DNA from: Solirubrobacteraceae bacterium
GTDB taxonomy: Bacteria; Actinomycetota; Thermoleophilia; Solirubrobacterales; Solirubrobacteraceae
DNA: 64,000 bases
NCBI GenBank assembly: GCA_030447505.1
Contig: JAUJOT010000005.1
Span: forward strand, 238,393-302,392
Reading direction: 5' to 3'
The position numbers and the translations under genes were made by a program. This document shows positions 1 through 64,000 of the stretch, in pieces (the stretch's first letter is position 1; every line of letters begins with the position of its first letter). Below the pieces are notes generated by a model. The model was given only the letters and a program-made list of their open reading frames with translations, was not told the origin of the DNA and ran no database searches.

Positions 1-189
1 ACGGTGGCGCTGCGGTCGCGGCTCGCCGGGCCCGTAGAAGTCGGCATGCAGCCGCTGCGCGAGCGCCGCGACGAGCGACGCGCCCGGCGCCAGCGCGACG
101 CGCCGGCCGAACCACAGGTACGCGGCGGGCGGGCGTATGGCGACGGCGCCGAGCGCAGCGAGCAGCTGCGTCTCGTAGCGGTCGCTCAC
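1..189 (-). CDS. HopA1-like protein, N-terminus only
   Basis: A GTG at 187-189 overlaps the TGA of the kinase gene (GTGA), so the two are translationally coupled; 63 codons are visible before the window ends. The reading starts VSDRYETQLLAALG and contains LHADFYGPGEPRP, which resembles the Arg-Leu-(x)n-Phe-Tyr-x-x-Gly segment of HopA1-family proteins. In thioamitide and class V lanthipeptide clusters a HopA1 protein acts with an APH-type kinase to dehydrate Ser/Thr in a precursor peptide. The family call rests on this short segment and on the kinase partner, so it is tentative. Confidence 0.5.
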   Translation of the reverse strand, partial: MSDRYETQLLAALGAVAIRPPAAYLWFGRRVALAPGASLVAALAQRLHADFYGPGEPRPQRHR

Positions 190-1199
190 GCCGCGATCCC
201 CAGCAGCTCGTCCGCCGCCGCGCGCGGCGCCAGCAGGATGTCGCGAGCGAGCGCGAGGCCGCGCGCGACGCGCTCGCTCAGCAGTCCCGTCTCCTGCGTC
301 TTCTCGTAGGCGCTCTGCACGAGCCGCGCAGCGCTGTAGGGAACCGCTCGCACGAGCAGCTCGCGCGCACCTTCCGAGTCGATCCGCCGCGCGCTCGCGT
401 ACGCGCGCCAGAACGCCGCGATGGCCGGCTCGCGCGCCGCGCGCCGGTCGCCGCTGGAGCGCAGCCGCCAGCCGAGGAACTCGCCGAACGCCGAGCCGAC
501 GTCGAGCGCCGGATCGCCCCAGCCGGCCATCTCCCAGTCGACGAGCTTGATCGCGCCCGGGCGCGCGACGATGCAGTTGGCCCATTTCACGTCGCGATGC
601 ACGAGCGCCTCCACGCGCCAGTCCTCGCGCAGGTCGTCGAGGCCGCGCGCGAAGGGCGCGTCGCGCTGGATCGCCTTGATCAGCTCGATGCTCGCAGCGC
701 TGAGATAGCGCAGCGCGTCCAGGCGCGGACGATGCAGCGACAGCACCCACGGCGCGTCGCGTCGCAGCTCCTCGCCGTCGGGCGCCACGCGATGCACCGC
801 GGCGAGCACGCGACCCAGCGCCGCCGCCAGCGCGACCGAGCAGCGCGCGCGGTGCGCGTGGTGGCGATAGAGATCCTCGCCGTCGGCGATCCACTCCAGC
901 ACGAGGACGCCGCGCGCCGCATCGAATCCGTACAGGCGCGGGATCGCCGCGGCGAGCGGACCGCCCGCCGCGGCGAGCCGGCGGTACAGCGCGACCTCGT
1001 TGGCGAGCGATTCGGCGCTGTCGGCGACGATCCCCTGCTTGAGCAGGTAGCTCTCGCCGCGCCCGCCGCTGACGCGGAAGTTGCGGTTGCGGCTCGAGAC
1101 GTCGGCGATCCGCAGTGCGCCGGCGACGACCGATCGGCGTGCGACGAGCCCGCGAGCGAGCAGGTATGCGGCGACTTCGCGCTGTTCGAGCATCGGCAT
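186..1199 (-). CDS. APH-family phosphotransferase (possible RiPP kinase)
   Basis: A 337-residue aminoglycoside-phosphotransferase/choline-kinase fold protein. The ATP-binding Lys is probably K54 (YLLKQG). The Brenner catalytic loop is HRDVKWAN (H201-N208) and the metal-binding Asp is D221 in KLVDWE, so the kinase looks intact. It has no signal peptide and is cytoplasmic. The next gene downstream starts inside its stop codon and resembles HopA1. APH plus HopA1 is the pair that phosphorylates and eliminates Ser/Thr in thioviridamide-type and class V lanthipeptide pathways, so peptide modification is the attractive reading. An ordinary small-molecule kinase (homoserine, choline or antibiotic type) remains possible. 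Confidence 0.85.
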   Translation of the reverse strand: MPMLEQREVAAYLLARGLVARRSVVAGALRIADVSSRNRNFRVSGGRGESYLLKQGIVADSAESLANEVALYRRLAAAGGPLAAAIPRLYGFDAARGVLVLEWIADGEDLYRHHAHRARCSVALAAALGRVLAAVHRVAPDGEELRRDAPWVLSLHRPRLDALRYLSAASIELIKAIQRDAPFARGLDDLREDWRVEALVHRDVKWANCIVARPGAIKLVDWEMAGWGDPALDVGSAFGEFLGWRLRSSGDRRAAREPAIAAFWRAYASARRIDSEGARELLVRAVPYSAARLVQSAYEKTQETGLLSERVARGLALARDILLAPRAAADELLGIAA

Positions 1200-1220
1200 C
1201 CGGGGGCGGGAGCCCGGGGG

Positions 1221-1394
1221 TCACGCCGGCAGCGAGTGTAGATGCAGCCGCACCGCTGACACGCTCGGCGGGACGTTCGTCGTCGGCTTCGAGGCCGCTG
1301 CCGCGGTCTGCTGCGGCGGCCTCAAGCGCCTGCCTGACGGGGCGTGTGAGATCAAGAAGATGTTCGTCGTCGCACATGCTCGCGGTCGCGGCAT
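1221..1394 (-). CDS. Small 57-codon ORF upstream of the kinase (candidate precursor)
   Basis: An ATG at 1392-1394 follows a GGAGGG at good spacing on the minus strand. The frame runs 57 codons and stops 21 bp before the kinase start. The product starts MPRPRACATTNIFLIS; its C-terminal half is rich in Thr, Ser, Ala and Pro (KPTTNVPPSVSAV). Its position would suit a precursor peptide for the kinase/HopA1 pair, but the only Cys is residue 7 and the C-terminus lacks one, whereas known class V lanthipeptides and thioamitides use a C-terminal Cys. Other frames here are also open. Low confidence that it is expressed. Confidence 0.25.
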   Translation of the reverse strand: MPRPRACATTNIFLISHAPSGRRLRPPQQTAAAASKPTTNVPPSVSAVRLHLHSLPA

Positions 1395-1688
1395 CGCGCG
1401 CAAACCCTCCGGCGCCCGGGCGCGTCGCAGGTTCTCAAGACCTTCACATCCGCTGCAGCTGCGTGCGCGAGCATGCCGGCGCGCCTGCACTCTCCCCGCA
1501 GCGCGCGGTTCAAGCGCAGCGACGGCGCATGGCCCGTCGGCTTCGGCGGAAGCACGGATCGTCGGGGTCGACGGGCTCGCGCCGTCGTTCTTCGCCGTCA
1601 CGGAGGTCAGCCGCGATCGGCGTCGCGCCGCGCGCTCGCCGTCGACGACGTGGCAGCGGATCGCGGCGATCGTCGCTACGGTGCGACG
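1395..1688. other. Divergent intergenic region
   Basis: About 290 bp between the minus-strand kinase group and the plus-strand beta-propeller gene. It must hold the divergent promoters. All frames are GC-rich and partly open, but none combines a ribosome-binding site with a recognisable product. No terminator or operator symmetry was seen. Confidence 0.4.
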
Positions 1689-3125
1689 ATGTGGCGGATC
1701 GTGCTGGTCGGCGTCGTCGTCGTCGCGGGCGTGCTCGCTGCGCCCGCTCGCGCGCAGTTTCCGGGGCAGGACCTCCTGCTGATCTCGCGCAACGCCGCGG
1801 GAGCGTCGGCGAACGGCCCGTCGCGCAACGTCGTGATCTCGCAGGACAAGCGCTTCGCGCGGCTGGTCGCGTTCGAGTCCGCCGCGACGAACCTCGTAGC
1901 GGGCGCCGGCGGTGGCACCAACGTGTACGTCGTCAGGCGCGCGGCGGGCTACGGCGACAACGGCACGCCGTGGCAGTTCGGACGCATCACGCTGGCATCG
2001 TCCGGGATGAACGGCCAACCGGCCAATGGGCCCTCCGGCCGACCATCGCTGGGCGGCACGTCACGCGTCGCGCCGCGCTGCGTGGCGTTCGTCTCCGCGG
2101 CGAGCAACCTCGTCCGGGGTGACACGAACGGCAGACCGGATGCGTTCGTCCGCGACCTGCGCAGCGGGCGCACGATCCGCGTCTCGCTCGACAGCCGCGG
2201 CCGGCAGTCCGGTGGCACGGTCTCCGAGGTCGCCGTCAACGGTCTGTGCACGAGGGTCGCGTTCGTCTCCGACGGCGGCGACCTCGCGCTGACGCGCACG
2301 CGCAGCCGATCCTGGCGCAGCGCCGTCACGCGCCCCTCGCCGGCGGGGCGACGTCAGGTCTACGTGCGCGCGATCGGTGGCTCGAAGGGAATCGACCGCG
2401 CGCTGAGGGGCCTGACGTTCCTCGCCTCCGCGACCGCCCGCCAGCCCGGCAACGGGGACTCCTACGACATCGCATATTCGACCAACAGCCGCGCGCTGAC
2501 GTTCGCCTCGGACGCGAGCAACCTTGCGCCCGGCGACAGCAACGGCGCGCCTGACATCTACCAGCGTGTGATGGTGCGGTCCTACGGTCTGCGGGTCAAC
2601 CGCCGCCGCGCGCAGCAGCTGCGGATGACGACGCAGCTGATCTCGCGCAACGACGCCGGCAGGGCCGGAAACGGACGCTCGACGAGCCCGGCGTCCAACG
2701 TCGACGGCAGCATCGTCGCGTACGCCACGAGCGCACCCGACCTGATCGGCGCCGACCCGCGCGGCGCTTCCCAGGTCGTGCGTGCCACCGTGAGCGCCAG
2801 CGCGGTCGACAGGCGGCTCGCGTCGCGCGTGGACTCGGGCGCGCCGGGTGCCGGGCCGAGCGCCGCGCCGAGCCTGACCGCCGCCGGCGAATGGGTCTTC
2901 TTCCAGACCGCGGCCGCCGACGTCGCGTGGGACACGACGCGGGGGCGGGACGTGAACGGCGTTCAGGACATCGCCTTCTTCCTGCAGGCCAACAGCACGC
3001 GCCTGCTCCTCGCCCGGACGGGCGCGACGTCGCCGGCCGCCAACCCGGTGACGAGCCCGCATGGCAACTACGTCGTCTTCGAGCGAGCCGACCACGTCTG
3101 GCTGAACTACATCGGCGCGAAGTAG
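1689..3125 (+). CDS. Secreted WD40/TolB-like beta-propeller protein
   Basis: The ATG at 1689 is chosen because it gives a clean Sec signal (MWRIVLVGVVVVAGV, cleavage near APARAQ); the same frame is open further upstream but without a signal. The mature protein of about 455 residues is built of repeated units in which LISRN, VAFVSAASNLV or TFASDASNLAPGD is followed by a short loop such as DTNGRPDAFVRD. These are typical of PD40/TolB-like blades and recur at least five times. No catalytic motif is visible. It is probably an exported binding or structural protein. A second, unrelated propeller-like secreted protein lies at 43237-44628. Confidence 0.8.
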   Translation: MWRIVLVGVVVVAGVLAAPARAQFPGQDLLLISRNAAGASANGPSRNVVISQDKRFARLVAFESAATNLVAGAGGGTNVYVVRRAAGYGDNGTPWQFGRITLASSGMNGQPANGPSGRPSLGGTSRVAPRCVAFVSAASNLVRGDTNGRPDAFVRDLRSGRTIRVSLDSRGRQSGGTVSEVAVNGLCTRVAFVSDGGDLALTRTRSRSWRSAVTRPSPAGRRQVYVRAIGGSKGIDRALRGLTFLASATARQPGNGDSYDIAYSTNSRALTFASDASNLAPGDSNGAPDIYQRVMVRSYGLRVNRRRAQQLRMTTQLISRNDAGRAGNGRSTSPASNVDGSIVAYATSAPDLIGADPRGASQVVRATVSASAVDRRLASRVDSGAPGAGPSAAPSLTAAGEWVFFQTAAADVAWDTTRGRDVNGVQDIAFFLQANSTRLLLARTGATSPAANPVTSPHGNYVVFERADHVWLNYIGAK

Positions 3126-3174
3126 GACACGCTCGAAGAGATCGACGGACGCTGCGTCGGGCGCCGGTGCTCGT

Positions 3175-3648
3175 TTACTGCCCCGAGACGGAGGGCTCGT
3201 CGAGGGCGTCTTCGTCGGTCGCCTCGCCGATGCTCTCGTCGCGCGTCTGACCGGCGGCGGTCGCTGCGCGGTGTGCCTTGTCGGCCTGCGCGTCGAAGAC
3301 GAACATCTCGACCACGATGTCCGGGTCGAACATCACCTGGGACTGAGAGGTGAGCACCTTGCGGCCCGTCAGCTCCTGGACCATGTCGGTCAGCCGCTCC
3401 GACATCTCGTTCTCGAACAGCTGGCGGAACTGGCGCACCTGGTCGCGCTGTCCGAATTCGAGCATCGTCTTCTCGGCCGTCGTCATGCCGCCGCGCATGA
3501 CGATGAACAGCATGTCGTCGAGGAGGTAGGACTTCGCCTGCGTCGGGCCCTTGCCGAAGAACTTCTTCTGCGCGCGGACCATCTCGTTCGAGATCCGCGC
3601 AAGCAGACCTCGGCCGCGCTCCGCGCGCTCCTCGACATTTTCGGTCAC
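3175..3648 (-). CDS. MpsC-type DUF2294 protein
   Basis: 157 residues. The core (about residues 12-115) matches the DUF2294 family, now called Na-translocating/membrane-potential protein MpsC: NEMVRAQKKFFGKGPTQAK, then DMLFIVMRGGMTTAEK and GRKVLTSQSQVMFDPD. The family is linked to membrane potential and bicarbonate uptake in firmicutes; the mechanism is unclear. There is no transmembrane segment, so it is cytosolic. The acidic C-terminal tail (ESIGEATDEDALDEP) lies outside the domain. It is monocistronic, 50 bp from the convergent beta-propeller gene. Confidence 0.8.
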   Translation of the reverse strand: MTENVEERAERGRGLLARISNEMVRAQKKFFGKGPTQAKSYLLDDMLFIVMRGGMTTAEKTMLEFGQRDQVRQFRQLFENEMSERLTDMVQELTGRKVLTSQSQVMFDPDIVVEMFVFDAQADKAHRAATAAGQTRDESIGEATDEDALDEPSVSGQ

Positions 3649-3829
3649 TCCCCAAGCGTAACGCGACGCCAGGGCGCGAGGCCTCCGTCCTGGCCGCCGA
3701 TCGTGCTCTTCGGCTTTCTCGACACATCTACTCCTTCATCGAGGTGCAGTAAGCCTCTCCGAGCAGCCGCAGGGGGCGCTTTGCGGGGGCGACCCACTAG
3801 CGCGGCTGCGCCACCGGCTGCTGCACGTG

Positions 3830-4745
3830 CTAGGCGCCGCGTAGCTGCAGCAGCGCGACCTCCGGTGGGGCGAGGAAGCGCACAGGGAGCCGGCTGGTGC
3901 CGATCCCGCGACTCACGAACAGGTGGCGCCCGCATTCCTCGACATGACCGGCGCGGTAGCGGGCCGCATAGCGCGATGGAGTCACGCACGCACGCAGGAG
4001 CGGCAGGTTGACCTGGGCGCCGTGCACGTGCCCGGCGAGCGTGAGCGCGACGCGCGACGGCACGAACGGGAAGACGTCGGGGTCATGCGAGAGGACGAGT
4101 ACCGGCTCGCCGTCCGGCACCGCGTAGACTGCCTCGAACGAGGGCGAGCGGGTGCTCGCGTCGGCCAGTCCCACTGCCCACAGCCGGCATCCGCGCACGC
4201 CCAGCGCCACGCCGTCGTTCTCGAGGACTGTCAGTCCCGCGCCGCACAGCGCGTCACGCATGCGCGAGCCCCACTGGTCCCAATCGTGATTTCCGAGCAC
4301 GGCGAGCGCCGGCGCGCGCAGTTGCGCCAGCCGCTGCGCCACGGCTTCCGGAGCAATCGCTGTCGCCAGCGCCACCTCGCGGTCGGCATAGTCGCCCAGC
4401 AACACCACGAGCTCGGGTCGCACGCGGTTCACCCCCGGCCACCACTCGCTCGAGCTTGCGCAGACCTACATGCGGCGCGCCCGTGTGAAGGTCCGCGATC
4501 AGGGCCACGCGCACGCCGTCAAGTGCCACCGGCCATTCGCGCAGCGCGATCTCGTGACGCGTCAGAAGCACGCGCCGCGGCTCCCACCACAGCGCGCGTG
4601 CCGCGACAGCGCCCGCCGTCGCGGCCACGGCCGTGCCCGCGACCATCGCTCGTCGAGACCCCCTACCGCCAGCCGCCCCGCGTCGGCGGCAGCGCCGTGC
4701 GCTCACACTCCTGATCGCGCGGGTCGCGCGCCGGCGGCGTCTCAT
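3830..4745 (-). pseudogene. Metallophosphoesterase (YaeI/YkuE type), split by one extra base
   Basis: The N-terminal piece (about 4440-4745) has a twin-arginine-like leader (GSRRAMVAGTAVAATAG) and the first metal motif ALIADLHTG. The C-terminal piece (3830-4432, 200 residues) has LLGDYAD, LGNHDWD, SHDPD and GHVHGAQ, completing the calcineurin-type active site. The two are in different frames. On the minus strand the join falls in a run of five G (plus-strand C at 4432-4436). Removing one G gives VVAGVNRVRPELVVLLGD in a single frame. It is either a real frameshift mutation or a homopolymer error. Restored, it would be about 305 residues and exported. Confidence 0.75.
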
Positions 4746-4789
4746 GCGGTGAGGTCTGCCCAAGTACGCGGTGAGCTCCGCCGCTCGAG

Positions 4790-5182
4790 TCAAGGCGCCC
4801 GAGTAACCGGCAGGCCCGCCGCGCGCCAGGCCTGAAAGCCGCCGACAAGATCTGTTGCGCCGGCAAATCCGAGCTGCTGCAGGATCGCTGCAGCAAGGCT
4901 CGATTGATAGCCCTCGTCGCACATCACGATCACGTGCCGCTCCAAGCCGCCGACGCGCTCGTCGCGCGCGTCGCAGCTGGGATCGCAGCGCCACTCGAGG
5001 ACGTTGCGCGGAAACCAGACCGCGTCCGGTACGACGCCGTCCGCCGCGCGCTGCGACTCAGAGCGGATGTCCAGCAGGAGGGCGCCGCCGCGGATCGCAT
5101 CGCGCGTCTCCTGTGGCCCGACGCGCGCAAGGCCCGCGCGGGCCTCGGCCAGCAGTTCGTCGATCGTCTTGCGTTCAGCCAT
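4790..5182 (-). CDS. Rhodanese-like domain protein
   Basis: 130 residues forming one rhodanese domain. LLDIRSESQRAADGVVP is the characteristic early motif and CDEGYQSSLAA the active-site loop with the sulfur-carrying Cys. The end, LVGGFQAWRAAGLPV, is also typical. It could move sulfane sulfur or act as a redox sensor; the partner is unknown. The start is the ATG before AERKTIDEL. It lies 66 bp upstream of, and co-directional with, the broken phosphoesterase. Confidence 0.88.
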   Translation of the reverse strand: MAERKTIDELLAEARAGLARVGPQETRDAIRGGALLLDIRSESQRAADGVVPDAVWFPRNVLEWRCDPSCDARDERVGGLERHVIVMCDEGYQSSLAAAILQQLGFAGATDLVGGFQAWRAAGLPVTRAP

Positions 5183-5248
5183 CGCCGCAGGAGTCTGACG
5201 CGTCGAGGGTGAAGGCGGGTCGCCGGCTCCGCGTTCGGAAACCGGGCG

Positions 5249-6199
5249 TCAGGTGGCTTGCGTGCTGGGCGCCGGGCCGACGTCGACGGGGACGGCCGGG
5301 CTGCGGCCGTCGCTCAGCACGTCGTCGCGCGAGTAGTGGCCGACGGCGTCGAACACGCGCTTGGCGTGCAGCCCGAGGCGCAGGTCGCAGTCATAGACGA
5401 GCATGCCCTCCTCGCCATAGAGCGGTCCGGCGACGATCTTGCCCCACATCGGCTCGACGATGACCGCGCCGCCGTTGCCGAACACCTCGCGCTCGGGCAG
5501 CGCCAGCGGGAAGTCCGCGGGGAACGCGGCGCGCGGAATGTACTGCGGGACCGAAACGACGAACGCGCCCGACTCGATCGCGATCGCGCGCATCTGCGCG
5601 ATCCAGCCGTCGGAGTCGTCGGCCGTCGGCGCCACCCATATCTGCGGGCCCTGTCGGTACACGGCGTAGCGCGCGAGCGGCATCCGGTTCTCCCAGCAGA
5701 TCAGCCCGCCGACCCGCCCGCAACGCGTGTCGACCGCGCGCAGATCATCGCCGCGACCGATCCCGTGAAACAGGCGCTCGTGCTGCGTGGGCATCAGCTT
5801 TCGGTGCTTGTGCAACAGACCGTCTGGGCCAAGCCACAACATCGTGTTGTAGAGCGTCCCGGGCCGTTCGGACTCGCGCTCGTTGACACCGATCACGACA
5901 TCGATCCCAAGCGACCGGCACGCCGCGACGAGCTCGTCGACAAGGGGCCCGGGAACGTCGACCGAGCTCAGCCACATGCGCTCCCACAGCTCGTCAGAGC
6001 CGCCGAACGTCGCGGCCTGATGCGCCCAGGCGTTGGAGGGATACAGCGACACGAAGACCTCCGGCAGCACGGCAAGCTCAGCGCCCGCCTGCGCCGCCTC
6101 GCCGAGCAGCCCGACGGCCTTCAGGACGGTCGCCTCGGCATCGAGGATGACGGGCGTCGCCTGAATCGCGGCGACACGGACCGTGCGCAGGATCGTCAC
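5249..6199 (-). CDS. Nitrilase-superfamily carbon-nitrogen hydrolase
   Basis: 316 residues with the full Glu-Lys-Cys triad: E47 in AVLPEVF, K134 in HKHRKLMPT and C168 in GGLICWENRMPLAR. That Cys context, with WEN after the Cys, is typical of true nitrilases (branch 1) rather than amidases, so the likely reaction is nitrile to carboxylate plus ammonia. Length fits branch 1. It is cytoplasmic and stands alone in its transcription direction. Substrate cannot be told from sequence; aliphatic or aryl nitriles and cyanide-type compounds are all possible. Confidence 0.88.
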   Translation of the reverse strand: MTILRTVRVAAIQATPVILDAEATVLKAVGLLGEAAQAGAELAVLPEVFVSLYPSNAWAHQAATFGGSDELWERMWLSSVDVPGPLVDELVAACRSLGIDVVIGVNERESERPGTLYNTMLWLGPDGLLHKHRKLMPTQHERLFHGIGRGDDLRAVDTRCGRVGGLICWENRMPLARYAVYRQGPQIWVAPTADDSDGWIAQMRAIAIESGAFVVSVPQYIPRAAFPADFPLALPEREVFGNGGAVIVEPMWGKIVAGPLYGEEGMLVYDCDLRLGLHAKRVFDAVGHYSRDDVLSDGRSPAVPVDVGPAPSTQAT

Positions 6200-6275
6200 G
6201 GCTCGACCCTACGCCGCTCGACCTGCCGCTTCAAGCTCGTCCACAGGACGCACCGATCCCGCCTGCTCGGCGTAC

Positions 6276-6500
6276 TCAGATCCGCTCTTCCTTGGGCATG
6301 ATGATCCAGAGCGCGAGGTAGGCGACGATCTGGGGGCCGGGCAGAAGCATGCTCGCCACGAAGAGGATCCGGACGAGGGTCGGGGAGACGCCGAAGCGCC
6401 GCGCCAGACCCGCCGCCACGCCGGCCACCAGCTTGCCCCGGCGCGGACGGACGAGGCCGCGATGGCCCACGTTGCTGCGAGTGTTCGTGAGGGAGGGCAC
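6276..6500 (-). CDS. PspC-domain membrane protein
   Basis: 74 residues. The PspC domain is seen in KLVAGVAAGLARRFGVSPTL, followed by one membrane segment (VRILFVASMLLPGPQIVAYLALWII) and the family's usual end PKEE. Such stand-alone PspC proteins are common in actinobacteria and are thought to act in envelope stress. The basic N-terminal stretch (GLVRPRRGK) would be cytoplasmic. No PspA is nearby. Confidence 0.85.
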   Translation of the reverse strand: MPSLTNTRSNVGHRGLVRPRRGKLVAGVAAGLARRFGVSPTLVRILFVASMLLPGPQIVAYLALWIIMPKEERI

Positions 6501-6656
6501 GACGTCGTGATCCCCCGCCAGGCCCGCAGCGGAACGCCGCTTCTACGCTCGGATGCCGGATCAGCCGCAGCGCCCCCGTGCGGCTCCTCGCATCCGGCGA
6601 TTGTCGCGCGCCGACCGCGGCTTCTGACGCCGCCGTCGGCGGGTAGCCTGAGACAC

Positions 6657-7070
6657 GTGCAGGCTCGCAGCCTCGTCGGCGTACTCGAGACGGCGCTCTA
6701 CCACGACGGCGGGGATCGCGAGGCAGTCGAGCACTTCTACGGCGATCTGCTTGGGCTTCCGGCGGTCGCGGCGTGGGAGGACGGCGTCGCGTTCCGGGTT
6801 GGGACGGGCGTCCTGCTGCTCTTCGACCGTGGGCGGCTGTCGGAGCGGGGCGGCCCGATCGCCGGCCACGGGACGAGCGGTCCCGGGCATGCCTGCCTGC
6901 GGGCAGGCGGTGGCGAGTACGAGCGTTGGCGCGAGCACCTCGAGGCCGCCGGGGTTGAGATCGTCCACGACAGCGACTGGGGCGGCGGCGCGCGCTCGTT
7001 CTACTTCAACGATCCCGCCGGCAACCTGCTCGAGGTCGCTGACTGCGACTTCTGGCCGCAGTCAGCCTGA
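6657..7070 (+). CDS. VOC-family (glyoxalase-fold) protein
   Basis: 137 residues from a GTG at 6657; the frame is open further upstream, but the domain begins at VGVLETALYHD. The VOC fold is shown by FYGDLLGLPAVAAWEDG and by the end motif FYFNDPAGNLLEVAD with its metal-type Glu. One to two betaalphabetabetabeta modules are present, so it would work as a dimer. Lactoylglutathione-lyase, dioxygenase or resistance roles are all possible. Convergent with the DUF1360 gene downstream. Confidence 0.8.
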   Translation: MQARSLVGVLETALYHDGGDREAVEHFYGDLLGLPAVAAWEDGVAFRVGTGVLLLFDRGRLSERGGPIAGHGTSGPGHACLRAGGGEYERWREHLEAAGVEIVHDSDWGGGARSFYFNDPAGNLLEVADCDFWPQSA

Positions 7071-7155
7071 CTCAGCCCTGTGTGATGTCGCCGTTGCCGC
7101 TCGTCGGGGCGCGAAGGTCAGCGCGTATCCGGCGACCCTCCCGCCGGCGCAAGAG

Positions 7156-7677
7156 CTACGAGTTGCTCTCCAGCAGCCGCGCGTAGTGCACCTGCAGGAC
7201 ATCGGCGGCGCCGTAGACCGTGAAGAGCGCCGCAACGGCCCGCGTCGGCCGGGGTGCGACGGCGTAGCCCGCAACATATGCGGCGGCGACCCACTGCCCC
7301 ATGCAGTAGTCGCAGACGAGCAGCTCGCCGAGCGCCCGCCGCAGCCCGCGGCCACGCGCCGCCTCGGCGACCTCGCCGTGTCCCTTGTCGTGCTGGAAGG
7401 TCGTGAACGGCGCGCGCAGCACGCTCGTCACCCGGTCCTTGGCGATCAGCCGGCTCAGCTTGAACGTCCCGCCCGTGAGCAGCGCGAGGTCCTCGAGCGG
7501 GTAGCGCTCCGGCAGCCGGTGACGCCGCTCGGCGGCGACGAGGAAACCGGCCATCGAGACGCCGAACGCCCCGACCAGCACGGCATAGCCGCCGAACGGG
7601 CGATACCTGTCGGCGTGCCCCTCGTAGGGCTCCTCGACGGTCTGCGCGATCTGCTGCGGCGCATCGCTGATCGACAT
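7156..7677 (-). CDS. DUF1360 membrane protein
   Basis: 173 residues. It has hydrophobic stretches at about residues 30-48 (AVLVGAFGVSMAGFLVA) and 122-140, with the DUF1360 signature CDYCMGQWVAA between. YPLEDLALLTGGTFKLSRLI is also typical of the family. DUF1360 proteins occur in spore-formers and many actinobacteria; function is unknown. The paired Cys may bind metal or form a disulfide. Probably its own transcript. Confidence 0.8.
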   Translation of the reverse strand: MSISDAPQQIAQTVEEPYEGHADRYRPFGGYAVLVGAFGVSMAGFLVAAERRHRLPERYPLEDLALLTGGTFKLSRLIAKDRVTSVLRAPFTTFQHDKGHGEVAEAARGRGLRRALGELLVCDYCMGQWVAAAYVAGYAVAPRPTRAVAALFTVYGAADVLQVHYARLLESNS

Positions 7678-7861
7678 GCTCGACGTACCTCCGGTGGTGG
7701 CGGACCCCCTCGACCTTCGTCTCAGAGGCGTGGCGTACCCATCGCGCAGCGGCGCGAACCGCGTCGCGTCCGTTCGTCGGGCAGGCGTCCGTGCTCGTCG
7801 TAGAAGTCGCGCGGCGTCCTCGCCGTGACGAGGCCATCGTGGCGCCGCCCGCCGCGCCCTG

Positions 7862-8833
7862 TCAGGAGCCGCGAGAGCGAGATGGCCGTGGCAGCAGGCC
7901 GCGCAGGGACGTGACCGCGGTGGCGACGAGCGCCCTGATCAGCTCGCGCCGATGCGCGCTCTTCCAGCCCCCGCGGAGTGCGTGCGTCGTCGGCCGCAGG
8001 ACGCTGCCGGCAGTCCGCGCGGCGCTCGCGGCGCCGAAGCTGCCGGCCGCGAAGCCCGGCGCGATCGTGCGTCCGTAGATCCTGGGCGCAACGGCATGGA
8101 AGAGCTCGAGCATCCGCCCGAGACGGCCGAACGTGACCTCGCGCGCCGGCGAGCGCGCGCACTGCACGATGCCGCGAGCGACCTGCGTGGGGTCCAGCAG
8201 GGGCGGGATCGGTCGCACGTGCCGACCGCTGTAGTTGGCTGCGTGCGCGAAGATCGGCGTGTCGACGGCCTGCGGCAGGATCGTCGCGACCCGGATACGG
8301 GGGCTGTCAGCGAGCTCGTGGCGCAGACAGTCGCTGAACGCGCGGACCGCGAACTTGCTCGTCACGTACGCGCTGACCTGCGGCGACGTCACGCAGCCCC
8401 AGACAGACGACACGGTGATCAGGGTGCCGTCGTTCTGCTCACGAAAGCGACGTAGCGCTGCGCGCGCGCCGTTGACCTGTCCGAGCAGGTTCGTCTCGAT
8501 CACGGCGCGAAAGACGTCGGAGGGCAGATCCTCGAAGCGGCCGTAGGCGATCACGCCGGCGTCGTTGATCCAGACATCGATGCGCCCGAAGCGCCGCACA
8601 GCGTGCGCGGCGAGCCGCTCGACGGCGTCCTCGTCGCGAACGTCGGTGACGAGCGCGAGCGCCTCGCTCCCGAGATCGGCGCACTCCCGGGCCACCTCCT
8701 GCAGCGGCGGCTCGGCACGCGCTGCCAGCGCGAGCCGCGCGCCCTCGTGTGCGAAGGCAAGCGCGGTCGCTCTGCCGATGCCGCTGGAAGCGCCCGTGAT
8801 GACGACGACTGCGCCGCGGAGGTCTCGTGCCAC
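7862..8833 (-). CDS. Short-chain dehydrogenase/reductase with C-terminal extension
   Basis: 323 residues. A Rossmann cofactor motif TGASSGIG starts at T13; NDAG follows beta-4; the catalytic Ser, Tyr and Lys lie in TVSSVWG and YVTSK. The first about 250 residues are a classical SDR. The extra C-terminal part, about 70 residues, contains small-residue-rich segments and a basic tail (RPSRSRGS), and could touch the membrane. This architecture is common in actinobacterial SDRs of unknown substrate. NADP(H) preference is possible but not certain. Confidence 0.88.
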   Translation of the reverse strand: MARDLRGAVVVITGASSGIGRATALAFAHEGARLALAARAEPPLQEVARECADLGSEALALVTDVRDEDAVERLAAHAVRRFGRIDVWINDAGVIAYGRFEDLPSDVFRAVIETNLLGQVNGARAALRRFREQNDGTLITVSSVWGCVTSPQVSAYVTSKFAVRAFSDCLRHELADSPRIRVATILPQAVDTPIFAHAANYSGRHVRPIPPLLDPTQVARGIVQCARSPAREVTFGRLGRMLELFHAVAPRIYGRTIAPGFAAGSFGAASAARTAGSVLRPTTHALRGGWKSAHRRELIRALVATAVTSLRGLLPRPSRSRGS

Positions 8834-8901
8834 CGCGACTGACTACCCGCCGCGCCGATCACTCAGCCTGCTGGCGCGGCGATGGCGCCTGTCCGCGTCG
8901 C

Positions 8902-9942
8902 TCAGCTCTCGAGCACGACCCGCATGCGCCGCGGCGTGTCGCCGTCGCCGGTGACCTCGAGCGCGATCGGGCGGTTGCTCAGGTACGCTCGCGAGACGGC
9001 GAAGAGCACGAGCGCGCCTCCGTTGACCTGCTCGGCGACCGAGCCGTCTCGCGGCAGGCAGCGCTCGGGTTCGATCGCTCGCGGGTCGTAGCCGAACGGG
9101 TTGTCCGGCGGAAGCTCGTACGGCTCGCGCCGCTCGCCGAAGGCGTCTACGAGCGCGAGCCGCCCAGACGGCGTCCTTGTCTTGCCCCCGTGCTCGTTGC
9201 AGACGCGCAGGAACACGCCGAACCAGGACCTGCCGGCGGGCGGGCGTCGGCCCGACAGCATCTTCGAGTCGGGGCCGATGTTCGGGTTCAGCCGCCGCGC
9301 GATCAGCGGGTCGTAGCGCAGCCCGTCGACGACGATCACGTCCTCCGCCTCCTCGGCCTCGTCGCGGTCGACGCCCTCGCCCTGCGGCGGCACGGCGTCG
9401 TCACCGAAGCACAGCCGGAGCAGCCGCTCCTCGGCGCCGGCGCCGCGGATGCACGCGGCTCCCAGGCGGCTGATCGCGTTCGCCGCGGCGCGGTAGGCGT
9501 CGATCCTGCTCGGGGGGCCCGGGAAGACCGCGATGACGTTCGCCGCGCGGAGCACGGCCGCGTCCTCGCCGTGTTGCGCGCGCGCGGCGGCGAGCAGCGA
9601 GGACCGCTGCCGCTGGGCGATGCGCGGCGTCTCCCAGACGAAGATCTCGAACTCGCGGCCGGACTGGCTCTCGTAGCGGACGAGGTCGACGAGGCCCTCG
9701 CGGTCGGCGCTCGTGTCGCCGCCGCCGGTGCGTACGACGGCGAGCCTCCCGCGCTCGAGCACGGACTCGACCTCAGCCACCGACAGATGGGGCTGCTGCT
9801 CGTCGATCGCGGGTGCGGCGGACTCCTCGTCCCCGCAGCCGGTCACCAGGGTCGATGCGGCGACGATCGCGACCAGCGCGCAGAGCGCGGGCGCCGAGAC
9901 CGCCGACCGGCGACGCTTGCGTGCTGAGAGGATCCCGTCCAC
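8902..9942 (-). CDS. Putative lipoprotein of unknown function
   Basis: 346 residues. A basic N-terminus (RKRRR), a hydrophobic stretch and a lipobox LVTGC at about residue 36 indicate a lipid-anchored extracellular protein. The middle resembles a stress- or transport-associated alpha/beta segment (VLERGRLAVVRTGGG; FEIFVWETP). The C-terminal region (SWFGVFLRVCNEHGG through LALVDAFGERREPYELPPDN) resembles the beta-sandwich of DUF4352-like lipoproteins. No enzyme motif was seen. An Lgt-like gene is present at 55120. Confidence 0.7.
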   Translation of the reverse strand: MDGILSARKRRRSAVSAPALCALVAIVAASTLVTGCGDEESAAPAIDEQQPHLSVAEVESVLERGRLAVVRTGGGDTSADREGLVDLVRYESQSGREFEIFVWETPRIAQRQRSSLLAAARAQHGEDAAVLRAANVIAVFPGPPSRIDAYRAAANAISRLGAACIRGAGAEERLLRLCFGDDAVPPQGEGVDRDEAEEAEDVIVVDGLRYDPLIARRLNPNIGPDSKMLSGRRPPAGRSWFGVFLRVCNEHGGKTRTPSGRLALVDAFGERREPYELPPDNPFGYDPRAIEPERCLPRDGSVAEQVNGGALVLFAVSRAYLSNRPIALEVTGDGDTPRRMRVVLES

Positions 9943-10251
9943 GCGAGACCGCCTACCCGATCACGGCGCAATCATCAAGTGTCGGCGCGTTGCGGGCTTC
10001 GCGCTCTGACCGCCGCATCGCGGTTGTACAGCCGGGCCAGGTGTCGGTCGCGCATTGTGTACCGCACGTCGGATGTGAGGCGCGCGCGGGGCTGGGAGTG
10101 TGGCGAGAGTGCTGCGCAACCGCAGACCCGTCCTGGCGCCGAGCAGGCGCCCAACGCTCGTCTCGACGGCCACGGTCGGCTTCTATGTCGCCTTCGCGTT
10201 CCGGGTTCTCGCCTGCCATCGCCTGGCGTCGCCGGGCGCCCTCCAAGCGTC
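9943..10251. other. Divergent intergenic region
   Basis: 309 bp between the lipoprotein gene (minus) and the isochorismatase gene (plus). The isochorismatase frame is open from 9979, but residues before 10252 have no family similarity, so I treat them as non-coding. No riboswitch, terminator or clear operator was seen. Confidence 0.4.
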
Positions 10252-10896
10252 GTGATCGCCGCAGCCGACGAGCAGCGGCTCGCCCTCGTCGTCATCGACG
10301 CGCAGGTCGACTTCCTGGCGATGGCCGAGGCCGGCTCGACGGACACCTGCAGCGCCGATGACGCGCTCGCCGGCATCGTGCGGCTGCTGCGGGCGGCGCG
10401 AGCCACGGGACGTCCCGTGATCTTCACCCAGGAGGTGCACCGGCCGCAGCTCGTCGACTTCGGCCGCGAGCTCGACGGCGAAGAGCCGGTGCACTGCCTC
10501 GAGGGCGCGCCCGGCACCGAGCTCGTGCGCGAGCTGCGACCGGCGGACGGGGAGTGGACGATCCGCAAGCGCCGTTACAGCGCCTTCTTCGCAACCGACC
10601 TCGACCTGCTGCTACGCGGCCTCGGCGTCCAGACGATCGTCGCCTGCGGCTACCTGACCGACGTCTGCGTCCACTACACCTGCGTCGACGCGCACCAGCA
10701 CGACTACCGGATCCGGCTCGCGCGCGACGCCTGCGCGGGCTCCAGCGCGGCGGCCTCGCGAGCGAGCTTCGCGGCGGTCGAATACCTCCAGCACGGGGCG
10801 ATCGTGACCGTCGATCAGGTGACCGCGCCGAACGCCACGCTCAGCGCAGCGACCGGCGATCGGAACGCGCGCGCGTTGCTTCCCAACGGCCGGTAG
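10252..10896 (+). CDS. Isochorismatase-family cysteine hydrolase
   Basis: 214 residues from a GTG at 10252. The triad is present: Asp in VVIDAQVDFL, Lys in IRKRRYSAF, and Cys in GYLTDVCVHYTCVDA, preceded by the cis-peptide-type turn. This family cleaves amide or vinyl-ether bonds (isochorismate, nicotinamide, N-carbamoyl compounds). Followed at 56 bp by an AraC-type regulator gene in the same direction, which may control it. Substrate cannot be assigned. Confidence 0.88.
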   Translation: MIAAADEQRLALVVIDAQVDFLAMAEAGSTDTCSADDALAGIVRLLRAARATGRPVIFTQEVHRPQLVDFGRELDGEEPVHCLEGAPGTELVRELRPADGEWTIRKRRYSAFFATDLDLLLRGLGVQTIVACGYLTDVCVHYTCVDAHQHDYRIRLARDACAGSSAAASRASFAAVEYLQHGAIVTVDQVTAPNATLSAATGDRNARALLPNGR

Positions 10897-10951
10897 TCGC
10901 GTCCGACGCCGACGGCTGGATCCGTACGCCGGGCCGCGAGAGAATCCGGCG

Positions 10952-11767
10952 GTGGTTCTCGACGGAGACAGCGAACGTGGGTCGTGGGAGCACGTGCGGC
11001 GCGATCCTCACCCGTTGCTGCGCCCTTATGTCCGCGGCGGCTACGAGGGCTATCGGCAGGCGATGCGCGCGCCGGTGCGCCGGCTCGAGGTGCCACACGC
11101 CGGGATCGTGCTGATCATCGGGCTGGGTCCGGCGATCGATGTCGACGGAGCGGCGCATACGTCGTTTGTCGCAGGGTTGTACGACTCTCCCGTCGTCGTC
11201 GGCGATGACGGCCGCCAGGCCGGCGTCCAGACGAACCTCACGCCGCTTGGCGCCGGCATGCTGCTCGGGCTGCCGATGCGTGAGCTGACCGGCCAGACGG
11301 TCGCGCTCGACGACGTGCTTCAGGACGAGCTGTCCGAGCAGCTCGGTGAGCTGGGGGACTGGCCGGCCCGCTTCGCCGCCCTCGACGGATTCCTGCTGCG
11401 CCGCTTGCGCGAGCCACGCTTACCGCGCCCTGACGTCGCCTATGCCTGGTCGCGGCTGAATGCGGCGAGCGGTCGCGTCCCGATCGCCGAGCTGTGCCGG
11501 GAGCTGGGCTGCAGCGCGCGCCACCTCTCGGCCCGCTTCGGAGAGGAGATCGGGATGACCCCCAAGGCCTTCTCTCGTCTACTTCGCTTCGAGCGCGCGG
11601 CAGCGCTGCTGACAGACGGGGCGCCGCCGGCCGAGGTCAGCGCGATCTGCGGGTTCTCCGACCAGCCGCATCTCAACCGCGAGTTTCGCGCGCTCGCGGG
11701 CCGCGCACCGGCAGCCTTTGCCGCGTCGGTCATAAATGTTCAAGACGGCTTCGGCGTCGCCGCGTAG
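10952..11767 (+). CDS. AraC-family transcriptional regulator
   Basis: 271 residues from a GTG. The N-terminal about 150 residues form a ligand-sensing domain (MRAPVRRLEVPHAGIVLIIG). The C-terminal double helix-turn-helix contains CRELGCSARHLSARFGEEIG and the second helix motif ICGFSDQPHLNREFRALAGR, the AraC signature. The VOC gene at 11778 starts 10 bp after its end, so the two form a regulator/glyoxalase pair. Confidence 0.88.
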   Translation: MVLDGDSERGSWEHVRRDPHPLLRPYVRGGYEGYRQAMRAPVRRLEVPHAGIVLIIGLGPAIDVDGAAHTSFVAGLYDSPVVVGDDGRQAGVQTNLTPLGAGMLLGLPMRELTGQTVALDDVLQDELSEQLGELGDWPARFAALDGFLLRRLREPRLPRPDVAYAWSRLNAASGRVPIAELCRELGCSARHLSARFGEEIGMTPKAFSRLLRFERAAALLTDGAPPAEVSAICGFSDQPHLNREFRALAGRAPAAFAASVINVQDGFGVAA

Positions 11768-11777
11768 CGTCGCGCTC

Positions 11778-12140
11778 ATGTCGACCATCTCAGCGATCAT
11801 TCCCTACCGCGACCTGGGCGCCGCGATCGAGTTTCTCTGCGACGCCTTCGGCTTCGAGCGCCATCAGCTGCACCAAGGCGAGGACGGCGAACTGCAGCAC
11901 GTCGAGCTCAGACTGGGCGACGACGTGATCATGCCCGCGCCGACGCGGATCGGCGAGCCTGGCCACGCGCAGACCTACGTCGTCGTGGCCGACCCCGACG
12001 CCCACCACGACCGTGCGAAGGCCGCCGGCGCGCAGATCACGATGCAGCTGCGCGACACCGACTACGGCTCACGCGACTATGGCGCCAAGGATCCCGAGGG
12101 CAACAGCTGGTACTTCGGAACCTACCGCCCGCTGACATAA
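11778..12140 (+). CDS. VOC-family (glyoxalase/bleomycin resistance-like) protein
   Basis: 120 residues from the ATG at 11778; an in-frame start at 11736 would overlap the AraC gene. ISAIIPYRDLGAAIEFLCDA is a classic VOC first strand and helix, and the end GSRDYGAKDPEGNSWYFGTY carries the second-module metal-type residues. PhnB-like subgroup. Likely co-transcribed with and controlled by the AraC regulator. Confidence 0.87.
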   Translation: MSTISAIIPYRDLGAAIEFLCDAFGFERHQLHQGEDGELQHVELRLGDDVIMPAPTRIGEPGHAQTYVVVADPDAHHDRAKAAGAQITMQLRDTDYGSRDYGAKDPEGNSWYFGTYRPLT

Positions 12141-12218
12141 CCGCAGCCCACACGAAATGGCGCACCGGGCCCAGCCGCGCTTCGGCTGATCTGGGCTGTG
12201 CGCGGGTACCCGGCGGTC

Positions 12219-14651
12219 GTGCCAGATCGCATCGCCGATCCGTGGGGCTCGCGGACGCCGTATCCGCGCGGTGGCGCGTGGCCAGTGCGCGTCGACACGT
12301 TCCTGCGCGACGGCGTCACCTCGGACGAGGTCGAGCAGTGGGTTCCGACGGCTTCGCTTCTGCATTCCAACGGTGATGCCATGGATGTCGCGGTCAAGGA
12401 CGGGCGTATGGTGGGGGTGCGCGGCCGGGCCGACAGCCGCGTCAACCACGGTCGCCTCGGGCCGAAGGACCTGTTCGGCTGGCAGGCCAACGAATCGGGT
12501 GAGCGGTTGGAGCGCCCGCTCATCCGCCGCGGCGGCGAGCTCGTCGAAACGGACTGGGGCAGCGCGATGGACGCGATCGTCGATCGGTCGCGCGAGTTGC
12601 TGGGCGAGCAGGGCCCCAGCGCCTTTGGCATCTATACGACGGGCCAGCTGTTCTTGGAGGAGTACTACACGCTTGGCGTCATCGGGCGGGCGGGGCTGCG
12701 CACGAACCACATCGACGGCAACACGCGGTTATGCACCGCGACCGCCGCCGAAGCGCTCAAGGAGACCTTCGCCTGCGACGGGCAGCCGGGCTCCTACGCC
12801 GACGTCGATCACTGCGACGTGCTGTTTCTCGTCGGTCACAATGTCGCCGAGACGCAGGTGACGCTGTGGGCGAGGATGCTCGACCGCCTCGAGGGGCCCG
12901 ACCCGCCCAAGCTCGTCGTGGTCGACCCGCGCCGCACGGTCCCGGCGCGCCACGCGGACGTGCATCTGCCTGTCCGCAGCGGCACGAACCTGGCGCTGCT
13001 GAACGCGATCCTCCACGAGCTGATCAGCGACGATCAGGTCGACCACGCATTCGTCGACGCGCACACTCTCGGCTATGACGAACTGCTGAAGCGTGTTCGT
13101 GATTGCACCCCCGAATGGGCGGCGGAGATCTGCGGCGTTGGCGCCGACGAGATTCGTGCGGCGGCCGAGATCCTCGGCGCGCACGATCGGATCCTGTCGA
13201 CGTGCCTGCAGGGCGTCTATCAGTCTCATCAGGCGACGGCCGCCGCCGTGCAGATCAACAACATCAACCTCCTGCGCGGGGCGCTTGGCAAGCCCGGCGG
13301 CGGGATCTTGCAGATGAACGGTCAGCCGACCGCCCAGAACACTCGCGAATGCGGCGCCAACGGCGATCTACCGGCATTTCGCAACTGGGCCAACGACGAG
13401 CACGTCGAGCAGCTCGCGCAGTTGTGGAACGTCGACGCGACCGCGATCCCGCATTACGCGCCGCCGACGCACGCCATGCAGATCTTCCGCTACGCCGAGC
13501 AGGGCTCGATCCGGTTCTTGTGGATCAGCGCAACCAACCCGGCCGTTTCGCTGCCCGAGCTTGACCGCATCCGGTCGATCCTGGCCAAGGAGGATCTCTT
13601 CGTGGTCGTGCAGGATCTGTTTGTCACCGAGACCGCCGAGCTGGCCGACGTCGTCCTGCCGGCGGCCACATGGGGGGAGAAGGAGGGCACGTTCACCAAC
13701 ACCGATCGCACCGTCCATCACAGCGGCAAAGCGGTACAGCCGCCGGGCGAGGCGCGAGCGGACCTGGACATCTTTCTTGACTACGCCCGACGGATGGACT
13801 TCCGCGACAAGGACGGTGAGCCGCTGATCAAGTGGCATGACGCCGAGTCGGCGTTCAAGGCATGGCAGGCGTGCTCCGCCGGCCGGCCCTGTGACTACAC
13901 CGGCCTCTCCTACGAGAAGCTGCGCGCCGGCGGTGAGACGCAGTGGCCGTGCAACGAGCAGTTCCCCGACGGACGCGAACGGCTGTACACCGAGCAGGAC
14001 TTCTACGCCGACCCCGACTATTGCGAGTCCTACGGCCGCGACCTCGTGACAGGGACGGCGGTCGAGTCCGACGAGTATCGCGCGCTCAACGCGACGGGCA
14101 AGGCGATCATCAAGGCGGCCGAGTATCTCCCGCCGTCCGAGCCGCCGGACGAGGAGTATCCGCTGCGGCTGAATACCGGCCGCACGCTGTATCACTTCCA
14201 CACGAGGACAAAGACCGGGCGCGCGCCGCAGCTCGCCGCCGCTGCCCCAGACGTCTGGGTCGAGCTGTCGGCGGCCGACGCGCAGGGGCACGGCGTCGCC
14301 GAGGGCGATGTCGTCGACGTCGTCGCTCCCCGCGGCGTCGTGCGCGCGCCCGCGCGGATCACCGACATCCGGCCCGGTGTCGTCTTCGTTCCCTTCCACT
14401 ACGGCTACTGGGATTCGAACGGGTCCGCCGACGACCACCGCCGCGCGGCCAACGAGATGACGATCACGCAGTGGGATCCGGCCTCCAAGCAGCCGCTCTT
14501 CAAGACGGCGGCGTGCCGGATCGAGAAGGTCGCCGACGCCGACGGGCAGGCCGCACCGGCTCCGACGACGACCGCGTCGCAGCCGATTGCATCGATCACG
14601 CCGACCGTCGGTGGAGCGGCGGCCGAGGCCACAGAGGAACTCGCCGGATGA
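12219..14651 (+). CDS. Molybdopterin oxidoreductase lacking the N-terminal 4Fe-4S cysteines
   Basis: 810 residues from a GTG at 12219 (VPDRIADPWGSRTPY). DMSO-reductase superfamily, actinobacterial nitrate-reductase/formate-dehydrogenase-like group. Mo-bis-MGD regions are clear: GNTRLCTATA with the probable Mo-ligand C172, NVAETQ, DPRRT, GTFTNTDRTV and the C-terminal NTGRTLYHFHTRTKTGR with its substrate-domain partner FVPFHYGYW. Relatives have C-x2-C-x3-C near residue 46; here the line reads WVPTASLLHSNGDAMD, placing S46, H49 and D53 there, so the cluster ligands are gone. The last about 30 residues are an Ala/Pro/Thr-rich tail. No Tat signal, so it is cytoplasmic. Its stop overlaps the next start. 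Confidence 0.85.
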   Translation: MPDRIADPWGSRTPYPRGGAWPVRVDTFLRDGVTSDEVEQWVPTASLLHSNGDAMDVAVKDGRMVGVRGRADSRVNHGRLGPKDLFGWQANESGERLERPLIRRGGELVETDWGSAMDAIVDRSRELLGEQGPSAFGIYTTGQLFLEEYYTLGVIGRAGLRTNHIDGNTRLCTATAAEALKETFACDGQPGSYADVDHCDVLFLVGHNVAETQVTLWARMLDRLEGPDPPKLVVVDPRRTVPARHADVHLPVRSGTNLALLNAILHELISDDQVDHAFVDAHTLGYDELLKRVRDCTPEWAAEICGVGADEIRAAAEILGAHDRILSTCLQGVYQSHQATAAAVQINNINLLRGALGKPGGGILQMNGQPTAQNTRECGANGDLPAFRNWANDEHVEQLAQLWNVDATAIPHYAPPTHAMQIFRYAEQGSIRFLWISATNPAVSLPELDRIRSILAKEDLFVVVQDLFVTETAELADVVLPAATWGEKEGTFTNTDRTVHHSGKAVQPPGEARADLDIFLDYARRMDFRDKDGEPLIKWHDAESAFKAWQACSAGRPCDYTGLSYEKLRAGGETQWPCNEQFPDGRERLYTEQDFYADPDYCESYGRDLVTGTAVESDEYRALNATGKAIIKAAEYLPPSEPPDEEYPLRLNTGRTLYHFHTRTKTGRAPQLAAAAPDVWVELSAADAQGHGVAEGDVVDVVAPRGVVRAPARITDIRPGVVFVPFHYGYWDSNGSADDHRRAANEMTITQWDPASKQPLFKTAACRIEKVADADGQAAPAPTTTASQPIASITPTVGGAAAEATEELAG

Positions 14652-15139
14652 AGATCGAGGTCGCGCTGCGCGAGACACATGACGCCGAGACCGACCTGGC
14701 GGCTGAGCTGCTGCGCGTCGGCGAGCGCCACAAGGCCGACCACGACGTCTACCACCTCACCCGCACGCTCTCGGGATGGTCAGACCGCCACGTGCACCGC
14801 CTCGCCGAACAGGCCGAACGCTACGAGCTCGACCTCGACGCCGACGCAGTCGAAGAAGAGCAGGACCGCGGGGTGCTCGCACGCGTACGCGAGAAAGGCA
14901 GCGAGCTTCTCGGGCAACGCCCCGAGCCGGGCCTGCTGCTGCTGCGCGATCTGCGCGAGCTGCACCTTGCCGCGGCGCGCGCCTCGCTGGCCTGGACCGT
15001 CCTCGGCCAGGGAGCCCAGGCCGTCAGCGACCCGGAGCTGCTCGAGACGGTCACGGCGTGCCATCCCGAAACGATCCGCACCATGAAATGGACCGTCCAG
15101 AAGATCAAGGAAGCCAGTCCGCAGGTGCTGGCCAGCTGA
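14648..15139 (+). CDS. Helical partner protein of the molybdopterin oxidoreductase
   Basis: 163 residues; the ATG overlaps the TGA of the oxidoreductase gene (ATGA), so expression is coupled. Almost all helical and charged (VALRETHDAETDLAAELL; ERHKADHDVYHL), with several His and Glu that could suit a ferritin- or hemerythrin-like four-helix bundle. A similar small gene usually follows this oxidoreductase type in actinobacteria, from memory. It could be a chaperone for cofactor insertion or a small subunit. No cysteine cluster motif. Confidence 0.7.
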   Translation: MKIEVALRETHDAETDLAAELLRVGERHKADHDVYHLTRTLSGWSDRHVHRLAEQAERYELDLDADAVEEEQDRGVLARVREKGSELLGQRPEPGLLLLRDLRELHLAAARASLAWTVLGQGAQAVSDPELLETVTACHPETIRTMKWTVQKIKEASPQVLAS

Positions 15140-15299
15140 GAGGACCTCGAGCTCGCGCCGTCATTCTCGCCGTCGGCGACCAGCCTTCGCGGACGGGATT
15201 GACAGGCGGTCTAACGTCCGAAGTCAAAGCTCGTTCGGCGACGCTGGCGGGGGCGCTGCGGATCCGACGTGGATTTCATCGGCAAGGAAAGGGGCCAGC

Positions 15300-15485
15300 G
15301 TGGCGCGCGAGCGACCGACAGCCTCCAACGTCGTACCGTCGACTTCGGACACGCCCGATGCGCAGTTCGGGCTTACACGTGCCGAGGCTCGTGCGCTTCG
15401 TCGCAGCGCGCCGCTGACGCCTGCGCAGTTCAAGGCGCTGCTGGATCTGTCCGAGCAGGGGAAGAGCCGGCTTCGACAGTTCTGA
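15300..15485 (+). CDS. Small hypothetical protein, 61 residues
   Basis: A GTG at 15300 follows an excellent AAGGAAAGGGG ribosome-binding site. The product is basic and helical in its C-terminal half (LTRAEARALRRSAPLTPAQ, then LLDLSEQGKSRLRQF). No family recognised. It sits between the molybdopterin genes and the IS21 element. The C-terminal half has the look of a short DNA- or RNA-binding helix pair, but this is only an impression. Confidence 0.45.
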   Translation: MARERPTASNVVPSTSDTPDAQFGLTRAEARALRRSAPLTPAQFKALLDLSEQGKSRLRQF

Positions 15486-15568
15486 CGTCTTCGTCGGCCG
15501 CCGCCAGGGCCTCCGACAGAGCCGCTGCCGGACCGCTTTCCGCTGCCGGTAGCGTCCGCGTATGTATA

Positions 15569-15664
15569 TGACGGCGGCCATGGGAATCTCCCCGTAGGCG
15601 GCCATCGGATCTCCCCGCTGGCGGTCGCTGGATCTCCCCGCCCGTGGCCATCGGTTCTCCCCAC
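15569..15664. repeat. Left-end transposase-binding repeat array of IS21 element
   Basis: Four imperfect copies of a unit containing GGCCATCGG, or a variant, plus TCTCCCC, spaced about 20-25 bp apart. IS21-family elements carry multiple IstA-binding sites at each end, which these match in position and inverted arrangement. Confidence 0.75.
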
Positions 15665-15733
15665 GATTCTGTCCTGATCGGCCGGTACTGACCGGCGCGT
15701 CCTGTCATCGACGCGCGTGCGGGAGGGTCCGGC

Positions 15734-17227
15734 TTGAAGAGCTCGGAGGAAGTGATGGAGATCCTGGAGGCGTTTGATTTGACCGGCACGCTGCGTGGCG
15801 CTGCGGAGCTGGCGGGCTGTGATCACAAGACGGTCGCGCACTGGGTGCGCGCTCGTGACGAGGCCGGCGGCGGGCTGCCCGTGCCGACGCGGCCGCGGCC
15901 GCGCATCGACGCGTTCGCGGAGAAGATCGAGGAGTGGGTGGACCGGTCGCGCGGGAAGATCCGCGCGGACGCGGCGCATCAGCGACTGGTCGCGATGGGC
16001 TACATGGGTTCGGAGCGCACGACGCGCCGCGCGGTCGCTGAGGCGAAGCGACGGTGGCGCGCCGAGCACGGGCGCCGCACGAGGCCGTGGGTCGTCGAGC
16101 CGGGCTTGTGGATGCAGTGGGACTACGGCGACGGGCCGGTCGTCGAGGGGCGCTCGACGGTGTTGTTCTGCGCCTGGCTTGCGTGGTCGCGCTACCGCGT
16201 CGTGCTGGCGTTGCGTGATCGCACGATGGCGTCGGTGGTGATGGCGCTTGACCGCTCGTTGCGGGCGTTCGGTGGCGCGCCGACGTACGCGCTGACTGAC
16301 AACGAGAAGACGGTGTCGGTTGATCATGTCTGCGGGATCGCGGTCCGCAACGCGACGATCGTGGCGGTTGGCCGCCACTACGGTCTGACGATCGCGACGT
16401 GCGTGCCGGCGGACCCTGAGAGCAAGGGTGGCTCGGAGGCGACCGTTCGGATCGCCAAGGCCGACCTCGTCCCGACTGATCACAACCTGCGCGACGCCTA
16501 CGCGTCCTTCGGCGAGCTTGAGCAGGCGTGCGCCGTGTTCTGTGAGCGCGTCAACACGCGCGAGCACCGGATCACGCGGCGCGCGCCGGCGGTGATGCTC
16601 GCCGAGGAACGCGACAGGTTGCACCGGCTGCCGACGATGGCGCACACGGTCTGCTTCGGTGAGACGCGCAGGGTGTCGTGGCAGTCGACGATCAGTGTCG
16701 GCGGCGCGCTTTACTCCGTCCCGTCGACGCTCGTCGACGAGCGGGTGTGGGCGCGCGCTGAGGGTGGCAAGCTCGTCGTCGTTTATGCCGATGGCGAGGC
16801 GGGGTCGCGTGAGGTCGCGCGGCACGCGTTGACGACGCCGGGCCAGCCGAGCATCGACCAGCGCCACTACCCGCCCAGGCCTGCGGGCGCGATCGAGCGC
16901 AAGCCGCGCGCGCGCAGCGCCGACGAGGAGGCGTTTCTTGCGATCGGATCGGGCGCGGAGGCGTGGCTGATCGCCGCCGCCGCGGCCGGCGCGAGCCGGG
17001 TGCGGCGCAAGCTCGCCGAAGCCGTCGACCTCGCCAAGCTCCACGGCTCGGGCCAGGTCGACGAGGCGCTGCGGGCCGCGGCGGATGCCGGGCGCTTCGC
17101 TGACGGCGATCTCGCCGCGATCCTCGCCCACCACGACAGCGCGAAGGTGATCGCGTTTCCTGCCAAGGCCAGCGAGCAGCAGTCGCTGCAGCGCTCCACG
17201 GCGGCGTGGGAGGGCTACGGGCGATGA
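15734..17227 (+). CDS. istA: IS21-family transposase IstA
   Basis: 497 residues from a TTG start after GGGAGGG. The N-terminal HTH is ILEAFDLTGTLRGAAELAG. The DDE integrase core begins at QWDYGDGPVV (first Asp), continues ALTDNEKTVS (second Asp) and PADPESKGGSEATV with the catalytic Glu. The C-terminal beta-barrel region follows. Length is normal for IS21 IstA. Its stop overlaps the next ORF's start (ATGA). Confidence 0.92.
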   Translation: MKSSEEVMEILEAFDLTGTLRGAAELAGCDHKTVAHWVRARDEAGGGLPVPTRPRPRIDAFAEKIEEWVDRSRGKIRADAAHQRLVAMGYMGSERTTRRAVAEAKRRWRAEHGRRTRPWVVEPGLWMQWDYGDGPVVEGRSTVLFCAWLAWSRYRVVLALRDRTMASVVMALDRSLRAFGGAPTYALTDNEKTVSVDHVCGIAVRNATIVAVGRHYGLTIATCVPADPESKGGSEATVRIAKADLVPTDHNLRDAYASFGELEQACAVFCERVNTREHRITRRAPAVMLAEERDRLHRLPTMAHTVCFGETRRVSWQSTISVGGALYSVPSTLVDERVWARAEGGKLVVVYADGEAGSREVARHALTTPGQPSIDQRHYPPRPAGAIERKPRARSADEEAFLAIGSGAEAWLIAAAAAGASRVRRKLAEAVDLAKLHGSGQVDEALRAAADAGRFADGDLAAILAHHDSAKVIAFPAKASEQQSLQRSTAAWEGYGR

Positions 17228-17454
17228 CCGACTACTACTCCAGCATCCGTGTGCTGATCGATCCCGAGCAGTCTGACCCGTTGCCCGACGGGGGCCGCCG
17301 CCAAGATGTCAGCGTGATCCTCACCGACGCTTCGCGCGGCGACCGGGCGTTGCGCCCGGCGGCGGTCGCGCTGTTGGTCTGCCAAGCCAGGGCACTGGCG
17401 TTCGAGTTGCTCGAGGTCGCCGAGCACGCCGACCGCATGAGGACACCGCGATGA
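17224..17454 (+). CDS. Small accessory ORF between istA and istB
   Basis: 76 residues; ATG overlaps the istA stop and its own stop overlaps the istB start, so all three are coupled. The product is acidic at the N-terminus (MTDYYSSIRVLIDPEQSDP) and helical at the C-terminus (ALLVCQARALAFELLEVAEH). No known domain recognised. Most IS21 elements have istA directly overlapping istB, so this middle gene is an unusual addition. Confidence 0.75.
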   Translation: MTDYYSSIRVLIDPEQSDPLPDGGRRQDVSVILTDASRGDRALRPAAVALLVCQARALAFELLEVAEHADRMRTPR

Positions 17455-18233
17455 GCGTCAAGACGCCGATCGCTCCGCCGCTGCCCGCCGAGATCGACCG
17501 GCTGCTGCGCCGGCTGCGGATGCCCTACGTTCGCCACGCGGCCCCCGAGGTCCTCGCGACAGCCAAGTCGCAGCGCTGGGATCCCGCCGAAGTCCTGCGC
17601 GTCCTTCTGGTCGAGGAGGCGGCCGGTCGTGACCGCGCGACGATCCGGATGCGTCGCCGAGCGAGCGGGTTGCCGGCCGGCAAGACGTTCGACGCGTGGA
17701 AGGAGAACGCCTCACCGATCCCACAAGCCACCCAGCAGGCGCTCAGGACGCTGGAGTGGGTCGCCCGGGCGGAGAACCTCTGCATCTGCGGACCGTCGGG
17801 GACCGGCAAGAGCCACCTCGCCGAAGCGCTCGGGCACGCCGCGATCGACGAGGGCAAGACCGTCGCGTGGCACACACTGGAGAGCCTCGCGACGCTGCTG
17901 CGACGCCACCGCGCCGACGACAGCGTGAACAAGGCGATCGGCCGGCTGATCCGCGCCGACCTGATCCTGATCGATGACGTCGGGATGCTTCCCGTCGCCG
18001 CCGACGCCGCTGAAGCGTTGTTCCGCGTCGTCGACGCCGCCTACGAGAAGCGCTCGATCGCCCTGACCAGCAACATCCACCCCGCCGGCTTCGACGAGCT
18101 GATGCCCAAGACCCTCGCCGCGGCGACCGTCGACCGGCTGCTGCACCACGCGCATGTGCTGCTGACCGACGGGACGGACTCCTACCGCTTGGCGCAAGCA
18201 ACCGCCGGCAAGGGGGTGAGGCCCCTGACCTGA
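17451..18233 (+). CDS. istB: IS21-family helper ATPase IstB
   Basis: 260 residues. AAA+ ATPase with Walker A CGPSGTGKSHLAEALG and Walker B LILIDDVGML, then sensor-type RSIALTSNIHPAGFDEL. The N-terminal IstB-specific helical part is MPYVRHAAPEVLATAK. DnaC-like; it assembles on target DNA and stimulates IstA. Intact, normal length. ATG overlaps the stop of the small ORF. Confidence 0.92.
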   Translation: MSVKTPIAPPLPAEIDRLLRRLRMPYVRHAAPEVLATAKSQRWDPAEVLRVLLVEEAAGRDRATIRMRRRASGLPAGKTFDAWKENASPIPQATQQALRTLEWVARAENLCICGPSGTGKSHLAEALGHAAIDEGKTVAWHTLESLATLLRRHRADDSVNKAIGRLIRADLILIDDVGMLPVAADAAEALFRVVDAAYEKRSIALTSNIHPAGFDELMPKTLAAATVDRLLHHAHVLLTDGTDSYRLAQATAGKGVRPLT

Positions 18234-18296
18234 CGCGCGCAGCGCGCTATCGCCGCTCGCCTCGCCCTACGGGCTCGGCTTCGCGACGACAGCGCG

Positions 18297-18391
18297 CTGG
18301 GGAGAACCGATGGCCACCAGTGGGGAGACAACGTGTCCGCCAATGGGGGAACCGATGGCCGTAGCTGGGGAGAAACCGATGGCCGTTGACA
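18297..18391. repeat. Right-end transposase-binding repeat array of IS21 element
   Basis: Four inverted copies of the left-end unit (GGGGAGAACCGATGGCC and variants), ending at CCGTTGACA. Together with the left array it defines the element ends. Confidence 0.75.
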
Positions 18392-18396
18392 TGTAT

Positions 18397-18555
18397 ATGA
18401 CGTTCACCGCATCGCACCGCGGCGGATCGGGCTCTCCGCTCGTATGCCTGCACGGCTTCACCGCGACCTGGCGGACCTGCGAGCTGGTGCTGCCGGCGCT
18501 CGAGCTCCATCACGAGGTGCTTGCTCCGACGCTGCTGGGCCACGCGGATCGATGA
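18397..18555 (+). pseudogene. Alpha/beta-hydrolase N-terminal remnant next to IS21
   Basis: About 52 codons starting MTFTASHRGGSGSPLVCLHG: the first strand and the oxyanion HG motif (CLHGFTATWRTCELVLPAL) of an alpha/beta-hydrolase. The expected GHA.G continuation ends in HADR and a stop. The IS21 element ends directly at or before the start codon, cutting the gene from its promoter. The rest of the gene is not found downstream in any frame. Confidence 0.7.
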
Positions 18556-18880
18556 CGTCCGCGCAGACGATCCCCGCGGCGTCCGCCGGGCGCTGAAGCG
18601 AGTCGGAGCTCGGACGCTGGCCTGGTACGGCGTGCGCCTCTTCTGCGATCACTGGCACCGCGCGCAACCGCCAGCGGATCTCGCGATGCTGATCGCGGCG
18701 GAGGGAGGAGCAGGCCGGCCGGCGCGAGCCCTACCGCGCCGTGGCGGCGATGACCCACACCGTCGCGCAACGATCCGCCTGCGCCGACGGATAGAGCTAC
18801 GGGGCGGCGCCCGAGGAGCACGCGCCCTTCAGCGACTGCTCGCGCGTGCGCCGAGCGCGGTCTTGCTCGCGGCGGCGCGG
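18556..18880. other. Gene-poor stretch with possible coding remnant
   Basis: Frame pieces such as GARTLAWYGVRLFCDHWHRA at about 18600-18665 look protein-like but are not open to a start or a family domain. Most likely debris left beside the IS21 insertion. No RNA gene or regulatory site seen. Confidence 0.4.
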
Positions 18881-19564
18881 TCAGGGCGCGATGAGGCGCA
18901 CGACGAGTCCGCGCGCCTTCGCGCGCGCGAGGATGCCCTGCACCGTTGGACCCTGCGCGGTGCACAGGCCGACGCACAGCCGGCTGACGATGCCGAGCGC
19001 CCGACCGGTGCGCACGTGCACGAGGGGGCCCCCGGAGTCGCCCTGCAGGAGCGGGCCGATGACCTGGTAGGAGGAGCCGTTGTCGCGGCCCATCAGCGCG
19101 ATCCGTCGTTGCTGGGTGAGAGGCAGCAGCCGGAACGGCAGGCCAAAGCCCGACAGCTGGACGGCATCGCCGTTGCGGGTGTCGGTCGGGACGGTGAAGC
19201 CGGTCGGGTAGCGCGGGCTGCCCTTCAAGCGCGGGCTCACGCGGGAGAGCTCGCTCGCACGCACCCGAATCAACGCGTAATCGTCGGCCAGCAGGATCGG
19301 GTCGCCGCGCAGCGCGACCTCGCCGAACGGCACGCCGTCCTTGTCGCGCGCGACCTGGCCGACGCCCCCGACGCAGTGCGCGGCGGTGCCCAGATACGTG
19401 CTCGCGCCGTCGGTGTAGGCGAAGTTCAGCGTGCACTCGCCCGTGTCGGTCCTGACGAAGGAGCCCGGCTGCAGCGCCCCTGCCGCGAGCGCCATACCGG
19501 GCGCCGCGAGCACGGCGGCGGCCAGCGCGAGGGCGAAGAGGAGCAGGGCGGATCTCGGGGCCAT
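18881..19564 (-). CDS. Secreted trypsin-like serine protease
   Basis: 227 residues with a Sec signal (residues 1-28, cut near ALAAG). S1-family triad: H63 in GTAAHCVGG, D95 in LADDYALIRV and S177 in LQGDSGGPLVHV. Cys pairs (C44/C64 and two near the C-terminus in SRLCVGLCTAQ) would suit disulfides. Length is short but complete for a chymotrypsin fold. Extracellular proteolysis is expected. No propeptide domain. Confidence 0.88.
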   Translation of the reverse strand: MAPRSALLLFALALAAAVLAAPGMALAAGALQPGSFVRTDTGECTLNFAYTDGASTYLGTAAHCVGGVGQVARDKDGVPFGEVALRGDPILLADDYALIRVRASELSRVSPRLKGSPRYPTGFTVPTDTRNGDAVQLSGFGLPFRLLPLTQQRRIALMGRDNGSSYQVIGPLLQGDSGGPLVHVRTGRALGIVSRLCVGLCTAQGPTVQGILARAKARGLVVRLIAP

Positions 19565-19711
19565 GGCGACGGGCCGCAGTGTACCCGCCCCCGCCGCGGC
19601 GCAAGCCCGTCGGCGCGGCGCGCGGGACCCCGGGGACGATGCGCACGACGGTAAAGCAGCCGTTGATCACCGTTGAAGGAAGCGACCGTGCCAGCGCGCG
19701 GCTGGCCGGCC

Positions 19712-20893
19712 TCACGTCTCGCAGGGCAGCCGGAAGCGCACGGACGTGCCGCGCTCGGCGTCGGCAAGCCAGATTCGCCCGCCGTGCGCCTCGATGATCG
19801 CGCGTGAGATCGCGAGGCCGAGGCCGGCGCCGCCGTTCGAGCGGGAGCCGCGCTCGCCGCCCTGAAAGAACGGCTCGAAGACGCGGTCGCGCTCGTCGCC
19901 GACGATTCCGGGGCCGGAGTCGGCGACCTCGATCTCGATCGCGTCCTCGCTCGCGGGGACGGCGCGGACGACGACGCTGCCGTCGGCCGGCGTGTGGCGG
20001 ATCGCGTTCTGGATCAGGTTGAACAGCACGCGCTGGATCTGCTCCGGGTTCGCTCGCGCTGCCGTCAGTCGGGGCGCGAGCTCTGCGTGCACGGCGACCG
20101 CGCCCGCCTGCGCGTGCGGGCGCATCGCGTCGATCGTCTCCTGCACGAGCTCGTCGAGCATCACGCGCTCCATCTCCCAGCGGATGTCGCCGGACTCCAA
20201 CCGCGAGAGCTCGAAGAGGTCGTCGATCAGCGCGCTGAGCGCGTGCACGTTCGTCGAGATCCGCTCGAGGTACGCGCGGCGCATCTCCGGGTCCGTCACG
20301 AGGTCTTCGTCGATCGCGTCGACGAGCAGGCGCACCGACGTCAGTGGCGTGCGCAGGTCGTGCGAGACCGCCGCGATCAGCCCGCGACGCGCGCGCTCCT
20401 CGGCGCCGAGCGTCGCGACCATGGCGTCGACGTCGGCGCCCAGTCGCGCGAGCTCGTCGCGGCCGGCGAGGTTCGTGCGCACGTCGCGCCGGCCCTGGCC
20501 GACTGCCTCGAGCGTCGTGCGCAGCGCGTCGACGTCGGCGAGCGCGCGGCGTCCGAGTAGCCGCCCCGCCCACAGGCCGAGCGCGCCGCTGTAGCCGGCG
20601 AGCAGCGCGGTGAAGAACGCGTCGTGGCCCGAGACGAACATGAGCTGGACGAACACGCCGACGGCGAGCGCCAGCTGCGCCGCGGCGACCGCCGCGAGCA
20701 GCGCGAACTGGCGCCGCAGCCCGCCGATCCGGGCGCGCGTCGCGACGATCGCGTGCGCCGCGAGGACCGTCGCGACGCCGAGCGGGATGAGGATCAGCAG
20801 GCTCGTCAGTCCGGCCGAGGACCCGTAGCCGGCCACCGCGAGGGCGGAGGCGACCAGCGCCGCCGATGCGGCGAACGCCAGGCTGCGCGTCAC
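19712..20893 (-). CDS. Two-component sensor histidine kinase
   Basis: 393 residues; GTG start overlaps the regulator stop (GTGA). Three to four membrane segments fill residues 1-115 (SAALVASALAVAGYG; LLILIPLGVATVLAAHAIVA; FALLAAVAAAQLALAVGVF). A HAMP-like linker follows, then the phosphoacceptor box AVSHDLRTPLTSVRLLVD and the ATPase motifs NLIQNAIRHTPADG (N), DSGPGI (G1) and GGAGLGLAISRAI (G2). Orthodox kinase; the sensed signal is unknown. Partner is the regulator at 20890. Confidence 0.9.
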   Translation of the reverse strand: MTRSLAFAASAALVASALAVAGYGSSAGLTSLLILIPLGVATVLAAHAIVATRARIGGLRRQFALLAAVAAAQLALAVGVFVQLMFVSGHDAFFTALLAGYSGALGLWAGRLLGRRALADVDALRTTLEAVGQGRRDVRTNLAGRDELARLGADVDAMVATLGAEERARRGLIAAVSHDLRTPLTSVRLLVDAIDEDLVTDPEMRRAYLERISTNVHALSALIDDLFELSRLESGDIRWEMERVMLDELVQETIDAMRPHAQAGAVAVHAELAPRLTAARANPEQIQRVLFNLIQNAIRHTPADGSVVVRAVPASEDAIEIEVADSGPGIVGDERDRVFEPFFQGGERGSRSNGGAGLGLAISRAIIEAHGGRIWLADAERGTSVRFRLPCET

Positions 20894-21594
20894 GGCGAGA
20901 ACCGGTAGCCCACGCCCCAGACGGTGTCGACGTGGCGCGGCCGCGCGGCGTCGGGCTCGATCTTCGCGCGCAGGCGCCGGATGTGGACCGTGACGGTCGA
21001 CGTGTCGGTGTAGAACGAGTAGCGCCACACGAGGTCCATCAGCTGGTTTCGCGTGAAGGCCTGCCCGGGGTGGCGGGCGAGGAACAGCAGCAGCTCGAAC
21101 TCGCGCTGCGTGAGCGCCACCTCGTCGCCGGCGACGGTGACGCGCCGCGCGGCGGGGTCGATCACGAGCTGGCCGAACTCGAGCGGCGGCTCGTGACCGG
21201 GCGTCGTGTCCAGGCGCCGCAGCACCGCGTCGACGCGCGCGACGAGCTCGGCGGGGGAGAACGGCTTGACGACGTAGTCGTCGGCGCCGAGGCGCAGCCC
21301 GACGACGCGGTCGGACTCCTCGCCGCGAGCGGTCAGCAGGATGATCGCCGTCCGGTCGCGGTCGCGCTCGCGCACGCGGCGCATGACCTCCAGGCCGTCC
21401 ATGCCGGGCAGCATGAGGTCCAGGACGATGAGGTCCGGCGCCTGCTCGTGGACCGCCGCGATCGCGGCGTGCCCGTCGCCGGCGGTGCGCGTCTGGTAGC
21501 CGGCGCGATCGAGGTAGCGGCAGAGCACCTCGGTGATCGTCGGCTCGTCGTCGACGACGAGGATCTGCCCGCGTGCGTGTTCGGCGGTCGCCAT
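20890..21594 (-). CDS. OmpR-family response regulator
   Basis: 234 residues. Receiver domain with DDEP, phospho-acceptor D59 in LIVLDLMLPG and the switch Lys in DYVVKPF. C-terminal winged helix: ALTQREFELLLFLARHPGQ and TVTVHIRRLRAKIEPD. First gene of the pair with the kinase and likely autoregulated. It lies between the kinase and the epimerase gene, all on the minus strand. Confidence 0.92.
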   Translation of the reverse strand: MATAEHARGQILVVDDEPTITEVLCRYLDRAGYQTRTAGDGHAAIAAVHEQAPDLIVLDLMLPGMDGLEVMRRVRERDRDRTAIILLTARGEESDRVVGLRLGADDYVVKPFSPAELVARVDAVLRRLDTTPGHEPPLEFGQLVIDPAARRVTVAGDEVALTQREFELLLFLARHPGQAFTRNQLMDLVWRYSFYTDTSTVTVHIRRLRAKIEPDAARPRHVDTVWGVGYRFSP

Positions 21595-21660
21595 CGGCTC
21601 TCGCAGTGTCGCAGGGGGAGCCGTTCGTCACATCGCGCGAGCGCACCGTTCACCGACTGT

Positions 21661-22716
21661 TCATGCGCTGGGCAGGGCGGCGCGGGCGAACTCGGCGATG
21701 CCGGCGTCAAACGGCTCGCGAGCCTGGAAGCCGAGCTGCTCGGCGGCCAGTCGCGTGCCGGCGAAGACGTGGCGCACGTCGCCGAGTCGGTAGTCGCCCG
21801 TCGTGACCGGCGCGGGCGCGCCGGCATCGCCGGCGGCATGCAGCGCGGCGGCCATCTCGCCGACGCTGCGCGGCGTCCCGCTTGCGACGTTGAAGGCACC
21901 GGTCACGGCCTCGGGCGCCGTCAGGGCGAGGACGTTCGCGCGCGCGACGTCGCGCACGTGTACGAAGTCGCGCAGCTGCCCGCCGTCCTCGAACACGCGC
22001 GGCGCGCGCCCGGCCGCGACCGCGCTCGCGAAGATCGAAGCGACGCCCGCGTACGGCGTGTCACGCGGCATCCGCGGCCCGTAGACGTTGTGGTAGCGCA
22101 GCGCCGTCACGGGAACGCCGGTCTCGCGGCTGAACGCCGCCGCGAGATGCTCCTGGTGCAGCTTCGTCGCGGCGTAGACGTTGCGTGGGTCGGCGGGCGC
22201 ATCCTCCGGGATGCTGTGCGGCTGCAGCGAGGCGGCGCACTGTGGGCAGGGCGGCTCGAAGCGACCCGCGGCGAGGTCCGCCTCGACGCGCGGGCCGGGC
22301 CGCACGAAACCGTGCTCGAGGCACGAGTAGCGACCTTCGCCGTAGACGACCATGCTCGACGCGAGCACGAGCCGCCCGCGGAAGTGCCCGCGCGCAAGCT
22401 CGCGCAGCAGCACCGCGGTGCCGAGGCCGTTGTGCGTGACATAGTCGGCGATGTCGCCGATATCCGTGCCGAGGCCGACCATCGCGGCCTGATGGCATAC
22501 GTGGTCGACGCCGCCCAGCGCGGCGGCGACGGTGGCGGCTTCGCGCACGTCGCCGTGGACGAACTCGGCGGCGCGGTCGAGGTGGTCCGGCCGCGCGGAG
22601 TGCGCGGCGGCGGGCAGCCAGTCGAGGATTCGCACGTCGTGGCCGCACGCGAGCAGCGCGTCGGCGATGTGCGAGCCGATGAAGCCGGCGCCGCCGGTCA
22701 CGAGCACGCGACTCAT
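21661..22716 (-). CDS. NAD-dependent epimerase/dehydratase (nucleotide-sugar type)
   Basis: 351 residues from the ATG at 22716; a longer frame exists but the Rossmann motif GGAGFIG begins at residue 8 with this start. Extended SDR: HQAAMVGLG, catalytic ASSMVVYGEG and YAATKLHQEH (Tyr-x3-Lys). A Cys pair in PPCPQCAASL is an insertion seen in some actinobacterial relatives and may bind zinc. Likely UDP- or dTDP-sugar epimerase or dehydratase supplying the neighbouring glycosyltransferases. The membrane protein upstream stops 8 bp before. Confidence 0.88.
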   Translation of the reverse strand: MSRVLVTGGAGFIGSHIADALLACGHDVRILDWLPAAAHSARPDHLDRAAEFVHGDVREAATVAAALGGVDHVCHQAAMVGLGTDIGDIADYVTHNGLGTAVLLRELARGHFRGRLVLASSMVVYGEGRYSCLEHGFVRPGPRVEADLAAGRFEPPCPQCAASLQPHSIPEDAPADPRNVYAATKLHQEHLAAAFSRETGVPVTALRYHNVYGPRMPRDTPYAGVASIFASAVAAGRAPRVFEDGGQLRDFVHVRDVARANVLALTAPEAVTGAFNVASGTPRSVGEMAAALHAAGDAGAPAPVTTGDYRLGDVRHVFAGTRLAAEQLGFQAREPFDAGIAEFARAALPSA

Positions 22717-22723
22717 CGTGGCG

Positions 22724-24040
22724 TCACCACGGCGAGCGCACCGCGACCTGCAGTGCGAGGGCGAGCCCGACCTGCGCCGCAAGCCAGCCACGCGACCGCC
22801 GCAGCGCGGCCGTGGCCACGAGCAGCCACGGCGCGAAGTGCAGCCAGATGCGCTCGGTCTCGCCCTTCGACATCCCCGACAGGTCGGCGGCGACGAGCGC
22901 GACGAGCGCGCCGCCGGCGAGCAGCCAGACGCCGGTCTCGCGCAGCCGCGCGAGACCGGCGGCCATCGCCGGGCCGGCGGCGAGCGCGAACGCCGCGAGC
23001 GAGACGACGAGGAAGTCGGCGTACGGCCGCCGCCGCGAGACGCCCGCGAGGTACTGCTCGCGCGTCGCCTGCAGGCCCTCGAGCCAGTTGAAGCGCGCGG
23101 CGAGGAACGCTGCGAGGACGACCGCGACGCCGGCTGCCGTCCACGCGACGGCCGCGGGCCGACGGCGTCCGGCGGCGATCGCCAGGACGACCGCGGCGAG
23201 CGTCGCGACGCCGTAGCTGAGCATCAGCGCCGCGCCGAGCACGAGCCCGGCGGCGAGCGCGAGCAGCGCCGCGCGGCGACCGTGCGCCGCCGCACCGGAC
23301 GCCAGGGCGAAGAGCGCGATGCCGGCCGCGCTGACGCCCGCGTAGAGCGCGTCCAGCGACGTCGCCATCCAGACGGCGGCCGGGGTGAAGACGACGAACG
23401 GCGCCGCGGCCCGCGCCTGCGTCTCGCTCGCCAGCGTGCGCACGGCGACGAGCGCCGCGGGCGCCGTGATCGCGCCACAGCCGATCGCGAGCACGGCCGC
23501 CGCCGCGGCGCCCCCGAGACCGGCGCCGTCCATCGCCCACAGCACGAGCACGCCGCCGGGCGGGTGCCCCTGGACGTGCGTCGCGTAGCTCGGCAGGACG
23601 TCGGCGAACGTCTCGAGGAAGCGCCCCGGCGAGCCGACGAGCGCGACCGCGCTGAGCTGCTCGTACTTCGTCGCAAGCGGCGCGGCAAGCGCCTGCCAAC
23701 CGTCCGTCGCCGCCAGCGCGACGGTCCAGCCCACCGCAGCCGTCCAGCTCGCCGCCAGCAGCGCGCGCCAGCCCAGGCGCGCCGCCAGCGCTGGCGCGTA
23801 GGCGACCGCGGCGGCGCCAAGTGCGAGCGCCGGCAGCACGCGCGCCGACAGGCGAAGGTCGAAGCTGCCGACGAGCGGCGGTGCGCCGATGTGGACGAGC
23901 GGGTCGCGGGCGTACAGCGAGGCGCCGAGCAGGTGGCCGCTGAGGACGACGAGCGCCCAAGCGGCGATCGCGGCCACGACGGGCCACACGACCGTCGCTC
24001 TGCGGCCGAGCATCGCAGCGCGCTCGAGGACGACTTCCAC
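22724..24040 (-). CDS. Polytopic membrane protein, probable GT-C-type glycosyltransferase
   Basis: 438 residues from a GTG at 24040 (an ATG at 24013 is an alternative). About 11-12 membrane helices (AAIAAWALVVLSGHLLGAS; VLALGAAAVAYAPALAARLG; and so on). An extracytoplasmic loop carries RDPLVHIGAP, and LPSYATHVQGHPPGG lies in the second loop; acidic/aromatic loop motifs like these are where GT-C enzymes bind lipid-phosphate sugars, but a clear DxD is not seen. Adjacent to the epimerase (minus) and divergent to GT2. Possibly transfers a sugar to an envelope lipid or protein. Confidence 0.7.
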   Translation of the reverse strand: MEVVLERAAMLGRRATVVWPVVAAIAAWALVVLSGHLLGASLYARDPLVHIGAPPLVGSFDLRLSARVLPALALGAAAVAYAPALAARLGWRALLAASWTAAVGWTVALAATDGWQALAAPLATKYEQLSAVALVGSPGRFLETFADVLPSYATHVQGHPPGGVLVLWAMDGAGLGGAAAAAVLAIGCGAITAPAALVAVRTLASETQARAAAPFVVFTPAAVWMATSLDALYAGVSAAGIALFALASGAAAHGRRAALLALAAGLVLGAALMLSYGVATLAAVVLAIAAGRRRPAAVAWTAAGVAVVLAAFLAARFNWLEGLQATREQYLAGVSRRRPYADFLVVSLAAFALAAGPAMAAGLARLRETGVWLLAGGALVALVAADLSGMSKGETERIWLHFAPWLLVATAALRRSRGWLAAQVGLALALQVAVRSPW

Positions 24041-24143
24041 GATCCGCAGGCTACGGCCGCGCCGGCGCTGCGAACAGCTCGACGTCCCCGTCGTTTCCCA
24101 GTTCGTAATCGAGCGTCGAGGCCGCGCTTGTAGTGTCGGCGCC

Positions 24144-24785
24144 ATGCCGACCGTGGTGCTTCCGGTGCTCGACGAGGCAGAGGCGCTGCCCTGGGTCCTC
24201 TCGCGCATGCCGCCCGGCTACACGCCGCTCGTCGTCGACAACGGCTCGCGCGACGGCTCGGCGCAGATCGCCGCGGCGCTCGGTGCCCGCGTCGTCCACG
24301 AGCCGCAGCGCGGCTTCGGCGCCGCCTGCTTCACGGGCCTCGTCGCCGCGACCGATGACGTCGTGTGCTTCATGGACTGCGACGCGTCGCTGGATCCGCT
24401 CGATCTGCCGCGCGTCGCCGGCCCGCTGCTGCAAGGTGGCGTGGATCTGATGCTCGGCGCGCGCCGCGCCGAGGGCGGCGCGATGGCGCCGCACGCCCGG
24501 CTCGCCAACCGCGCCCTGACGCTCGAGCTGCGCCGGCGCAGCGGTCTGGTGTTGCACGACCTCGGCCCGATGCGCGCGGCGCGGCGCGACGCGCTGCTCG
24601 CGCTGGAGATCATCGATCGGCGCTTCGGCTGGCCGCTGGAGATGGTGCTTCGCGCCGCCGCGCAGGGCTGGCGGATCGCGGAGGTCGACGTCCGCTACAC
24701 GGCACGCTCCGGGCGCTCGAAGGTGACCGGAACCGTACGCGGCACGTTGCGCGCGGTCCGCGACATGGCGGCGGTGCTCGCGTGA
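24144..24785 (+). CDS. Family 2 glycosyltransferase
   Basis: 213 residues from ATG 24144. GT-A fold: VVLPVLDEAEALPWVL, LVVDNGSRDGSAQIA and the metal-binding FMDCDASLDPLDL. The C-terminal acceptor region contains DLGPMRAARRDALLALEI and GWPLEMVLRAA; SKVTGTVRGT is common in DPM1-like polyprenyl-phosphate sugar transferases. No membrane anchor, so soluble or peripheral. Stop overlaps the next start (GTGA). Likely makes or uses a lipid-linked sugar. Confidence 0.85.
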   Translation: MPTVVLPVLDEAEALPWVLSRMPPGYTPLVVDNGSRDGSAQIAAALGARVVHEPQRGFGAACFTGLVAATDDVVCFMDCDASLDPLDLPRVAGPLLQGGVDLMLGARRAEGGAMAPHARLANRALTLELRRRSGLVLHDLGPMRAARRDALLALEIIDRRFGWPLEMVLRAAAQGWRIAEVDVRYTARSGRSKVTGTVRGTLRAVRDMAAVLA

Positions 24786-25414
24786 GCGCGATCGCCGTCA
24801 TCGCCAAGGCGCCGGTCGCGGGGCACAGCAAGACGCGGCTGTGCCCGCCCTGCACCCCGGAGCAGGCCGCGGCACTGGCGGCGGCGGCGCTCGCGGACAC
24901 GCTCGCGGCGGTCGCCGCAAGTCCGGCGGCGCGGCGCGTCGTCGTCCTCGACGGGGAGCCGGGCGGCTGGCTGCGGCCCGGCTTCGAGGTCATCCCCCAG
25001 CGCGGCGGCGGCCTCGCCGACCGGCTCGCGGCCGCGTTCGCCGACCTGGACGGGCCGGCGCTCGTCGTCGGCATGGACACGCCGCAGCTGACGCCGCAAC
25101 TGCTTGCGCACGCGCTCCGCGAGCTCGCCGCCGCCGACGCCGTCCTTGGCCCCGCCCGCGACGGCGGCTACTGGTCGATCGGACTGCGGACAGCCGACGA
25201 CGCGGTGTTCAGCGGCGTCCCGATGAGCCATCGGGAGACGTGCGCCGTCCAGCGCCGGCGGCTGCACACGCTCGAGCTGGCGACGCGAGAGCTGCCCGAA
25301 CTGCGTGACGTCGACGACATCGGCGACGCTCGCGCCGTCGCGGCGCTCGCGCCGCGGACGCGCTTTGCTCGCACGCTCGCGGCGATCGGCCTGCACGACG
25401 CGACGGCAGCATGA
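24782..25414 (+). CDS. TIGR04282/DUF2064 glycosyltransferase-like protein
   Basis: 210 residues. Opens with VIAKAPVAGHSKTRL, the family hallmark; the central ALVVGMDTPQLTPQLL and LGPARDGGYWSIGLR are nucleotidyl/sugar-transferase motifs shared with DUF2064. Coupled by 4 bp to both neighbours. Members sit next to GT2 and methyltransferase genes in many bacteria, including arsenosugar-type clusters; the exact reaction here is unknown. Confidence 0.85.
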   Translation: MSAIAVIAKAPVAGHSKTRLCPPCTPEQAAALAAAALADTLAAVAASPAARRVVVLDGEPGGWLRPGFEVIPQRGGGLADRLAAAFADLDGPALVVGMDTPQLTPQLLAHALRELAAADAVLGPARDGGYWSIGLRTADDAVFSGVPMSHRETCAVQRRRLHTLELATRELPELRDVDDIGDARAVAALAPRTRFARTLAAIGLHDATAA

Positions 25415-26130
25415 CGGCGTCGGCCGCCGAGGTCTACGGCCTCGCACTCGCGGACGAGAGCGCGACGCTGCGCGCAAGGCGCCCTGACGGCAGCGCGATC
25501 CGACTCGCGCTCGATCGCTGGCGCGGCCCGCTGGCCGCCGCCGACGAAGCCGTCCTCGACCGCGCCCGGGCGCCCGTGCTCGACGTCGGCTGCGGCCCCG
25601 GCCGCCACGTCCTGGCGCTCGCCCGCCGGGGCCACCTCGCGCTCGGCGTCGACATCGCGCCCGCGGCCGTTCGCGTCGCGCGCCTGCGCGGCGCGCCGGC
25701 GATCGAGGCCTCGGTCTTCGCCCGCATCCCGGGCGCCGGGATCTGGGGCAGCGCGCTGCTGCTCGATGGCAACATCGGGATCGGCGGCGCGCCTGACCTG
25801 CTGCTCGCGCGGCTACGCGAGCTCTTGCGACCCGGCGGCGAGGTGCTCGCCGAGCTCGCCCCGCCCGGCGTCGCGGCGACGAGCGAGCAGATCCGCCTCG
25901 AGCTCGGCGACCGGCGCAGCGAGCCGTTCGCCTGGGCCTACATCGGGGTGGAGGCGATCGACGAGCCCGCTCAGGCCGCCGGATTCGCGGTCGCCGAGCG
26001 CTGGCATGACGCGCGGCGCTGGTTCGCCCGCCTCGTCGCGGAGGGTCAGCCGCGCCGCGCGCGCAGCGCGTACAACACGCCTGACGCAGCGAACAGCGCG
26101 CCGGTCAGCAGCAGCCAGCGCGCGAGGTAG
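25411..26130 (+). CDS. SAM-dependent class I methyltransferase
   Basis: 239 residues. SAM motif I is VLDVGCGPGRHVLALARRGH (residues about 51-70), followed by LGVDIAPAAVRVARLRG and LRELLRPGGEVLAEL. The C-terminal tail after about residue 212 runs through the 85-bp convergent overlap with the minus-strand gene and looks unlike the domain. Third member of the GT2/DUF2064/methyltransferase unit. Confidence 0.85.
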   Translation: MTASAAEVYGLALADESATLRARRPDGSAIRLALDRWRGPLAAADEAVLDRARAPVLDVGCGPGRHVLALARRGHLALGVDIAPAAVRVARLRGAPAIEASVFARIPGAGIWGSALLLDGNIGIGGAPDLLLARLRELLRPGGEVLAELAPPGVAATSEQIRLELGDRRSEPFAWAYIGVEAIDEPAQAAGFAVAERWHDARRWFARLVAEGQPRRARSAYNTPDAANSAPVSSSQRAR

Positions 26131-26462
26131 ACGTCCTGTGACAGCGTCGTCGCGCGCTCGTAGCGACCGAGGCCGACGATCAGCGGGAAGAAGACGATGA
26201 ACGCGAACCCGCTGAGCAGTGCCGGCACGCGCACGTGGTTGACGGCACGGATGCTGCGGCCGAGCGCCAGCCGGTTCAGCGCCGTGTAGAGCGGAAACGC
26301 GATCAGGTCGTGGACGACGACCGCGCCGGCGAACCAGAGCACGACGTTCGCCGCCTGTGCGCCGGCGAGGACGCGCGAGAACGCGTAGGCCGCCAGCGCC
26401 AGCGCCGCGAGCGTGCTCAGCAGGTGCAGCGGCCCGGCGCCGTACGCGCGCCGCAGGCTCAT
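26046..26462 (-). CDS. Small polytopic membrane protein
   Basis: 138 residues, about four membrane helices (LLSTLAALALAAYAFSRVLAG; VLWFAGAVVVHDLIAFPLY; LLSGFAFIVFFPLIVGL; ARWLLLTGALFAASGVLY). No family name recognised. Its ATG overlaps the stop of the molybdenum protein gene by 4 bp, so it is likely an accessory subunit or a partner in the same membrane complex. Its 3' end overlaps the convergent methyltransferase gene. Confidence 0.75.
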   Translation of the reverse strand: MSLRRAYGAGPLHLLSTLAALALAAYAFSRVLAGAQAANVVLWFAGAVVVHDLIAFPLYTALNRLALGRSIRAVNHVRVPALLSGFAFIVFFPLIVGLGRYERATTLSQDVYLARWLLLTGALFAASGVLYALRARRG

Positions 26463-27739
26463 GCGCGCGTGCCCCGGAACTCGAGCAGCGCGACCCACTT
26501 CGTGCAGTGCACGCCCGGCAGCGCCGGCACGACGATCCGCGCCGGAAAGCCATGGTCGGGCGACAGGTCCGCGCCGTTGACGCGCAGCGCGAGCAGCGAG
26601 CGGCGATCGCCCGCCTGACGGGTGCTGAGGGACGCGCGGCGAAAGCTCCCGCCGCGCTGCAGCGACTCGACGTACAACTCGTCGAACGCCTCGACACCCG
26701 CCAGCGCCGCGAGGTCGCGCAGCCGCACGCCGCTCCACGACTGCGTCGTCGACCAGCCCTCGACACACGCGATCGGCAGCTCGTACGCGTGCTGCGTGAG
26801 CGCGAGCAGATCCGCGCGCGAGAGCTCCAGCGGGCGCTGGCCGCCGTCGACGCGCAGCCGCCACGCGGCGCCCGTCTGCGCCGGCGTGATCCCCAGCGAG
26901 GCGGCGGTCTTGTTGACCTGGAAGTCGTTGGGTCCGCTGCCGAGGTCACGCCCGTGCGGCGCGAGCAGCGCGATCTCGCGAAGCGGCCCGCCGACGGACT
27001 GGCCGGCCGTCAGCGCGAGCAGCCCCAGCGACGCGCCGCCGGTCAGCGCCAGCACGCCGCGGCGCGAGATCGTCGGCGCGCTCGGCGCGGCCGGGATCAG
27101 CGCCGAGTCGCCGCTCTCCGGCACGGTCTCGTCCAGGCCCCGGCGCAGCTCGTCGAGCAGCGGTCGCTCGCGCAGCGAGCGGCGCATCGCCGGCAGCTTC
27201 AGCACGGCATGCAGCACGAACGCGGCGATGAAGACCCAGCCGCCGTAGAAGTGCGCCGCCAGAAACGAGAACTTCCACGGGTAATAGAGCTGCGCGTTGA
27301 GGATTCCCGTCGCGAACTGAAACAGCGTCGAGCCGACCAGCAGCGCCAGGCTGATCCGCTCGAGCGCGTGCGCGGGCGAGCGCAGTGGCGGCCACTCGAA
27401 GAGCCGCGGCATCGCCGACCACAGCTTCACGAGCACGATCGGCACGAGCGCGATCCCGACCGTGACGTGCAGGCCCTGGGTCAGTGCGTACAGCCAGCTC
27501 GGGTTCGTCGGCCACGAGAAGACGTAGAAGTCCAGGAACCCCGGGTCGCCGATCAGGTTGTTGCGCCCGAGCGCCGGCTCGTACGCGGCGTAGGACAGCA
27601 GGCCCGTCACGAGGACGATCGGGATGCCGGCCAGCAGCGCGGCGCCGAGCACCGACGCCAGCCAGGGGCCGCGCAGCGGGCTGCGCCAGGACTCGCGCCG
27701 GAACGGCGGTGGCGGCGGTGTCTGCGACAAGAGTCTCAC
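26459..27739 (-). CDS. Cytochrome b-like membrane protein fused to sulfite-oxidase-type Mo domain
   Basis: About 426 residues from a GTG at 27739 (a GTG at 27775 would add 12). Residues 30-200 form four or more helices with His residues placed for heme b (GLHVTVGIALVPIVL; FLAAHFYGGWVFIAAFVLHAVL). A twin-Arg-like SRRGVLALTGGASLGLL follows at mid-protein, then the sulfite-oxidase/YedY catalytic domain with the Mo-ligand Cys in LPIACVEGWS and HCTKWVALLEFRG at the end. The architecture suggests electron exchange between a periplasmic Mo site and the quinone pool, as in MsrPQ, but in one chain. Confidence 0.85.
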   Translation of the reverse strand: MRLLSQTPPPPPFRRESWRSPLRGPWLASVLGAALLAGIPIVLVTGLLSYAAYEPALGRNNLIGDPGFLDFYVFSWPTNPSWLYALTQGLHVTVGIALVPIVLVKLWSAMPRLFEWPPLRSPAHALERISLALLVGSTLFQFATGILNAQLYYPWKFSFLAAHFYGGWVFIAAFVLHAVLKLPAMRRSLRERPLLDELRRGLDETVPESGDSALIPAAPSAPTISRRGVLALTGGASLGLLALTAGQSVGGPLREIALLAPHGRDLGSGPNDFQVNKTAASLGITPAQTGAAWRLRVDGGQRPLELSRADLLALTQHAYELPIACVEGWSTTQSWSGVRLRDLAALAGVEAFDELYVESLQRGGSFRRASLSTRQAGDRRSLLALRVNGADLSPDHGFPARIVVPALPGVHCTKWVALLEFRGTRA

Positions 27740-27896
27740 GGTGACGTGACGATCACCGATCAGGCTCGGCGCCACCAGGGTCCGACGGCGTCGTTCAGCG
27801 AATCGTCACACCGGCTGTATCACGGGGGCCGGGGCGCGCTCTGTCTCGACAGGGGCCGCAGTCCGGCGGCCGACTCTCGAGCGTCAGGAGAAGCTC

Positions 27897-29144
27897 ATGG
27901 CGGATGCCATCACCCACTGGAACGACGTGTTGCTGAAGGTCGTACGCCAGCTCGGCGGTGCGCCGGGACCGATCGCCCGGGGCGGCGCGATGATGCATGC
28001 GGCGATGTACGACGCGGTCAACTCGATCGCCCCGTCGGCCCACCAGCCCTACCTCGTCTCGGTGCCGGCGGCGCCGACGGCGTCGATCGAGGCCGCGGTC
28101 GCGCACGCGGCGCACGACACCCTCGTGGCCGCGTTCCCGGCCACCACGGTGCCCCTCGCGACGATCCTCATGGACGAGATCAAGGCGCTGCCGGCCGGAC
28201 CCGAGATCGCCGCCGGCGAGGCCGTCGGCAAGGCCGCCGCGGCGGCGATGCTCGCCAAGCGCCATGGGGACGGCGCAGACGACAAGGCGCCGTACGTCAG
28301 CGGGGCGCAGCCGGGCGACTGGCGGCCGACCGGCTCCGGCGACGCGGCGACCCCGAACTGGGGGCATGTGACGCCGTTCTGCATCCCCTCGGGACAGTCG
28401 TTTCGCCCGCCGCGTCCGGGCGGCTACGCCTACAAGCCCGAGATGCTCAAGAGCGCCGAGTACGCGGCGCAGTTCAATGAGGTCAAGAAGCTCGGCAGCG
28501 ATTCCTCCGTGACGCGCACGCCCGAGCAGCGCGAGATCGCGTTCTTCTGGGCCAACGATCTCGACGGGACCTACAAGCCGCCCGGTCAGCTCTTCGAGGT
28601 CACGAAGAGCGTGTCCGATCAGAAGGGGCTGGACACGGTTCAGAACGCGCGTCTGTTCGCGCTCGTGGCCCTCGGTATGGCGGACGCGGGCATCTGCGCC
28701 TGGGATGCCAAGTACGACACGAACCTCGACCTCTGGCGCCCGGAGACGGCGATCCAGCACGCGACGACCGACGGCAACCCGGCGACGGCCGAGGATCCGA
28801 AGTGGAAGCCGCTGTCGAAGGACCCGGCGAGCGGCAAGCACTTCTCGCCGTCGTTCCCGGCGTACGTGTCGGGCCATGCGACGTTCGCAGCGGTTCACGC
28901 CGCGATCATGCGGCGCTACTTCGGCACCGACAACGTGACGTTCACGGTAAGGACCGAGGACCCCAACCTGCCCGGCGGCGTGGAGCGGAGCTTCAACAGC
29001 TTCACGGAGGCCGCCCGTGAGAACGCGCGCAGCCGCGTCTACCTCGGCGTCCACTTCCAGTGGGACGGCGACCACGGGTTCATCTCCGGCAATGCGATCG
29101 GGGAGTACGTCTACGACAACGTGCTGCGGCCGGTCGGAGCCTGA
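27897..29144 (+). CDS. Vanadium-dependent haloperoxidase/PAP2-like protein
   Basis: 415 residues; ATG after AGGAGAAGC. Vanadate-site motifs in order: K and RP in KYDTNLDLWRPETAIQH, SGH in SFPAYVSGHATFAA, and the final Arg and axial His in SRVYLGVHFQWDGDHG. An early HAAMYDAVNSI motif is also typical. No signal peptide or Tat motif is visible. Might halogenate, or act as a phosphatase, the two chemistries of the fold. Divergent from the cytochrome b-Mo gene. Confidence 0.88.
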   Translation: MADAITHWNDVLLKVVRQLGGAPGPIARGGAMMHAAMYDAVNSIAPSAHQPYLVSVPAAPTASIEAAVAHAAHDTLVAAFPATTVPLATILMDEIKALPAGPEIAAGEAVGKAAAAAMLAKRHGDGADDKAPYVSGAQPGDWRPTGSGDAATPNWGHVTPFCIPSGQSFRPPRPGGYAYKPEMLKSAEYAAQFNEVKKLGSDSSVTRTPEQREIAFFWANDLDGTYKPPGQLFEVTKSVSDQKGLDTVQNARLFALVALGMADAGICAWDAKYDTNLDLWRPETAIQHATTDGNPATAEDPKWKPLSKDPASGKHFSPSFPAYVSGHATFAAVHAAIMRRYFGTDNVTFTVRTEDPNLPGGVERSFNSFTEAARENARSRVYLGVHFQWDGDHGFISGNAIGEYVYDNVLRPVGA

Positions 29145-29160
29145 CCGGCACGGGGCAGGG

Positions 29161-29182
29161 GCGGCGCCCGCCGCGGCGCCGC
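29161..29182 (+). terminator. Possible terminator after haloperoxidase gene
   Basis: GCGGCGCC at 29161-29168 pairs with GGCGCCGC at 29175-29182 across a 6-nt loop, between the ends of two convergent genes. No U-run follows, as is common in high-GC actinobacteria. Confidence 0.45.
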
Positions 29183-29197
29183 CGCGGTCACCGGTTG

Positions 29198-29695
29198 CTA
29201 TGGGCCGAAGGCCGGCGCGAGCCCGCGGAGCGCCTGCGGGATCTCCTCGCCATACTCGCCGGCCACGGCCGCGAGCTGGGCAAGCTCGACGCACGGGACC
29301 TCGTACGCACGAGCCGTTGCGCGGATCAGCTCGGTCTGGTGCCAGGTCTGCATCCGCCAGAAGGCCAGGCTCACGACGCGCGCGTATTGCGCGCGGAAGT
29401 CCGTCGAGCTCGTGTCGATCTCGCCCCAGCAGACGATCGCGCCGTAGACCGCGTGGTTGCGCCCGAAGCCGCCGTCGCGGCACGGGTCGGGCGGCTCGTA
29501 GGCGGCGTGAAGCCCGCACGAGCAGCCGACCGCCGGCGCATCGTGAGCGTGCTCGCAGCGTGCCGTCACGATGCCTGGCGCCCAGACGCCGCCGCCGTGC
29601 ACCGACACGTATGGCAGTAGCTCGCCGTCGTCGCCCATCCGCCACGCGCGGTACCCGACGACCTCCGCCGGCAGCAGCGGGACGTCGTCGATCAC
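29198..29695 (-). CDS. Cys-rich hypothetical protein
   Basis: 165 residues from a GTG that overlaps the stop of a 42-codon ORF. VVGYRAWRMGDDGELLPY is followed by CEHAHDAPAVGCSCGLHAAY, whose Cys and His could bind zinc, then VYGAIVCWGEIDTSSTDFRAQYA. The same layout occurs in many actinobacterial hypothetical proteins. No known function. The C-terminal third is helical. Confidence 0.7.
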   Translation of the reverse strand: MIDDVPLLPAEVVGYRAWRMGDDGELLPYVSVHGGGVWAPGIVTARCEHAHDAPAVGCSCGLHAAYEPPDPCRDGGFGRNHAVYGAIVCWGEIDTSSTDFRAQYARVVSLAFWRMQTWHQTELIRATARAYEVPCVELAQLAAVAGEYGEEIPQALRGLAPAFGP

Positions 29696-29820
29696 GCCGG
29701 TGCCTTCTCCGGCGGCGCGACAGGTTGTGCCGGTCGGTCGGGCTCAGCGGGCGCCACGGCCGGGCGGCGAACGGGCTCGACGGTGATCCGGCGTGCAGGT
29801 TCGGTGGATCCAGCGCGCAT
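29692..29820 (-). CDS. Small proline-rich ORF coupled to the Cys-rich protein
   Basis: 42 residues, with a strong AGAAGGAGAGAG ribosome-binding site just before ATG 29820. The product (ITVEPVRRPAVAPAEPDRPA) is Pro/Ala rich and probably disordered. Its TGA overlaps the GTG of the next gene (GTGA), so it may act as a leader that sets translation of the Cys-rich protein. Too short for homology judgement. Confidence 0.55.
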   Translation of the reverse strand: MRAGSTEPARRITVEPVRRPAVAPAEPDRPAQPVAPPEKAPA

Positions 29821-29961
29821 CTCTCTCCTTCTCCGATCGTTGTCGGGCAGCAGCCTTTGCAGTGAACGTACCCCCGCGCAATCGTCGCGACGCGCTCATC
29901 CTCCGCCGCAGCACCACTCCGCGAACCAGGCGAACCAGTGCCGGTGCACCTTCTCGACGGC

Positions 29962-30249
29962 CTACGCGCCGGTCAGATAGTTGTGGACCTCGAAGTACGA
30001 GACCTGGGGTGGATTCGGGACGCCGACTTCCGCGGCGATCGGCCCGATCTGCTCCTGAGCGAACTGCTCGAACTGCTCGCGGCTCTGCCACACGTCGGTG
30101 ACCCTGACGCCGTCCTCGGTCTGCGTCACCCAGTGAAACAGGTTGCCTGTAGGAGCCGTGCCGCCGGGCGACAAGCCCATCTTCTCGATGACCTGGTCGT
30201 ACCTATCGAGCGTCCCGCCAGCGAAGTCCTGAACGACACCAACGGCCAT
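29962..30249 (-). CDS. ABM-like dimeric alpha/beta-barrel protein
   Basis: 95 residues. AVGVVQDFAGGTLDRYDQVI, LFHWVTQTEDGVRVTDVW and SREQFEQFAQEQIGPIAAEV match the small ferredoxin-like fold of antibiotic-biosynthesis-monooxygenase-type stress proteins in actinobacteria. Probably a homodimer. Function unknown. Starts at ATG 30249 after GAGGAGATCG. Confidence 0.8.
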   Translation of the reverse strand: MAVGVVQDFAGGTLDRYDQVIEKMGLSPGGTAPTGNLFHWVTQTEDGVRVTDVWQSREQFEQFAQEQIGPIAAEVGVPNPPQVSYFEVHNYLTGA

Positions 30250-30495
30250 GGTCGATCTCCTCGTGTTGCATGACTCCGGGAAGACCCGACCGTATTCGCT
30301 GCCGGGCGCCGCCGCAAGCGGCGATCACGGCGCGCCCCCGACCGATCCAGACGGCAGCGCACGCCGTTCTGCCGGCCACCCTGAGCGGATCAGCGACGCC
30401 GTCGCCGCGCGCTCACGACGTTCGCCTACTGTGCGTCTTCAGCGTGCGAAGCGCAGGTCAAAGGTGACTGCGTGAAGGCGCTGAAGCTCGTGATG

Positions 30496-31029
30496 TCAGG
30501 TCCGCTCGGCCCGGTCGTCGCAACGCCGTCGCGCCGCGAGCTGCCAGCCTCCGCCGGCGACGTTGAGAGTGCCGACGGCGCCGATCGCGACCGCGTACGT
30601 CGTCGCGTCGACGAGGGCGTCCACGCGCAGGCTCAATGCGAGCACGATCCCGGCGCCGACGATCGTCAGCGCCAGTCCCGCCTCGCTGACCGCGAACCCG
30701 CGCGCTCGTAGGAGCGCCGCCGCCAGCCCGGCGAGGCCGACGCCAACGAGGTACACGCCGGCGACGTCGACCTCCGGCGGGCGGACTGCGCCCATGTAGG
30801 CGACCGCGAGTCCCCAGCCGGTCAGACCGAGCGCCGTCGCCCAGTAGCCGCCGCGCGGCCCGTCGACGATCGCGGCGAGCAGGTAGATGGTGCCGATGAT
30901 CAGCGGCGTCCAGTAGAAGGCGATCCGATCGGCGCCGGCCGAGAACTCGAGCAGCCCGGCGCCGCCGATCAAGAGCAGGCCCTGGATGACGCGCTTGTCG
31001 GCAGTTCGGACAGGCTCGGTCACGGACAC
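30496..31029 (-). CDS. Polytopic membrane protein of unknown function
   Basis: 177 residues with about six membrane helices (GLLLIGGAGLLEFSAG; FYWTPLIIGTIYLLAAIV; VYLVGVGLAGLAAALLRA; LALTIVGAGIVLALSL). The C-terminal tail (RRRCDDRAERT) is charged and cytoplasmic. DUF-type actinobacterial membrane protein, not assigned. The region 30250-30495 upstream of its stop holds no gene. Confidence 0.7.
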   Translation of the reverse strand: MSVTEPVRTADKRVIQGLLLIGGAGLLEFSAGADRIAFYWTPLIIGTIYLLAAIVDGPRGGYWATALGLTGWGLAVAYMGAVRPPEVDVAGVYLVGVGLAGLAAALLRARGFAVSEAGLALTIVGAGIVLALSLRVDALVDATTYAVAIGAVGTLNVAGGGWQLAARRRCDDRAERT

Positions 31030-31183
31030 GTACCGATCATCGGCTCTCCTCCCGCATGTCGAACTGCTGGCCTTCGAGGTCGCGCATCAGACGCGCCTTG
31101 GATCCCGCATGGCGGCAAACGGTTCACTCCAGGCTGACGCCGGCGTCCACGGCGTGAATCGAACGCGCGGACGGAGGGGTCGA

Positions 31184-31400
31184 ATGGCCTTGGACGGCCG
31201 CGCGGCTGTCGGAGTACCTCGACGGCGAGCTCTCCGAGGGCGAGCGGCGGCGCGTCGAGCATCACACCGGGATGTGCCCCGAGTGCTCGCGCGTACTCGC
31301 GACGCTGCGCGGCATGCTGCGCGAGCTGGTGGGGCGGCACGAAGAGCCGCCGCCGAGCGTCGCCGACGGCGTGATCGAGCGTCTGCGCCGCGGCTGGTGA
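31184..31400 (+). pseudogene. Zinc-finger anti-sigma factor, start out of frame
   Basis: The frame open from 31158 encodes TAARLSEYLDGELSEGERRR and the zf-HC2 motif HHTGMCPECSRVLATLRGML (His-x3-Cys-x2-Cys), ending SVADGVIERLRRGW. It has no ATG, GTG or TTG before residue Met in the finger itself. An ATG at 31184 with GGAGG 7 nt upstream is in another frame; removing one base in GGCCTTGG would join them as MAWTAARLSEY. So either one base is extra or the gene is dead. No sigma factor gene is adjacent. Confidence 0.6.
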
Positions 31401-31453
31401 CGCAGACGCCGTTCGCGACGACGCGTCGCTTGCCGATCGTTCTCGCTCGTGGT

Positions 31454-33250
31454 TCAGCGCTCGAGCGCTCGTTGGATGGCGTATGCGGCGTTGATCAGCC
31501 CGATGTGCGAGAGGCCTTGCGGGAAGTTGCCGATCAGCTGGCCGTCGTCGTCGATCTCCTCTGCGAGCAGGCCGAGGTCGTTGGCGTGCGCGCTGACCGC
31601 GTCGAACACCTCCTGGGCCCGGGCGACGTCGCCGGCGAGCGCGTGGCACTGCGCCAGCCAGTATGAGCAGATGACGAATGCGCCCTCGCCGCCCGCGCCG
31701 GTCCAGCGCCGGACGAGCCCGTCGGTTGTCAGCTGCCGCTCGATCGCGGCGATCGTGCATCTCATCCGCGCGTCGTCGGCCGCGACGAACCCGACGATCG
31801 GCATCAGCAGCACACCTGCATCGAGGTGATCGGAGCCAAACGCGCCGGTGTACGCGCCGACGTCGGCGTGCCAGCCTTGCTCCAGGATCGCGCCGCGCAC
31901 CTCGTCGCGTGCCTGTGACCAGCGCTCGACCGAACGCTCGGCGCCGAGCCGGGGCGCGAGCTTGAGCGCACGGTCCAGGGCAACCCAGCACATCAGCTTC
32001 GAGGTGACGTACTGGCGCTCGCCCTCGCGCCCTTCCCAGATGCCGGCGTCGGGCTGCTGCCAGGTCGTGGCCGCGCGGTCGGCAAGCCCGCGCAAGAACT
32101 CCATCGTGAGCTCGTCGAACTCGTCGAGCTGCTCGCGCAGGACGTACGCGCTCTCGAGGACCTCGCCGAGCACGTCGAGCTGTGTCTGCTGCCAGGCGTC
32201 GTTTCCGACGCGCACCGGCGCGCTGCCCCGGTAACCGCGCAGGTGGCCCAGCTCGTGCTCGGTCAGGTCGCGCTCGCCCTGCACGCCGAACATGATCTGC
32301 ACATGCTCGCCGTGTCGGGGCGCGCCGGCGGCGCGCGCCATGAACGCGAAGTACCGCTGCGCCTCGTCGGGACAGGCGCCGACCCACAGCGCCTTCAGCG
32401 TCAGGCTTGCGTCACGCAGCCAGCAAAAGCGGTAGTCCCAGTTGCTGGCGCCGCCGACCTGCTCGGGCAGCGATGTCGTCGGCGCTGCGACGATCGCGCC
32501 GCTCGGCTGATAGGTCAGACACTGCAGGACGCGGCCGCTCGACCTGACGCGCTCGGTGTACGGCCCGTTGTAGCCCTTGTGGAGGGCTGACCATGAGCGC
32601 CAAGCGGTGATCGTGTCGCTCAGTGCGGCGTCCGGATCAAGCTGCGCGGGCCGCTCGCCGATGATCCCGGACGCATGCTGCAACGCAAAGCCGCGACGTT
32701 CGCCGGCGCACAGGACAAACTCCGCGCGAGCGTTGCTGCCCTCGACCACGAGGTCGCGGCTGCTTGAGAGCAACAGCCGCGCGGCGCCGCCGATCGTCAC
32801 GATCGCGCCATCGTCGACGACCAGCGCGGGCTCGACCAAGCCGTACTCGGGGCGAGGTGCGAACTCGACGGACACCGCGACCTCTCCCCTGACCGCCTCG
32901 ACCACGCGGATCAGCGCGTGCGGTGAGCGCTGCCCGATCTCGTGGCCGCGCTCGCCCGCGCCCAGCGCCAGCGCGTCGCTCAGGCGCAGGACGCCACTCG
33001 CGGTGCGAAAGATCGTTTCGAGCACCATCGTCTGCGAGACGTAGGCACGGTCTACCTCGAACGCGCCCGCCGGCTTGATCGACCAGTGACCTGCGTCCGG
33101 ATCCAGCAGACGGGCGAAGGCGCTCGGCGCGTCGAAGCGCGACGGACACCACCAGTCGATCGAGCCTTCGCGACTGACCAGCGCGGCGCTCTGGCAGTCG
33201 CCCAGCAGCCCGTAATCGCCGATCGCCGGGGTCGCTTCGGGGTCGCTCAC
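31454..33250 (-). CDS. GH15 glucoamylase/trehalase-like glycosidase
   Basis: 598 residues; begins IGDYGLLGDCQSAALVSREG and IDWWCPSRFDAPSAFARLLD, hallmark of bacterial GH15 (trehalase type) with N-terminal beta-sandwich. The (alpha/alpha)6 barrel has NWDYRFCWLRDASLTL, the acid-type PDAGIWEGR and FVICSYWLAQ. The end NFPQGLSHIGLINAAY is conserved. Cytoplasmic. Mycobacterial relatives hydrolyse trehalose. ATG overlaps the stop of the gene upstream. Confidence 0.9.
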   Translation of the reverse strand: MSDPEATPAIGDYGLLGDCQSAALVSREGSIDWWCPSRFDAPSAFARLLDPDAGHWSIKPAGAFEVDRAYVSQTMVLETIFRTASGVLRLSDALALGAGERGHEIGQRSPHALIRVVEAVRGEVAVSVEFAPRPEYGLVEPALVVDDGAIVTIGGAARLLLSSSRDLVVEGSNARAEFVLCAGERRGFALQHASGIIGERPAQLDPDAALSDTITAWRSWSALHKGYNGPYTERVRSSGRVLQCLTYQPSGAIVAAPTTSLPEQVGGASNWDYRFCWLRDASLTLKALWVGACPDEAQRYFAFMARAAGAPRHGEHVQIMFGVQGERDLTEHELGHLRGYRGSAPVRVGNDAWQQTQLDVLGEVLESAYVLREQLDEFDELTMEFLRGLADRAATTWQQPDAGIWEGREGERQYVTSKLMCWVALDRALKLAPRLGAERSVERWSQARDEVRGAILEQGWHADVGAYTGAFGSDHLDAGVLLMPIVGFVAADDARMRCTIAAIERQLTTDGLVRRWTGAGGEGAFVICSYWLAQCHALAGDVARAQEVFDAVSAHANDLGLLAEEIDDDGQLIGNFPQGLSHIGLINAAYAIQRALER

Positions 33251-33777
33251 CGTCTGTCAAACAGGCGGTACGCGCCGGCCACGCCAAGGCCGTAGACGAG
33301 GTGATAGGACACCTCCATCGCGATCCCCTTGGGAGGGTACTTCCACGGCGGCTCATACAGACCCATCGGCACGAGCTGCACGTAGGACATCGACCAGACA
33401 CCACTGCCGAACGTCAAGCCGCGCCGGAGCGAACGCCCGCCGAACGTTCCCTGGACGAGCCCGTAGACCGCGCCCCATCCCGTGCCGTACGCCCAGTGCA
33501 TCCCGTGCGTGAGCAGCGGAATCCGCTCGGGCGAGACCTCGTGTTCGAACACGCCCTCGCTGATGCGCCGCGCCACCTTGGCCGGCATCGATGCCTGCTC
33601 CCACGGATCGTGGCCCTGCTGATCGTCGCCCTGCTGGTCGTCGCTCTGCTGGTCGGCGTCGCCGGAGGACTGCAGCTTGGCCGACAGCTCCTGCGCCAGC
33701 GTCATGAAGGCGGTGCCCACGGCGCCGGCGGCCAAGCCCCGCCCGACCGCGCCGAGCGGCGTCACTTGCGTCGTCAT
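33247..33777 (-). CDS. YagU/DUF1440-like membrane protein with acidic repeat
   Basis: 176 residues. A first membrane helix (GLAAGAVGTAFMTLAQELSA) leads into a Gln/Asp repeat (QQSDDQQGDDQQGHD), then GMHWAYGTGWGAVYGLVQG, typical of DUF1440-like proteins, and two further hydrophobic segments (YHLVYGLGVAGAYRLF). Coupled by 4 bp to the GH15 gene. The repeat looks like a flexible linker. Function unknown. Confidence 0.7.
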   Translation of the reverse strand: MTTQVTPLGAVGRGLAAGAVGTAFMTLAQELSAKLQSSGDADQQSDDQQGDDQQGHDPWEQASMPAKVARRISEGVFEHEVSPERIPLLTHGMHWAYGTGWGAVYGLVQGTFGGRSLRRGLTFGSGVWSMSYVQLVPMGLYEPPWKYPPKGIAMEVSYHLVYGLGVAGAYRLFDRR

Positions 33778-34055
33778 CTCGCTCCTTGTCGTTGATCAGG
33801 CCTCATTACCACGCCGCGTCGCGCTCGAAGCTCGGGCTGTCAGAACGAAGACTTCCCCGAACCGCGAGAGCACTGCCGTGGGCGGGTCTTCGTGCGGCGA
33901 ACGCCTCATGTTCGGATCTCGACGGCTCCCCGGAACGCGACGTGGTCACGGATCTTGCGAATCCACGGAAACGGCTCCGGTATGTCCATGCGGCGCCGGC
34001 CCCACAGACGATTCACACGTGTGGCCGAGGGCTCGCTGCCTTCCGGGCGGGGTGG

Positions 34056-35480
34056 TCATCGCGGACCGTCCAGCGCGCGCAACGCGGCGAGCACGGGTCG
34101 CGCGACCGCGCGCATCCATGGACTGGAGTAGCGGGCGGCGAGATACTCGTCGGCGGCGCGCGCGGAGCCCTCGGCCAGGGTCGGGTAGGCGTGCACGGTG
34201 CGCGATACGACGTCGATCTTCGCGCCTTGCGAGACCCAGGCGGTGAGCTCCGCGATCGCCTCGCCGGCGGCGGGCGCCGCGACGGTGGCACCGACGAGGC
34301 GTCCGCGCTGATCGGCGACGAGCTTGGCGAACCCGTATGCCTCGCCGGACGTGATAGCGCGGTCCGACCGCACGTAGTCGAACTGCGCGATCCGCGCGCG
34401 GGCGCCCCAGCGCTCGCGCGCCTGCGCCTCGCAGAGCCCGACGCGCGCGACCTCGGGGTCGGTGAACGTGACCCACGGGATCGTGCGCGAGACCCGCGAG
34501 CGCGTGTGAAACAGCGCATTGGAAGCCGCTACTCGCGCGTGGTGAGCGGCGACGTGTGTGAATGGCAGCAGCCCCGTCACGTCACCGGCGGCGTAGATGC
34601 CGCGCCCGCTCGTGCGCAGGCGATCGTCGACCACGACCCCGCCGCGCTCGTCGACCGTCACGGCGACGCTGTCGAGCCCGAGATCGCGCGTGCGCGGAGC
34701 CCGCCCGGCGGCGACGAGGATCCGATCGAATGCGATCCTCTCGCCGGAGTCGAGCAGCAGCTCGCCATCGCGAATCGCTGCGGCGCGCGTCGCGGTGCGC
34801 AGATCAATGCCCTCGCCGCGCAGGCGGGCGGCGATCAGCGCGCTCGCGCGCGGCTCTTCCTTGACGAGCACGCGACCGGCCATCTCGACCAGCGTGACGT
34901 GCGAACCGAGCCGCGCGAGCGCCTGCGCGAGCTCGCAGCCGATCGGTCCTCCGCCGAGCACGACGAGTCGCCGGGGCAGCTCGCGCAGGTCCCAGACGGT
35001 GTCGGTCGTCAGCGGCTCGGCCTGCGCCAGGCCGACGAGCGGCGGGACGACCGGCCGCGAGCCGGTCGCGATGATCGCCGTGCGCCAGCGCAGCGTGCGC
35101 CCGGCGACCTCGATTCGCCCCGGCGCGACGAAGCGTCCCCGTGCCTCGATCACCTCCACGCCGGCGGCGCGCAGCCGCTCGGGCGAGTCGTGCGGCGCGA
35201 CGGTAGCGATCGCCCGCGACACGTGCTGCATCACGCTCGCGAAGTCGATCTCGGGCTCGACCGGCGCGAGGCCGACCGACCCCGCGTGACGCATGCGGTG
35301 CGCGAGCCCGGCCGCCGCGATCAGGCTCTTGCTAGGCACGCACCCCGTCCACAGGCAGTCGCCACCCGTCCGCTCACGCTCGATCAGCGCGACGCGTGCG
35401 CCCGCCCCCGCGGCGATCGTCGAGGATACGAGGCCGGCCGTGCCCCCGCCGAGCACCACGAGGTCGTAGCTGTTGCTCAC
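34056..35480 (-). CDS. FAD-dependent pyridine nucleotide-disulfide reductase (mercuric reductase-like)
   Basis: 474 residues from a GTG at 35480 (VSNSYDLVVLGGGTAG). FAD site GGGTAG, redox Cys pair GGDCLWTGCVPSKSL, NAD site VVLGGGPIGCELAQAL, second FAD site YAAGDVTGLLPF, C-terminal dimer domain with His in TVHAYPTLAEGSARA. Fits the lipoamide dehydrogenase/mercuric reductase superfamily; no HMA domain and no C-terminal Cys pair, so mercury reduction is unlikely. The gene next to it encodes a TVP38-like membrane protein, a frequent partner of such reductases. Confidence 0.88.
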   Translation of the reverse strand: MSNSYDLVVLGGGTAGLVSSTIAAGAGARVALIERERTGGDCLWTGCVPSKSLIAAAGLAHRMRHAGSVGLAPVEPEIDFASVMQHVSRAIATVAPHDSPERLRAAGVEVIEARGRFVAPGRIEVAGRTLRWRTAIIATGSRPVVPPLVGLAQAEPLTTDTVWDLRELPRRLVVLGGGPIGCELAQALARLGSHVTLVEMAGRVLVKEEPRASALIAARLRGEGIDLRTATRAAAIRDGELLLDSGERIAFDRILVAAGRAPRTRDLGLDSVAVTVDERGGVVVDDRLRTSGRGIYAAGDVTGLLPFTHVAAHHARVAASNALFHTRSRVSRTIPWVTFTDPEVARVGLCEAQARERWGARARIAQFDYVRSDRAITSGEAYGFAKLVADQRGRLVGATVAAPAAGEAIAELTAWVSQGAKIDVVSRTVHAYPTLAEGSARAADEYLAARYSSPWMRAVARPVLAALRALDGPR

Positions 35481-35553
35481 GAGGCTCGCGCAGCCATGCG
35501 CGGCGCGCGCGTCAGGTGGGCATCGGGATTCACGACGTCGATGACACGCGGGG

Positions 35554-36303
35554 TCAGTGATAGAGGCCCGACGCAAACAGCGTCCCGACGACGGTCAGCA
35601 GGAACGCCGCCGACCATGCCAGCCGGCGAAGCTCGGGACCCAGCGACTCGGTTGATTGCGTCCTCGCCGGGCGTCGCCGTGCCGCGAGCGCACCGCTGAG
35701 CGTGAGCACCACGACCAGTGCCGCCGCAATGACGAAAGCGGGCGAGCCGGGGTCGTGGACGCTGCCACCAAGCGTCGCGAAGGCGATTGCGCCGGGGACG
35801 ATCCCGACCGCCGTGCCGACGACGTAGTCGCGCGCCCGGAGCGCGCTCGCACCGGCGATGTAGTTCAGGACGTTGAACGGGACGAGCGGGACCAGCCGCA
35901 GCGCGATGATCGAGAGCAGCCCGTGCTCGCGCAGGCGCTGCTGGATGTGGGCCGCTCGCTCGCCCTGCACCTGCTCCAATGACGCGCGCGCGGTCCGGCG
36001 GGCAAGCGCGAACGCGGCTGTCGCACCGCCAAGCGCGCCCGTGACGCTGACCAGCGTGCCCACGGCCGGGCCGTAGATCGCGCCCGCCGCGATCGTCAGT
36101 GCCGAGCCGGGGACCAGGGCGACGGTGAGCACCGCGTACAGCGCGATGAACGCGACCGCACCAGGCGCGCCAGCTCCCGCAAATGCGTCCTCCAGCCCGG
36201 TGGGTGATGGGCCGCCTGCCAGCGCGGCGGCGCCGGCGCCGAGTATCAGTAGTGCGCCAAGCGTCAGAAGGCGGCGTCGGGGAGATCGGAAGCTGGTGGT
36301 CAT
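35554..36303 (-). CDS. TVP38/TMEM64-family (DedA-like) membrane protein
   Basis: 249 residues, about six membrane segments. Signature PGSALTIAAGAIYGPAVGTL and LRLVPLVPFNVLNYIAGAS, typical of SNARE-associated/TVP38 proteins. 73 bp upstream of the flavoprotein and in the same direction. Such pairs recur in bacteria; the function of the membrane partner (lipid scrambling or transport) is unsettled. Confidence 0.87.
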   Translation of the reverse strand: MTTSFRSPRRRLLTLGALLILGAGAAALAGGPSPTGLEDAFAGAGAPGAVAFIALYAVLTVALVPGSALTIAAGAIYGPAVGTLVSVTGALGGATAAFALARRTARASLEQVQGERAAHIQQRLREHGLLSIIALRLVPLVPFNVLNYIAGASALRARDYVVGTAVGIVPGAIAFATLGGSVHDPGSPAFVIAAALVVVLTLSGALAARRRPARTQSTESLGPELRRLAWSAAFLLTVVGTLFASGLYH

Positions 36304-36472
36304 TCGTCGGTTGAGCTCGCTTGACCGTAGGCGCTCGCGGCTCGGACAGGTACGACCAGGCGATCACCGCGAAGGGTTCACGGCAACCGCTGCAGGGGCG
36401 CCTGAGCCTGCTGGCGTCGGCGTCGCTCGAGGGCGCTGAGCTGAACGGCGCGTCGGACCGCTGCGCGTCCTC

Positions 36473-36742
36473 TCATGCGCGGGCACCGCTGCCCCTGTTC
36501 TTGTCGATGATCGCGACGAGGATCAGTCCGAACGCGACGGCTCGGGCGAGGTAGACAAGCGTGCGCGCTTCGCTTTCGTCGTTCAGCACCGCCAGCGCGA
36601 GGCGGTTGGCGGCGAAGACGGCGAAGGCGATCGCAAAGAGCAAGAACAGGCGGTCTGCTGAGTCGCGCCACGCCCGCAGGAAGGCCAGCGCGATCGCCGC
36701 CGCGGCGAGCGTGCTGGCCCCGGCGAGGAAGGCGACGGTCAT
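36473..36742 (-). CDS. DUF5985 small membrane protein (copy 2)
   Basis: 89 residues, three membrane helices (FLAGASTLAAAAIALAFLRA; LFLLFAIAFAVFAANRLAL; LVYLARAVAFGLILVAII). Cytoplasmic end DKNRGSGARA. Matches DUF5985 by pattern and by the adjacent paralogue. ATG overlaps the previous stop by 4 bp. Confidence 0.78.
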   Translation of the reverse strand: MTVAFLAGASTLAAAAIALAFLRAWRDSADRLFLLFAIAFAVFAANRLALAVLNDESEARTLVYLARAVAFGLILVAIIDKNRGSGARA

Positions 36743-37011
36743 GGGGAGCCCGCGGAGCTGCGGTCATAGACCAGTCCGTAGAGCAGCATCAGCAGCCCCG
36801 CGAGCGCGCTCGCGGCGCGCGCGACGGCGAGGTCGGTGCCCTTCACGAGCACAAGGTCGACGACGAGCAGGACGTTGTTGAGGGAGAGCAACGTGAAGCA
36901 CAGCAGGCTCCACCACAGCAGCCGTACGCGCGTGCGGCGCCAGGCGCGATAGAGCAGCAGCGCGCAGGCGCTGCTGAGCACCGCGCACAGCGCGTACACG
37001 ACCTCTGCCAT
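36739..37011 (-). CDS. DUF5985 small membrane protein (copy 1)
   Basis: 90 residues; three membrane helices (YALCAVLSSACALLLYRAW; LLWWSLLCFTLLSLNNVLLVV; LAGLLMLLYGLVYD). Paralogue of the next gene. Start overlaps the stop of the helix-turn-helix gene by one base, so three genes form one operon. Confidence 0.78.
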   Translation of the reverse strand: MAEVVYALCAVLSSACALLLYRAWRRTRVRLLWWSLLCFTLLSLNNVLLVVDLVLVKGTDLAVARAASALAGLLMLLYGLVYDRSSAGSP

Positions 37012-37397
37012 CAGTCACGCCTGCGTAGGCGAAATGCGTCTGAGAACGACTGCACGTTGCTGTCGAGCGAGGAGACGATCAGCCGGATGATGCTCGACCG
37101 ACGGCGGCGGTGCGCGTCGGCGATCTCATCGAGCACCGATGCCTGCTGCTCGTCGAGGGTGAAGCGATAGCCGCCGTCGACGGCTGCATCCGGTTGCGTC
37201 AGGCCGACGGCGTGCAGCGCGTCGAGCTGCGCGGCGGCCCAGGTCTCGGCGCAGCGCAGCTCGCGGGTCACGGTCTTTGCGGTCCACGTGCTGTCACGCT
37301 CGCGGCGCAGCAGCAGCAGCAGCTCGAGCGCCATGACGCTGTTGACGTGGTCGGCGAGGAACCTCTTGGCTGCCGGAGACAGCTCGTCCGGGCTCAT
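37011..37397 (-). CDS. Helix-turn-helix protein heading the DUF5985 operon
   Basis: 128 residues. FLADHVNSVMALELLLLL then WTAKTVTRELRCAETWAAAQLDAL form a winged-helix-like DNA-binding domain; the C-terminal helix IIRLIVSSLDSNVQSFSDAF is amphipathic. Family not recognised. Position first in the operon suggests it regulates the two membrane genes. Confidence 0.65.
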   Translation of the reverse strand: MSPDELSPAAKRFLADHVNSVMALELLLLLRRERDSTWTAKTVTRELRCAETWAAAQLDALHAVGLTQPDAAVDGGYRFTLDEQQASVLDEIADAHRRRRSSIIRLIVSSLDSNVQSFSDAFRLRRRD

Positions 37398-37700
37398 GCG
37401 AGTCCCACGAACTGCTCACGCACGGCCGCCGCGCCGCCTGTCGGCGGGCGCGCTCGCGGCAGCGTCGGCGCGTGCGCGCGCGGCAGCCTTCGTACCAGTC
37501 GCCATGCGCTGCATCCCCCAACTCGTCGCCTCGCGCGGGACCGCCGCACGCGTACCGGCTTCGTTACATCCGAACCGCAGCTCTATAAACCCCGGTCAAC
37601 GCGCGACGGGTCGGCGAATGCCAGAAGATTTCTTTGCAACAGGCGTCTCGGGCCCGAACGCCGCCAGCCTGAAGCTATGGCAGCCGTCGGGGGCTCGCTC
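37398..37700. other. Intergenic region upstream of the DUF5985 operon
   Basis: 303 bp. On the minus strand a 32-codon Ala/Arg-rich ORF (MQRMATGTKAAARARADAA) ends about 20 bp before the helix-turn-helix gene, but coding evidence is weak. A relatively A/T-rich patch near 37585-37640 (CTCTATAAACC; AAGATTTCTTTGC) is a likely promoter area. Confidence 0.35.
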
Positions 37701-38072
37701 TCAGTCGGCGAACGGCAGTTGGTCTTCGAGCGCGGTGAGCTGAATCGCGCGTTGCACCGCGGCGCCTCCGCGCAGCAGCACGAGCCGGTCAGAGTCTGCG
37801 CGCGAGCGGGCGGCGGCGCTGACGAGCAGCCGCAGCCCGGTGGAGTCTATGAACGTCAGGCCCGAGAGGTCGACGACGATTGAGCTGGCGTCGCCTGCTT
37901 CGGCGCGCGTCAGTTCGTCCTGAACGACGTCGGCGGTGGCGAGATCGAGCTCGCCGAACAGGCAGATCCCGTGAACCGCGCCTGCGCGTTCAGACGACAC
38001 GCTGAGGCCACCGAGCTCGATCAGCTGTCGGGCCCGCGACGGCTCGCCTTGCTGAGGCACTGCGTCGGCCAT
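37701..38072 (-). CDS. STAS-domain anti-sigma factor antagonist
   Basis: 123 residues. CLFGELDLATADVVQDELTR and VVDLSGLTFIDSTGLRLLVS are the STAS core; the Ser in DSTG is the usual phosphorylation site. SpoIIAA/RsbV type. The RsbW-like kinase gene lies 196 bp upstream on the same strand. Together they would form a partner-switching module for a general stress sigma factor, which is not in the window. Confidence 0.9.
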   Translation of the reverse strand: MADAVPQQGEPSRARQLIELGGLSVSSERAGAVHGICLFGELDLATADVVQDELTRAEAGDASSIVVDLSGLTFIDSTGLRLLVSAAARSRADSDRLVLLRGGAAVQRAIQLTALEDQLPFAD

Positions 38073-38268
38073 GCACAGCCTCCCTTTGGTGGTTCACGGG
38101 TCCTGGTCGCTACCACCTCGTGGCAACGGCGTCCTCGCGGACGCGTCCCGTCGGCGCGCTCCCGCGTGGAAGCGCGTGACAGCGCGGATGGTATACGGGT
38201 TTCACCACCCTCGCGAAGGTTCGCGCGCCCAGATCGGTCGGCGATAGCCGCCGAGGCCTGGCTGCTTT

Positions 38269-38667
38269 TCAACCGATCGCGAACGTCATGCGCACGCGCG
38301 TGCCGCGCGTCGTGTCGTTCAGTTCAAGCCTGTCGGCGATGATCGCGATCAGCGCCAGGCCAAGGCCGCTCGCCGGGCGATCGGCCGGTGGCGGCATCCC
38401 GGCGCCGTCGTCGCAGACGACGAGCTCGAGCGAGCCGTCGTTGATCGCGGCCTGCACCGCCATGACCCCGGGGACGGGCGCTTGCGCGTAGGCGTGTTGG
38501 ACGACGTTCGTCAGTGCCTCAGAGACCGCCAGGGCGATGTCTTCGCGCTGGCGAGCGGTTGCGCCGCCGCGCGCAGCGAAGTCGACGACGGCGTGACGCA
38601 ATCGCGCGATGGCCTCCGGTACTGCGGGCCCTCGGTCGCGCAGCTGGCGTGTGGTCGCGGTGGACAC
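38269..38667 (-). CDS. RsbW/SpoIIAB-like anti-sigma factor kinase
   Basis: 132 residues from a GTG at 38667 (a longer start at 38706 is possible). GHKL ATPase fold: ALAVSEALTNVVQHAYAQ (N box), VCDDGAGMPPP (G1) and ASGLGLALIAIIADRLEL (G2). Expected to bind a sigma factor or phosphorylate the STAS protein. No sigma gene adjacent. Confidence 0.88.
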   Translation of the reverse strand: MSTATTRQLRDRGPAVPEAIARLRHAVVDFAARGGATARQREDIALAVSEALTNVVQHAYAQAPVPGVMAVQAAINDGSLELVVCDDGAGMPPPADRPASGLGLALIAIIADRLELNDTTRGTRVRMTFAIG

Positions 38668-38733
38668 TTCGCAGTTGGAGTACCCGCCGACGCGGGTGGC
38701 GCACACACGGCGCGGCTCATGGTTCGTCGCTTG

Positions 38734-39705
38734 TCAGTCGGGCACGACGATCTGGTCGAGCCCCGGCTCGGCCGGCGGAAACCGCGGGGCCATCGCCTCG
38801 AGCGTGTCGGCGATCGTGCGTGCGATCACTAGGTTGCGAAACCACTTCTTGTTGGCGGGCACGACGTACCAGGGCGCGTACGCGGACGACGTCGCGTTCA
38901 GCGCATCCTCGAACGCCCGCTGGTAGTCGTCCCAGAGCGCGCGCTCCTTCAGGTCGTTGGAGGAGAACTTCCAGTGCTTGTTGGGGTCCTGCAGGCGCGC
39001 CTGCAGGCGGCGCTTCTGCTCGTCCTTGGAGATGTGCAGGAAGAACTTGAGGACGACGATGTTCTCGCGCGCGAGCGTGCGCTCGAAGTCGCAGATCGCG
39101 TCGTAGCGCGGTCGCCACACCGCTTCGGGCACGAAGCCCTTGACGCGCACCACCAGCACGTCCTCGTAATGTGAGCGGTTGAAGATCGTGATCATGCCGC
39201 GCGAGGGGGTCCGGTGGTGATAGCGCCACAGGAAGTCATGGCCGCTCTCCTCGACGCTCGGTGCCTTGAAGGACCACACGCGGCAACCCTGCGGGTTGAC
39301 GCCCTGGAAGACGTGCTTGATCGCGCCGTCCTTGCCCCCCGTGTCCATCGCCTGCAGCACGATGAGCAGGCTCTGGCGCTGCTCGGCGTACAGCCGCGCC
39401 TGCAGCTCGGCGATGCGCTCGCGGTGCGCGGCGAGCTCGCCCTTGACGTCGCGCTTGGCCGCGTACCCCTCAGTCTCGTCCGGCGAGAGGTCCGCCAACC
39501 GGATCGGGGTGCCGGGCTCGACGCGGTAGCCGGGGTAGTCGGGGTGTGGAGGGGGCGACGCCACGACCTGCTGCTCAGGAGCGGCCGCCGCGCTGACGGG
39601 GTCCGGCGCGTGATCGGGCATGGTCGCGGCGTACCCGGTCGCGCGTCGAGCCACGTCTGCTCGTCCTGACTGAACTCGCCGGCCCGCGTCCGCCCGATCC
39701 GACAT
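38734..39705 (-). CDS. Polyphosphate kinase 2 family protein
   Basis: 323 residues (an internal ATG at residue 29, MPDHAPDP, may be the true start). PPK2 domain: Walker A DTGGKDG at D121-G127, VWSFKAPSVEE with the lid, and NRSHYEDVLVVRV with Walker B-type Asp. WKFSSNDLKERALWDDYQRA is the family signature. Class III-like by length and single domain; uses polyphosphate to phosphorylate AMP, ADP or GDP. Confidence 0.9.
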   Translation of the reverse strand: MSDRADAGRRVQSGRADVARRATGYAATMPDHAPDPVSAAAAPEQQVVASPPPHPDYPGYRVEPGTPIRLADLSPDETEGYAAKRDVKGELAAHRERIAELQARLYAEQRQSLLIVLQAMDTGGKDGAIKHVFQGVNPQGCRVWSFKAPSVEESGHDFLWRYHHRTPSRGMITIFNRSHYEDVLVVRVKGFVPEAVWRPRYDAICDFERTLARENIVVLKFFLHISKDEQKRRLQARLQDPNKHWKFSSNDLKERALWDDYQRAFEDALNATSSAYAPWYVVPANKKWFRNLVIARTIADTLEAMAPRFPPAEPGLDQIVVPD

Positions 39706-39812
39706 GAGATCCGGTGGCCTGAAAAGGCCGATCAGTTTCTCCCCGTGCGGGGGTCTACAGCTGCAGTATCGATCGCGGGAGCGCGTTTGCGCTCGAGCGA
39801 GGAGGCAGCGAC

Positions 39813-40293
39813 ATGCAGCAGAAGATCACCCCGAATCTGTGGTTCGACAGCGAGGCCGAGCAGGCCGCGGCCTTCTACACCTCCGTCTTCGAGAACTCGC
39901 GCCTCGTGAACGTCACCCACTACACCGAGGCGGGGCCGCGACCCGCCGGCATGGTGATGACCGTCGAGTTCGAGTTGGATGGTCAGCGGTTTGTGGGCAT
40001 CAACGGCGGCCCGCGGTTCACGTTCGACGAGGCCGTCTCGTTCGGGATCGAGTGCGAGAATCAGGACCAGGTCGACTACTACTGGGAACGGCTGTCGGAG
40101 GGCGGGGAGGAAGGGCGTGCGGCTGGCTCAAGGACAGGTACGGCTTGTATGGCAGGTCGTGCCGACGGGATGGAGGAGTTGTTCGCCGATCCGGACCCGC
40201 GGCGCCCCAACGCGCCATGCAGGCGATGCTCGGGATGGGCAGATCGAAATCGCCGCGCTGCGCAGCGCGGCCGATGGCGCGTCGGCGACCTGA
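39813..40293 (+). pseudogene. PhnB-like VOC protein with five frame breaks
   Basis: The first about 100 codons are intact (ITPNLWFDSEAEQAAAFYTS; GRINGGP-like VGINGGPRFTFDEAVSF). After DYYWERLSEGGEEG the family's conserved tail continues only by changing frame: CGWLKDRYGL, then WQVVPTG, then MEELFADPDPRR, then QRAMQAMLGMG, then IEIAALRSAADGA and TGA. Each join needs one base added back, at about 40116, 40151, 40172, 40205 and 40240. Restored length about 160 residues. Ancient decay or repeated sequence error. Confidence 0.8.
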
Positions 40294-40489
40294 CAGGCCA
40301 GGCGCGAGACCTGCCACCGCGCGCGGTCGACGGCGACGCGTTCGCGGCACGCCGGCGGTATCCGAACGAGTCGGCGCGGATCGGCCGGTTCCGATCTCGT
40401 CGCGATCTACCCGAAGCTAGCGCATCGGAAGCCGTGCGCGGTACGCTGGTGACGGTAATTGTCCACTTGCCGTTACGGGGAGACGTAGA

Positions 40490-40915
40490 ATGGCGACAGC
40501 AGACTTCCTAGATGAGAAGCGAAACGAGATCGGCGCGCGGCTGAAGGAGCTCAGGCCGCTCGTCGACGAATATGAGCGCTTGGAGGCCGCCGCGGCCGCG
40601 CTGGACGGTGTCTCGACGACAGCGGCGACGCCCACGACGTCGACCGGATCGGCGCGACGCAATTCCGCCCACGCCACGGGCCCGACGCGCAAGCGCGGCG
40701 CTTCGCACGGGCGGCGCGGCCGTCCCAAGGGCAGCGGCACCCGGGGGGCCGAAGCGCTCGCGCTCGTCAGGGCGAGCCCCGGCATCACGATCCCGGAGAT
40801 CGCCGAGAAGATGGGCATCAAGCAGAACTACCTGTACCGCGTGCTCCCGAGCCTTGCCGAGGACGGACTCGTCGTCAAGGAAGGGCGCGGCTGGAAGCCC
40901 AAGGACGCCGCGTAG
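40490..40915 (+). CDS. Winged-helix DNA-binding protein with coiled-coil N-terminus
   Basis: 141 residues. N-terminal coiled coil (ARLKELRPLVDEYERLEAA), a Ser/Thr/Lys/Arg-rich linker (ATGPTRKRGASHGRRG), then a winged helix SPGITIPEIAEKMGIKQNYL and LPSLAEDGLVVKEGRGWKP. Similar architecture is common in Solirubrobacterales. Ends five bases before a strong hairpin. Confidence 0.8.
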   Translation: MATADFLDEKRNEIGARLKELRPLVDEYERLEAAAAALDGVSTTAATPTTSTGSARRNSAHATGPTRKRGASHGRRGRPKGSGTRGAEALALVRASPGITIPEIAEKMGIKQNYLYRVLPSLAEDGLVVKEGRGWKPKDAA

Positions 40916-40919
40916 CAGC

Positions 40920-40962
40920 CCGTCGGGGGCCAGGCTGCAAGCCGGGGCTTGGCCCCCGACGG
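40920..40962 (+). terminator. Strong hairpin terminator
   Basis: 13-bp perfect stem: CCGTCGGGGGCCA (40920-40932) with TGGCCCCCGACGG (40950-40962), 17-nt loop, 4 nt after the stop codon of the winged-helix gene. No U-tract. Confidence 0.75.
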
Positions 40963-41090
40963 CGCCAGTCGCGTTTCGCACAGCAAATCAGTCAGCGATT
41001 CGAGCGCGACTTGAACGTGCCTCGGCTCAGGGTGGCTCCTTCAGCGGCAAGTGGGCCGGAGTTGCGATCTGCCGAGGCTAGAATTGGAGC

Positions 41091-41372
41091 ATGACGCTTA
41101 CCACCACGGGCATGGTCCCGCTCGGCTACGGGAAGTTCGTCCGTGCCGACGAGATCGTCGCGCTCGTTCCCGTCGAAGAAGGCGACCGTGGCGAGGGTCG
41201 ACGCACGTACGTGCACACCGAAGGTCTGCTTGAGCCGCTCGTCGCCTCTCGCTCCGAGAAGGCGATTCTCAGCGACATGCAGAAGGCGCTGACGGCGCCC
41301 GACGCCCCGCATCGCCGGCGCCTGTTCGGTCGCCGCCTGCCTCACGAGCCGCGGCGACGCCAGATCGCCTAG
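41091..41372 (+). CDS. RemA/DUF370-like small protein
   Basis: 93 residues. PLGYGKFVRADEIVALVPVE and LVASRSEKAILSDMQKAL resemble the GYGN..A..I.AIV and SD..ILS.. lines of RemA/DUF370 proteins, which bind DNA in Bacillus as ring-shaped oligomers. The insert RGEGRRTYVH differs from RemA. C-terminal tail RRRLFGRRLPHEPRRRQIA is very basic. Related proteins are common in actinobacteria. Confidence 0.55.
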   Translation: MTLTTTGMVPLGYGKFVRADEIVALVPVEEGDRGEGRRTYVHTEGLLEPLVASRSEKAILSDMQKALTAPDAPHRRRLFGRRLPHEPRRRQIA

Positions 41373-41794
41373 GCCCACTAGGTCGACAGGCGAGAACGGC
41401 AGCTCGGGCGAGCAGGCCGCCTAGACCGGGCACGAAATCGCGCGACCGGCGACACAGTCGCTCCGGTTGAGCGACGGTTCGAGTTCGACGTCATAACGGT
41501 GACCGCAGAGGACGCCGGCCCGTCCTCGACCGGTCGCGAAGATCCTGATGCTCGCCCGCGACAGCGAGATCCGAGACCCGACGATCCTCGAGCAGCTGCG
41601 CAACTGACGCCTGCGTGCTCACAGCGAGCCGAGGGCGAGGCGGACGACCCGGTCGGTCGCTTCCTCGACAGTTGGGACAAAGGCAGCGTAACCGCTCGAA
41701 GATCACCTGCGGCGGCGCCGCGTTTCCAGTGAGTTCTGCGGCTGCAACGTCGCGAAGTGTCCGCTCAACCGGACCCGATCGGTACGCTCGCAGA
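41373..41794. other. Intergenic region with possible coding remnant
   Basis: 422 bp. One plus-strand segment (about 41535-41607) reads KILMLARDSEIRDPTILEQL before a stop, protein-like but without a start or family. The rest shows no gene, RNA or symmetric site. Probably degraded. Confidence 0.35.
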
Positions 41795-42262
41795 ATGTCG
41801 AAGCGTCCCGAGGAGCACTCGCACGGCGAGTTGCGCAGACGCTTTCGCCGGCTGCCGGCACCCGAGCTCAGCGCCGTCGCCGGCGACTACAGCGGTTCCT
41901 TTCCGCAGCCCGGCGCGTATGAGCTGGCGTGTCGATACGGCATGGCCGCGACCGGTCTTGCCGGCTGGCACGGCAAGCGCTTTGAGCCGCCTGGCGGCGG
42001 AGCGATCGAGGCTCGTGTCGTGAACCTCGTGCGCCACAACGAGGTCAAGCCGATGGTGGCGCGGATCGCCTCCTCGCTGAATGACGGGGGTCCGGCGCTC
42101 GTCTGCACGTACCGGCCGCAGGAGACGCCGCCCTACCGCTGGATTCGTGATGAGTTCCGGGGGTGGGACGAGCGGACCCTGGTCGGGCTCGCCTTCCTCG
42201 ACCTGGCGGTCGTGCGCGGGGTCGGCTTCCCATTCGTGCTGCGGCGCACCGGCAGCGGCTGA
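41795..42262 (+). CDS. Hypothetical protein, possibly DUF4334-like
   Basis: 155 residues from ATG 41795. AVAGDYSGSFP, LAGWHGKRFEPPGGG and PPYRWIRDEFRGWDERTLVG resemble the GXWXG/DUF4334 pair, a lipocalin-like fold, though the first motif is changed. No catalytic residues evident. Cytoplasmic. Confidence 0.65.
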   Translation: MSKRPEEHSHGELRRRFRRLPAPELSAVAGDYSGSFPQPGAYELACRYGMAATGLAGWHGKRFEPPGGGAIEARVVNLVRHNEVKPMVARIASSLNDGGPALVCTYRPQETPPYRWIRDEFRGWDERTLVGLAFLDLAVVRGVGFPFVLRRTGSG

Positions 42263-42355
42263 GGCGCCCTCGCCGAGGAGGGCGCCGATGCGCAGTCGCG
42301 TCATCTGCGTGACGCGCCGCGTGGGCGCGTCCTGTGTGCGGGGGATGCGAGGGCG

Positions 42356-42799
42356 GTGCGCATCGCCCTCGTCGCCCTCGCCGTCGTGCTCGTGATCGGG
42401 TTGGCGGTCGCCGTGCTCGCCGTCGTCCAGCCGTTCGAGGACGACGACGAGCAGCGGCCCTTCGAGGTCTCGGTCGACGCCATCGTCACCACCCCGCCGC
42501 TCTTTCACCGCAAGGCGGTCGAGCTCACGGCTCAGGCCGTTCCGCTCGACGACGATCGCTTCCTGCTGCAGGGCGACGAGCAGGCGATCATCGTGCAACC
42601 AGAGCCGGATGCCGTCGAGGGCGAGGTCAAGCGCGGCGAGCGCGTCACCGTCAGGGGTATCGTCGACAGGCTGGATCGCCTACAGGTATCCGAGCTGCGC
42701 CCGCTGCTGGGCGAGGACCGCGAGGCCGTGCTGGCCGAGGCGCCGACCGCGCTCGGCGATCCGTACGTCTCGGCGGGCCACGTCGACGCGCGCGGATGA
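42356..42799 (+). CDS. Membrane-anchored hypothetical protein
   Basis: 147 residues from a GTG. One N-terminal membrane helix (ALVALAVVLVIGLAVAVLAVV) then a soluble beta-rich domain (RKAVELTAQAVPLDDDRFLL; GERVTVRGIVDRLDRLQVSE) that looks OB-fold-like. It would face outward. Function unknown. Followed at 110 bp by a tiny membrane protein. Confidence 0.65.
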   Translation: MRIALVALAVVLVIGLAVAVLAVVQPFEDDDEQRPFEVSVDAIVTTPPLFHRKAVELTAQAVPLDDDRFLLQGDEQAIIVQPEPDAVEGEVKRGERVTVRGIVDRLDRLQVSELRPLLGEDREAVLAEAPTALGDPYVSAGHVDARG

Positions 42800-42910
42800 G
42801 GTGACCGTCCCGCGGGCGCCGCGCCGCCGCAGCCGGCTGTCCTCCGACGAGCGGGTATGCGAGCGCCTTTGCCCGGATTGTCCGAGTCGCTCACCGGGTA
42901 GCAGCCGTAC

Positions 42911-43054
42911 GTGGTCTTCTTGATCTTGCTCATTGCCCTGATCGCGATCTTCGGGCTTGGATCGGTGCTCGAAGCGGCGTTCGTGACGCTGCTCTTGATA
43001 GCGGCCGTCGTGATCGTGGTCGGGCTCGCAATCGCTCGACTGCTCGGCCGCTAG
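42911..43054 (+). CDS. Tiny 47-residue membrane protein
   Basis: GTG 42911 to TAG 43054; almost entirely hydrophobic with two helices (VVFLILLIALIAIFGLGSVL and TLLLIAAVVIVVGLAIARLL) and a basic end. Pattern matches short conserved actinobacterial hydrophobic proteins of unknown role. Ends at the foot of a strong hairpin. Too short for most gene callers. Confidence 0.7.
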   Translation: MVFLILLIALIAIFGLGSVLEAAFVTLLLIAAVVIVVGLAIARLLGR

Positions 43055-43091
43055 CGCCCTTGGCGCCGCGCTCGGCTCGGCGCCAAGGGCG
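43055..43091 (+). terminator. Strong hairpin terminator
   Basis: 13-bp perfect stem CGCCCTTGGCGCC (43055-43067) with GGCGCCAAGGGCG (43079-43091), 11-nt loop, directly after the 47-residue gene's stop codon. Confidence 0.75.
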
Positions 43092-43236
43092 GCCGCCGTC
43101 GCCTCCAAGCCTCAGCGAGGACCAGGGCCAGCATCCTGCGCGACGGTGTCGAGCGACGCATCGGCGCTCTCCGCCGCCGGTCTCACCGACGCAGACCGGC
43201 AAGAACCGTCGTAGCAGCCCTTGTCGACGTTTCTCG

Positions 43237-44628
43237 CTATCCGGTCCGCGCCGCGAATCGCAGCTGTTGTCGGGTCTCGCTCGTGCGGCTGATCCAGACG
43301 ACGGCGGGACGGTCTGTCTTGGGGTCAAAGGCCGCGCGCGGTAGATCGGCGCGCTCGATCGGGCTGACCGGTTCGGGCGCGGCGAAGGTCGCCGCGTCGG
43401 CAGCTCGCAGGCTCGCGAAGACCTGGTCTGTGGTCTGGTTGTTGCCGGGCATGGGCAGCGTCGTCCAGACGACGAGGGTGCTTCCGCGGTCGTCGGTTGT
43501 CACGTCACCGACGGCGGCGTTGGGCGACAGCGTCTGCGGTGCGCCGAAGCGCAGCGACGACCGGGCGGTCGCGACACGCGCAGGGAAGCCCGATCGCGAC
43601 GCTGCCCCGGTGATACTCGACCAGGCGACGGTCGCGGTGCCGTCGCGTGCGAGTGCGGCGGCGACTCGGCCGGCGGGGCGCTCGATGCCCTCGCTGCGCT
43701 CGAGGTCCTGCGCGGCGCGGAACGCGCGCGGGCCGGCGGGGCGCTGGGCGGCGCGCACGATCCACGGCGTGTTGGCCTCCTCGCCGAGATCCTGCGTACC
43801 CCACGCGACAAGCATGCGGCCGTTCGGGGCGGCCGCGACCGAGATCTGGCTGAAGCCGCTCGACGCACCCAGCCGCTGCGGCCTGCCCCAGCTGTGGCCA
43901 GCGCGCCGGACACGCGCCTCGACGCGTCGCTCGGTGGGGCGCCCTCGACGCGAGATCGAGCGCTGGTAGGCGACGAGCAGATCGCTGCCGGCACTCCACG
44001 TCACCGCGGGCGAGCTGATGAAGCCCGAACCGACGATCACCGCCGGTCGCCCGAACGGCCGGTTGGGGCGGCGCAGCGCCACGACGAGGTGGTCACGGCC
44101 GGACAGGTGCTCGACCCAGACGGCGGCAACGTCGCCGCGGTCATTGGCCGCGATCGCGACGTCGTTGCGATCGGCGCGCGTCGTGAGGCGACGGTAGGCG
44201 CCCGGGTCGACCTCGAGCTCGTCTCCGGTTCGGCCGAAGCTGTAGCCGAGGCTGCTCTCGGGCTGCTCGAGGTCGTCTGCGGTGAGGTTGCCCGCGGCGA
44301 GCGGCAGACGCACAAGCGCGAGGCGGCTTCGCCCATACACGGCGGGTGGCGCGGCGAGCACGACGCGGCCGCGGCCGGCGAAGCTGCCGTCGGGCTGCTG
44401 ACCGAAGAGGCGGCTGAACCCGCGACTCGGTACGCCCTGGGCTTGGCTCGTGATGCGGACCGACAGCAGCGCGCGTCCGTTGCTGTTGAAGGCGATCGTC
44501 GGTTCGGCGAGCTGCGGGCTACCGGTCGTGACGCTGGCCGGCGGCGACCACGGCGCCGCGGCGAGCGCCGAAGACGCCGGTACCAACGCCAGCGCGGCGA
44601 CGGCCGGGGCGAGGCGGAGAGTAGGCAT
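43237..44628 (-). CDS. Secreted beta-propeller-like protein
   Basis: 463 residues from ATG 44628 with a Sec signal (APAVAALALVPASSALAAAP). Mature part: repeated blades with aaANDRGDVAAVWVEH, AAPNGRMLVAWGTQD, LARDGTATVAWSSITG and DDRGSTLVVWTTL, each ending in a Val-Trp. Common in Solirubrobacterales and probably exported. Function unknown. The same frame is open upstream to 45456 but without coding character. Confidence 0.78.
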   Translation of the reverse strand: MPTLRLAPAVAALALVPASSALAAAPWSPPASVTTGSPQLAEPTIAFNSNGRALLSVRITSQAQGVPSRGFSRLFGQQPDGSFAGRGRVVLAAPPAVYGRSRLALVRLPLAAGNLTADDLEQPESSLGYSFGRTGDELEVDPGAYRRLTTRADRNDVAIAANDRGDVAAVWVEHLSGRDHLVVALRRPNRPFGRPAVIVGSGFISSPAVTWSAGSDLLVAYQRSISRRGRPTERRVEARVRRAGHSWGRPQRLGASSGFSQISVAAAPNGRMLVAWGTQDLGEEANTPWIVRAAQRPAGPRAFRAAQDLERSEGIERPAGRVAAALARDGTATVAWSSITGAASRSGFPARVATARSSLRFGAPQTLSPNAAVGDVTTDDRGSTLVVWTTLPMPGNNQTTDQVFASLRAADAATFAAPEPVSPIERADLPRAAFDPKTDRPAVVWISRTSETRQQLRFAARTG

Positions 44629-44750
44629 GCGGCGTGAACGAGGCAACGCGACCGGAAGTTGCGCCGTCCCCCGCACGCTGCCCGCGCGAGCGACCTTCGC
44701 AAGCCGGGGCGCCCGCGCCGCGCACGACGGCGCGACGCGGGCGCCGCTTT

Positions 44751-45221
44751 CTACGTCACCGGCTGCTGGCGCGCCGAGCGCTCGCGCCGGCCGGCCGCCA
44801 TCAGGCCACCCGCCGTGATGCCGGCGAACAGCGCGCTCGCGGTGATCGCGACATGCAGGAGGTTGTCGGCCGTGTTGACCGGGATCAGGTTGAACACGTC
44901 GTTGCCGTCGATGAAGCCCCAGACGGTCACGAGCGCGTAGACGATCCCGAAGGCGGTCGCGGTCGTCGCGGCCAGCGGGCCGTTCGGCGCCGCGAGCAGC
45001 AGCAGCAGGCCCGAGGCGATGTGCACGATGTTGTGCCAGCCGTTGACCTCGAAGACGATGAACTCCTCGCCCTGGATGGCTGTGCCGGTCGCGAAGTTCG
45101 TTCCGCCGAAGATGAATCCGAGCACGCCGACGGCGAGCAGCGTGATCCCGAACACGAGGCAGAACGTCTGCGCCAGCGTCCGCCCGGTCGTTTCCTTCTT
45201 GGTCTGGGGTGTTGCGGTCAT
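44751..45221 (-). CDS. DUF4383 membrane protein
   Basis: 156 residues, four membrane helices. Signature FGITLLAVGVLGFIFGGTNF, VNGWHNIVHIASGLLLLLAA and GFIDGNDVFNLIPVNTADNL are diagnostic of DUF4383. Function unknown, common in actinobacteria. Starts after AGGACTGATAC. Confidence 0.9.
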   Translation of the reverse strand: MTATPQTKKETTGRTLAQTFCLVFGITLLAVGVLGFIFGGTNFATGTAIQGEEFIVFEVNGWHNIVHIASGLLLLLAAPNGPLAATTATAFGIVYALVTVWGFIDGNDVFNLIPVNTADNLLHVAITASALFAGITAGGLMAAGRRERSARQQPVT

Positions 45222-45224
45222 GTA

Positions 45225-45419
45225 TCAGTCCTCCGATCTGGGGGTCAGGGCGTACCCGCGGTGATCGCTCGCCGGGCGCGTTCGCTTCGCTGTGATCTCG
45301 CGTTGCAATCCCTGGCGCTCCCGGTGATAGCGCACGATCGCGATCAGCATCACGGCGAACGCGGGGGCGAACAGCAGGGGCTCGAGCGCATGCAGCGCGT
45401 GCGCGGGTACGAGCGTCAT
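45225..45419 (-). CDS. Small membrane protein
   Basis: 64 residues from ATG 45419. One helix (LEPLLFAPAFAVMLIAIVRY) and a basic cytoplasmic tail (HRERQGLQREITAKRTRP). Ends 3 bp before the DUF4383 start, so they are likely one operon. Short, no family. Confidence 0.6.
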   Translation of the reverse strand: MTLVPAHALHALEPLLFAPAFAVMLIAIVRYHRERQGLQREITAKRTRPASDHRGYALTPRSED

Positions 45420-45567
45420 CGCTGGCGGATACCCGCGACGCAACCGCGCTGTCCAAGACGGTCAGCCACCGGACGGCGCGGCGCCGCCCAGACGCCGGCG
45501 CCTGCCGCTGACCCGCTGCACAGCAGGAACTGCTCGTGAAGCGACAGCGGTCCTGGGCGGCCCACTA

Positions 45568-46805
45568 GTGGACGTGTCCGTTAGTTCGTTGGGTTAGGCC
45601 GCGAGCTTGAGGTGCGGCTCGCGGTCGGCGAGGCGGGCCAGGAGGTCGTCGAGCTTGGCGCGGGTGAAGGTCCAATCGAAGGGCTTGGCGATCTGGCGGT
45701 AGTGCTCCTCGAAGGCCGTGATGCGCGCGGCAAGCGCGTCGAGGTCTGCGAAGTCGTTGGGTGTCAGCGCCTTGCGTTGCAGGATCGAGAAGTAGATCTC
45801 GATCTGGTTCAGCCACGAGGCATGGACCGGCAGGTGGATCAGGCGTGCGTTGGCGTAGGTGTCCTGCATGCGGGCGATCGAGGTCTTGCCGGAATGGCTT
45901 GAGCCGTTGTCGACGATCCAGAACACGGTCTTGGCCGACTTGTAGGGCTCGCTGCTCATGACCTGCTCGACGAGCCGTCTGAACGGTTCGATCCCCGTCT
46001 TCGCCTCGCAGCGCCCGAAGAGTCTGGCGTGATGGACGTCCCACGCGGCGAGGTAGGCCAGTGTGCCGCCGCGCTTGTACTCGAACTCAACCAGCGCGGG
46101 GTGCTCGGGCGTTGGTGCAACCGTCTCGTGGCGGCGTGCGAGCGCTTGCAGCTGAGACTTCTCGTCGGCGCAGATGACGTACTCGCCGGGATGCAGCAGC
46201 CGGCCTTCGAAGCGGCGCGCGTACAGATCCAGGACGCGGCCCGCCTTCGGCTGGAAGTTGGGGTCGCGCGGAAAGATCCACGAGCGCTGCTGCCACGGCT
46301 TTAAAGAGCGGTCATGCAGCCAGCGCCAGATCGTCGTCGCCGATGCCTCGGTGACGCCCTGCTCGATGACGAGGCGATGCAGCTCAGTGCGCGAGAAGCG
46401 TCCCAGCGGCCGGTCGTGCTTGACCGGCAGCTCGCACGCGACGGCGACGACGTCGGCGACCTGCTGCGGGGAAAACGGCGCGGGCGGCCCGCGCGTGGTT
46501 TGTCGGTCAGCCCCTCGATGCCCTGCTCACAGAATCTTCGTCGCCACTTGCTGACGACATCCGGATGACAATCGCAGCGCACCGCGATCTCCTTGTCGGC
46601 CAGACCCTCGGCTGCGTACAAGATCATCCGCGCGCGCTGAACATCGCGATACGCGAGCGTCGGCGTCCCCGCGCGCCGCGCAAGCTCATCACGATCCGCC
46701 TCGCCAAGCTCGATCGGGTAGCGGCTGGTCCGGGCCACGATCTCACGTTCGACACCGGGCCCGCATCCTCCTTTAATAACCCGACGAACTTGCGGATGGG
46801 TCCAC
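45568..46805 (-). mobile_element. IS630-family insertion sequence
   Basis: 1238 bp. Terminal inverted repeats: GTGGAC-TCCG-AGTTCGT-GGGTTA at 45568-45596 and its inverse at 46777-46805 (24 of 29 match). TA lies outside each end (45566-45567, 46806-46807), the IS630/Tc1-mariner target duplication. Inserted 12 bp before the cupin start codon. Encodes one transposase in two frames. Confidence 0.9.
45594..46738 (-). CDS. IS630-family transposase read in two frames
   Basis: First frame (46738 to about 46472): HTH with ADKEIAVRCDCHPDVVSKWR and GIEGLTDKPRAGRPRRF. Second frame (about 46474 to 45594): VADVVAVACELPVKHDRP, the catalytic EYVICADEKSQLQALARR (Asp), VFWIVDNGSSHSGKTS (Asp) and HASWLNQIEIYFSILQRKAL (Glu). 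The change occurs at T4C4 (minus strand; plus GGGGAAAA 46468-46475) and needs a -1 shift. A T-TTT slip makes programmed frameshifting possible; a simple one-base deletion is equally possible. Confidence 0.85.
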
Positions 46806-46818
46806 TAGCCTGCCGCGC

Positions 46819-47148
46819 ATGGCGACGGTCATCCCGATCGAGGACCTGCGGCGCAGCGCGACGGCGGCGCTGTTCGAGGGCCGCGAAGACGTGGCGGTCT
46901 CGATCTTCGTCACCGCCTACGAGCGCGGGCAGGGTCCGTCGCTGCACCTGCACCCCTACCCGGAGGTGTTCGTCGTGCAGGCCGGCACGGCGGCCTTCAC
47001 GGTCGGCAACGACGAGCTCGCCGTCAGGCCAGGTCACATCGTGGTCGTCCCGGCACGGACCGCTCACGCCTTCACGTGCGCCGGCGACGACACGCTGCGC
47101 GTGGTCAGCGTCCACCCGAGCGGCACCGTCGAGCAGACGAACCTGTAG
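46819..47148 (+). CDS. Cupin-domain protein
   Basis: 109 residues, single cupin barrel: LHLHPYPEVFVVQAGTAAFT holds the metal-type His-x-His and Glu; RPGHIVVVPARTAHAF the second motif. The IS630 element ends 13 bp before its ATG, likely removing or replacing its promoter. Function unknown; may store or sense a small ligand. Confidence 0.87.
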   Translation: MATVIPIEDLRRSATAALFEGREDVAVSIFVTAYERGQGPSLHLHPYPEVFVVQAGTAAFTVGNDELAVRPGHIVVVPARTAHAFTCAGDDTLRVVSVHPSGTVEQTNL

Positions 47149-47184
47149 CCGCGCGGGCGGCCGCGGCGATCGTCGAGTCCTACG

Positions 47185-48333
47185 TCATCCCCGCGGCGGC
47201 ACGATCCGCAGGATGCGGTCGTCTTCGGCGACCGGGTCGCCGCGGCCGTCGCGATTGCTCGTCAGGACGTACAGCGAGCCGTCGGGCGCCTCGACGACGG
47301 TCCGAAGGCGGCCGAAGCGGCCCTCGAACAGCGCCTCGCCACGGTCGCCGTTGCCGTCGAGCGGGACGCGCCGCAACTGCTCGCCGCGCAGTGCCGCGAC
47401 GAGGAGATCACCCGTCCACGAGGAGCCGGGCCGCGTGACGAACGTGGCGCCCGACGGCGCGATCGTCTCCGGGTAGACGACCAGCGGCGCGGCGAAGTCG
47501 CCGTGGTCGGCGCCCGTGACCTCCGGCCAGCCGTAGTTGCGGCCCTCGCGGATGGCGTTGATCTCGTCGTCGCCGGCGGGCCCGTGCTCGGTCGCGACGA
47601 GCCGGTCGCTGCCGGGCTCCCAGTCCAGCCCCTGCGGGTTGCGGTGGCCGAGCGAGACGATCTCCGCCTCGCCGCCTTCGCCGCGGTACTGCTCGGGCGT
47701 CATGCGCAGGAACTTCCCGTTGCGCGAGTCCGGGTCCTGTGCGAGCTGGGGGCGGCCGGCGTCGCCTGTCGCGATGTAGAGGCGCTCGTCGGGACCGAAC
47801 GCGATGCGCCCGCTGTCGTGGATCGCCCCCGCCTCGATGTCGCCGAGGATCACGGCGTCCTCCGTCAGGCGTCCGTCGCGGAAGCGGTAGCGGGCCAGGC
47901 GCATGCCGTCCGCGGTGGTGAAGAAGAGGTAGACGAAGCGGTTGTCCTCGAACTCGGGGTCGAGTGCCAGGCCGAGCAGACCGCCCTCGCCCTGCGCTGA
48001 GACGTCGACGCGCGCGAGCGGCTCGTCGCGCAGCCTGCCGTCGGCGCCGAGCAGCCGGACGCGTCCGGGGCGCTCGGTGACAAGCGCGCGGCCGTCGGGC
48101 AGCAAGGCGATGTCCCACGGCACCTCGAGGCCGGTGGCCACGGTCTCGACGCGCGCTGCGCCGTCGCTGCGTGCGAGGCGTTCGCGGCGCTGCGTCGTCG
48201 TCCGCGGCGCTGCCGGCGCCGCCGGCGGCGTCGTCGCCGTGGTCCCGGCGGCGCCGCCCGTCTCGTCGTCACCGCCGCAGGCCGAGAGGGCGAGGAGCGC
48301 GGTCAGCAGGGCGAGGAGGAGGCGGGAGGACAC
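47185..48333 (-). CDS. PQQ-dependent sugar dehydrogenase-like lipoprotein
   Basis: 382 residues. Lipobox LSACGGDD at about residue 19; Ala/Pro/Thr linker; then a six-blade propeller of the glucose/sorbosone dehydrogenase family: GLEVPWDIALLPDGRALVTE, GEGGLLGLALDPEF, VSLGHRNPQGLDWEPGS and DDEINAIREGRNYGWPEV (metal and PQQ region). The catalytic-type His in HRNPQGL is kept. Anchored outside the membrane. Sugar substrate unknown. Confidence 0.88.
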   Translation of the reverse strand: MSSRLLLALLTALLALSACGGDDETGGAAGTTATTPPAAPAAPRTTTQRRERLARSDGAARVETVATGLEVPWDIALLPDGRALVTERPGRVRLLGADGRLRDEPLARVDVSAQGEGGLLGLALDPEFEDNRFVYLFFTTADGMRLARYRFRDGRLTEDAVILGDIEAGAIHDSGRIAFGPDERLYIATGDAGRPQLAQDPDSRNGKFLRMTPEQYRGEGGEAEIVSLGHRNPQGLDWEPGSDRLVATEHGPAGDDEINAIREGRNYGWPEVTGADHGDFAAPLVVYPETIAPSGATFVTRPGSSWTGDLLVAALRGEQLRRVPLDGNGDRGEALFEGRFGRLRTVVEAPDGSLYVLTSNRDGRGDPVAEDDRILRIVPPRG

Positions 48334-48419
48334 GGCGCTGGGCTACCCGCAGAGCACGCCGAGCACCGGCCGGCGTCGGTGGGCGTCGGCGGCGGCGGGT
48401 GAGCGAAGATTGCCGTCCC

Positions 48420-49304
48420 ATGACCGTCGGTAACTTCCTTGGTCTCGACGAGCGCCATTCGAGCTTCGACCGCGCAGGCGTCCTCGTCTTGCCGCTTGCG
48501 CTCGAGGCGACCGTCAGTTACGGCGGCGGGACGGCACGCGGGCCGGCGGCGATCATCGAGGCCTCGCAGCAGGTCGAGCTGTACGACCGCGAGCACGACG
48601 ACGAGCCCGCGCTCGAATACGGCGTCCACACGCTCGACGCGCCGCAGCTCGCTGCCGACGATCCCGAGGCGGCGGTCGCGCAGATCGCCGCCGCGGTCGC
48701 TCGGGCTGCGGCGAGCGGCAAGCTCGTGGTCGCGCTCGGCGGCGAGCACACGATCAGCGCCGGTGTCAGCCGCGGGCTGCTCGAGGCGTTCGAGGGCCCG
48801 CTCAGCGTCGTGCAGATCGATGCGCATTGCGATCTACGCGAGACGTATGAGGGCTCGCGCTACAGCCACGCCTGCGTCGCACGGCGGATGCTCGACGACC
48901 CGCGCGTCGAGCAGGTGCTGCAGTTCGGCGTGCGCTCGGCTGCCGCCGAGGAGGTCGCGTTCGCGCGCGGGCACCCCGAGCGCGTGCGCGTGTGGTGGGC
49001 GCAGGAGGTGCAGGACGGCGCCTGGCACGAGGAGCTGCGAGACCGGCTCGAGGGCCGTCGCGTGCATCTGACGATCGACGTCGACGGGCTTGATCCCGCA
49101 GTCGTCCCGGCGACCGGCACGCCCGAGCCTGACGGGCTGCGATGGCGCGAGGTGCTCGACGTCGTCCGCACGACCGCGCGCAGCGCCTCGATCGTCGGCG
49201 TCGACTGCGTCGAGTTGGCGCCGCAGCCGGCGCTGCACGCCGCCGACTTCGCCGTCGCCAAGCTCGTCTACAAGACCATCACCTACGCAGTGAACGGAGG
49301 CTGA
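48420..49304 (+). CDS. speB: Agmatinase-type ureohydrolase
   Basis: 294 residues from ATG 48420. Mn-site motifs: GGEHTI, DAHCDLR and DVDGLDPAVVPATGTPEPDG, all complete. ATVSYGGGTARGPAAIIEAS is the usual N-terminal signature. Splits a guanidino compound, most often agmatine, to putrescine and urea. Arginase or other ureohydrolase activity cannot be excluded. The DHS-like gene begins 6 bp later. Confidence 0.85.
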   Translation: MTVGNFLGLDERHSSFDRAGVLVLPLALEATVSYGGGTARGPAAIIEASQQVELYDREHDDEPALEYGVHTLDAPQLAADDPEAAVAQIAAAVARAAASGKLVVALGGEHTISAGVSRGLLEAFEGPLSVVQIDAHCDLRETYEGSRYSHACVARRMLDDPRVEQVLQFGVRSAAAEEVAFARGHPERVRVWWAQEVQDGAWHEELRDRLEGRRVHLTIDVDGLDPAVVPATGTPEPDGLRWREVLDVVRTTARSASIVGVDCVELAPQPALHAADFAVAKLVYKTITYAVNGG

Positions 49305-49310
49305 GCCGCG

Positions 49311-50294
49311 ATGCAGTACGCGCAGGAGGTCAAGCGGTTCATCCGCCACCACTACCGCCACTTCAACTCGGCCGCGCTGATAGATGCAGCAGAGGGCTAC
49401 GCGAAGCTCGTGTCTGACGGCGGGCGAATGTTCCTGACGCTGGCCGGCGCGATGAGCACCGCCGAACTCGGGATCTCGCTCGCCGAGATGATCCGCGCGG
49501 AAAAGGTCCATGCGATCTGCTGCACCGGCGCCAACCTCGAAGAGGATGTCTTCAACCTCGTGGCGCACGACCACTACGTGCGCGTCCCCAACTACCGTGA
49601 GCTGACGCCGCAGGACGAGCAGGCGCTGCTCGAGCGCCACCTCAACCGCGTCACCGACACCTGCATCCCGGAGGAGGAGGCGATCCGCCGCATCGAAGAC
49701 GCGATCCTCGACGAGTGGGTGTCGGCGGACAAAGCCGGTGAGCGCTTGTTCCCGCATCAGTTCCTGTACCGGATCCTGCGCGGCGGACGGTTGGAGCCCC
49801 ACCACCAGATCGACCCGAACGACTCCTGGATCGTGGCCGCGAGCGAGCAGGACCTGCCGATCTTCGTGCCCGGCTGGGAGGACTCGACGAGCGGCAACAT
49901 CTACACGTCTCACTGTCTCAACGGCACGATCCGCGATGTCCACACGGTGCGCACGGGGATCGAGTACATGATGGCGTTGACCGAGTGGTACCGCGTGGAG
50001 TCGGCCGAGAATGCGATCGGTTTTCTTCAGATCGGCGGTGGCATCGCGGGCGACTTCCCGATCTGCGTCGTGCCGATGCTGCGCCAGGACATGGACCTCG
50101 TCGACACGCCGCTGTGGAGCTACTTCTGTCAGATCAGCGACTCGACGACGAGCTACGGCTCATATTCCGGCGCCGTGCCCAACGAGAAGATCACCTGGGA
50201 GAAGCTGTCGATCGACACGCCGCGCTTCGTGATCGAATCGGATGCGACGATCGTCGCCCCGCTCATCTTCGCGTACGTGCTGGCCGGCGACTGA
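49311..50294 (+). CDS. Deoxyhypusine-synthase-like protein
   Basis: 327 residues. NAD/spermidine enzyme fold: LTLAGAMSTAELGISLAEMI, CTGANLEEDVFNLVAHDHY, GFLQIGGGIAGDFPICV and DSTTSYGSYSGAVPNEK. The region aligned to the human active-site Lys (SWGK) is ITWEKL with K298, so the aminobutyl-carrier Lys seems kept. Bacteria lack eIF5A, so the acceptor is not hypusine; homospermidine-type synthesis is likely. Paired with agmatinase: putrescine supply next to an aminobutyl transferase. Confidence 0.88.
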   Translation: MQYAQEVKRFIRHHYRHFNSAALIDAAEGYAKLVSDGGRMFLTLAGAMSTAELGISLAEMIRAEKVHAICCTGANLEEDVFNLVAHDHYVRVPNYRELTPQDEQALLERHLNRVTDTCIPEEEAIRRIEDAILDEWVSADKAGERLFPHQFLYRILRGGRLEPHHQIDPNDSWIVAASEQDLPIFVPGWEDSTSGNIYTSHCLNGTIRDVHTVRTGIEYMMALTEWYRVESAENAIGFLQIGGGIAGDFPICVVPMLRQDMDLVDTPLWSYFCQISDSTTSYGSYSGAVPNEKITWEKLSIDTPRFVIESDATIVAPLIFAYVLAGD

Positions 50295-50387
50295 AGCGCG
50301 CTCATCGTCTGTTGCGCGTGAGCCGCCGCAGCCCGACGCGGCGGATCCGGCGGGCGATCGGGGGGTGGTCACGTGTGATCTCGTTCA

Positions 50388-51920
50388 TCATCCCCCGCCG
50401 CCGTTGCTGCGCCGCCGCAGCGGCGTCGCGGGGATCGGGTGATCACGCTGGCACGCGCCCGCCAGGGCGACCGTGCCCGCCGCCGCAGGTGCAGCGAGCG
50501 TCGTCGGCTCGGCGCTCTGCAAGAAGTCCATCAGGCGATCGACGTCGTCGGCGCCGGTCGTGTGGTTGAGCACGCACACGCGCAGCGTGTAGCGGCCGTT
50601 GACGATCGTCGACGACACGAGTCCGAGCCCGCTCTGCTCCAGCGCGACGACCAGCGCAGCGTTGTGGGCGTCGACCTCGTCCTCGTTCGCCGCTCCCGGA
50701 AAGCGGCGGCGAAAGCAGATCACGCCGAGCGACGCCGGCGCCGTCAGCTCCAACGCATCGGCGGCGTCGACGCGCTCGCGCACACGCTCTGCGAGGTCAA
50801 GCGAGCGATCGACAGCCGCCGTGAACGCGTCGACTCCGAAGTACTGCAGCGAAACCCAGACCTTCAGGGCGCGCGCGCTGCGCGTGAGCTGCAGGCCGCG
50901 GTCGGAGAGGTTCGTCTCGTCGCCGGCGCAGCAGTCCTGCAGGTAATCGGGCGTCATCTGAAACGCAGTCCGCAGAACGCTGTCATCACGCACGAGCAGG
51001 GCGCCGCACTCGTACGGCTGGTAGAGCCACTTGTGCGGATCGAGCGTTACCGAGTCGGCTGCGTCGAGGCCGCGCAGGAGCTCGCGCCCGCGCTCGGTCA
51101 AGACCGCGAACCCGCCGTAGGCCGCGTCGACGTGCAGCCATACGCCGCGCTCCCGGCACAACTGGGAGAGCGGGGTGAGCGGGTCGACCGCGCCGGTGTT
51201 CGTCGTGCCCGCAGTGGCCGCCACGAACAGCGGCCGCCGGCCGGCACGCACGTCGGCGTCCATGGCCGCGGCGAGAATGCGTGGATCGATCCGAAACCGC
51301 GCGTCGGTCGGGAGCACGCGCAGCTGCTCGGGACGGAAGCCGAGCACGCGCGCCGAGCGCGCGAGCGACGAGTGCGCCTGATCGGAGACGTATCCGACGA
51401 GGTCGGCCGACATGTCGCCGACGAGCGTTTCGCGCGCACACGCCAGCGCCGTCAGGTTTGCGGCGGAGCCCCCGTCGACGAGCACGCCGCCGGCGCCGGC
51501 GGGGTAGCCGATCCACTGCTTGAACCAGGCGAGCACCTCGAGCTCGAGCTGCGTCGGCCCGGCGGACTCCATCCACGAGCCGGCGTAGATGTTGCAGGCG
51601 CTGGCGATGAAGTCACCAAGCGCGCCCGGCCACGTCCCGCAGAACGGGATGAACGCAAAGAAGCCCGGATGGTCACCGCGGCTCATGAACGGCAGCACGT
51701 CGCGATCGAGGCGCGCGAGGATCGCGTCGAAGTCCTGACCCGCCGCCGGTGGTGGGCCGGACAGGCGGTCGCGCATCTCCTGCGGCGACGCGCGGCGCAG
51801 CGGCGGAATCGACCGATCGCACAACCGCTGCACGAGCATGTCGACGGTGCGGTAGCCGTACGCGCGCATCGCCTCCGGATCGACCCCGAGCGGGTCGCCG
51901 TTGCCGTCTGCCTCACGCAC
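50388..51920 (-). CDS. Group II PLP-dependent amino acid decarboxylase
   Basis: 510 residues from a GTG at 51920. GYRTVDMLVQRLCDRSIPPL and HPGFFAFIP are the aromatic-amino-acid decarboxylase start; GGVLVDGGSAANLTALACAR, HVDAAYGGFAVLTERG and the PLP Lys in TLDPHKWLYQPYECG follow. YFGVDAFTAAVDRSLDLAER ends the core. The substrate could be Trp, Tyr, Phe or glutamate-like; the context (polyamine genes) does not settle it. Convergent with the DHS-like gene. Confidence 0.88.
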   Translation of the reverse strand: MREADGNGDPLGVDPEAMRAYGYRTVDMLVQRLCDRSIPPLRRASPQEMRDRLSGPPPAAGQDFDAILARLDRDVLPFMSRGDHPGFFAFIPFCGTWPGALGDFIASACNIYAGSWMESAGPTQLELEVLAWFKQWIGYPAGAGGVLVDGGSAANLTALACARETLVGDMSADLVGYVSDQAHSSLARSARVLGFRPEQLRVLPTDARFRIDPRILAAAMDADVRAGRRPLFVAATAGTTNTGAVDPLTPLSQLCRERGVWLHVDAAYGGFAVLTERGRELLRGLDAADSVTLDPHKWLYQPYECGALLVRDDSVLRTAFQMTPDYLQDCCAGDETNLSDRGLQLTRSARALKVWVSLQYFGVDAFTAAVDRSLDLAERVRERVDAADALELTAPASLGVICFRRRFPGAANEDEVDAHNAALVVALEQSGLGLVSSTIVNGRYTLRVCVLNHTTGADDVDRLMDFLQSAEPTTLAAPAAAGTVALAGACQRDHPIPATPLRRRSNGGGG

Positions 51921-52150
51921 TGACCGTGCATCCTCACAGGCACGCGCCGACGCCGCAACGCGAGCCCCGCGGCTGAAAGACCCACCAACCGCGCCTCGTG
52001 ACGGCGTTCGGTGGCCTGCCGCCTCGGCCTCGCGCGCCGCCACGCGCGCAACGTAAGCCGACGGCAGCCGCGCTCTTGACTCACCTGGCCGGGTACCCCA
52101 GCGCGAGTCTCGAACGCGCTCGATCCCAACGAACCGAGAACGGAGCTCCG

Positions 52151-52672
52151 ATGCTCGATCGCTCACGCTGGATCCGCCACGATCGCCATCGCTCGATCGA
52201 CGTTGCCGGCCGCGTCCGAGCCGGCACATGGAAGGGAATGGTCGCCGGGGCCGGCGGCGTCGCGGTGATGACGCTCGGCGAGAAGATCGAGCAGCGCCTC
52301 ACCGGCCGCCCGGACTCGTACATGCCGGCGCACACGCTTCAGCGCCTTCTCGGCCGGCAGCCCGACGGCGAGCCGCGCGCAATGAACCTCGGCATGCACA
52401 TCGGCCAGGCGATCCTCCTCGGAGCCTGGCGGGGATTGATGGCAGAAGGGGGCCTGCGCGGCCCGCGCGCGTCGGCGATGTTCACCGTCATCCGCCTTGC
52501 GAACGACCAGACGCTCGAGAACATCACCGGGCAGGGCGCCCCTCCTTGGACGTGGCCGCGCCGCGAGCTGATCGTCGATGTCCTGCACAAAGCGGTATAT
52601 GCCTTCGCCACGGGTGTCATCGCCGACGCGCTTGCCGAAGATCCGCCGGCCTGGCAGGAGGCGCGGCGCTGA
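52151..52672 (+). CDS. Conserved actinobacterial hypothetical membrane-associated protein
   Basis: 173 residues from ATG 52151. GTWKGMVAGAGGVAVMTLGE begins a short hydrophobic segment, then IEQRLTGRPDSYMPAHTLQR and the conserved IRLANDQTLENITGQGAPPW. Layout is similar to the YagU-like gene at 33247, with small hydrophobic stretches. Function unknown. Followed at 58 bp by another hypothetical gene. Confidence 0.7.
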   Translation: MLDRSRWIRHDRHRSIDVAGRVRAGTWKGMVAGAGGVAVMTLGEKIEQRLTGRPDSYMPAHTLQRLLGRQPDGEPRAMNLGMHIGQAILLGAWRGLMAEGGLRGPRASAMFTVIRLANDQTLENITGQGAPPWTWPRRELIVDVLHKAVYAFATGVIADALAEDPPAWQEARR

Positions 52673-52730
52673 GCGAGGAGCGGTCGGGCTCGGACGACAA
52701 GACGTTTGAGAACTGCAACTGAGGGACGCG

Positions 52731-53096
52731 TTGTCCGCAGATCAGCACCGAGACCTTGACCTGTCCGGCGAAGGCCTGGGTCCCGCTGTGGCCTCCGTTT
52801 CGAGGCCGGGCTACGAGGCGAGCTTGCACCTCGAGCGCGCCACGCAGCAGCTCTGGCTCGTCGAGCGCAGCCATGACTCGCACGGCGAAGACTGGACGGC
52901 TGCGGCGGCGCACGACGCGCTCGCCGCCTCGTTCGCGGAGGGCAGGCTGATCGTCGGCGGTCAAGTGTCCCTGCCTACCGTGGACGTCGAGGCTGTCGTT
53001 GGCGCTCGCGTTCAAGCGAATGCCCGCAGGCGCTTCGCGCTTGGGCTCAGACAGCGCTTCGGCCGACTGGCGAGGGAAACGCACTCCTATCCGTAG
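52731..53096 (+). CDS. Hypothetical protein, 121 residues
   Basis: TTG start 52731 with GAGGGA upstream. Soluble alpha/beta protein: RPGYEASLHLERATQQLWLV and WTAAAAHDALAASFAEGRLI. Basic C-terminus (ARRRFALGLRQRFGRLARET). No family recognised; coding character is good but evidence is only frame and composition. Confidence 0.5.
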   Translation: MSADQHRDLDLSGEGLGPAVASVSRPGYEASLHLERATQQLWLVERSHDSHGEDWTAAAAHDALAASFAEGRLIVGGQVSLPTVDVEAVVGARVQANARRRFALGLRQRFGRLARETHSYP

Positions 53097-53129
53097 TGCC
53101 GCCGCCGCCGGCGCAGCCGAGCCCGGCCG

Positions 53130-53954
53130 TCAGCGGGGCGTGTCCCAGGCCTGTAGGAGCGCGAGCGGGTCGACCGGTTCGCCGCCTTCGTGCCACCCAG
53201 GTGCAGTCCAGAGCTCGAAATGCAGATGACACGCGCTGGCCGCGCCGGTCTGTCCGACCTGACCGAGCGGTTGGCCGGCGCTGACGCGCTGTCCTTGCTC
53301 GACGGCGGCGGGGGCGAGCAAGTGCATGTAGGCCTGGCTCGTGCCGTCGTCGGCCTTGATGACGACGTAGTTGCCCGCCCGAGCGTGGAAGCGGGTCAGC
53401 GTGACCTGGCCCGCGAGCGCGGCGACGAGTGGTGTGCCGCAGGCGGCGAGAACGTCCTGCCCCTGGTGCCGGCGCGGGCCGCCGAAGCGGTTGATCTCGC
53501 TGCCGTAGTCGTGCGCGCCCTGAACGGGGAACACACCGGGCAGCGCTGCGACCGGCGCTGTCGCGGGCGGCGCGACAGCCGGCGGCAGGACCCGCAGGCG
53601 CGGGCCCGCGGCCGCGCTGTCGGCGGCGAGGACGCGCAGCCTGCCGCTGCGCGCTGACGCCGGGACCGTGACGAGCACGCGGTGCGGACTGGCGGCCTCG
53701 GGGCGCGCGCGACGATCGTCACGCGATCCGCGGGCACCGAGGAAGATCACCGTTCGCGTCTGCGCGAGGTTCTCCCCGCTCAAGCGCAGCACATACCCGC
53801 GCGGGCAGCTGGTCTGCTCGCCCGTCCCGCATTTCAGGGTCTTGACCTCGGGCTTCGAGTACCGTGCGCCACCGCTGCGCGGCGACGCGTGCGCGAGCGC
53901 CGCCGCCGGCATCGCAAGCACGGCGAGCAGCGTCACGGCCACGGCGCGGCGCAT
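53130..53954 (-). CDS. Secreted M23 metallopeptidase (peptidoglycan hydrolase)
   Basis: 274 residues; Sec signal 1-23 (TLLAVLAMPAAALAHAS). An N-terminal immunoglobulin-like domain is followed by LytM/M23: GGPRRHQGQDVLAACGTPLV (His and Asp of the first motif) and SACHLHFELWTAPG (HLH). The zinc site looks complete, so endopeptidase activity on cell wall is expected. A c-di-AMP riboswitch-like RNA precedes the gene on the same strand, linking it to c-di-AMP levels. Confidence 0.9.
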   Translation of the reverse strand: MRRAVAVTLLAVLAMPAAALAHASPRSGGARYSKPEVKTLKCGTGEQTSCPRGYVLRLSGENLAQTRTVIFLGARGSRDDRRARPEAASPHRVLVTVPASARSGRLRVLAADSAAAGPRLRVLPPAVAPPATAPVAALPGVFPVQGAHDYGSEINRFGGPRRHQGQDVLAACGTPLVAALAGQVTLTRFHARAGNYVVIKADDGTSQAYMHLLAPAAVEQGQRVSAGQPLGQVGQTGAASACHLHFELWTAPGWHEGGEPVDPLALLQAWDTPR

Positions 53955-53979
53955 CAGTCGGTGAACGGTCCGGGCGATC

Positions 53980-54135
53980 GTCAGCTTCCTGTCTCCAGGC
54001 GCCTACGAGGTGAGCTGACGGGCTCGCACGCAACCAGCGCGCTACGGCTTGCACAGAAGCCGATTCGCCCCAACGACCCGGTTCCCCCGCTCCCACCGGC
54101 ACTGGCCCGGCGAGACTCGGCGCATCAACGCCACG
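53980..54135 (-). promoter_or_regulatory. c-di-AMP (ydaO/yuaA) riboswitch
   Basis: Read on the minus strand from 54135: CCGGTGGGAGCGGGGGAACC, then TTGGGGCGAATCGG, GCCGTAG, and GCCCGTCAGCTCACCTCGTA with GGCGCCTGGAGAC. These are the ordered conserved blocks of the ydaO-yuaA RNA: GCGGGGGAACC, GGGGUGAAUCC, GUAG and CCCGUCAGCUAACCUCGUAGGCG. It ends about 30 nt before the M23 peptidase start. In actinobacteria this RNA turns off wall hydrolases when c-di-AMP is high. Confidence 0.85.
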
Positions 54136-54459
54136 CAGCCTAACGCGCCGTCCGGCATCGCGCACGCCGCACGTCGCGATGTTGGCGTCACGCGTGCCCC
54201 GCAGCGGCCGTCCGAGGGAGTAGCTGGCGCGTGCGCAGCCGTGATCGGAACTTCGCGCCCGCGCCGCCGGGTACGCTCGCGAACGTGAGCCCGATCGCCC
54301 TACGAGCCGAGCTGCGCCGCCGGCGCTCTTGCTCGCTCTCGTCGCTCGTGCTGCTCTGCATCAGTCGGCGTTGATCGGCAGCTGACCGCCGACGCGCCTC
54401 ATGCGCGCCGCGGATCGCGTGTGCCCGATCAACCGAAGACCAAGGAGACCCACCACTCA
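54136..54459. other. Divergent intergenic region
   Basis: About 320 bp between the M23 riboswitch and the DUF305 gene. Must contain both promoters. A short GTG ORF at about 54285 (VSPIALRAELRRRRSCSLSS) runs 29 codons but shows no family. No repeat or further RNA seen. Confidence 0.4.
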
Positions 54460-55071
54460 ATGAGACTCATCAACACAAGCACGCTGGCGGCGCTCGCGGC
54501 TGCCGCAGCGCTGGCCGTCGCCGCCTGCGGCGACGACGAAACCAGCAGCAGCTCGGCGTCGGGCGCCGGCGGAAACGGCGTCGACCGCGCGTTCGTGGCG
54601 GACATGATCCCGCACCACGAGTCGGCGATCGAGATGGCCAAGATCGCTCAGCAGCGCGGCGAGAGCGCGTTCGTCAAACAGCTCGCCGACGACATCGCGA
54701 CCTCGCAGAGCGAGGAGATCGCGACGATGCGCCGTGAGGACGAGGAACTCGAGCAGGCCGGCGTCAAGCGCGGCTCGCTCGGCGTGCCCGACCACATGAA
54801 GGGGATGGAGGACGACCCCGCGAAGCTGAAGACCGCTGAGCCGTTCGACGCAGCGTTCATCAAGATGATGATCCCCCACCACGAGGGCGCGATCGAGATG
54901 GCCGAGGTCGAGCTCGCCAAGGGCGAGGACCCCGAGCTCAAGGCCCTCGCGCAGGACATCATCGACGCCCAGCAGCGCGAGATCGCCGACATGCGCAAGC
55001 ACCTCGCCGACAGCGGCTCCTCCGACGGCGGCACGCAGGACGGCGATCACGGCTCCGGACACTCGGGCTGA
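54460..55071 (+). CDS. DUF305 lipoprotein
   Basis: 203 residues from ATG 54460 after AAGGAGA. Lipobox VAACGDDE at about residue 24; then two DUF305 repeats, each with a PHHE metal-type motif: FVADMIPHHESAIEMAKIAQ and FIKMMIPHHEGAIEMAEVEL. The His-rich, acidic tail (DGDHGSGHSG) may also bind metal. Family members bind copper or sit in metal-stress contexts. Extracellular, lipid-anchored. Confidence 0.9.
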   Translation: MRLINTSTLAALAAAAALAVAACGDDETSSSSASGAGGNGVDRAFVADMIPHHESAIEMAKIAQQRGESAFVKQLADDIATSQSEEIATMRREDEELEQAGVKRGSLGVPDHMKGMEDDPAKLKTAEPFDAAFIKMMIPHHEGAIEMAEVELAKGEDPELKALAQDIIDAQQREIADMRKHLADSGSSDGGTQDGDHGSGHSG

Positions 55072-55083
55072 GGGCCGCGCGGT

Positions 55084-55108
55084 GCGGCGCCGGCCGATCC
55101 GGCGCCGC
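55084..55108 (+). terminator. Hairpin after DUF305 gene
   Basis: GCGGCGCCGG (55084-55093) pairs with CCGGCGCCGC (55099-55108) across a 5-nt loop, 12 nt after the DUF305 stop and 11 nt before the Lgt-like gene. May end or attenuate transcription into that gene. Confidence 0.5.
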
Positions 55109-55119
55109 CGCGCCTGCTC

Positions 55120-55950
55120 GTGAGCATCTCGACCATGGCCGTCATCACGATCGGCATCGATCCGACGATCGAGCTCGGACCGATCACGCTCGCCTGGCAC
55201 GGCATCACGATCGCGCTGGGCATCCTGATCGGCGGCCTCGCCGCCGCACGCTGGCTGCGCGAACGTGACCTGTCGCCCGAGCCGATGTACACCTTCACCG
55301 CGCTCGCGGCGGTCGGGGGCATCGTCGGCGCGCGCATCTTCTATCTCCTCGAGCACGACCCGGGCGCGCTGCTCGCGCCCGACCGGCTGATCGGAAGCAA
55401 CGGGTTCACGTTCGACGGCGGCGTGATCCTCGCCGCACTGCTGATCGCCGGCTACGTGCACCGGACGGGCCTCAGCGGTCGCTATCTCGACGCCGGCGCC
55501 GCCGGGCTTCCGCTCGGCGTCGCGATCGGCCGCATCGGCGACGTCATCAACGGCGAGCACTACGGCGAGCGCAGCACGTTCCTGCTCGCCGTGCGCAACT
55601 CGCACCCCGACGCGCTGACGCCCAACCCCGATTTCGCCTACCACAGCGGCGGTCTCTACGAAGTGCTGCTGGCGACGATCATCTTCGCCGTGATCTGGCC
55701 GCTGCGCCACCGCTTCAAGCGGCCCGGCGACCTCGCATGGCTCGTGCTCGGCCTCTTCGCGGCGGGGCGGTTCTTCGAGTTCTTCCTGCGCGGCGACAGC
55801 CCGCAGCTGGCACTCGGTCTCAACAACGCGCAATGGACGAGCGTCGCGCTGCTGGCGATCGTCGTCATCGGCCACGCGCTGACGAAACGCCGCGCCGACC
55901 AACGCGCGACGTCCGCCGACGGCGCGGCAGTAGCGTCCGCGCAGGAGTGA
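55120..55950 (+). CDS. lgt: Lgt-like prolipoprotein diacylglyceryl transferase homologue
   Basis: 276 residues from a GTG. Seven membrane segments (ITLAWHGITIALGILIGGLA; TFTALAAVGGIVGARIFYLL; and so on). Arg138 in GVAIGRIGDVINGEHYG and Arg in GRFFEFFLRGDS match the two key Arg of Lgt. The H103-equivalent lies in GFTFDGGVI, where Asp99 replaces the His. This may mark a paralogue with altered activity. Its neighbour encodes a lipoprotein. Confidence 0.78.
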   Translation: MSISTMAVITIGIDPTIELGPITLAWHGITIALGILIGGLAAARWLRERDLSPEPMYTFTALAAVGGIVGARIFYLLEHDPGALLAPDRLIGSNGFTFDGGVILAALLIAGYVHRTGLSGRYLDAGAAGLPLGVAIGRIGDVINGEHYGERSTFLLAVRNSHPDALTPNPDFAYHSGGLYEVLLATIIFAVIWPLRHRFKRPGDLAWLVLGLFAAGRFFEFFLRGDSPQLALGLNNAQWTSVALLAIVVIGHALTKRRADQRATSADGAAVASAQE

Positions 55951-56037
55951 CGATCAGGAGCGCCGGACGTCGAAGGAGCACGCGCGGGCGCGAACCCGCA
56001 GCGAGCGCACCCCGCACAACGTCACCGCCGAGTCTGA

Positions 56038-57140
<1,103 letters not shown>

Positions 57141-57209
57141 GCGCCCAAGCAGGTAGCTCCAAACCCGGTAGCCGCCACTCGCTCACGTCGAGCTCAGATG
57201 TTCGCGCGC

Positions 57210-58466
57210 TCAGCCTGCCATCGAGCGCCGTCGGCGCGGTGCGCGTCGCCAGCCTGCGGCTGCGCGACCCGCCGGGAGCGAGCGAGACAGCGCGCCTGCT
57301 GCGAGCACGAAGACGGCTGATGCCCAGAGGCAGGCCTGAAGGCCGATCCATTGGTACAGCACGCCGGAGAGGACGGTGCCGGCGAGACGTCCGCCGGCGT
57401 TTGCCATGTAGTAGAAGCCGACATTCATCGCGACTTTGTCGCCGTCGGCGTAGGCGAGGATGAGGTAGCTGTGGACGGCCGAGTTGAGCGCGAACACGAG
57501 GCCGAACACGAGCAGGCCGACGACGACCGCCAGCGTCCCGTCGGTCCCGGCGGCGAGCGCGATCGCGATCGCTGCCGGGAAGACGGCGAGCAGGAACGCG
57601 AGCCATGTCGCGGTGTGTCCGTCGGGATCGCGGATGTGGCGCGGTGCGGCGGCCTGCACGATTCCATAGCCGATCACCCACGCGGCGAGGAACGTTCCGA
57701 CCTGCCAGAAGCTCCAGCCCTGCTCGGTGCGCAGGTAGACGGGGACGCCGACGACGAACCACACGTCGCGGGAGGCGAACAGGAAGATCCGGGCGGCGGC
57801 GAGGGCGTTGACGGAGCGGTTGTTGGAGAACATGCCGCGGAACTTCGCCTTGCGGTCGGGGCGGCCGAGGTCGCCGCGCATGAGCACCAGCACGACGACG
57901 AGCGCGGTTGCGACGAGGCCCATGAGCACGCCGAGGGCGGCGTGGAAGCCGGTGGTCGTCAGCAGCAGGCCGCCGAGGAAGAATCCGACGCCCTTGAGCG
58001 CGTTCTTCGATCCCGTCAGCAGCGACACCCAGCGATAGAGCTGGCCCGAGGCGTCCTCTGGCACGACGAGCTTGATCGCGCTCTTGGAGCTCATCTTCGT
58101 CAGGTCCTTGGCGATGCCCGAGAACGCCTGGGCGACCATCACGTACGGCACGACGAGCAGCGACTCGGGGGCGACGAGCAGCATCGCGAGCGCCAGCAGC
58201 TGCGTTGCGAGGCCGCCGAGCAGCGTGAATCGCAGACCGAGGCGGGCGGCGAGCCAGCCGCCGACGAGGTTCGTGACGATGCCGAAGAACTCGTAGAAGA
58301 GAAACAGCGTGGCGACGGCGATCGGGCTGTAGCCGCGCTCGTAGAAGTAGAAGAGGACGAGCAGCCGGATCGCGCCGTCGGTGATCGTGTCGGCCCAGTA
58401 CGCGCCGGTGACCAGGACGTAGTTGCGCAGGTCCGCCGTCCGCCGGCTGTCCTGGGCCGCCTCCAT
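57210..58466 (-). CDS. arsJ: ArsJ-type organoarsenical efflux MFS transporter
   Basis: 418 residues from ATG 58466 (4 bp after the GAPDH stop). Twelve helices; ArsJ-like signatures are NYVLVTGAYWADTITDGAIR, SPIAVATLFLFYEFFGIVTN and GQLYRWVSLLTGSKNALKG. ArsJ exports 1-arseno-3-phosphoglycerate made from arsenate by the linked GAPDH. Gene order arsJ-gapdh is the textbook pair. N-terminal alternative start at 58544 overlaps GAPDH. Confidence 0.87.
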   Translation of the reverse strand: MEAAQDSRRTADLRNYVLVTGAYWADTITDGAIRLLVLFYFYERGYSPIAVATLFLFYEFFGIVTNLVGGWLAARLGLRFTLLGGLATQLLALAMLLVAPESLLVVPYVMVAQAFSGIAKDLTKMSSKSAIKLVVPEDASGQLYRWVSLLTGSKNALKGVGFFLGGLLLTTTGFHAALGVLMGLVATALVVVLVLMRGDLGRPDRKAKFRGMFSNNRSVNALAAARIFLFASRDVWFVVGVPVYLRTEQGWSFWQVGTFLAAWVIGYGIVQAAAPRHIRDPDGHTATWLAFLLAVFPAAIAIALAAGTDGTLAVVVGLLVFGLVFALNSAVHSYLILAYADGDKVAMNVGFYYMANAGGRLAGTVLSGVLYQWIGLQACLWASAVFVLAAGALSRSLPAGRAAAGWRRAPRRRRSMAG

Positions 58467-58470
58467 CGCG

Positions 58471-59487
58471 CTACCGCTCGAGTCGTGCGCCGACGGCTGC
58501 GGCGAGCTCGACGAGCCGGTTGGCGTAGCCCCACTCGTTGTCATACCAGGCCAGGACCTTCACCTGGGTCTCGTCGGTGACCATCGTCGAGAGCGCGTCG
58601 AGAATCCCCGAGCGCGGGTCGTCCTTGTAGTCGACCGAGACCAGCGGGCGCTCCTCGTAGCCGAGGATCCCGGCCAGCGGCCCATCGGCGGCGGCTTTCA
58701 TCAGTGCGTTGACCTCCTCGATCGTGGTGGCCCGCGCGACCTCGAAGACGGCGTCGGTCAGCGAGGCGTTGAGCAGCGGGACGCGGACGGCCAGGCCGTC
58801 GAGCTTGCCCTGCAGCTCCGGGACGATCAGCCCGATCGCCGTCGCCGACCCGGTCGTCGTGGGGATCAGCGAGACCGACGCCGCCCGTGCACGGCGCAGA
58901 TCCTTGTGCGGGGCGTCGACGATCGTCTGCGTGTTGGTCATGTCATGCAGTGTCGTGACCGAGCCGCGCAGGATCCCGATGCCCTCGTGGATCACCTTGA
59001 CGAGCGGCGCCAGGCAGTTCGTCGTGCACGACGCTGCCGTGACGATGTCGTGGACAGCGGGGTCATAGCGGTCGTCGTTGACGCCGACGACGATGTTCAA
59101 CGCGCGCTCGTCCTTGACCGGTGCGGCGACGACCACTTTCCCCACGCCCTGCTCGAAGTAGGGCGTGAGCGAGTCGATGGTGCGGAACCTGCCCGAGCAC
59201 TCGAGCACGATCTCGGCGCCATGCTCGTTCCGCACGTCGCCCGGGGCAGCAACGTTGCTGTAGGCGAGTGCGGCGCCGTCGACGGTGAGCGTCGCGCCTT
59301 CGCCGATCGCCTCGCGATCCCAACGGCCGTGCACGGAGTCGAAGCCCAACAGGTGCGCGGCAGTCGCGGCGTCGCCATGCGGTTCGTTGAGGTGGACGAA
59401 CTGCAGGTCGTCGCGGTCCCATCCCGCTCGCAATGCCAGACGGCCGATCCGGCCGAAGCCGTTGATCGCGATGCGGGTGGGGATCAT
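58471..59487 (-). CDS. Arsenate-linked glyceraldehyde-3-phosphate dehydrogenase
   Basis: 338 residues. NAD site [17 protein letters not shown], catalytic C154 in [20 protein letters not shown], and the NAMKPR-type [12 protein letters not shown] at the C-terminus. Full GAPDH length. Beside arsJ, it is best read as the resistance GAPDH that forms 1-arseno-3-phosphoglycerate from arsenate and G3P. Divergent from arsR across a 76-bp control region. Confidence 0.88.
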
Positions 59488-59519
59488 GAGCTCCTGCCTT
59501 GCACGGTGACAGGCGGCAC

Positions 59520-59563
59520 CGTATCGATTGACAGATGTCGTTTCAATCGGTATATCTGGATTG
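59520..59563. promoter_or_regulatory. Divergent ars promoter with candidate ArsR operator
   Basis: Between the GAPDH start (59487) and arsR start (59564). Unusually A/T-rich for this genome (ATCGATTGACAGATG; GGTATATCTGG). CAATC (59544-59548) and GATTG (59559-59563) form an inverted repeat of the ArsR operator type, directly abutting the arsR ATG. Binding here would block both transcripts. Confidence 0.6.
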
Positions 59564-59917
59564 ATGGCGGTCGATCTGGAGCTGATGCCGAAGAAGAAGC
59601 GCGCCGCCGGCGAGCGCTGCTGCGAACCGGTCGTCTATCCCGACGTCGAACGCGCGCACGCCGCGCGGATGGCAGAGGTCGCCAAGGCGCTGGGCGACCC
59701 GATCCGCCTGCAGCTCGTCGACGTCTTGCGCCGCCACGCCGGCGAGGTCTGCGTCTGCGAGCTCGTACCGCTGTTCGACATCTCACAATCGACGCTCTCT
59801 CACCACCTCTCGAAGCTGCGCGCGGCCGGGATCGTCGACTCCGAGCGCCGCGGGCTGTGGGCCTATTACTACGTCTGTCCCGATGCGCTGAAGGAGCTGT
59901 CCGCATGGCTGAGCTGA
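59564..59917 (+). CDS. arsR: ArsR-family arsenic-responsive repressor
   Basis: 117 residues from ATG 59564. Winged helix with [20 protein letters not shown]. Candidate As(III) ligands are C63 and C65 in GEVCVCELV (the ELCVC box of ArsR) and C19-C20 in GERCCEPV, a second Cys pair near the N-terminus as in some actinobacterial ArsR. Overlaps arsM by 13 bp. Confidence 0.9.
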
Positions 59918-60726
59918 CCGACACCGACATCCGTGAGCTCGTGCGCGAGCGCTACGCCGCCGCCGCAACGGCCATCGCCGGAGGCGCGGCGGCCGTCGAT
60001 CCGATGGCCGAACCGGCGTCGTCGTGCTGCGGTCCGGCCACGGCGGCCGGCTCGTCGTGCTGCGCGCCCGTCGGCCTCGAGGACGCCGCCGGCAACGAGG
60101 TCTTCGGCGGCTCGCTCTACGACAGCGAGGACGGCGCGGACGACGCGCCGGTGCAGGCCTCGCTGGGCTGCGGCGTGCCGACCGCGGTCGCCGACCTGCA
60201 CGACGGCGACGTCGTCCTCGACCTCGGATCGGGCGCCGGCGCCGACGTCCTCATCAGCGCGCGCCGCGTCGCGCCGAGCGGACGCGCGATCGGCCTCGAC
60301 ATGACCGACGAGATGCTCGAGCTCGCGCGCGCCAACGCCGCCGCAGCGGGCATCGACAACGCGCAGTTCGTCAAGGGCTACCTCGAGCAGCTGCCGCTGC
60401 CGGACTCCAGCGTCGACGTCGTCATCTCCAACTGCGTCATCAACCTCTCGGGGGATAAGCCGCAGGTGCTGCGCGAGGCCGCGCGCGTCCTGCGTCCGGG
60501 CGGGCGCTTTGCGATCTCCGACGTCGTCGCGGACCCCGACATGGACGAGGCCACGCGCGCCGACATGGCGCAGTGGACCGGCTGCGTCGCCGGTGCGCTG
60601 ACGCGCCTGCAGTTCGAGCGCTCGCTCGCCGACGCCGGCCTGGTCGACGTCGAGATCCGCGAGACGCACCGCGTCCACAAGCACGCCGCCGCCGCGATCG
60701 TGCGTGCACGCAAGCCGCAGGCTTGA
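59905..60726 (+). CDS. arsM: Arsenite S-adenosylmethionine methyltransferase ArsM
   Basis: 273 residues. SAM motif [19 protein letters not shown]. Conserved As-binding Cys in C89 (LGCGVP), C177 (SNCVINLS) and C227 (TGCVAGAL). Two CC pairs in [19 protein letters not shown] at residues about 40-53 add possible As(III) sites and are common in ArsM. Methylates As(III) to volatile or less toxic forms. Start lies inside arsR. Confidence 0.92.
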
Positions 60727-61533
60727 GCCCGGCGGATCATTCGGCTGTAGAGGGCCTCAGAGAAAGCCTACGAGGTCCGACCTGACTGCCCCGGGACGTC
60801 ACCGAAGTCACCGCTGAGCTGTGACCCTCAGGCGCTGGCTGCCGTCAAGAACCCGCCGGTCGTCCATGCAACGGTCCCTCAGCAGGACTCCCGCCAGCGG
60901 AACGACAACCCCGACGGCGCCGCCGGGGCTCCACCCGTTCCGCGGACGTCGCGGGAGTGTGTGCGTCAGGCTGCGTGCGCGCCGGCTCGGAGCGCGTCGG
61001 CCGCAGCAGAGTTGAGGTCGGTCCCCGTACGAAACGCGCTGCGCGCCCCGGAGCCCGAGCACCGCCTCGGGCACGGCGACCCGGGGCGAGGGGCGCGCCG
61101 GCCGCATTACCCTTGCTCGCAGATGTCCAAGCGCCCAGCTGGGTGCCATCGCCGGGGCGGTCGACGCGCAACGTCTCGGCCTTGTCGATGAGCTCGTCGA
61201 GCTCGTCCGAGGTGATCTCGTCGTCGTGCATGGCTAGATGATGCTTGTCCAGCGGTCGCGGTGGTAGCACCGCCGCACCGTAGCCACCGCGGCCTGCGCC
61301 AACATGACTCTCGCCCGCTGTTTCAGGCGGTCGCACAAGCGAAGCCTAATCGCTGTCTCGTGCCGTTACCTGCGATCAGCCGCCGGCGAAACGCCTCGCC
61401 TCGTCAATCACCAACGACGTCTTGCCCGACGAGACGGCGTTGATCGGAGTCCACTTCATGATGACAACGAACTGTTCCTCGGACTCGGGATCCTGCCGAG
61501 ATGGCTACTGCGTGTCGGGCCCTGGGTGTGGCG
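60727..61533. other. Gene-poor, probably decayed region
   Basis: About 800 bp without a credible gene. Minus-strand pieces are protein-like: at about 61100-61227 MHDDEITSDELDELIDKAET, and at about 61391-61462 MKWTPINAVSSGKTSLVIDE, the latter with a P-loop-like end. Neither continues into a domain. Likely debris bordering the IS3 element. Confidence 0.4.
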
Positions 61534-61608
61534 TGACCCCGGTGGTTCGGTCCGGTGCTTGTGAGAGTACTTCTCGCCCACGATCATGGGCAGCGAGGAC
61601 TCCAACGC

Positions 61609-61887
61609 ATGAAGCGACGCAGGCACACTCCCGAGCAGGTCATCCGCAAGCTGCGCGAGGCGGAGCGGATGCTGAGCGAGGGCAAGACGATCGCGGAGCT
61701 CTGCAAGGAGCTTGAGGTCTCCGAGCAGACGTTCCATCGCTGGCGCAACCAGTACGGCGGGATGAAGGCCGATGACGTCAAGCGCCTCAAGGAGCTTGAG
61801 CGTGAGAACACGCGGTTGAAGGCGATCGTGGCTGACCAGGCCCTGGAGTGTCAGGCGTTGAAGGAGGTTGCTCGGGGAAACTGGTGA
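61609..61887 (+). CDS. IS3-family OrfA (transposase HTH subunit)
   Basis: 92 residues from ATG 61609. HTH of IS3 OrfA: HTPEQVIRKLREAERMLSEG and EVSEQTFHRWRNQYGGMKAD, then a leucine-rich coiled coil (LKELERENTRLKAIVADQAL). Its TGA overlaps the GTG used for orfB (GTGA at 61884). Confidence 0.92.
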   Translation: MKRRRHTPEQVIRKLREAERMLSEGKTIAELCKELEVSEQTFHRWRNQYGGMKADDVKRLKELERENTRLKAIVADQALECQALKEVARGNW

Positions 61888-62732
61888 GCCCGGCCCGTCG
61901 GCGGGCGGCGGTCGCGATGCTCTGCGACCGCCTGCACGTCAGCGAGCGCTGGGCCTGCCGGGTCTGCGGTCAGCATCGCTCCACGCAGCGGCGCGAGCCG
62001 ATGCCCGCCGGCGATGATGAGGCGTTGCGTGCCGAGCTGCGCGCGTTCTCGGCCAGGCGCCCGCGGTGGGGGTACCGCCAGGCGCACACGCATCTGCAGC
62101 AGGAGGGCTGGGAGATCAACCGCAAGCGCGTGCAGCGCGTCTGGCGCGAGGAAGGGCTGCGGGTCCCGCAGCGCACCCGCAAGCGTCGCCGGCTCGGCGA
62201 CGCCACCGCCCCCAAGGAGCTGCTGCGTGCCGAGCGCCCCGGGCACGTGTGGGCGTTTGACTTCCAGTTTGACCAGACCGCCGACGGCCACGTGCTGAAG
62301 CTCTTGAACGTCGTCGACGAGTTCACCAGGGAGGCGCTGGTCATGCACACAGCCCGCAGCGTCACCGCCGATCAGACCGTCGCGGTGCTGGAGGCACTCG
62401 TCGCGGTCCGTGGCGCCCCAACGCATATCCGCTGCGACAACGGCCCGGAGATGACCGCGAACGCGCTGATCGACTGGTGCGCCGCGCAGAGCACGCTGAC
62501 CAGCTACATCGACCCCGGCGCACCGTGGCAGAACCCGTTCGTTGAGTCCTTCCACTCGCGCGTACGCGACGAGCTGCTGAACCTCGAGTTGTTCTCATGC
62601 CTCGCCGAAGCCCGGGTCGTGATCGAGGACTGGCGCGAGGACTTCAACCGCCACCGGCCGCACTCCGCCCTTGGCCGCAAGGCTCCCGCCGTCTTCGCTG
62701 CTGCCTGGACGCTACCCGCACCCGCCGCCTGA
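61884..62732 (+). CDS. IS3-family OrfB (DDE integrase)
   Basis: 282 residues from GTG 61884 (frame open to 61848). DDE: WAFDFQFDQTADGHVLKLLN, THIRCDNGPEMTANALIDWC and APWQNPFVESFHSRVRDELL with catalytic Glu; SVTADQTVAVLEALVAVRGA between. Upstream HTH-like ACRVCGQHRSTQRR. Intact. Expression may be by coupling at GTGA or by frameshifting. Confidence 0.92.
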   Translation: MSPARRRAAVAMLCDRLHVSERWACRVCGQHRSTQRREPMPAGDDEALRAELRAFSARRPRWGYRQAHTHLQQEGWEINRKRVQRVWREEGLRVPQRTRKRRRLGDATAPKELLRAERPGHVWAFDFQFDQTADGHVLKLLNVVDEFTREALVMHTARSVTADQTVAVLEALVAVRGAPTHIRCDNGPEMTANALIDWCAAQSTLTSYIDPGAPWQNPFVESFHSRVRDELLNLELFSCLAEARVVIEDWREDFNRHRPHSALGRKAPAVFAAAWTLPAPAA

Positions 62733-62749
62733 CCCTCACCGCACGGACG

Positions 62750-62819
62750 CGCGCGGACGGAAGCCCGCCGCTCGGCTCGCCCTCCGGGCTCGCCTCCGCG
62801 GCAGGCTTCCGTCCGCGCG
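62750..62819. repeat. Long hairpin downstream of orfB
   Basis: Perfect 16-bp stem: CGCGCGGACGGAAGCC (62750-62765) with GGCTTCCGTCCGCGCG (62804-62819), 38-nt spacer. Likely terminates the IS3 transcript. Confidence 0.65.
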
Positions 62820-62889
62820 GCAGCACCTAGCGTGCCCGTACTACATCCACCCGGCTCTCACAGCAGGTGGACCGAAGAACGGGGTCCGG

Positions 62890-63126
62890 CCAGGTGCTCA
62901 TCGCGTTCTTCGGCGACAGCTCACGGCGCGAGACCGACTGCGCTGGCCGGTCGAGCAAGTCGTGCAGGACCTCAACCGGTTCCTGCGCGGCTGGGCGGGC
63001 TACTTCCGCTACGGCAACTCGACCGTCCAGTTCGATCAGATCGTCAAGCACGCCGGCCGTCGGTTGGCACTGCTGCTGGCACACCGCCACCAGCGCGCCG
63101 GGTGGTACCGCCCGGAAGCGTTCTGA
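62890..63126 (+). pseudogene. Group II intron maturase, C-terminal remnant
   Basis: The frame ending at 63126 reads RDRLRWPVEQVVQDLNRFLR, GWAGYFRYGNSTVQFDQIVK and ALLLAHRHQRAGWYRPEAF: the GIIM maturase domain. The reverse-transcriptase part is absent; the IS3 right end lies just upstream. So the intron's 5' part is lost. Confidence 0.8.
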
Positions 63127-63237
63127 ACTCCCGGCCGACCGCTACGGCCTGATCAGCCTCAACGGAACCATCGTCGCGCCGCCGACCCAACCGGCCGTGG
63201 CGCACGGGACGCTGAATGCCGACGGTGAAGAACGTCG

Positions 63238-63280
63238 GTGACCCGTGTGCGGGAGAACCGCATGCACGCTTCGATGGGGG
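63238..63280 (+). ncRNA. Group II intron domain V remnant
   Basis: CCGTGTGCGGGAGAACCGCA and TGCACGCTTCG form a CGTGTGCGG/ACCGCATGCACG hairpin with a GAGA-type loop, the pattern of domain V, located 110 bp past the maturase stop and followed by GATGGGGGGCGAG. Marks the 3' end of the intron. Confidence 0.65.
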
Positions 63281-63289
63281 GCGAGAGGA

Positions 63290-63680
63290 GATCAGCGACA
63301 GTCGGCCACGCCGCGCGACGCCAGGCGCCTCTCGCCTACCCGACCAACCTCGCCGGGCGAGTTTTTCCGCCGGAAGTAGCTAGCGAGCACGCCGCTCGGT
63401 GGCGGCGGCGAGCCCCGTCCCCGGCGACCTCGCCCCTATCAGCATGCGCTCCAGCGAAGGCCTCGCCGTCACACGAGCAGCCGGGAAGCTCCGAGGCCGC
63501 ACGCCGAAGCTGACACCCCGCCTCCTGACCGCAGCGCGAGGTCCCAGCCGCAACCTGGTTTGCCCTTGCTGACACCGACCCGAGCACCGGACCTCGTGCC
63601 GCGAGTCGCGCTAACGGAACAGGTGTCGGTTGGCGCCGTCTGGCGCTCGCGCTTCAGCGAGTGCTGCCGATATCCGCTCC
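63290..63680. other. Intergenic region after the intron remnant
   Basis: About 390 bp. Includes CGAGTTTTTCCGCCGGAAGTA near 63360, a possible stem-loop (TTCCGCCGGAA), and no gene with start and family support on either strand. Probably the promoter region of the GAF gene. Confidence 0.4.
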
Positions 63681-64000
63681 ATGCTCAAGAACAGGCGCAT
63701 GCTCGCACGCAAGGATCAGACCGAGATCGGCGAGGACCGCCTGGCTGGTCGGCAGCCCGCGGCGCCGCACGAGGTGGTGCTCGATGGGGCGCGACTGGCT
63801 GCGTTGCGCGATCTCGGCCTGCTCGACACGGAGGCTGAGCAGGACTTCGATCGCTACACGCGCTTGGCGACCGAGCTGCTGGGCGTTCCTGTCTCGCTGG
63901 TCTCGCTCGTCGACGCCGATCGTCAGTTCTTCAAGAGCCAGTGCGGCCTCGCAGGGGAGCTGGCCGACGTTCGCCAGACGCCGCTGAGCCATTCCTTCTG
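63681..64000 (+). CDS. GAF-domain sensor protein, N-terminus
   Basis: Starts ATG 63681 (an ATG at 63699 is possible) and runs off the window; 106 codons seen. ARLAALRDLGLLDTEAEQDF then RYTRLATELLGVPVSLVSLV and DADRQFFKSQCGLAGELADV with RQTPLSHSF: the GAF domain that heads many histidine kinases and diguanylate cyclases. The output domain lies outside the window. Confidence 0.85.
   Translation, partial: MLKNRRMLARKDQTEIGEDRLAGRQPAAPHEVVLDGARLAALRDLGLLDTEAEQDFDRYTRLATELLGVPVSLVSLVDADRQFFKSQCGLAGELADVRQTPLSHSF

What the first reader, a model, noticed from the sequence alone, without database searches (positions are those of the whole stretch)
1..1394. Kinase plus HopA1-like gene pair: possible RiPP dehydration module at the window edge
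An intact APH-type kinase overlaps (GTGA) a gene whose first 63 codons resemble HopA1. In thioviridamide-like and class V lanthipeptide (lexapeptide, cacaoidin) pathways, an APH kinase and a HopA1 protein together dehydrate Ser/Thr. A 57-codon ORF with a GGAGGG site and a Thr/Ser-rich end lies directly upstream, though it lacks a C-terminal Cys. If real, this would be a RiPP system in an unusual lineage. The neighbours inside the window show no other RiPP gene.
Basis: partly seen in the sequence, partly recalled or inferred. Interest (0 to 1): 0.7.

Follow-up and report, generated by a model that had tools for sequence, protein, structure and literature searches.

The report
Disarmed lanthipeptide-making operon
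A soil actinobacterium carries a three-enzyme set for making ring-shaped peptide natural products in which the kinase looks intact but the other two enzymes have lost their key catalytic residues, so it probably now only phosphorylates something or is slowly dying out.

Summary
Kinase 186-1199(-) overlaps (GTGA) a HopA1 gene cut by the window edge. Left of the edge the operon continues: HopA1, a LanC-like cyclase, then an EttA-like ABC-F gene 3 bp further. This is a split kinase-HopA1-LanC ("KYC") lanthipeptide synthetase, an architecture reported from genome mining in 2021. It is not a thioamitide or AviCys cluster.

The 57-codon "precursor" is spurious: it lies antisense to a relic GNAT gene and is not conserved in the sister operon.

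In this operon and its only ortholog (same genus, G001), the essential HopA1 lysine is glutamate and the LanC zinc cysteines are gone. Nearly all relatives keep them, including a complete paralogous module with a Cys-rich precursor on another contig. The kinase is intact. Shared derived residues date the losses before the two species split, yet all ORFs stay open under purifying selection (omega about 0.5-0.6). A third congener shows a deletion scar. No family-type precursor was found beside the operon or in G001.

Best reading: a disarmed KYC synthetase kept as a phosphorylation-only complex (inferred, about 0.5). Rivals: a slowly decaying relic or, less likely, a working synthetase with an unlinked precursor.

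The parts
186..1199 (-). APH-fold kinase (LanK/LxmK-like), 337 aa; conserved kinase residues K54, E68, H201/D203, N208, D221 all present
   Evidence: Pfam APH 4.2e-23; best NCBIfam hit LxmK 103 bits. 28 of 29 conserved columns kept in both the window copy and G001.
1..189 (-). First 63 codons of the HopA1 (LanY-like) gene, 315 aa, catalytic Lys replaced by Glu190. The operon continues left of the window (window position 1 = L011:17994): rest of HopA1 (L011:17235-18182), LanC-like cyclase of 419 aa (L011:15995-17254; zinc ligands replaced by S283 and G334, H335 kept), EttA-like ABC-F (L011:14180-15991, 3 bp after the LanC stop, a core gene of the order)
   Evidence: PF17914 3.3e-27, PF05147 9.9e-48; LanC start; residue mapping; ABC-F
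1221..1394 (-). The 57-codon ORF proposed as precursor: spurious
   Evidence: Antisense to the GNAT relic; codon score -4.6; almost all of it outside the block conserved with G001
1267..1401 (+). Relic of a GNAT acetyltransferase gene, intact in congener G003 (L065:9350-9811, -)
   Evidence: tblastn 82% over 45 aa, E 1e-21; blastn 142 bp 83.8%, E 1e-38

Best explanation
The genes at the edge are the front of a four-gene operon: kinase (LanK-like), HopA1 (LanY-like), LanC, ABC-F. The first three descend from a split kinase-lyase-cyclase (KYC) lanthipeptide synthetase, in which the kinase phosphorylates Ser/Thr of a precursor, HopA1 eliminates the phosphate and LanC adds Cys to the alkene. Here the lyase and cyclase active sites were lost before the split of the two species that carry the operon, while the kinase site was kept. 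Shown by sequence: homology, operon order, residue losses, open ORFs, constraint after the loss, no precursor found beside the operon, deletion in a congener. Inferred: HopA1 and LanC now act as non-catalytic scaffold or substrate-binding partners, so the complex would phosphorylate (not dehydrate) an unknown, probably non-RiPP substrate.
For: HopA1 lysine equivalent to CaoY K219 (K219A loses lyase activity, PMC9486802) is Glu in the window operon and G001, and Lys in 23 of 24 other HopA1 proteins that cover the site and in PDB 9dk1_B. The Tyr236 equivalent is lost in both; R229 is lost in the window copy and R187 in G001. LanC zinc ligands are S/G/H and R/G/D, but C/C/H in all seven intact KYC relatives compared; the likely NisC D141 equivalent is also lost in the window copy. 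Identical derived states in both species (HopA1 K190E, P244R, S257R; LanC Y64G, C334G) place the loss before the split. Constraint since then: omega 0.54/0.58/0.50 for kinase/HopA1/LanC, bootstrap upper bounds 0.73/0.74/0.63; neutral simulation leaves 0.05-0.35% of ORF pairs free of stops, indels ignored. Kinase keeps 28 of 29 conserved columns. G001 holds no other HopA1 or LanC and no leader-type precursor.
Against: The module is dispensable: 5 of 7 sampled genomes of the genus lack HopA1 and G003 carries a deletion scar. Omega is higher than for ABC-F (0.36) and DUF2294 (0.28), so constraint is relaxed. No substrate is known. Kinase activity is only predicted. Only two orthologs are available, and the NG86 omega estimate is crude in 70-75% GC genomes.
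Confidence: 0.5

Rival explanations
1. A decaying relic: an ancestral KYC lanthipeptide cluster lost its precursor, the lyase and cyclase sites drifted, and the genes are on the way to deletion.
For: Deletion with LanC and GNAT remnants in G003 (67 bp 82.9% E 4e-14 and 142 bp 83.8% E 1e-38). KYC-free syntenic locus in G002. No precursor. Omega above that of the neighbouring genes. Further, different active-site losses in each species (R229 and D152 in the window copy, R187 and H335 in G001).
Against: All three ORFs are open in both species at dS about 0.55, with omega upper bounds under 0.75, and the kinase site is untouched.
Confidence: 0.32
2. A still working lanthipeptide or dehydropeptide synthetase with altered chemistry and a precursor encoded elsewhere. 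The LanC would be metal-independent, as class III LanKC is (ThurKC has Ser/Phe/Asp at the zinc sites).
For: Class III precedent for cyclase domains without zinc ligands (PMC10604976); S283 in the window copy and D335 in G001 echo the ThurKC pattern. Constraint on the ORFs.
Against: The lyase lysine is Glu in both species; K219A in CaoY leaves only phosphorylated product. No leader-type precursor anywhere in G001 and only the C9 one in G000, though a precursor with an unrelated leader would be missed.
Confidence: 0.13
3. One reading: a functional class V/thioamitide-type module with the 57-codon ORF as precursor.
For: Homology of the kinase-HopA1 pair.
Against: The ORF is antisense to a GNAT relic, has negative codon score, lies almost wholly outside the conserved block and has no C-terminal Cys; no decarboxylase, YcaO or TfuA seen in the 18 kb left of the edge.
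Confidence: 0.02

Closest known systems
HopA1-LanC RiPP-like clusters (families 11/20 and 22 of PMC8153245, genome mining 2021)
   Same: Adjacent phosphotransferase, HopA1 and LanC genes, the set predicted there to make lanthionine. The C9 module of the same genome and the G292/G324/G340 modules fit well.
   Different: The window module lacks a precursor, the lyase lysine and the zinc ligands. I could not compare its relatives' precursors or leaders with those families because the supplements were not readable.
Class V lanthipeptide synthetase LanK/LanY (LxmK/LxmY, CaoK/CaoY)
   Same: APH kinase and HopA1 lyase as separate genes; here they overlap.
   Different: Cyclase is LanC-type rather than the APH-like LanX; no AviCys decarboxylase; catalytic K219 lost.
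Thioamitide TsaC/TsaD (TvaC/TvaD) dehydratase
   Same: Kinase-HopA1 pair.
   Different: No YcaO/TfuA, TsaF-like flavoprotein or Cys-ending precursor.
Class III LanKC (ThurKC)
   Same: LanC fold without the three canonical zinc ligands.
   Different: ThurKC is one chain with a Ser/Thr-kinase-type domain and an active lyase domain; here there are separate genes, an APH-type kinase and a lyase without its lysine.

Membership tests
KYC (HopA1-LanC) lanthipeptide synthetase | Adjacent APH kinase, HopA1 and LanC genes | tested here: met
KYC (HopA1-LanC) lanthipeptide synthetase | Catalytic Lys/Arg/Tyr of the HopA1 lyase | tested here: not met
   K to E in both orthologs, Tyr lost in both, one Arg lost in each
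KYC (HopA1-LanC) lanthipeptide synthetase | LanC zinc ligands Cys, Cys, His | tested here: not met
   S/G/H and R/G/D; intact in 7 of 7 intact KYC relatives compared
KYC (HopA1-LanC) lanthipeptide synthetase | Linked precursor with Ser/Thr/Cys core | tested here: not met
   No further ORF found in the conserved block; leader model finds only the C9 precursor in G000 and none in G001
KYC (HopA1-LanC) lanthipeptide synthetase | Kinase catalytic residues | tested here: met
   28 of 29 conserved columns kept in both species
Class V lanthipeptide (lexapeptide/cacaoidin) | APH-like LanX cyclase and Cys decarboxylase for AviMeCys | tested here: not met
   Gene content of the 18 kb left of the edge, genes called by codon score
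Class V lanthipeptide (lexapeptide/cacaoidin) | LxmK equivalog score (NF038156 cut-off 315 bits) | tested here: not met
   103 bits
Thioamitide | YcaO/TfuA and C-terminal Cys precursor | tested here: not met
   None seen in the 18 kb left of the edge
Any lanthipeptide system | Product containing (Me)Lan or dehydroamino acids | not testable with these tools
   Needs mass spectrometry

The most novel reading that the evidence does not exclude
A lanthipeptide synthetase converted into a phosphorylation-only protein kinase complex: an active APH-type kinase held by a pseudo-lyase and a pseudo-cyclase, translated together with an EttA-like ribosome-associated ABC-F factor and acting on a cellular protein. 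An independent HopA1-LanC pair without an adjacent kinase and without lyase lysine or zinc ligands (G277) suggests that such conversions recur.
Probability: 0.3. Interest if true: 0.72.

Novelty: new variant of a known kind. Interest (0 to 1): 0.5.

Why it matters
[quoted passage not shown] This case shows that the handle also picks up modules whose elimination and cyclization sites are gone, so residue checks (HopA1 K/R/R/Y, LanC CCH) are needed before claiming a RiPP. If the constraint is real, it is a natural experiment in turning a peptide-tailoring machine into a plain kinase complex. The same genome holds a complete KYC cluster with a Cys-rich, repeat-bearing precursor, a better target for discovery in the little-studied Solirubrobacteraceae.

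Tried and rejected
57-codon precursor: rejected. Precursor next to the operon: none in the block conserved with G001. C9-type precursor serving both modules: possible in G000, but G001 has no such precursor. A leader-like 133-aa protein in G003 has no Cys-rich core and no HopA1 in its genome, so it is not taken as a precursor. ABC-F as a dedicated self-resistance gene: rejected as specific, since relatives without the module carry it at about 70-87% identity. PADLOC found no specific defence match. A wide tblastn for K/Y/C remnants at E 1 gave composition noise in GC-rich DNA and was replaced by blastn of the aligned flank. The one genome-contig scan gave 4 loci only.

Full report
OBSERVATION. 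The window is contig C12:238393-302392 of a 3.84-Mb genome in 13 contigs. The closest named relative of this operon is a Solirubrobacteraceae MAG; it matches G001 in contig length and place. The kinase (186-1199, -) and the start of HopA1 (1-189, -) are as described, overlapping by GTGA. Reading left of the edge gives a full HopA1 protein (PF17914, 95.9 bits), then a LanC-like protein (PF05147, 163 bits) and an ABC-F ATPase. LanC most likely starts 93 bp upstream of my first call, as its G001 ortholog does; it then overlaps the end of HopA1 and is 419 aa. Its stop is 3 bp from the ABC-F start.

THE PROPOSED PRECURSOR. The 57-codon ORF has a negative codon score, is one of 246 ATG-ORFs of at least that length in the window, and lies antisense to a 45-codon relic of a GNAT gene that is intact in congener G003 (E 1e-21). 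blastn between the window genome and congener G001 finds one long conserved block, L011:14169-19243. It covers kinase, HopA1, LanC, ABC-F and 51 bp upstream, and leaves out nearly all of the ORF.

A SECOND, COMPLETE MODULE. Contig C9 of the same genome carries kinase, HopA1, LanC in the same overlapping order, behind a 245-aa Cys-rich ORF with two exact copies of CLSQQVRCQSAVDACPSRFG. Its N-terminal domain resembles ORFs upstream of KYC genes, or of a kinase plus HopA1-LanC fusion, in a Latescibacterota MAG, an Isosphaeraceae MAG and the class relatives G292, G324 and G340. None of the four scanned (C9, L031, L032, G292) has a Pfam hit. So KYC clusters with leader-type precursors exist in this class, and C9 is one of them.

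ACTIVE SITES. In CaoY, K219A abolishes the lyase, R187A nearly does and R229Q weakens it (PMC9486802). I mapped these by spacing (K, +10 R, +17 Y; R at -31/-32), which holds in the intact HopA1 proteins and in PDB 9dk1_B. I did not have the CaoY sequence itself. Of 24 other HopA1 proteins that cover the site, 23 have Lys; the exception is G277. The window copy has E/D/L at K/R/Y and keeps R187; G001 has E/R/V and Gly at R187. LanC zinc ligands are Cys, Cys, His in all seven intact relatives compared, but S/G/H in the window copy and R/G/D in G001. By order and spacing (from memory of NisC, not a structural test), the Asp of NisC D141 is Gly in the window copy and kept in G001, and the His of H212 is kept in both. 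Among 47 positions invariant in intact LanC, 4 of these 5 active-site positions are lost in at least one of the two species against 4 of 42 others (hypergeometric p about 0.002, my arithmetic). The kinase keeps 28 of 29 conserved columns.

TIMING AND SELECTION. The two operons form a supported clade in the HopA1 and kinase trees (100/99) and a less firmly supported one in the LanC tree (94/95). They share identical derived residues (HopA1 K190E, P244R, S257R; LanC Y64G, C334G), so the losses predate their split, barring parallel change. Since then omega is 0.54, 0.58 and 0.50 for kinase, HopA1 and LanC, with bootstrap upper bounds of 0.73, 0.74 and 0.63. Neutral simulation at the observed dS leaves 0.05-0.35% of ORF pairs free of stops. 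ABC-F (0.36) and DUF2294 (0.28) are more constrained. The genes were therefore not drifting freely, but constraint is relaxed.

PRESENCE AND ABSENCE. HopA1 occurs in 8 of 232 genomes of the order and in 2 of the 7 sampled genomes of the genus, counting this one. G003 has lost the module: the GNAT match and a 67-bp LanC C-terminal remnant lie in order directly before its ABC-F gene. G002 has a syntenic locus without it. The ABC-F gene is present at about 70-87% identity in relatives without the module, so it is a host gene beside which the module sits, not a module component. It matches no ABC-F subfamily above cut-off; EttA is best.

MECHANISM. By homology, an ancestral KYC machine phosphorylated, eliminated and cyclized. 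As it stands, only the first step is predicted to work. The constraint on HopA1 and LanC scaffolds argues that they still bind something, perhaps the kinase, since CaoK and CaoY form a complex (PMC9486802). A phosphorylation-only complex is my preferred inference; a relic is the main rival. Lack of zinc ligands alone would not prove a dead cyclase, because class III ThurKC works without them (PMC10604976); the loss of the lyase lysine is the stronger argument.

LIMITS. Genomes are drafts or MAGs and a precursor with an unrelated leader could be missed. Only two orthologs exist in the sample. The genes on loci were called by my own codon-score script, not by a standard gene finder. The three-gene architecture is not new: PMC8153245 reported that 20% of HopA1 proteins are near or fused to LanC. 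In five literature searches I saw no report of a KYC module with erased lyase and cyclase sites, but most subscription papers and all preprints are not held.

Noticed in passing
L012:10221-14385 (contig C9 of the same genome): Complete kinase-HopA1-LanC cluster with a Cys-rich 245-aa precursor-like ORF bearing two exact 20-aa repeats; a tyrosinase gene follows (L012:14559-15305).
   Followed up: partly
L012:15742-19997 and L024:3-3208: Next to it, a gene set with a QhpD-like radical SAM protein, a halogenase/FAD-type flavoprotein, a weak LodA_C match (E 0.0013) and a ferritin-like protein: possibly a split CTQ-type (LodA-like) system.
   Followed up: partly
L031:1874-2308, L032:3480-4145, L080:6450-6947, L081:10436-10843(-), L083:6795-7235, L012:10221-10520: Shared leader-like domain (GYLG...RLYL..D...Y.E motif) upstream of KYC-type genes across three phyla. 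The Isosphaeraceae precursor has tandem core repeats ending YYPGCVPPP; G324 and G340 share the core end SHTIGWCA.
   Followed up: partly
L084:8569-10514 (G277): HopA1-LanC pair with no adjacent kinase, lyase Lys to Arg and LanC zinc motifs changed (WASG, LGRG): a likely independent disarmed pair.
   Followed up: partly
L098:9350-9754(-) (G003): A 133-aa protein with the leader-like domain but no Cys-rich core, between a 1606-aa regulator and a gene with an HEIAHSFNLLHC zinc-protease-like motif, in a genome without HopA1.
   Followed up: partly
L080:1770-6428, L081:10858-15672(-), L083:2009-6817: Giant (1550-1600 aa) kinase-type regulators directly beside three KYC clusters.
   Followed up: no
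L020:10309-10527; L021:10403-10615(-); L023:7534-7740: Short ORFs ending in Cys (..TVKTGC, ..TVRVRC, ..TVRLRC) beside kinase-HopA1 genes in the same order: likely AviCys-type RiPP clusters.
   Followed up: no
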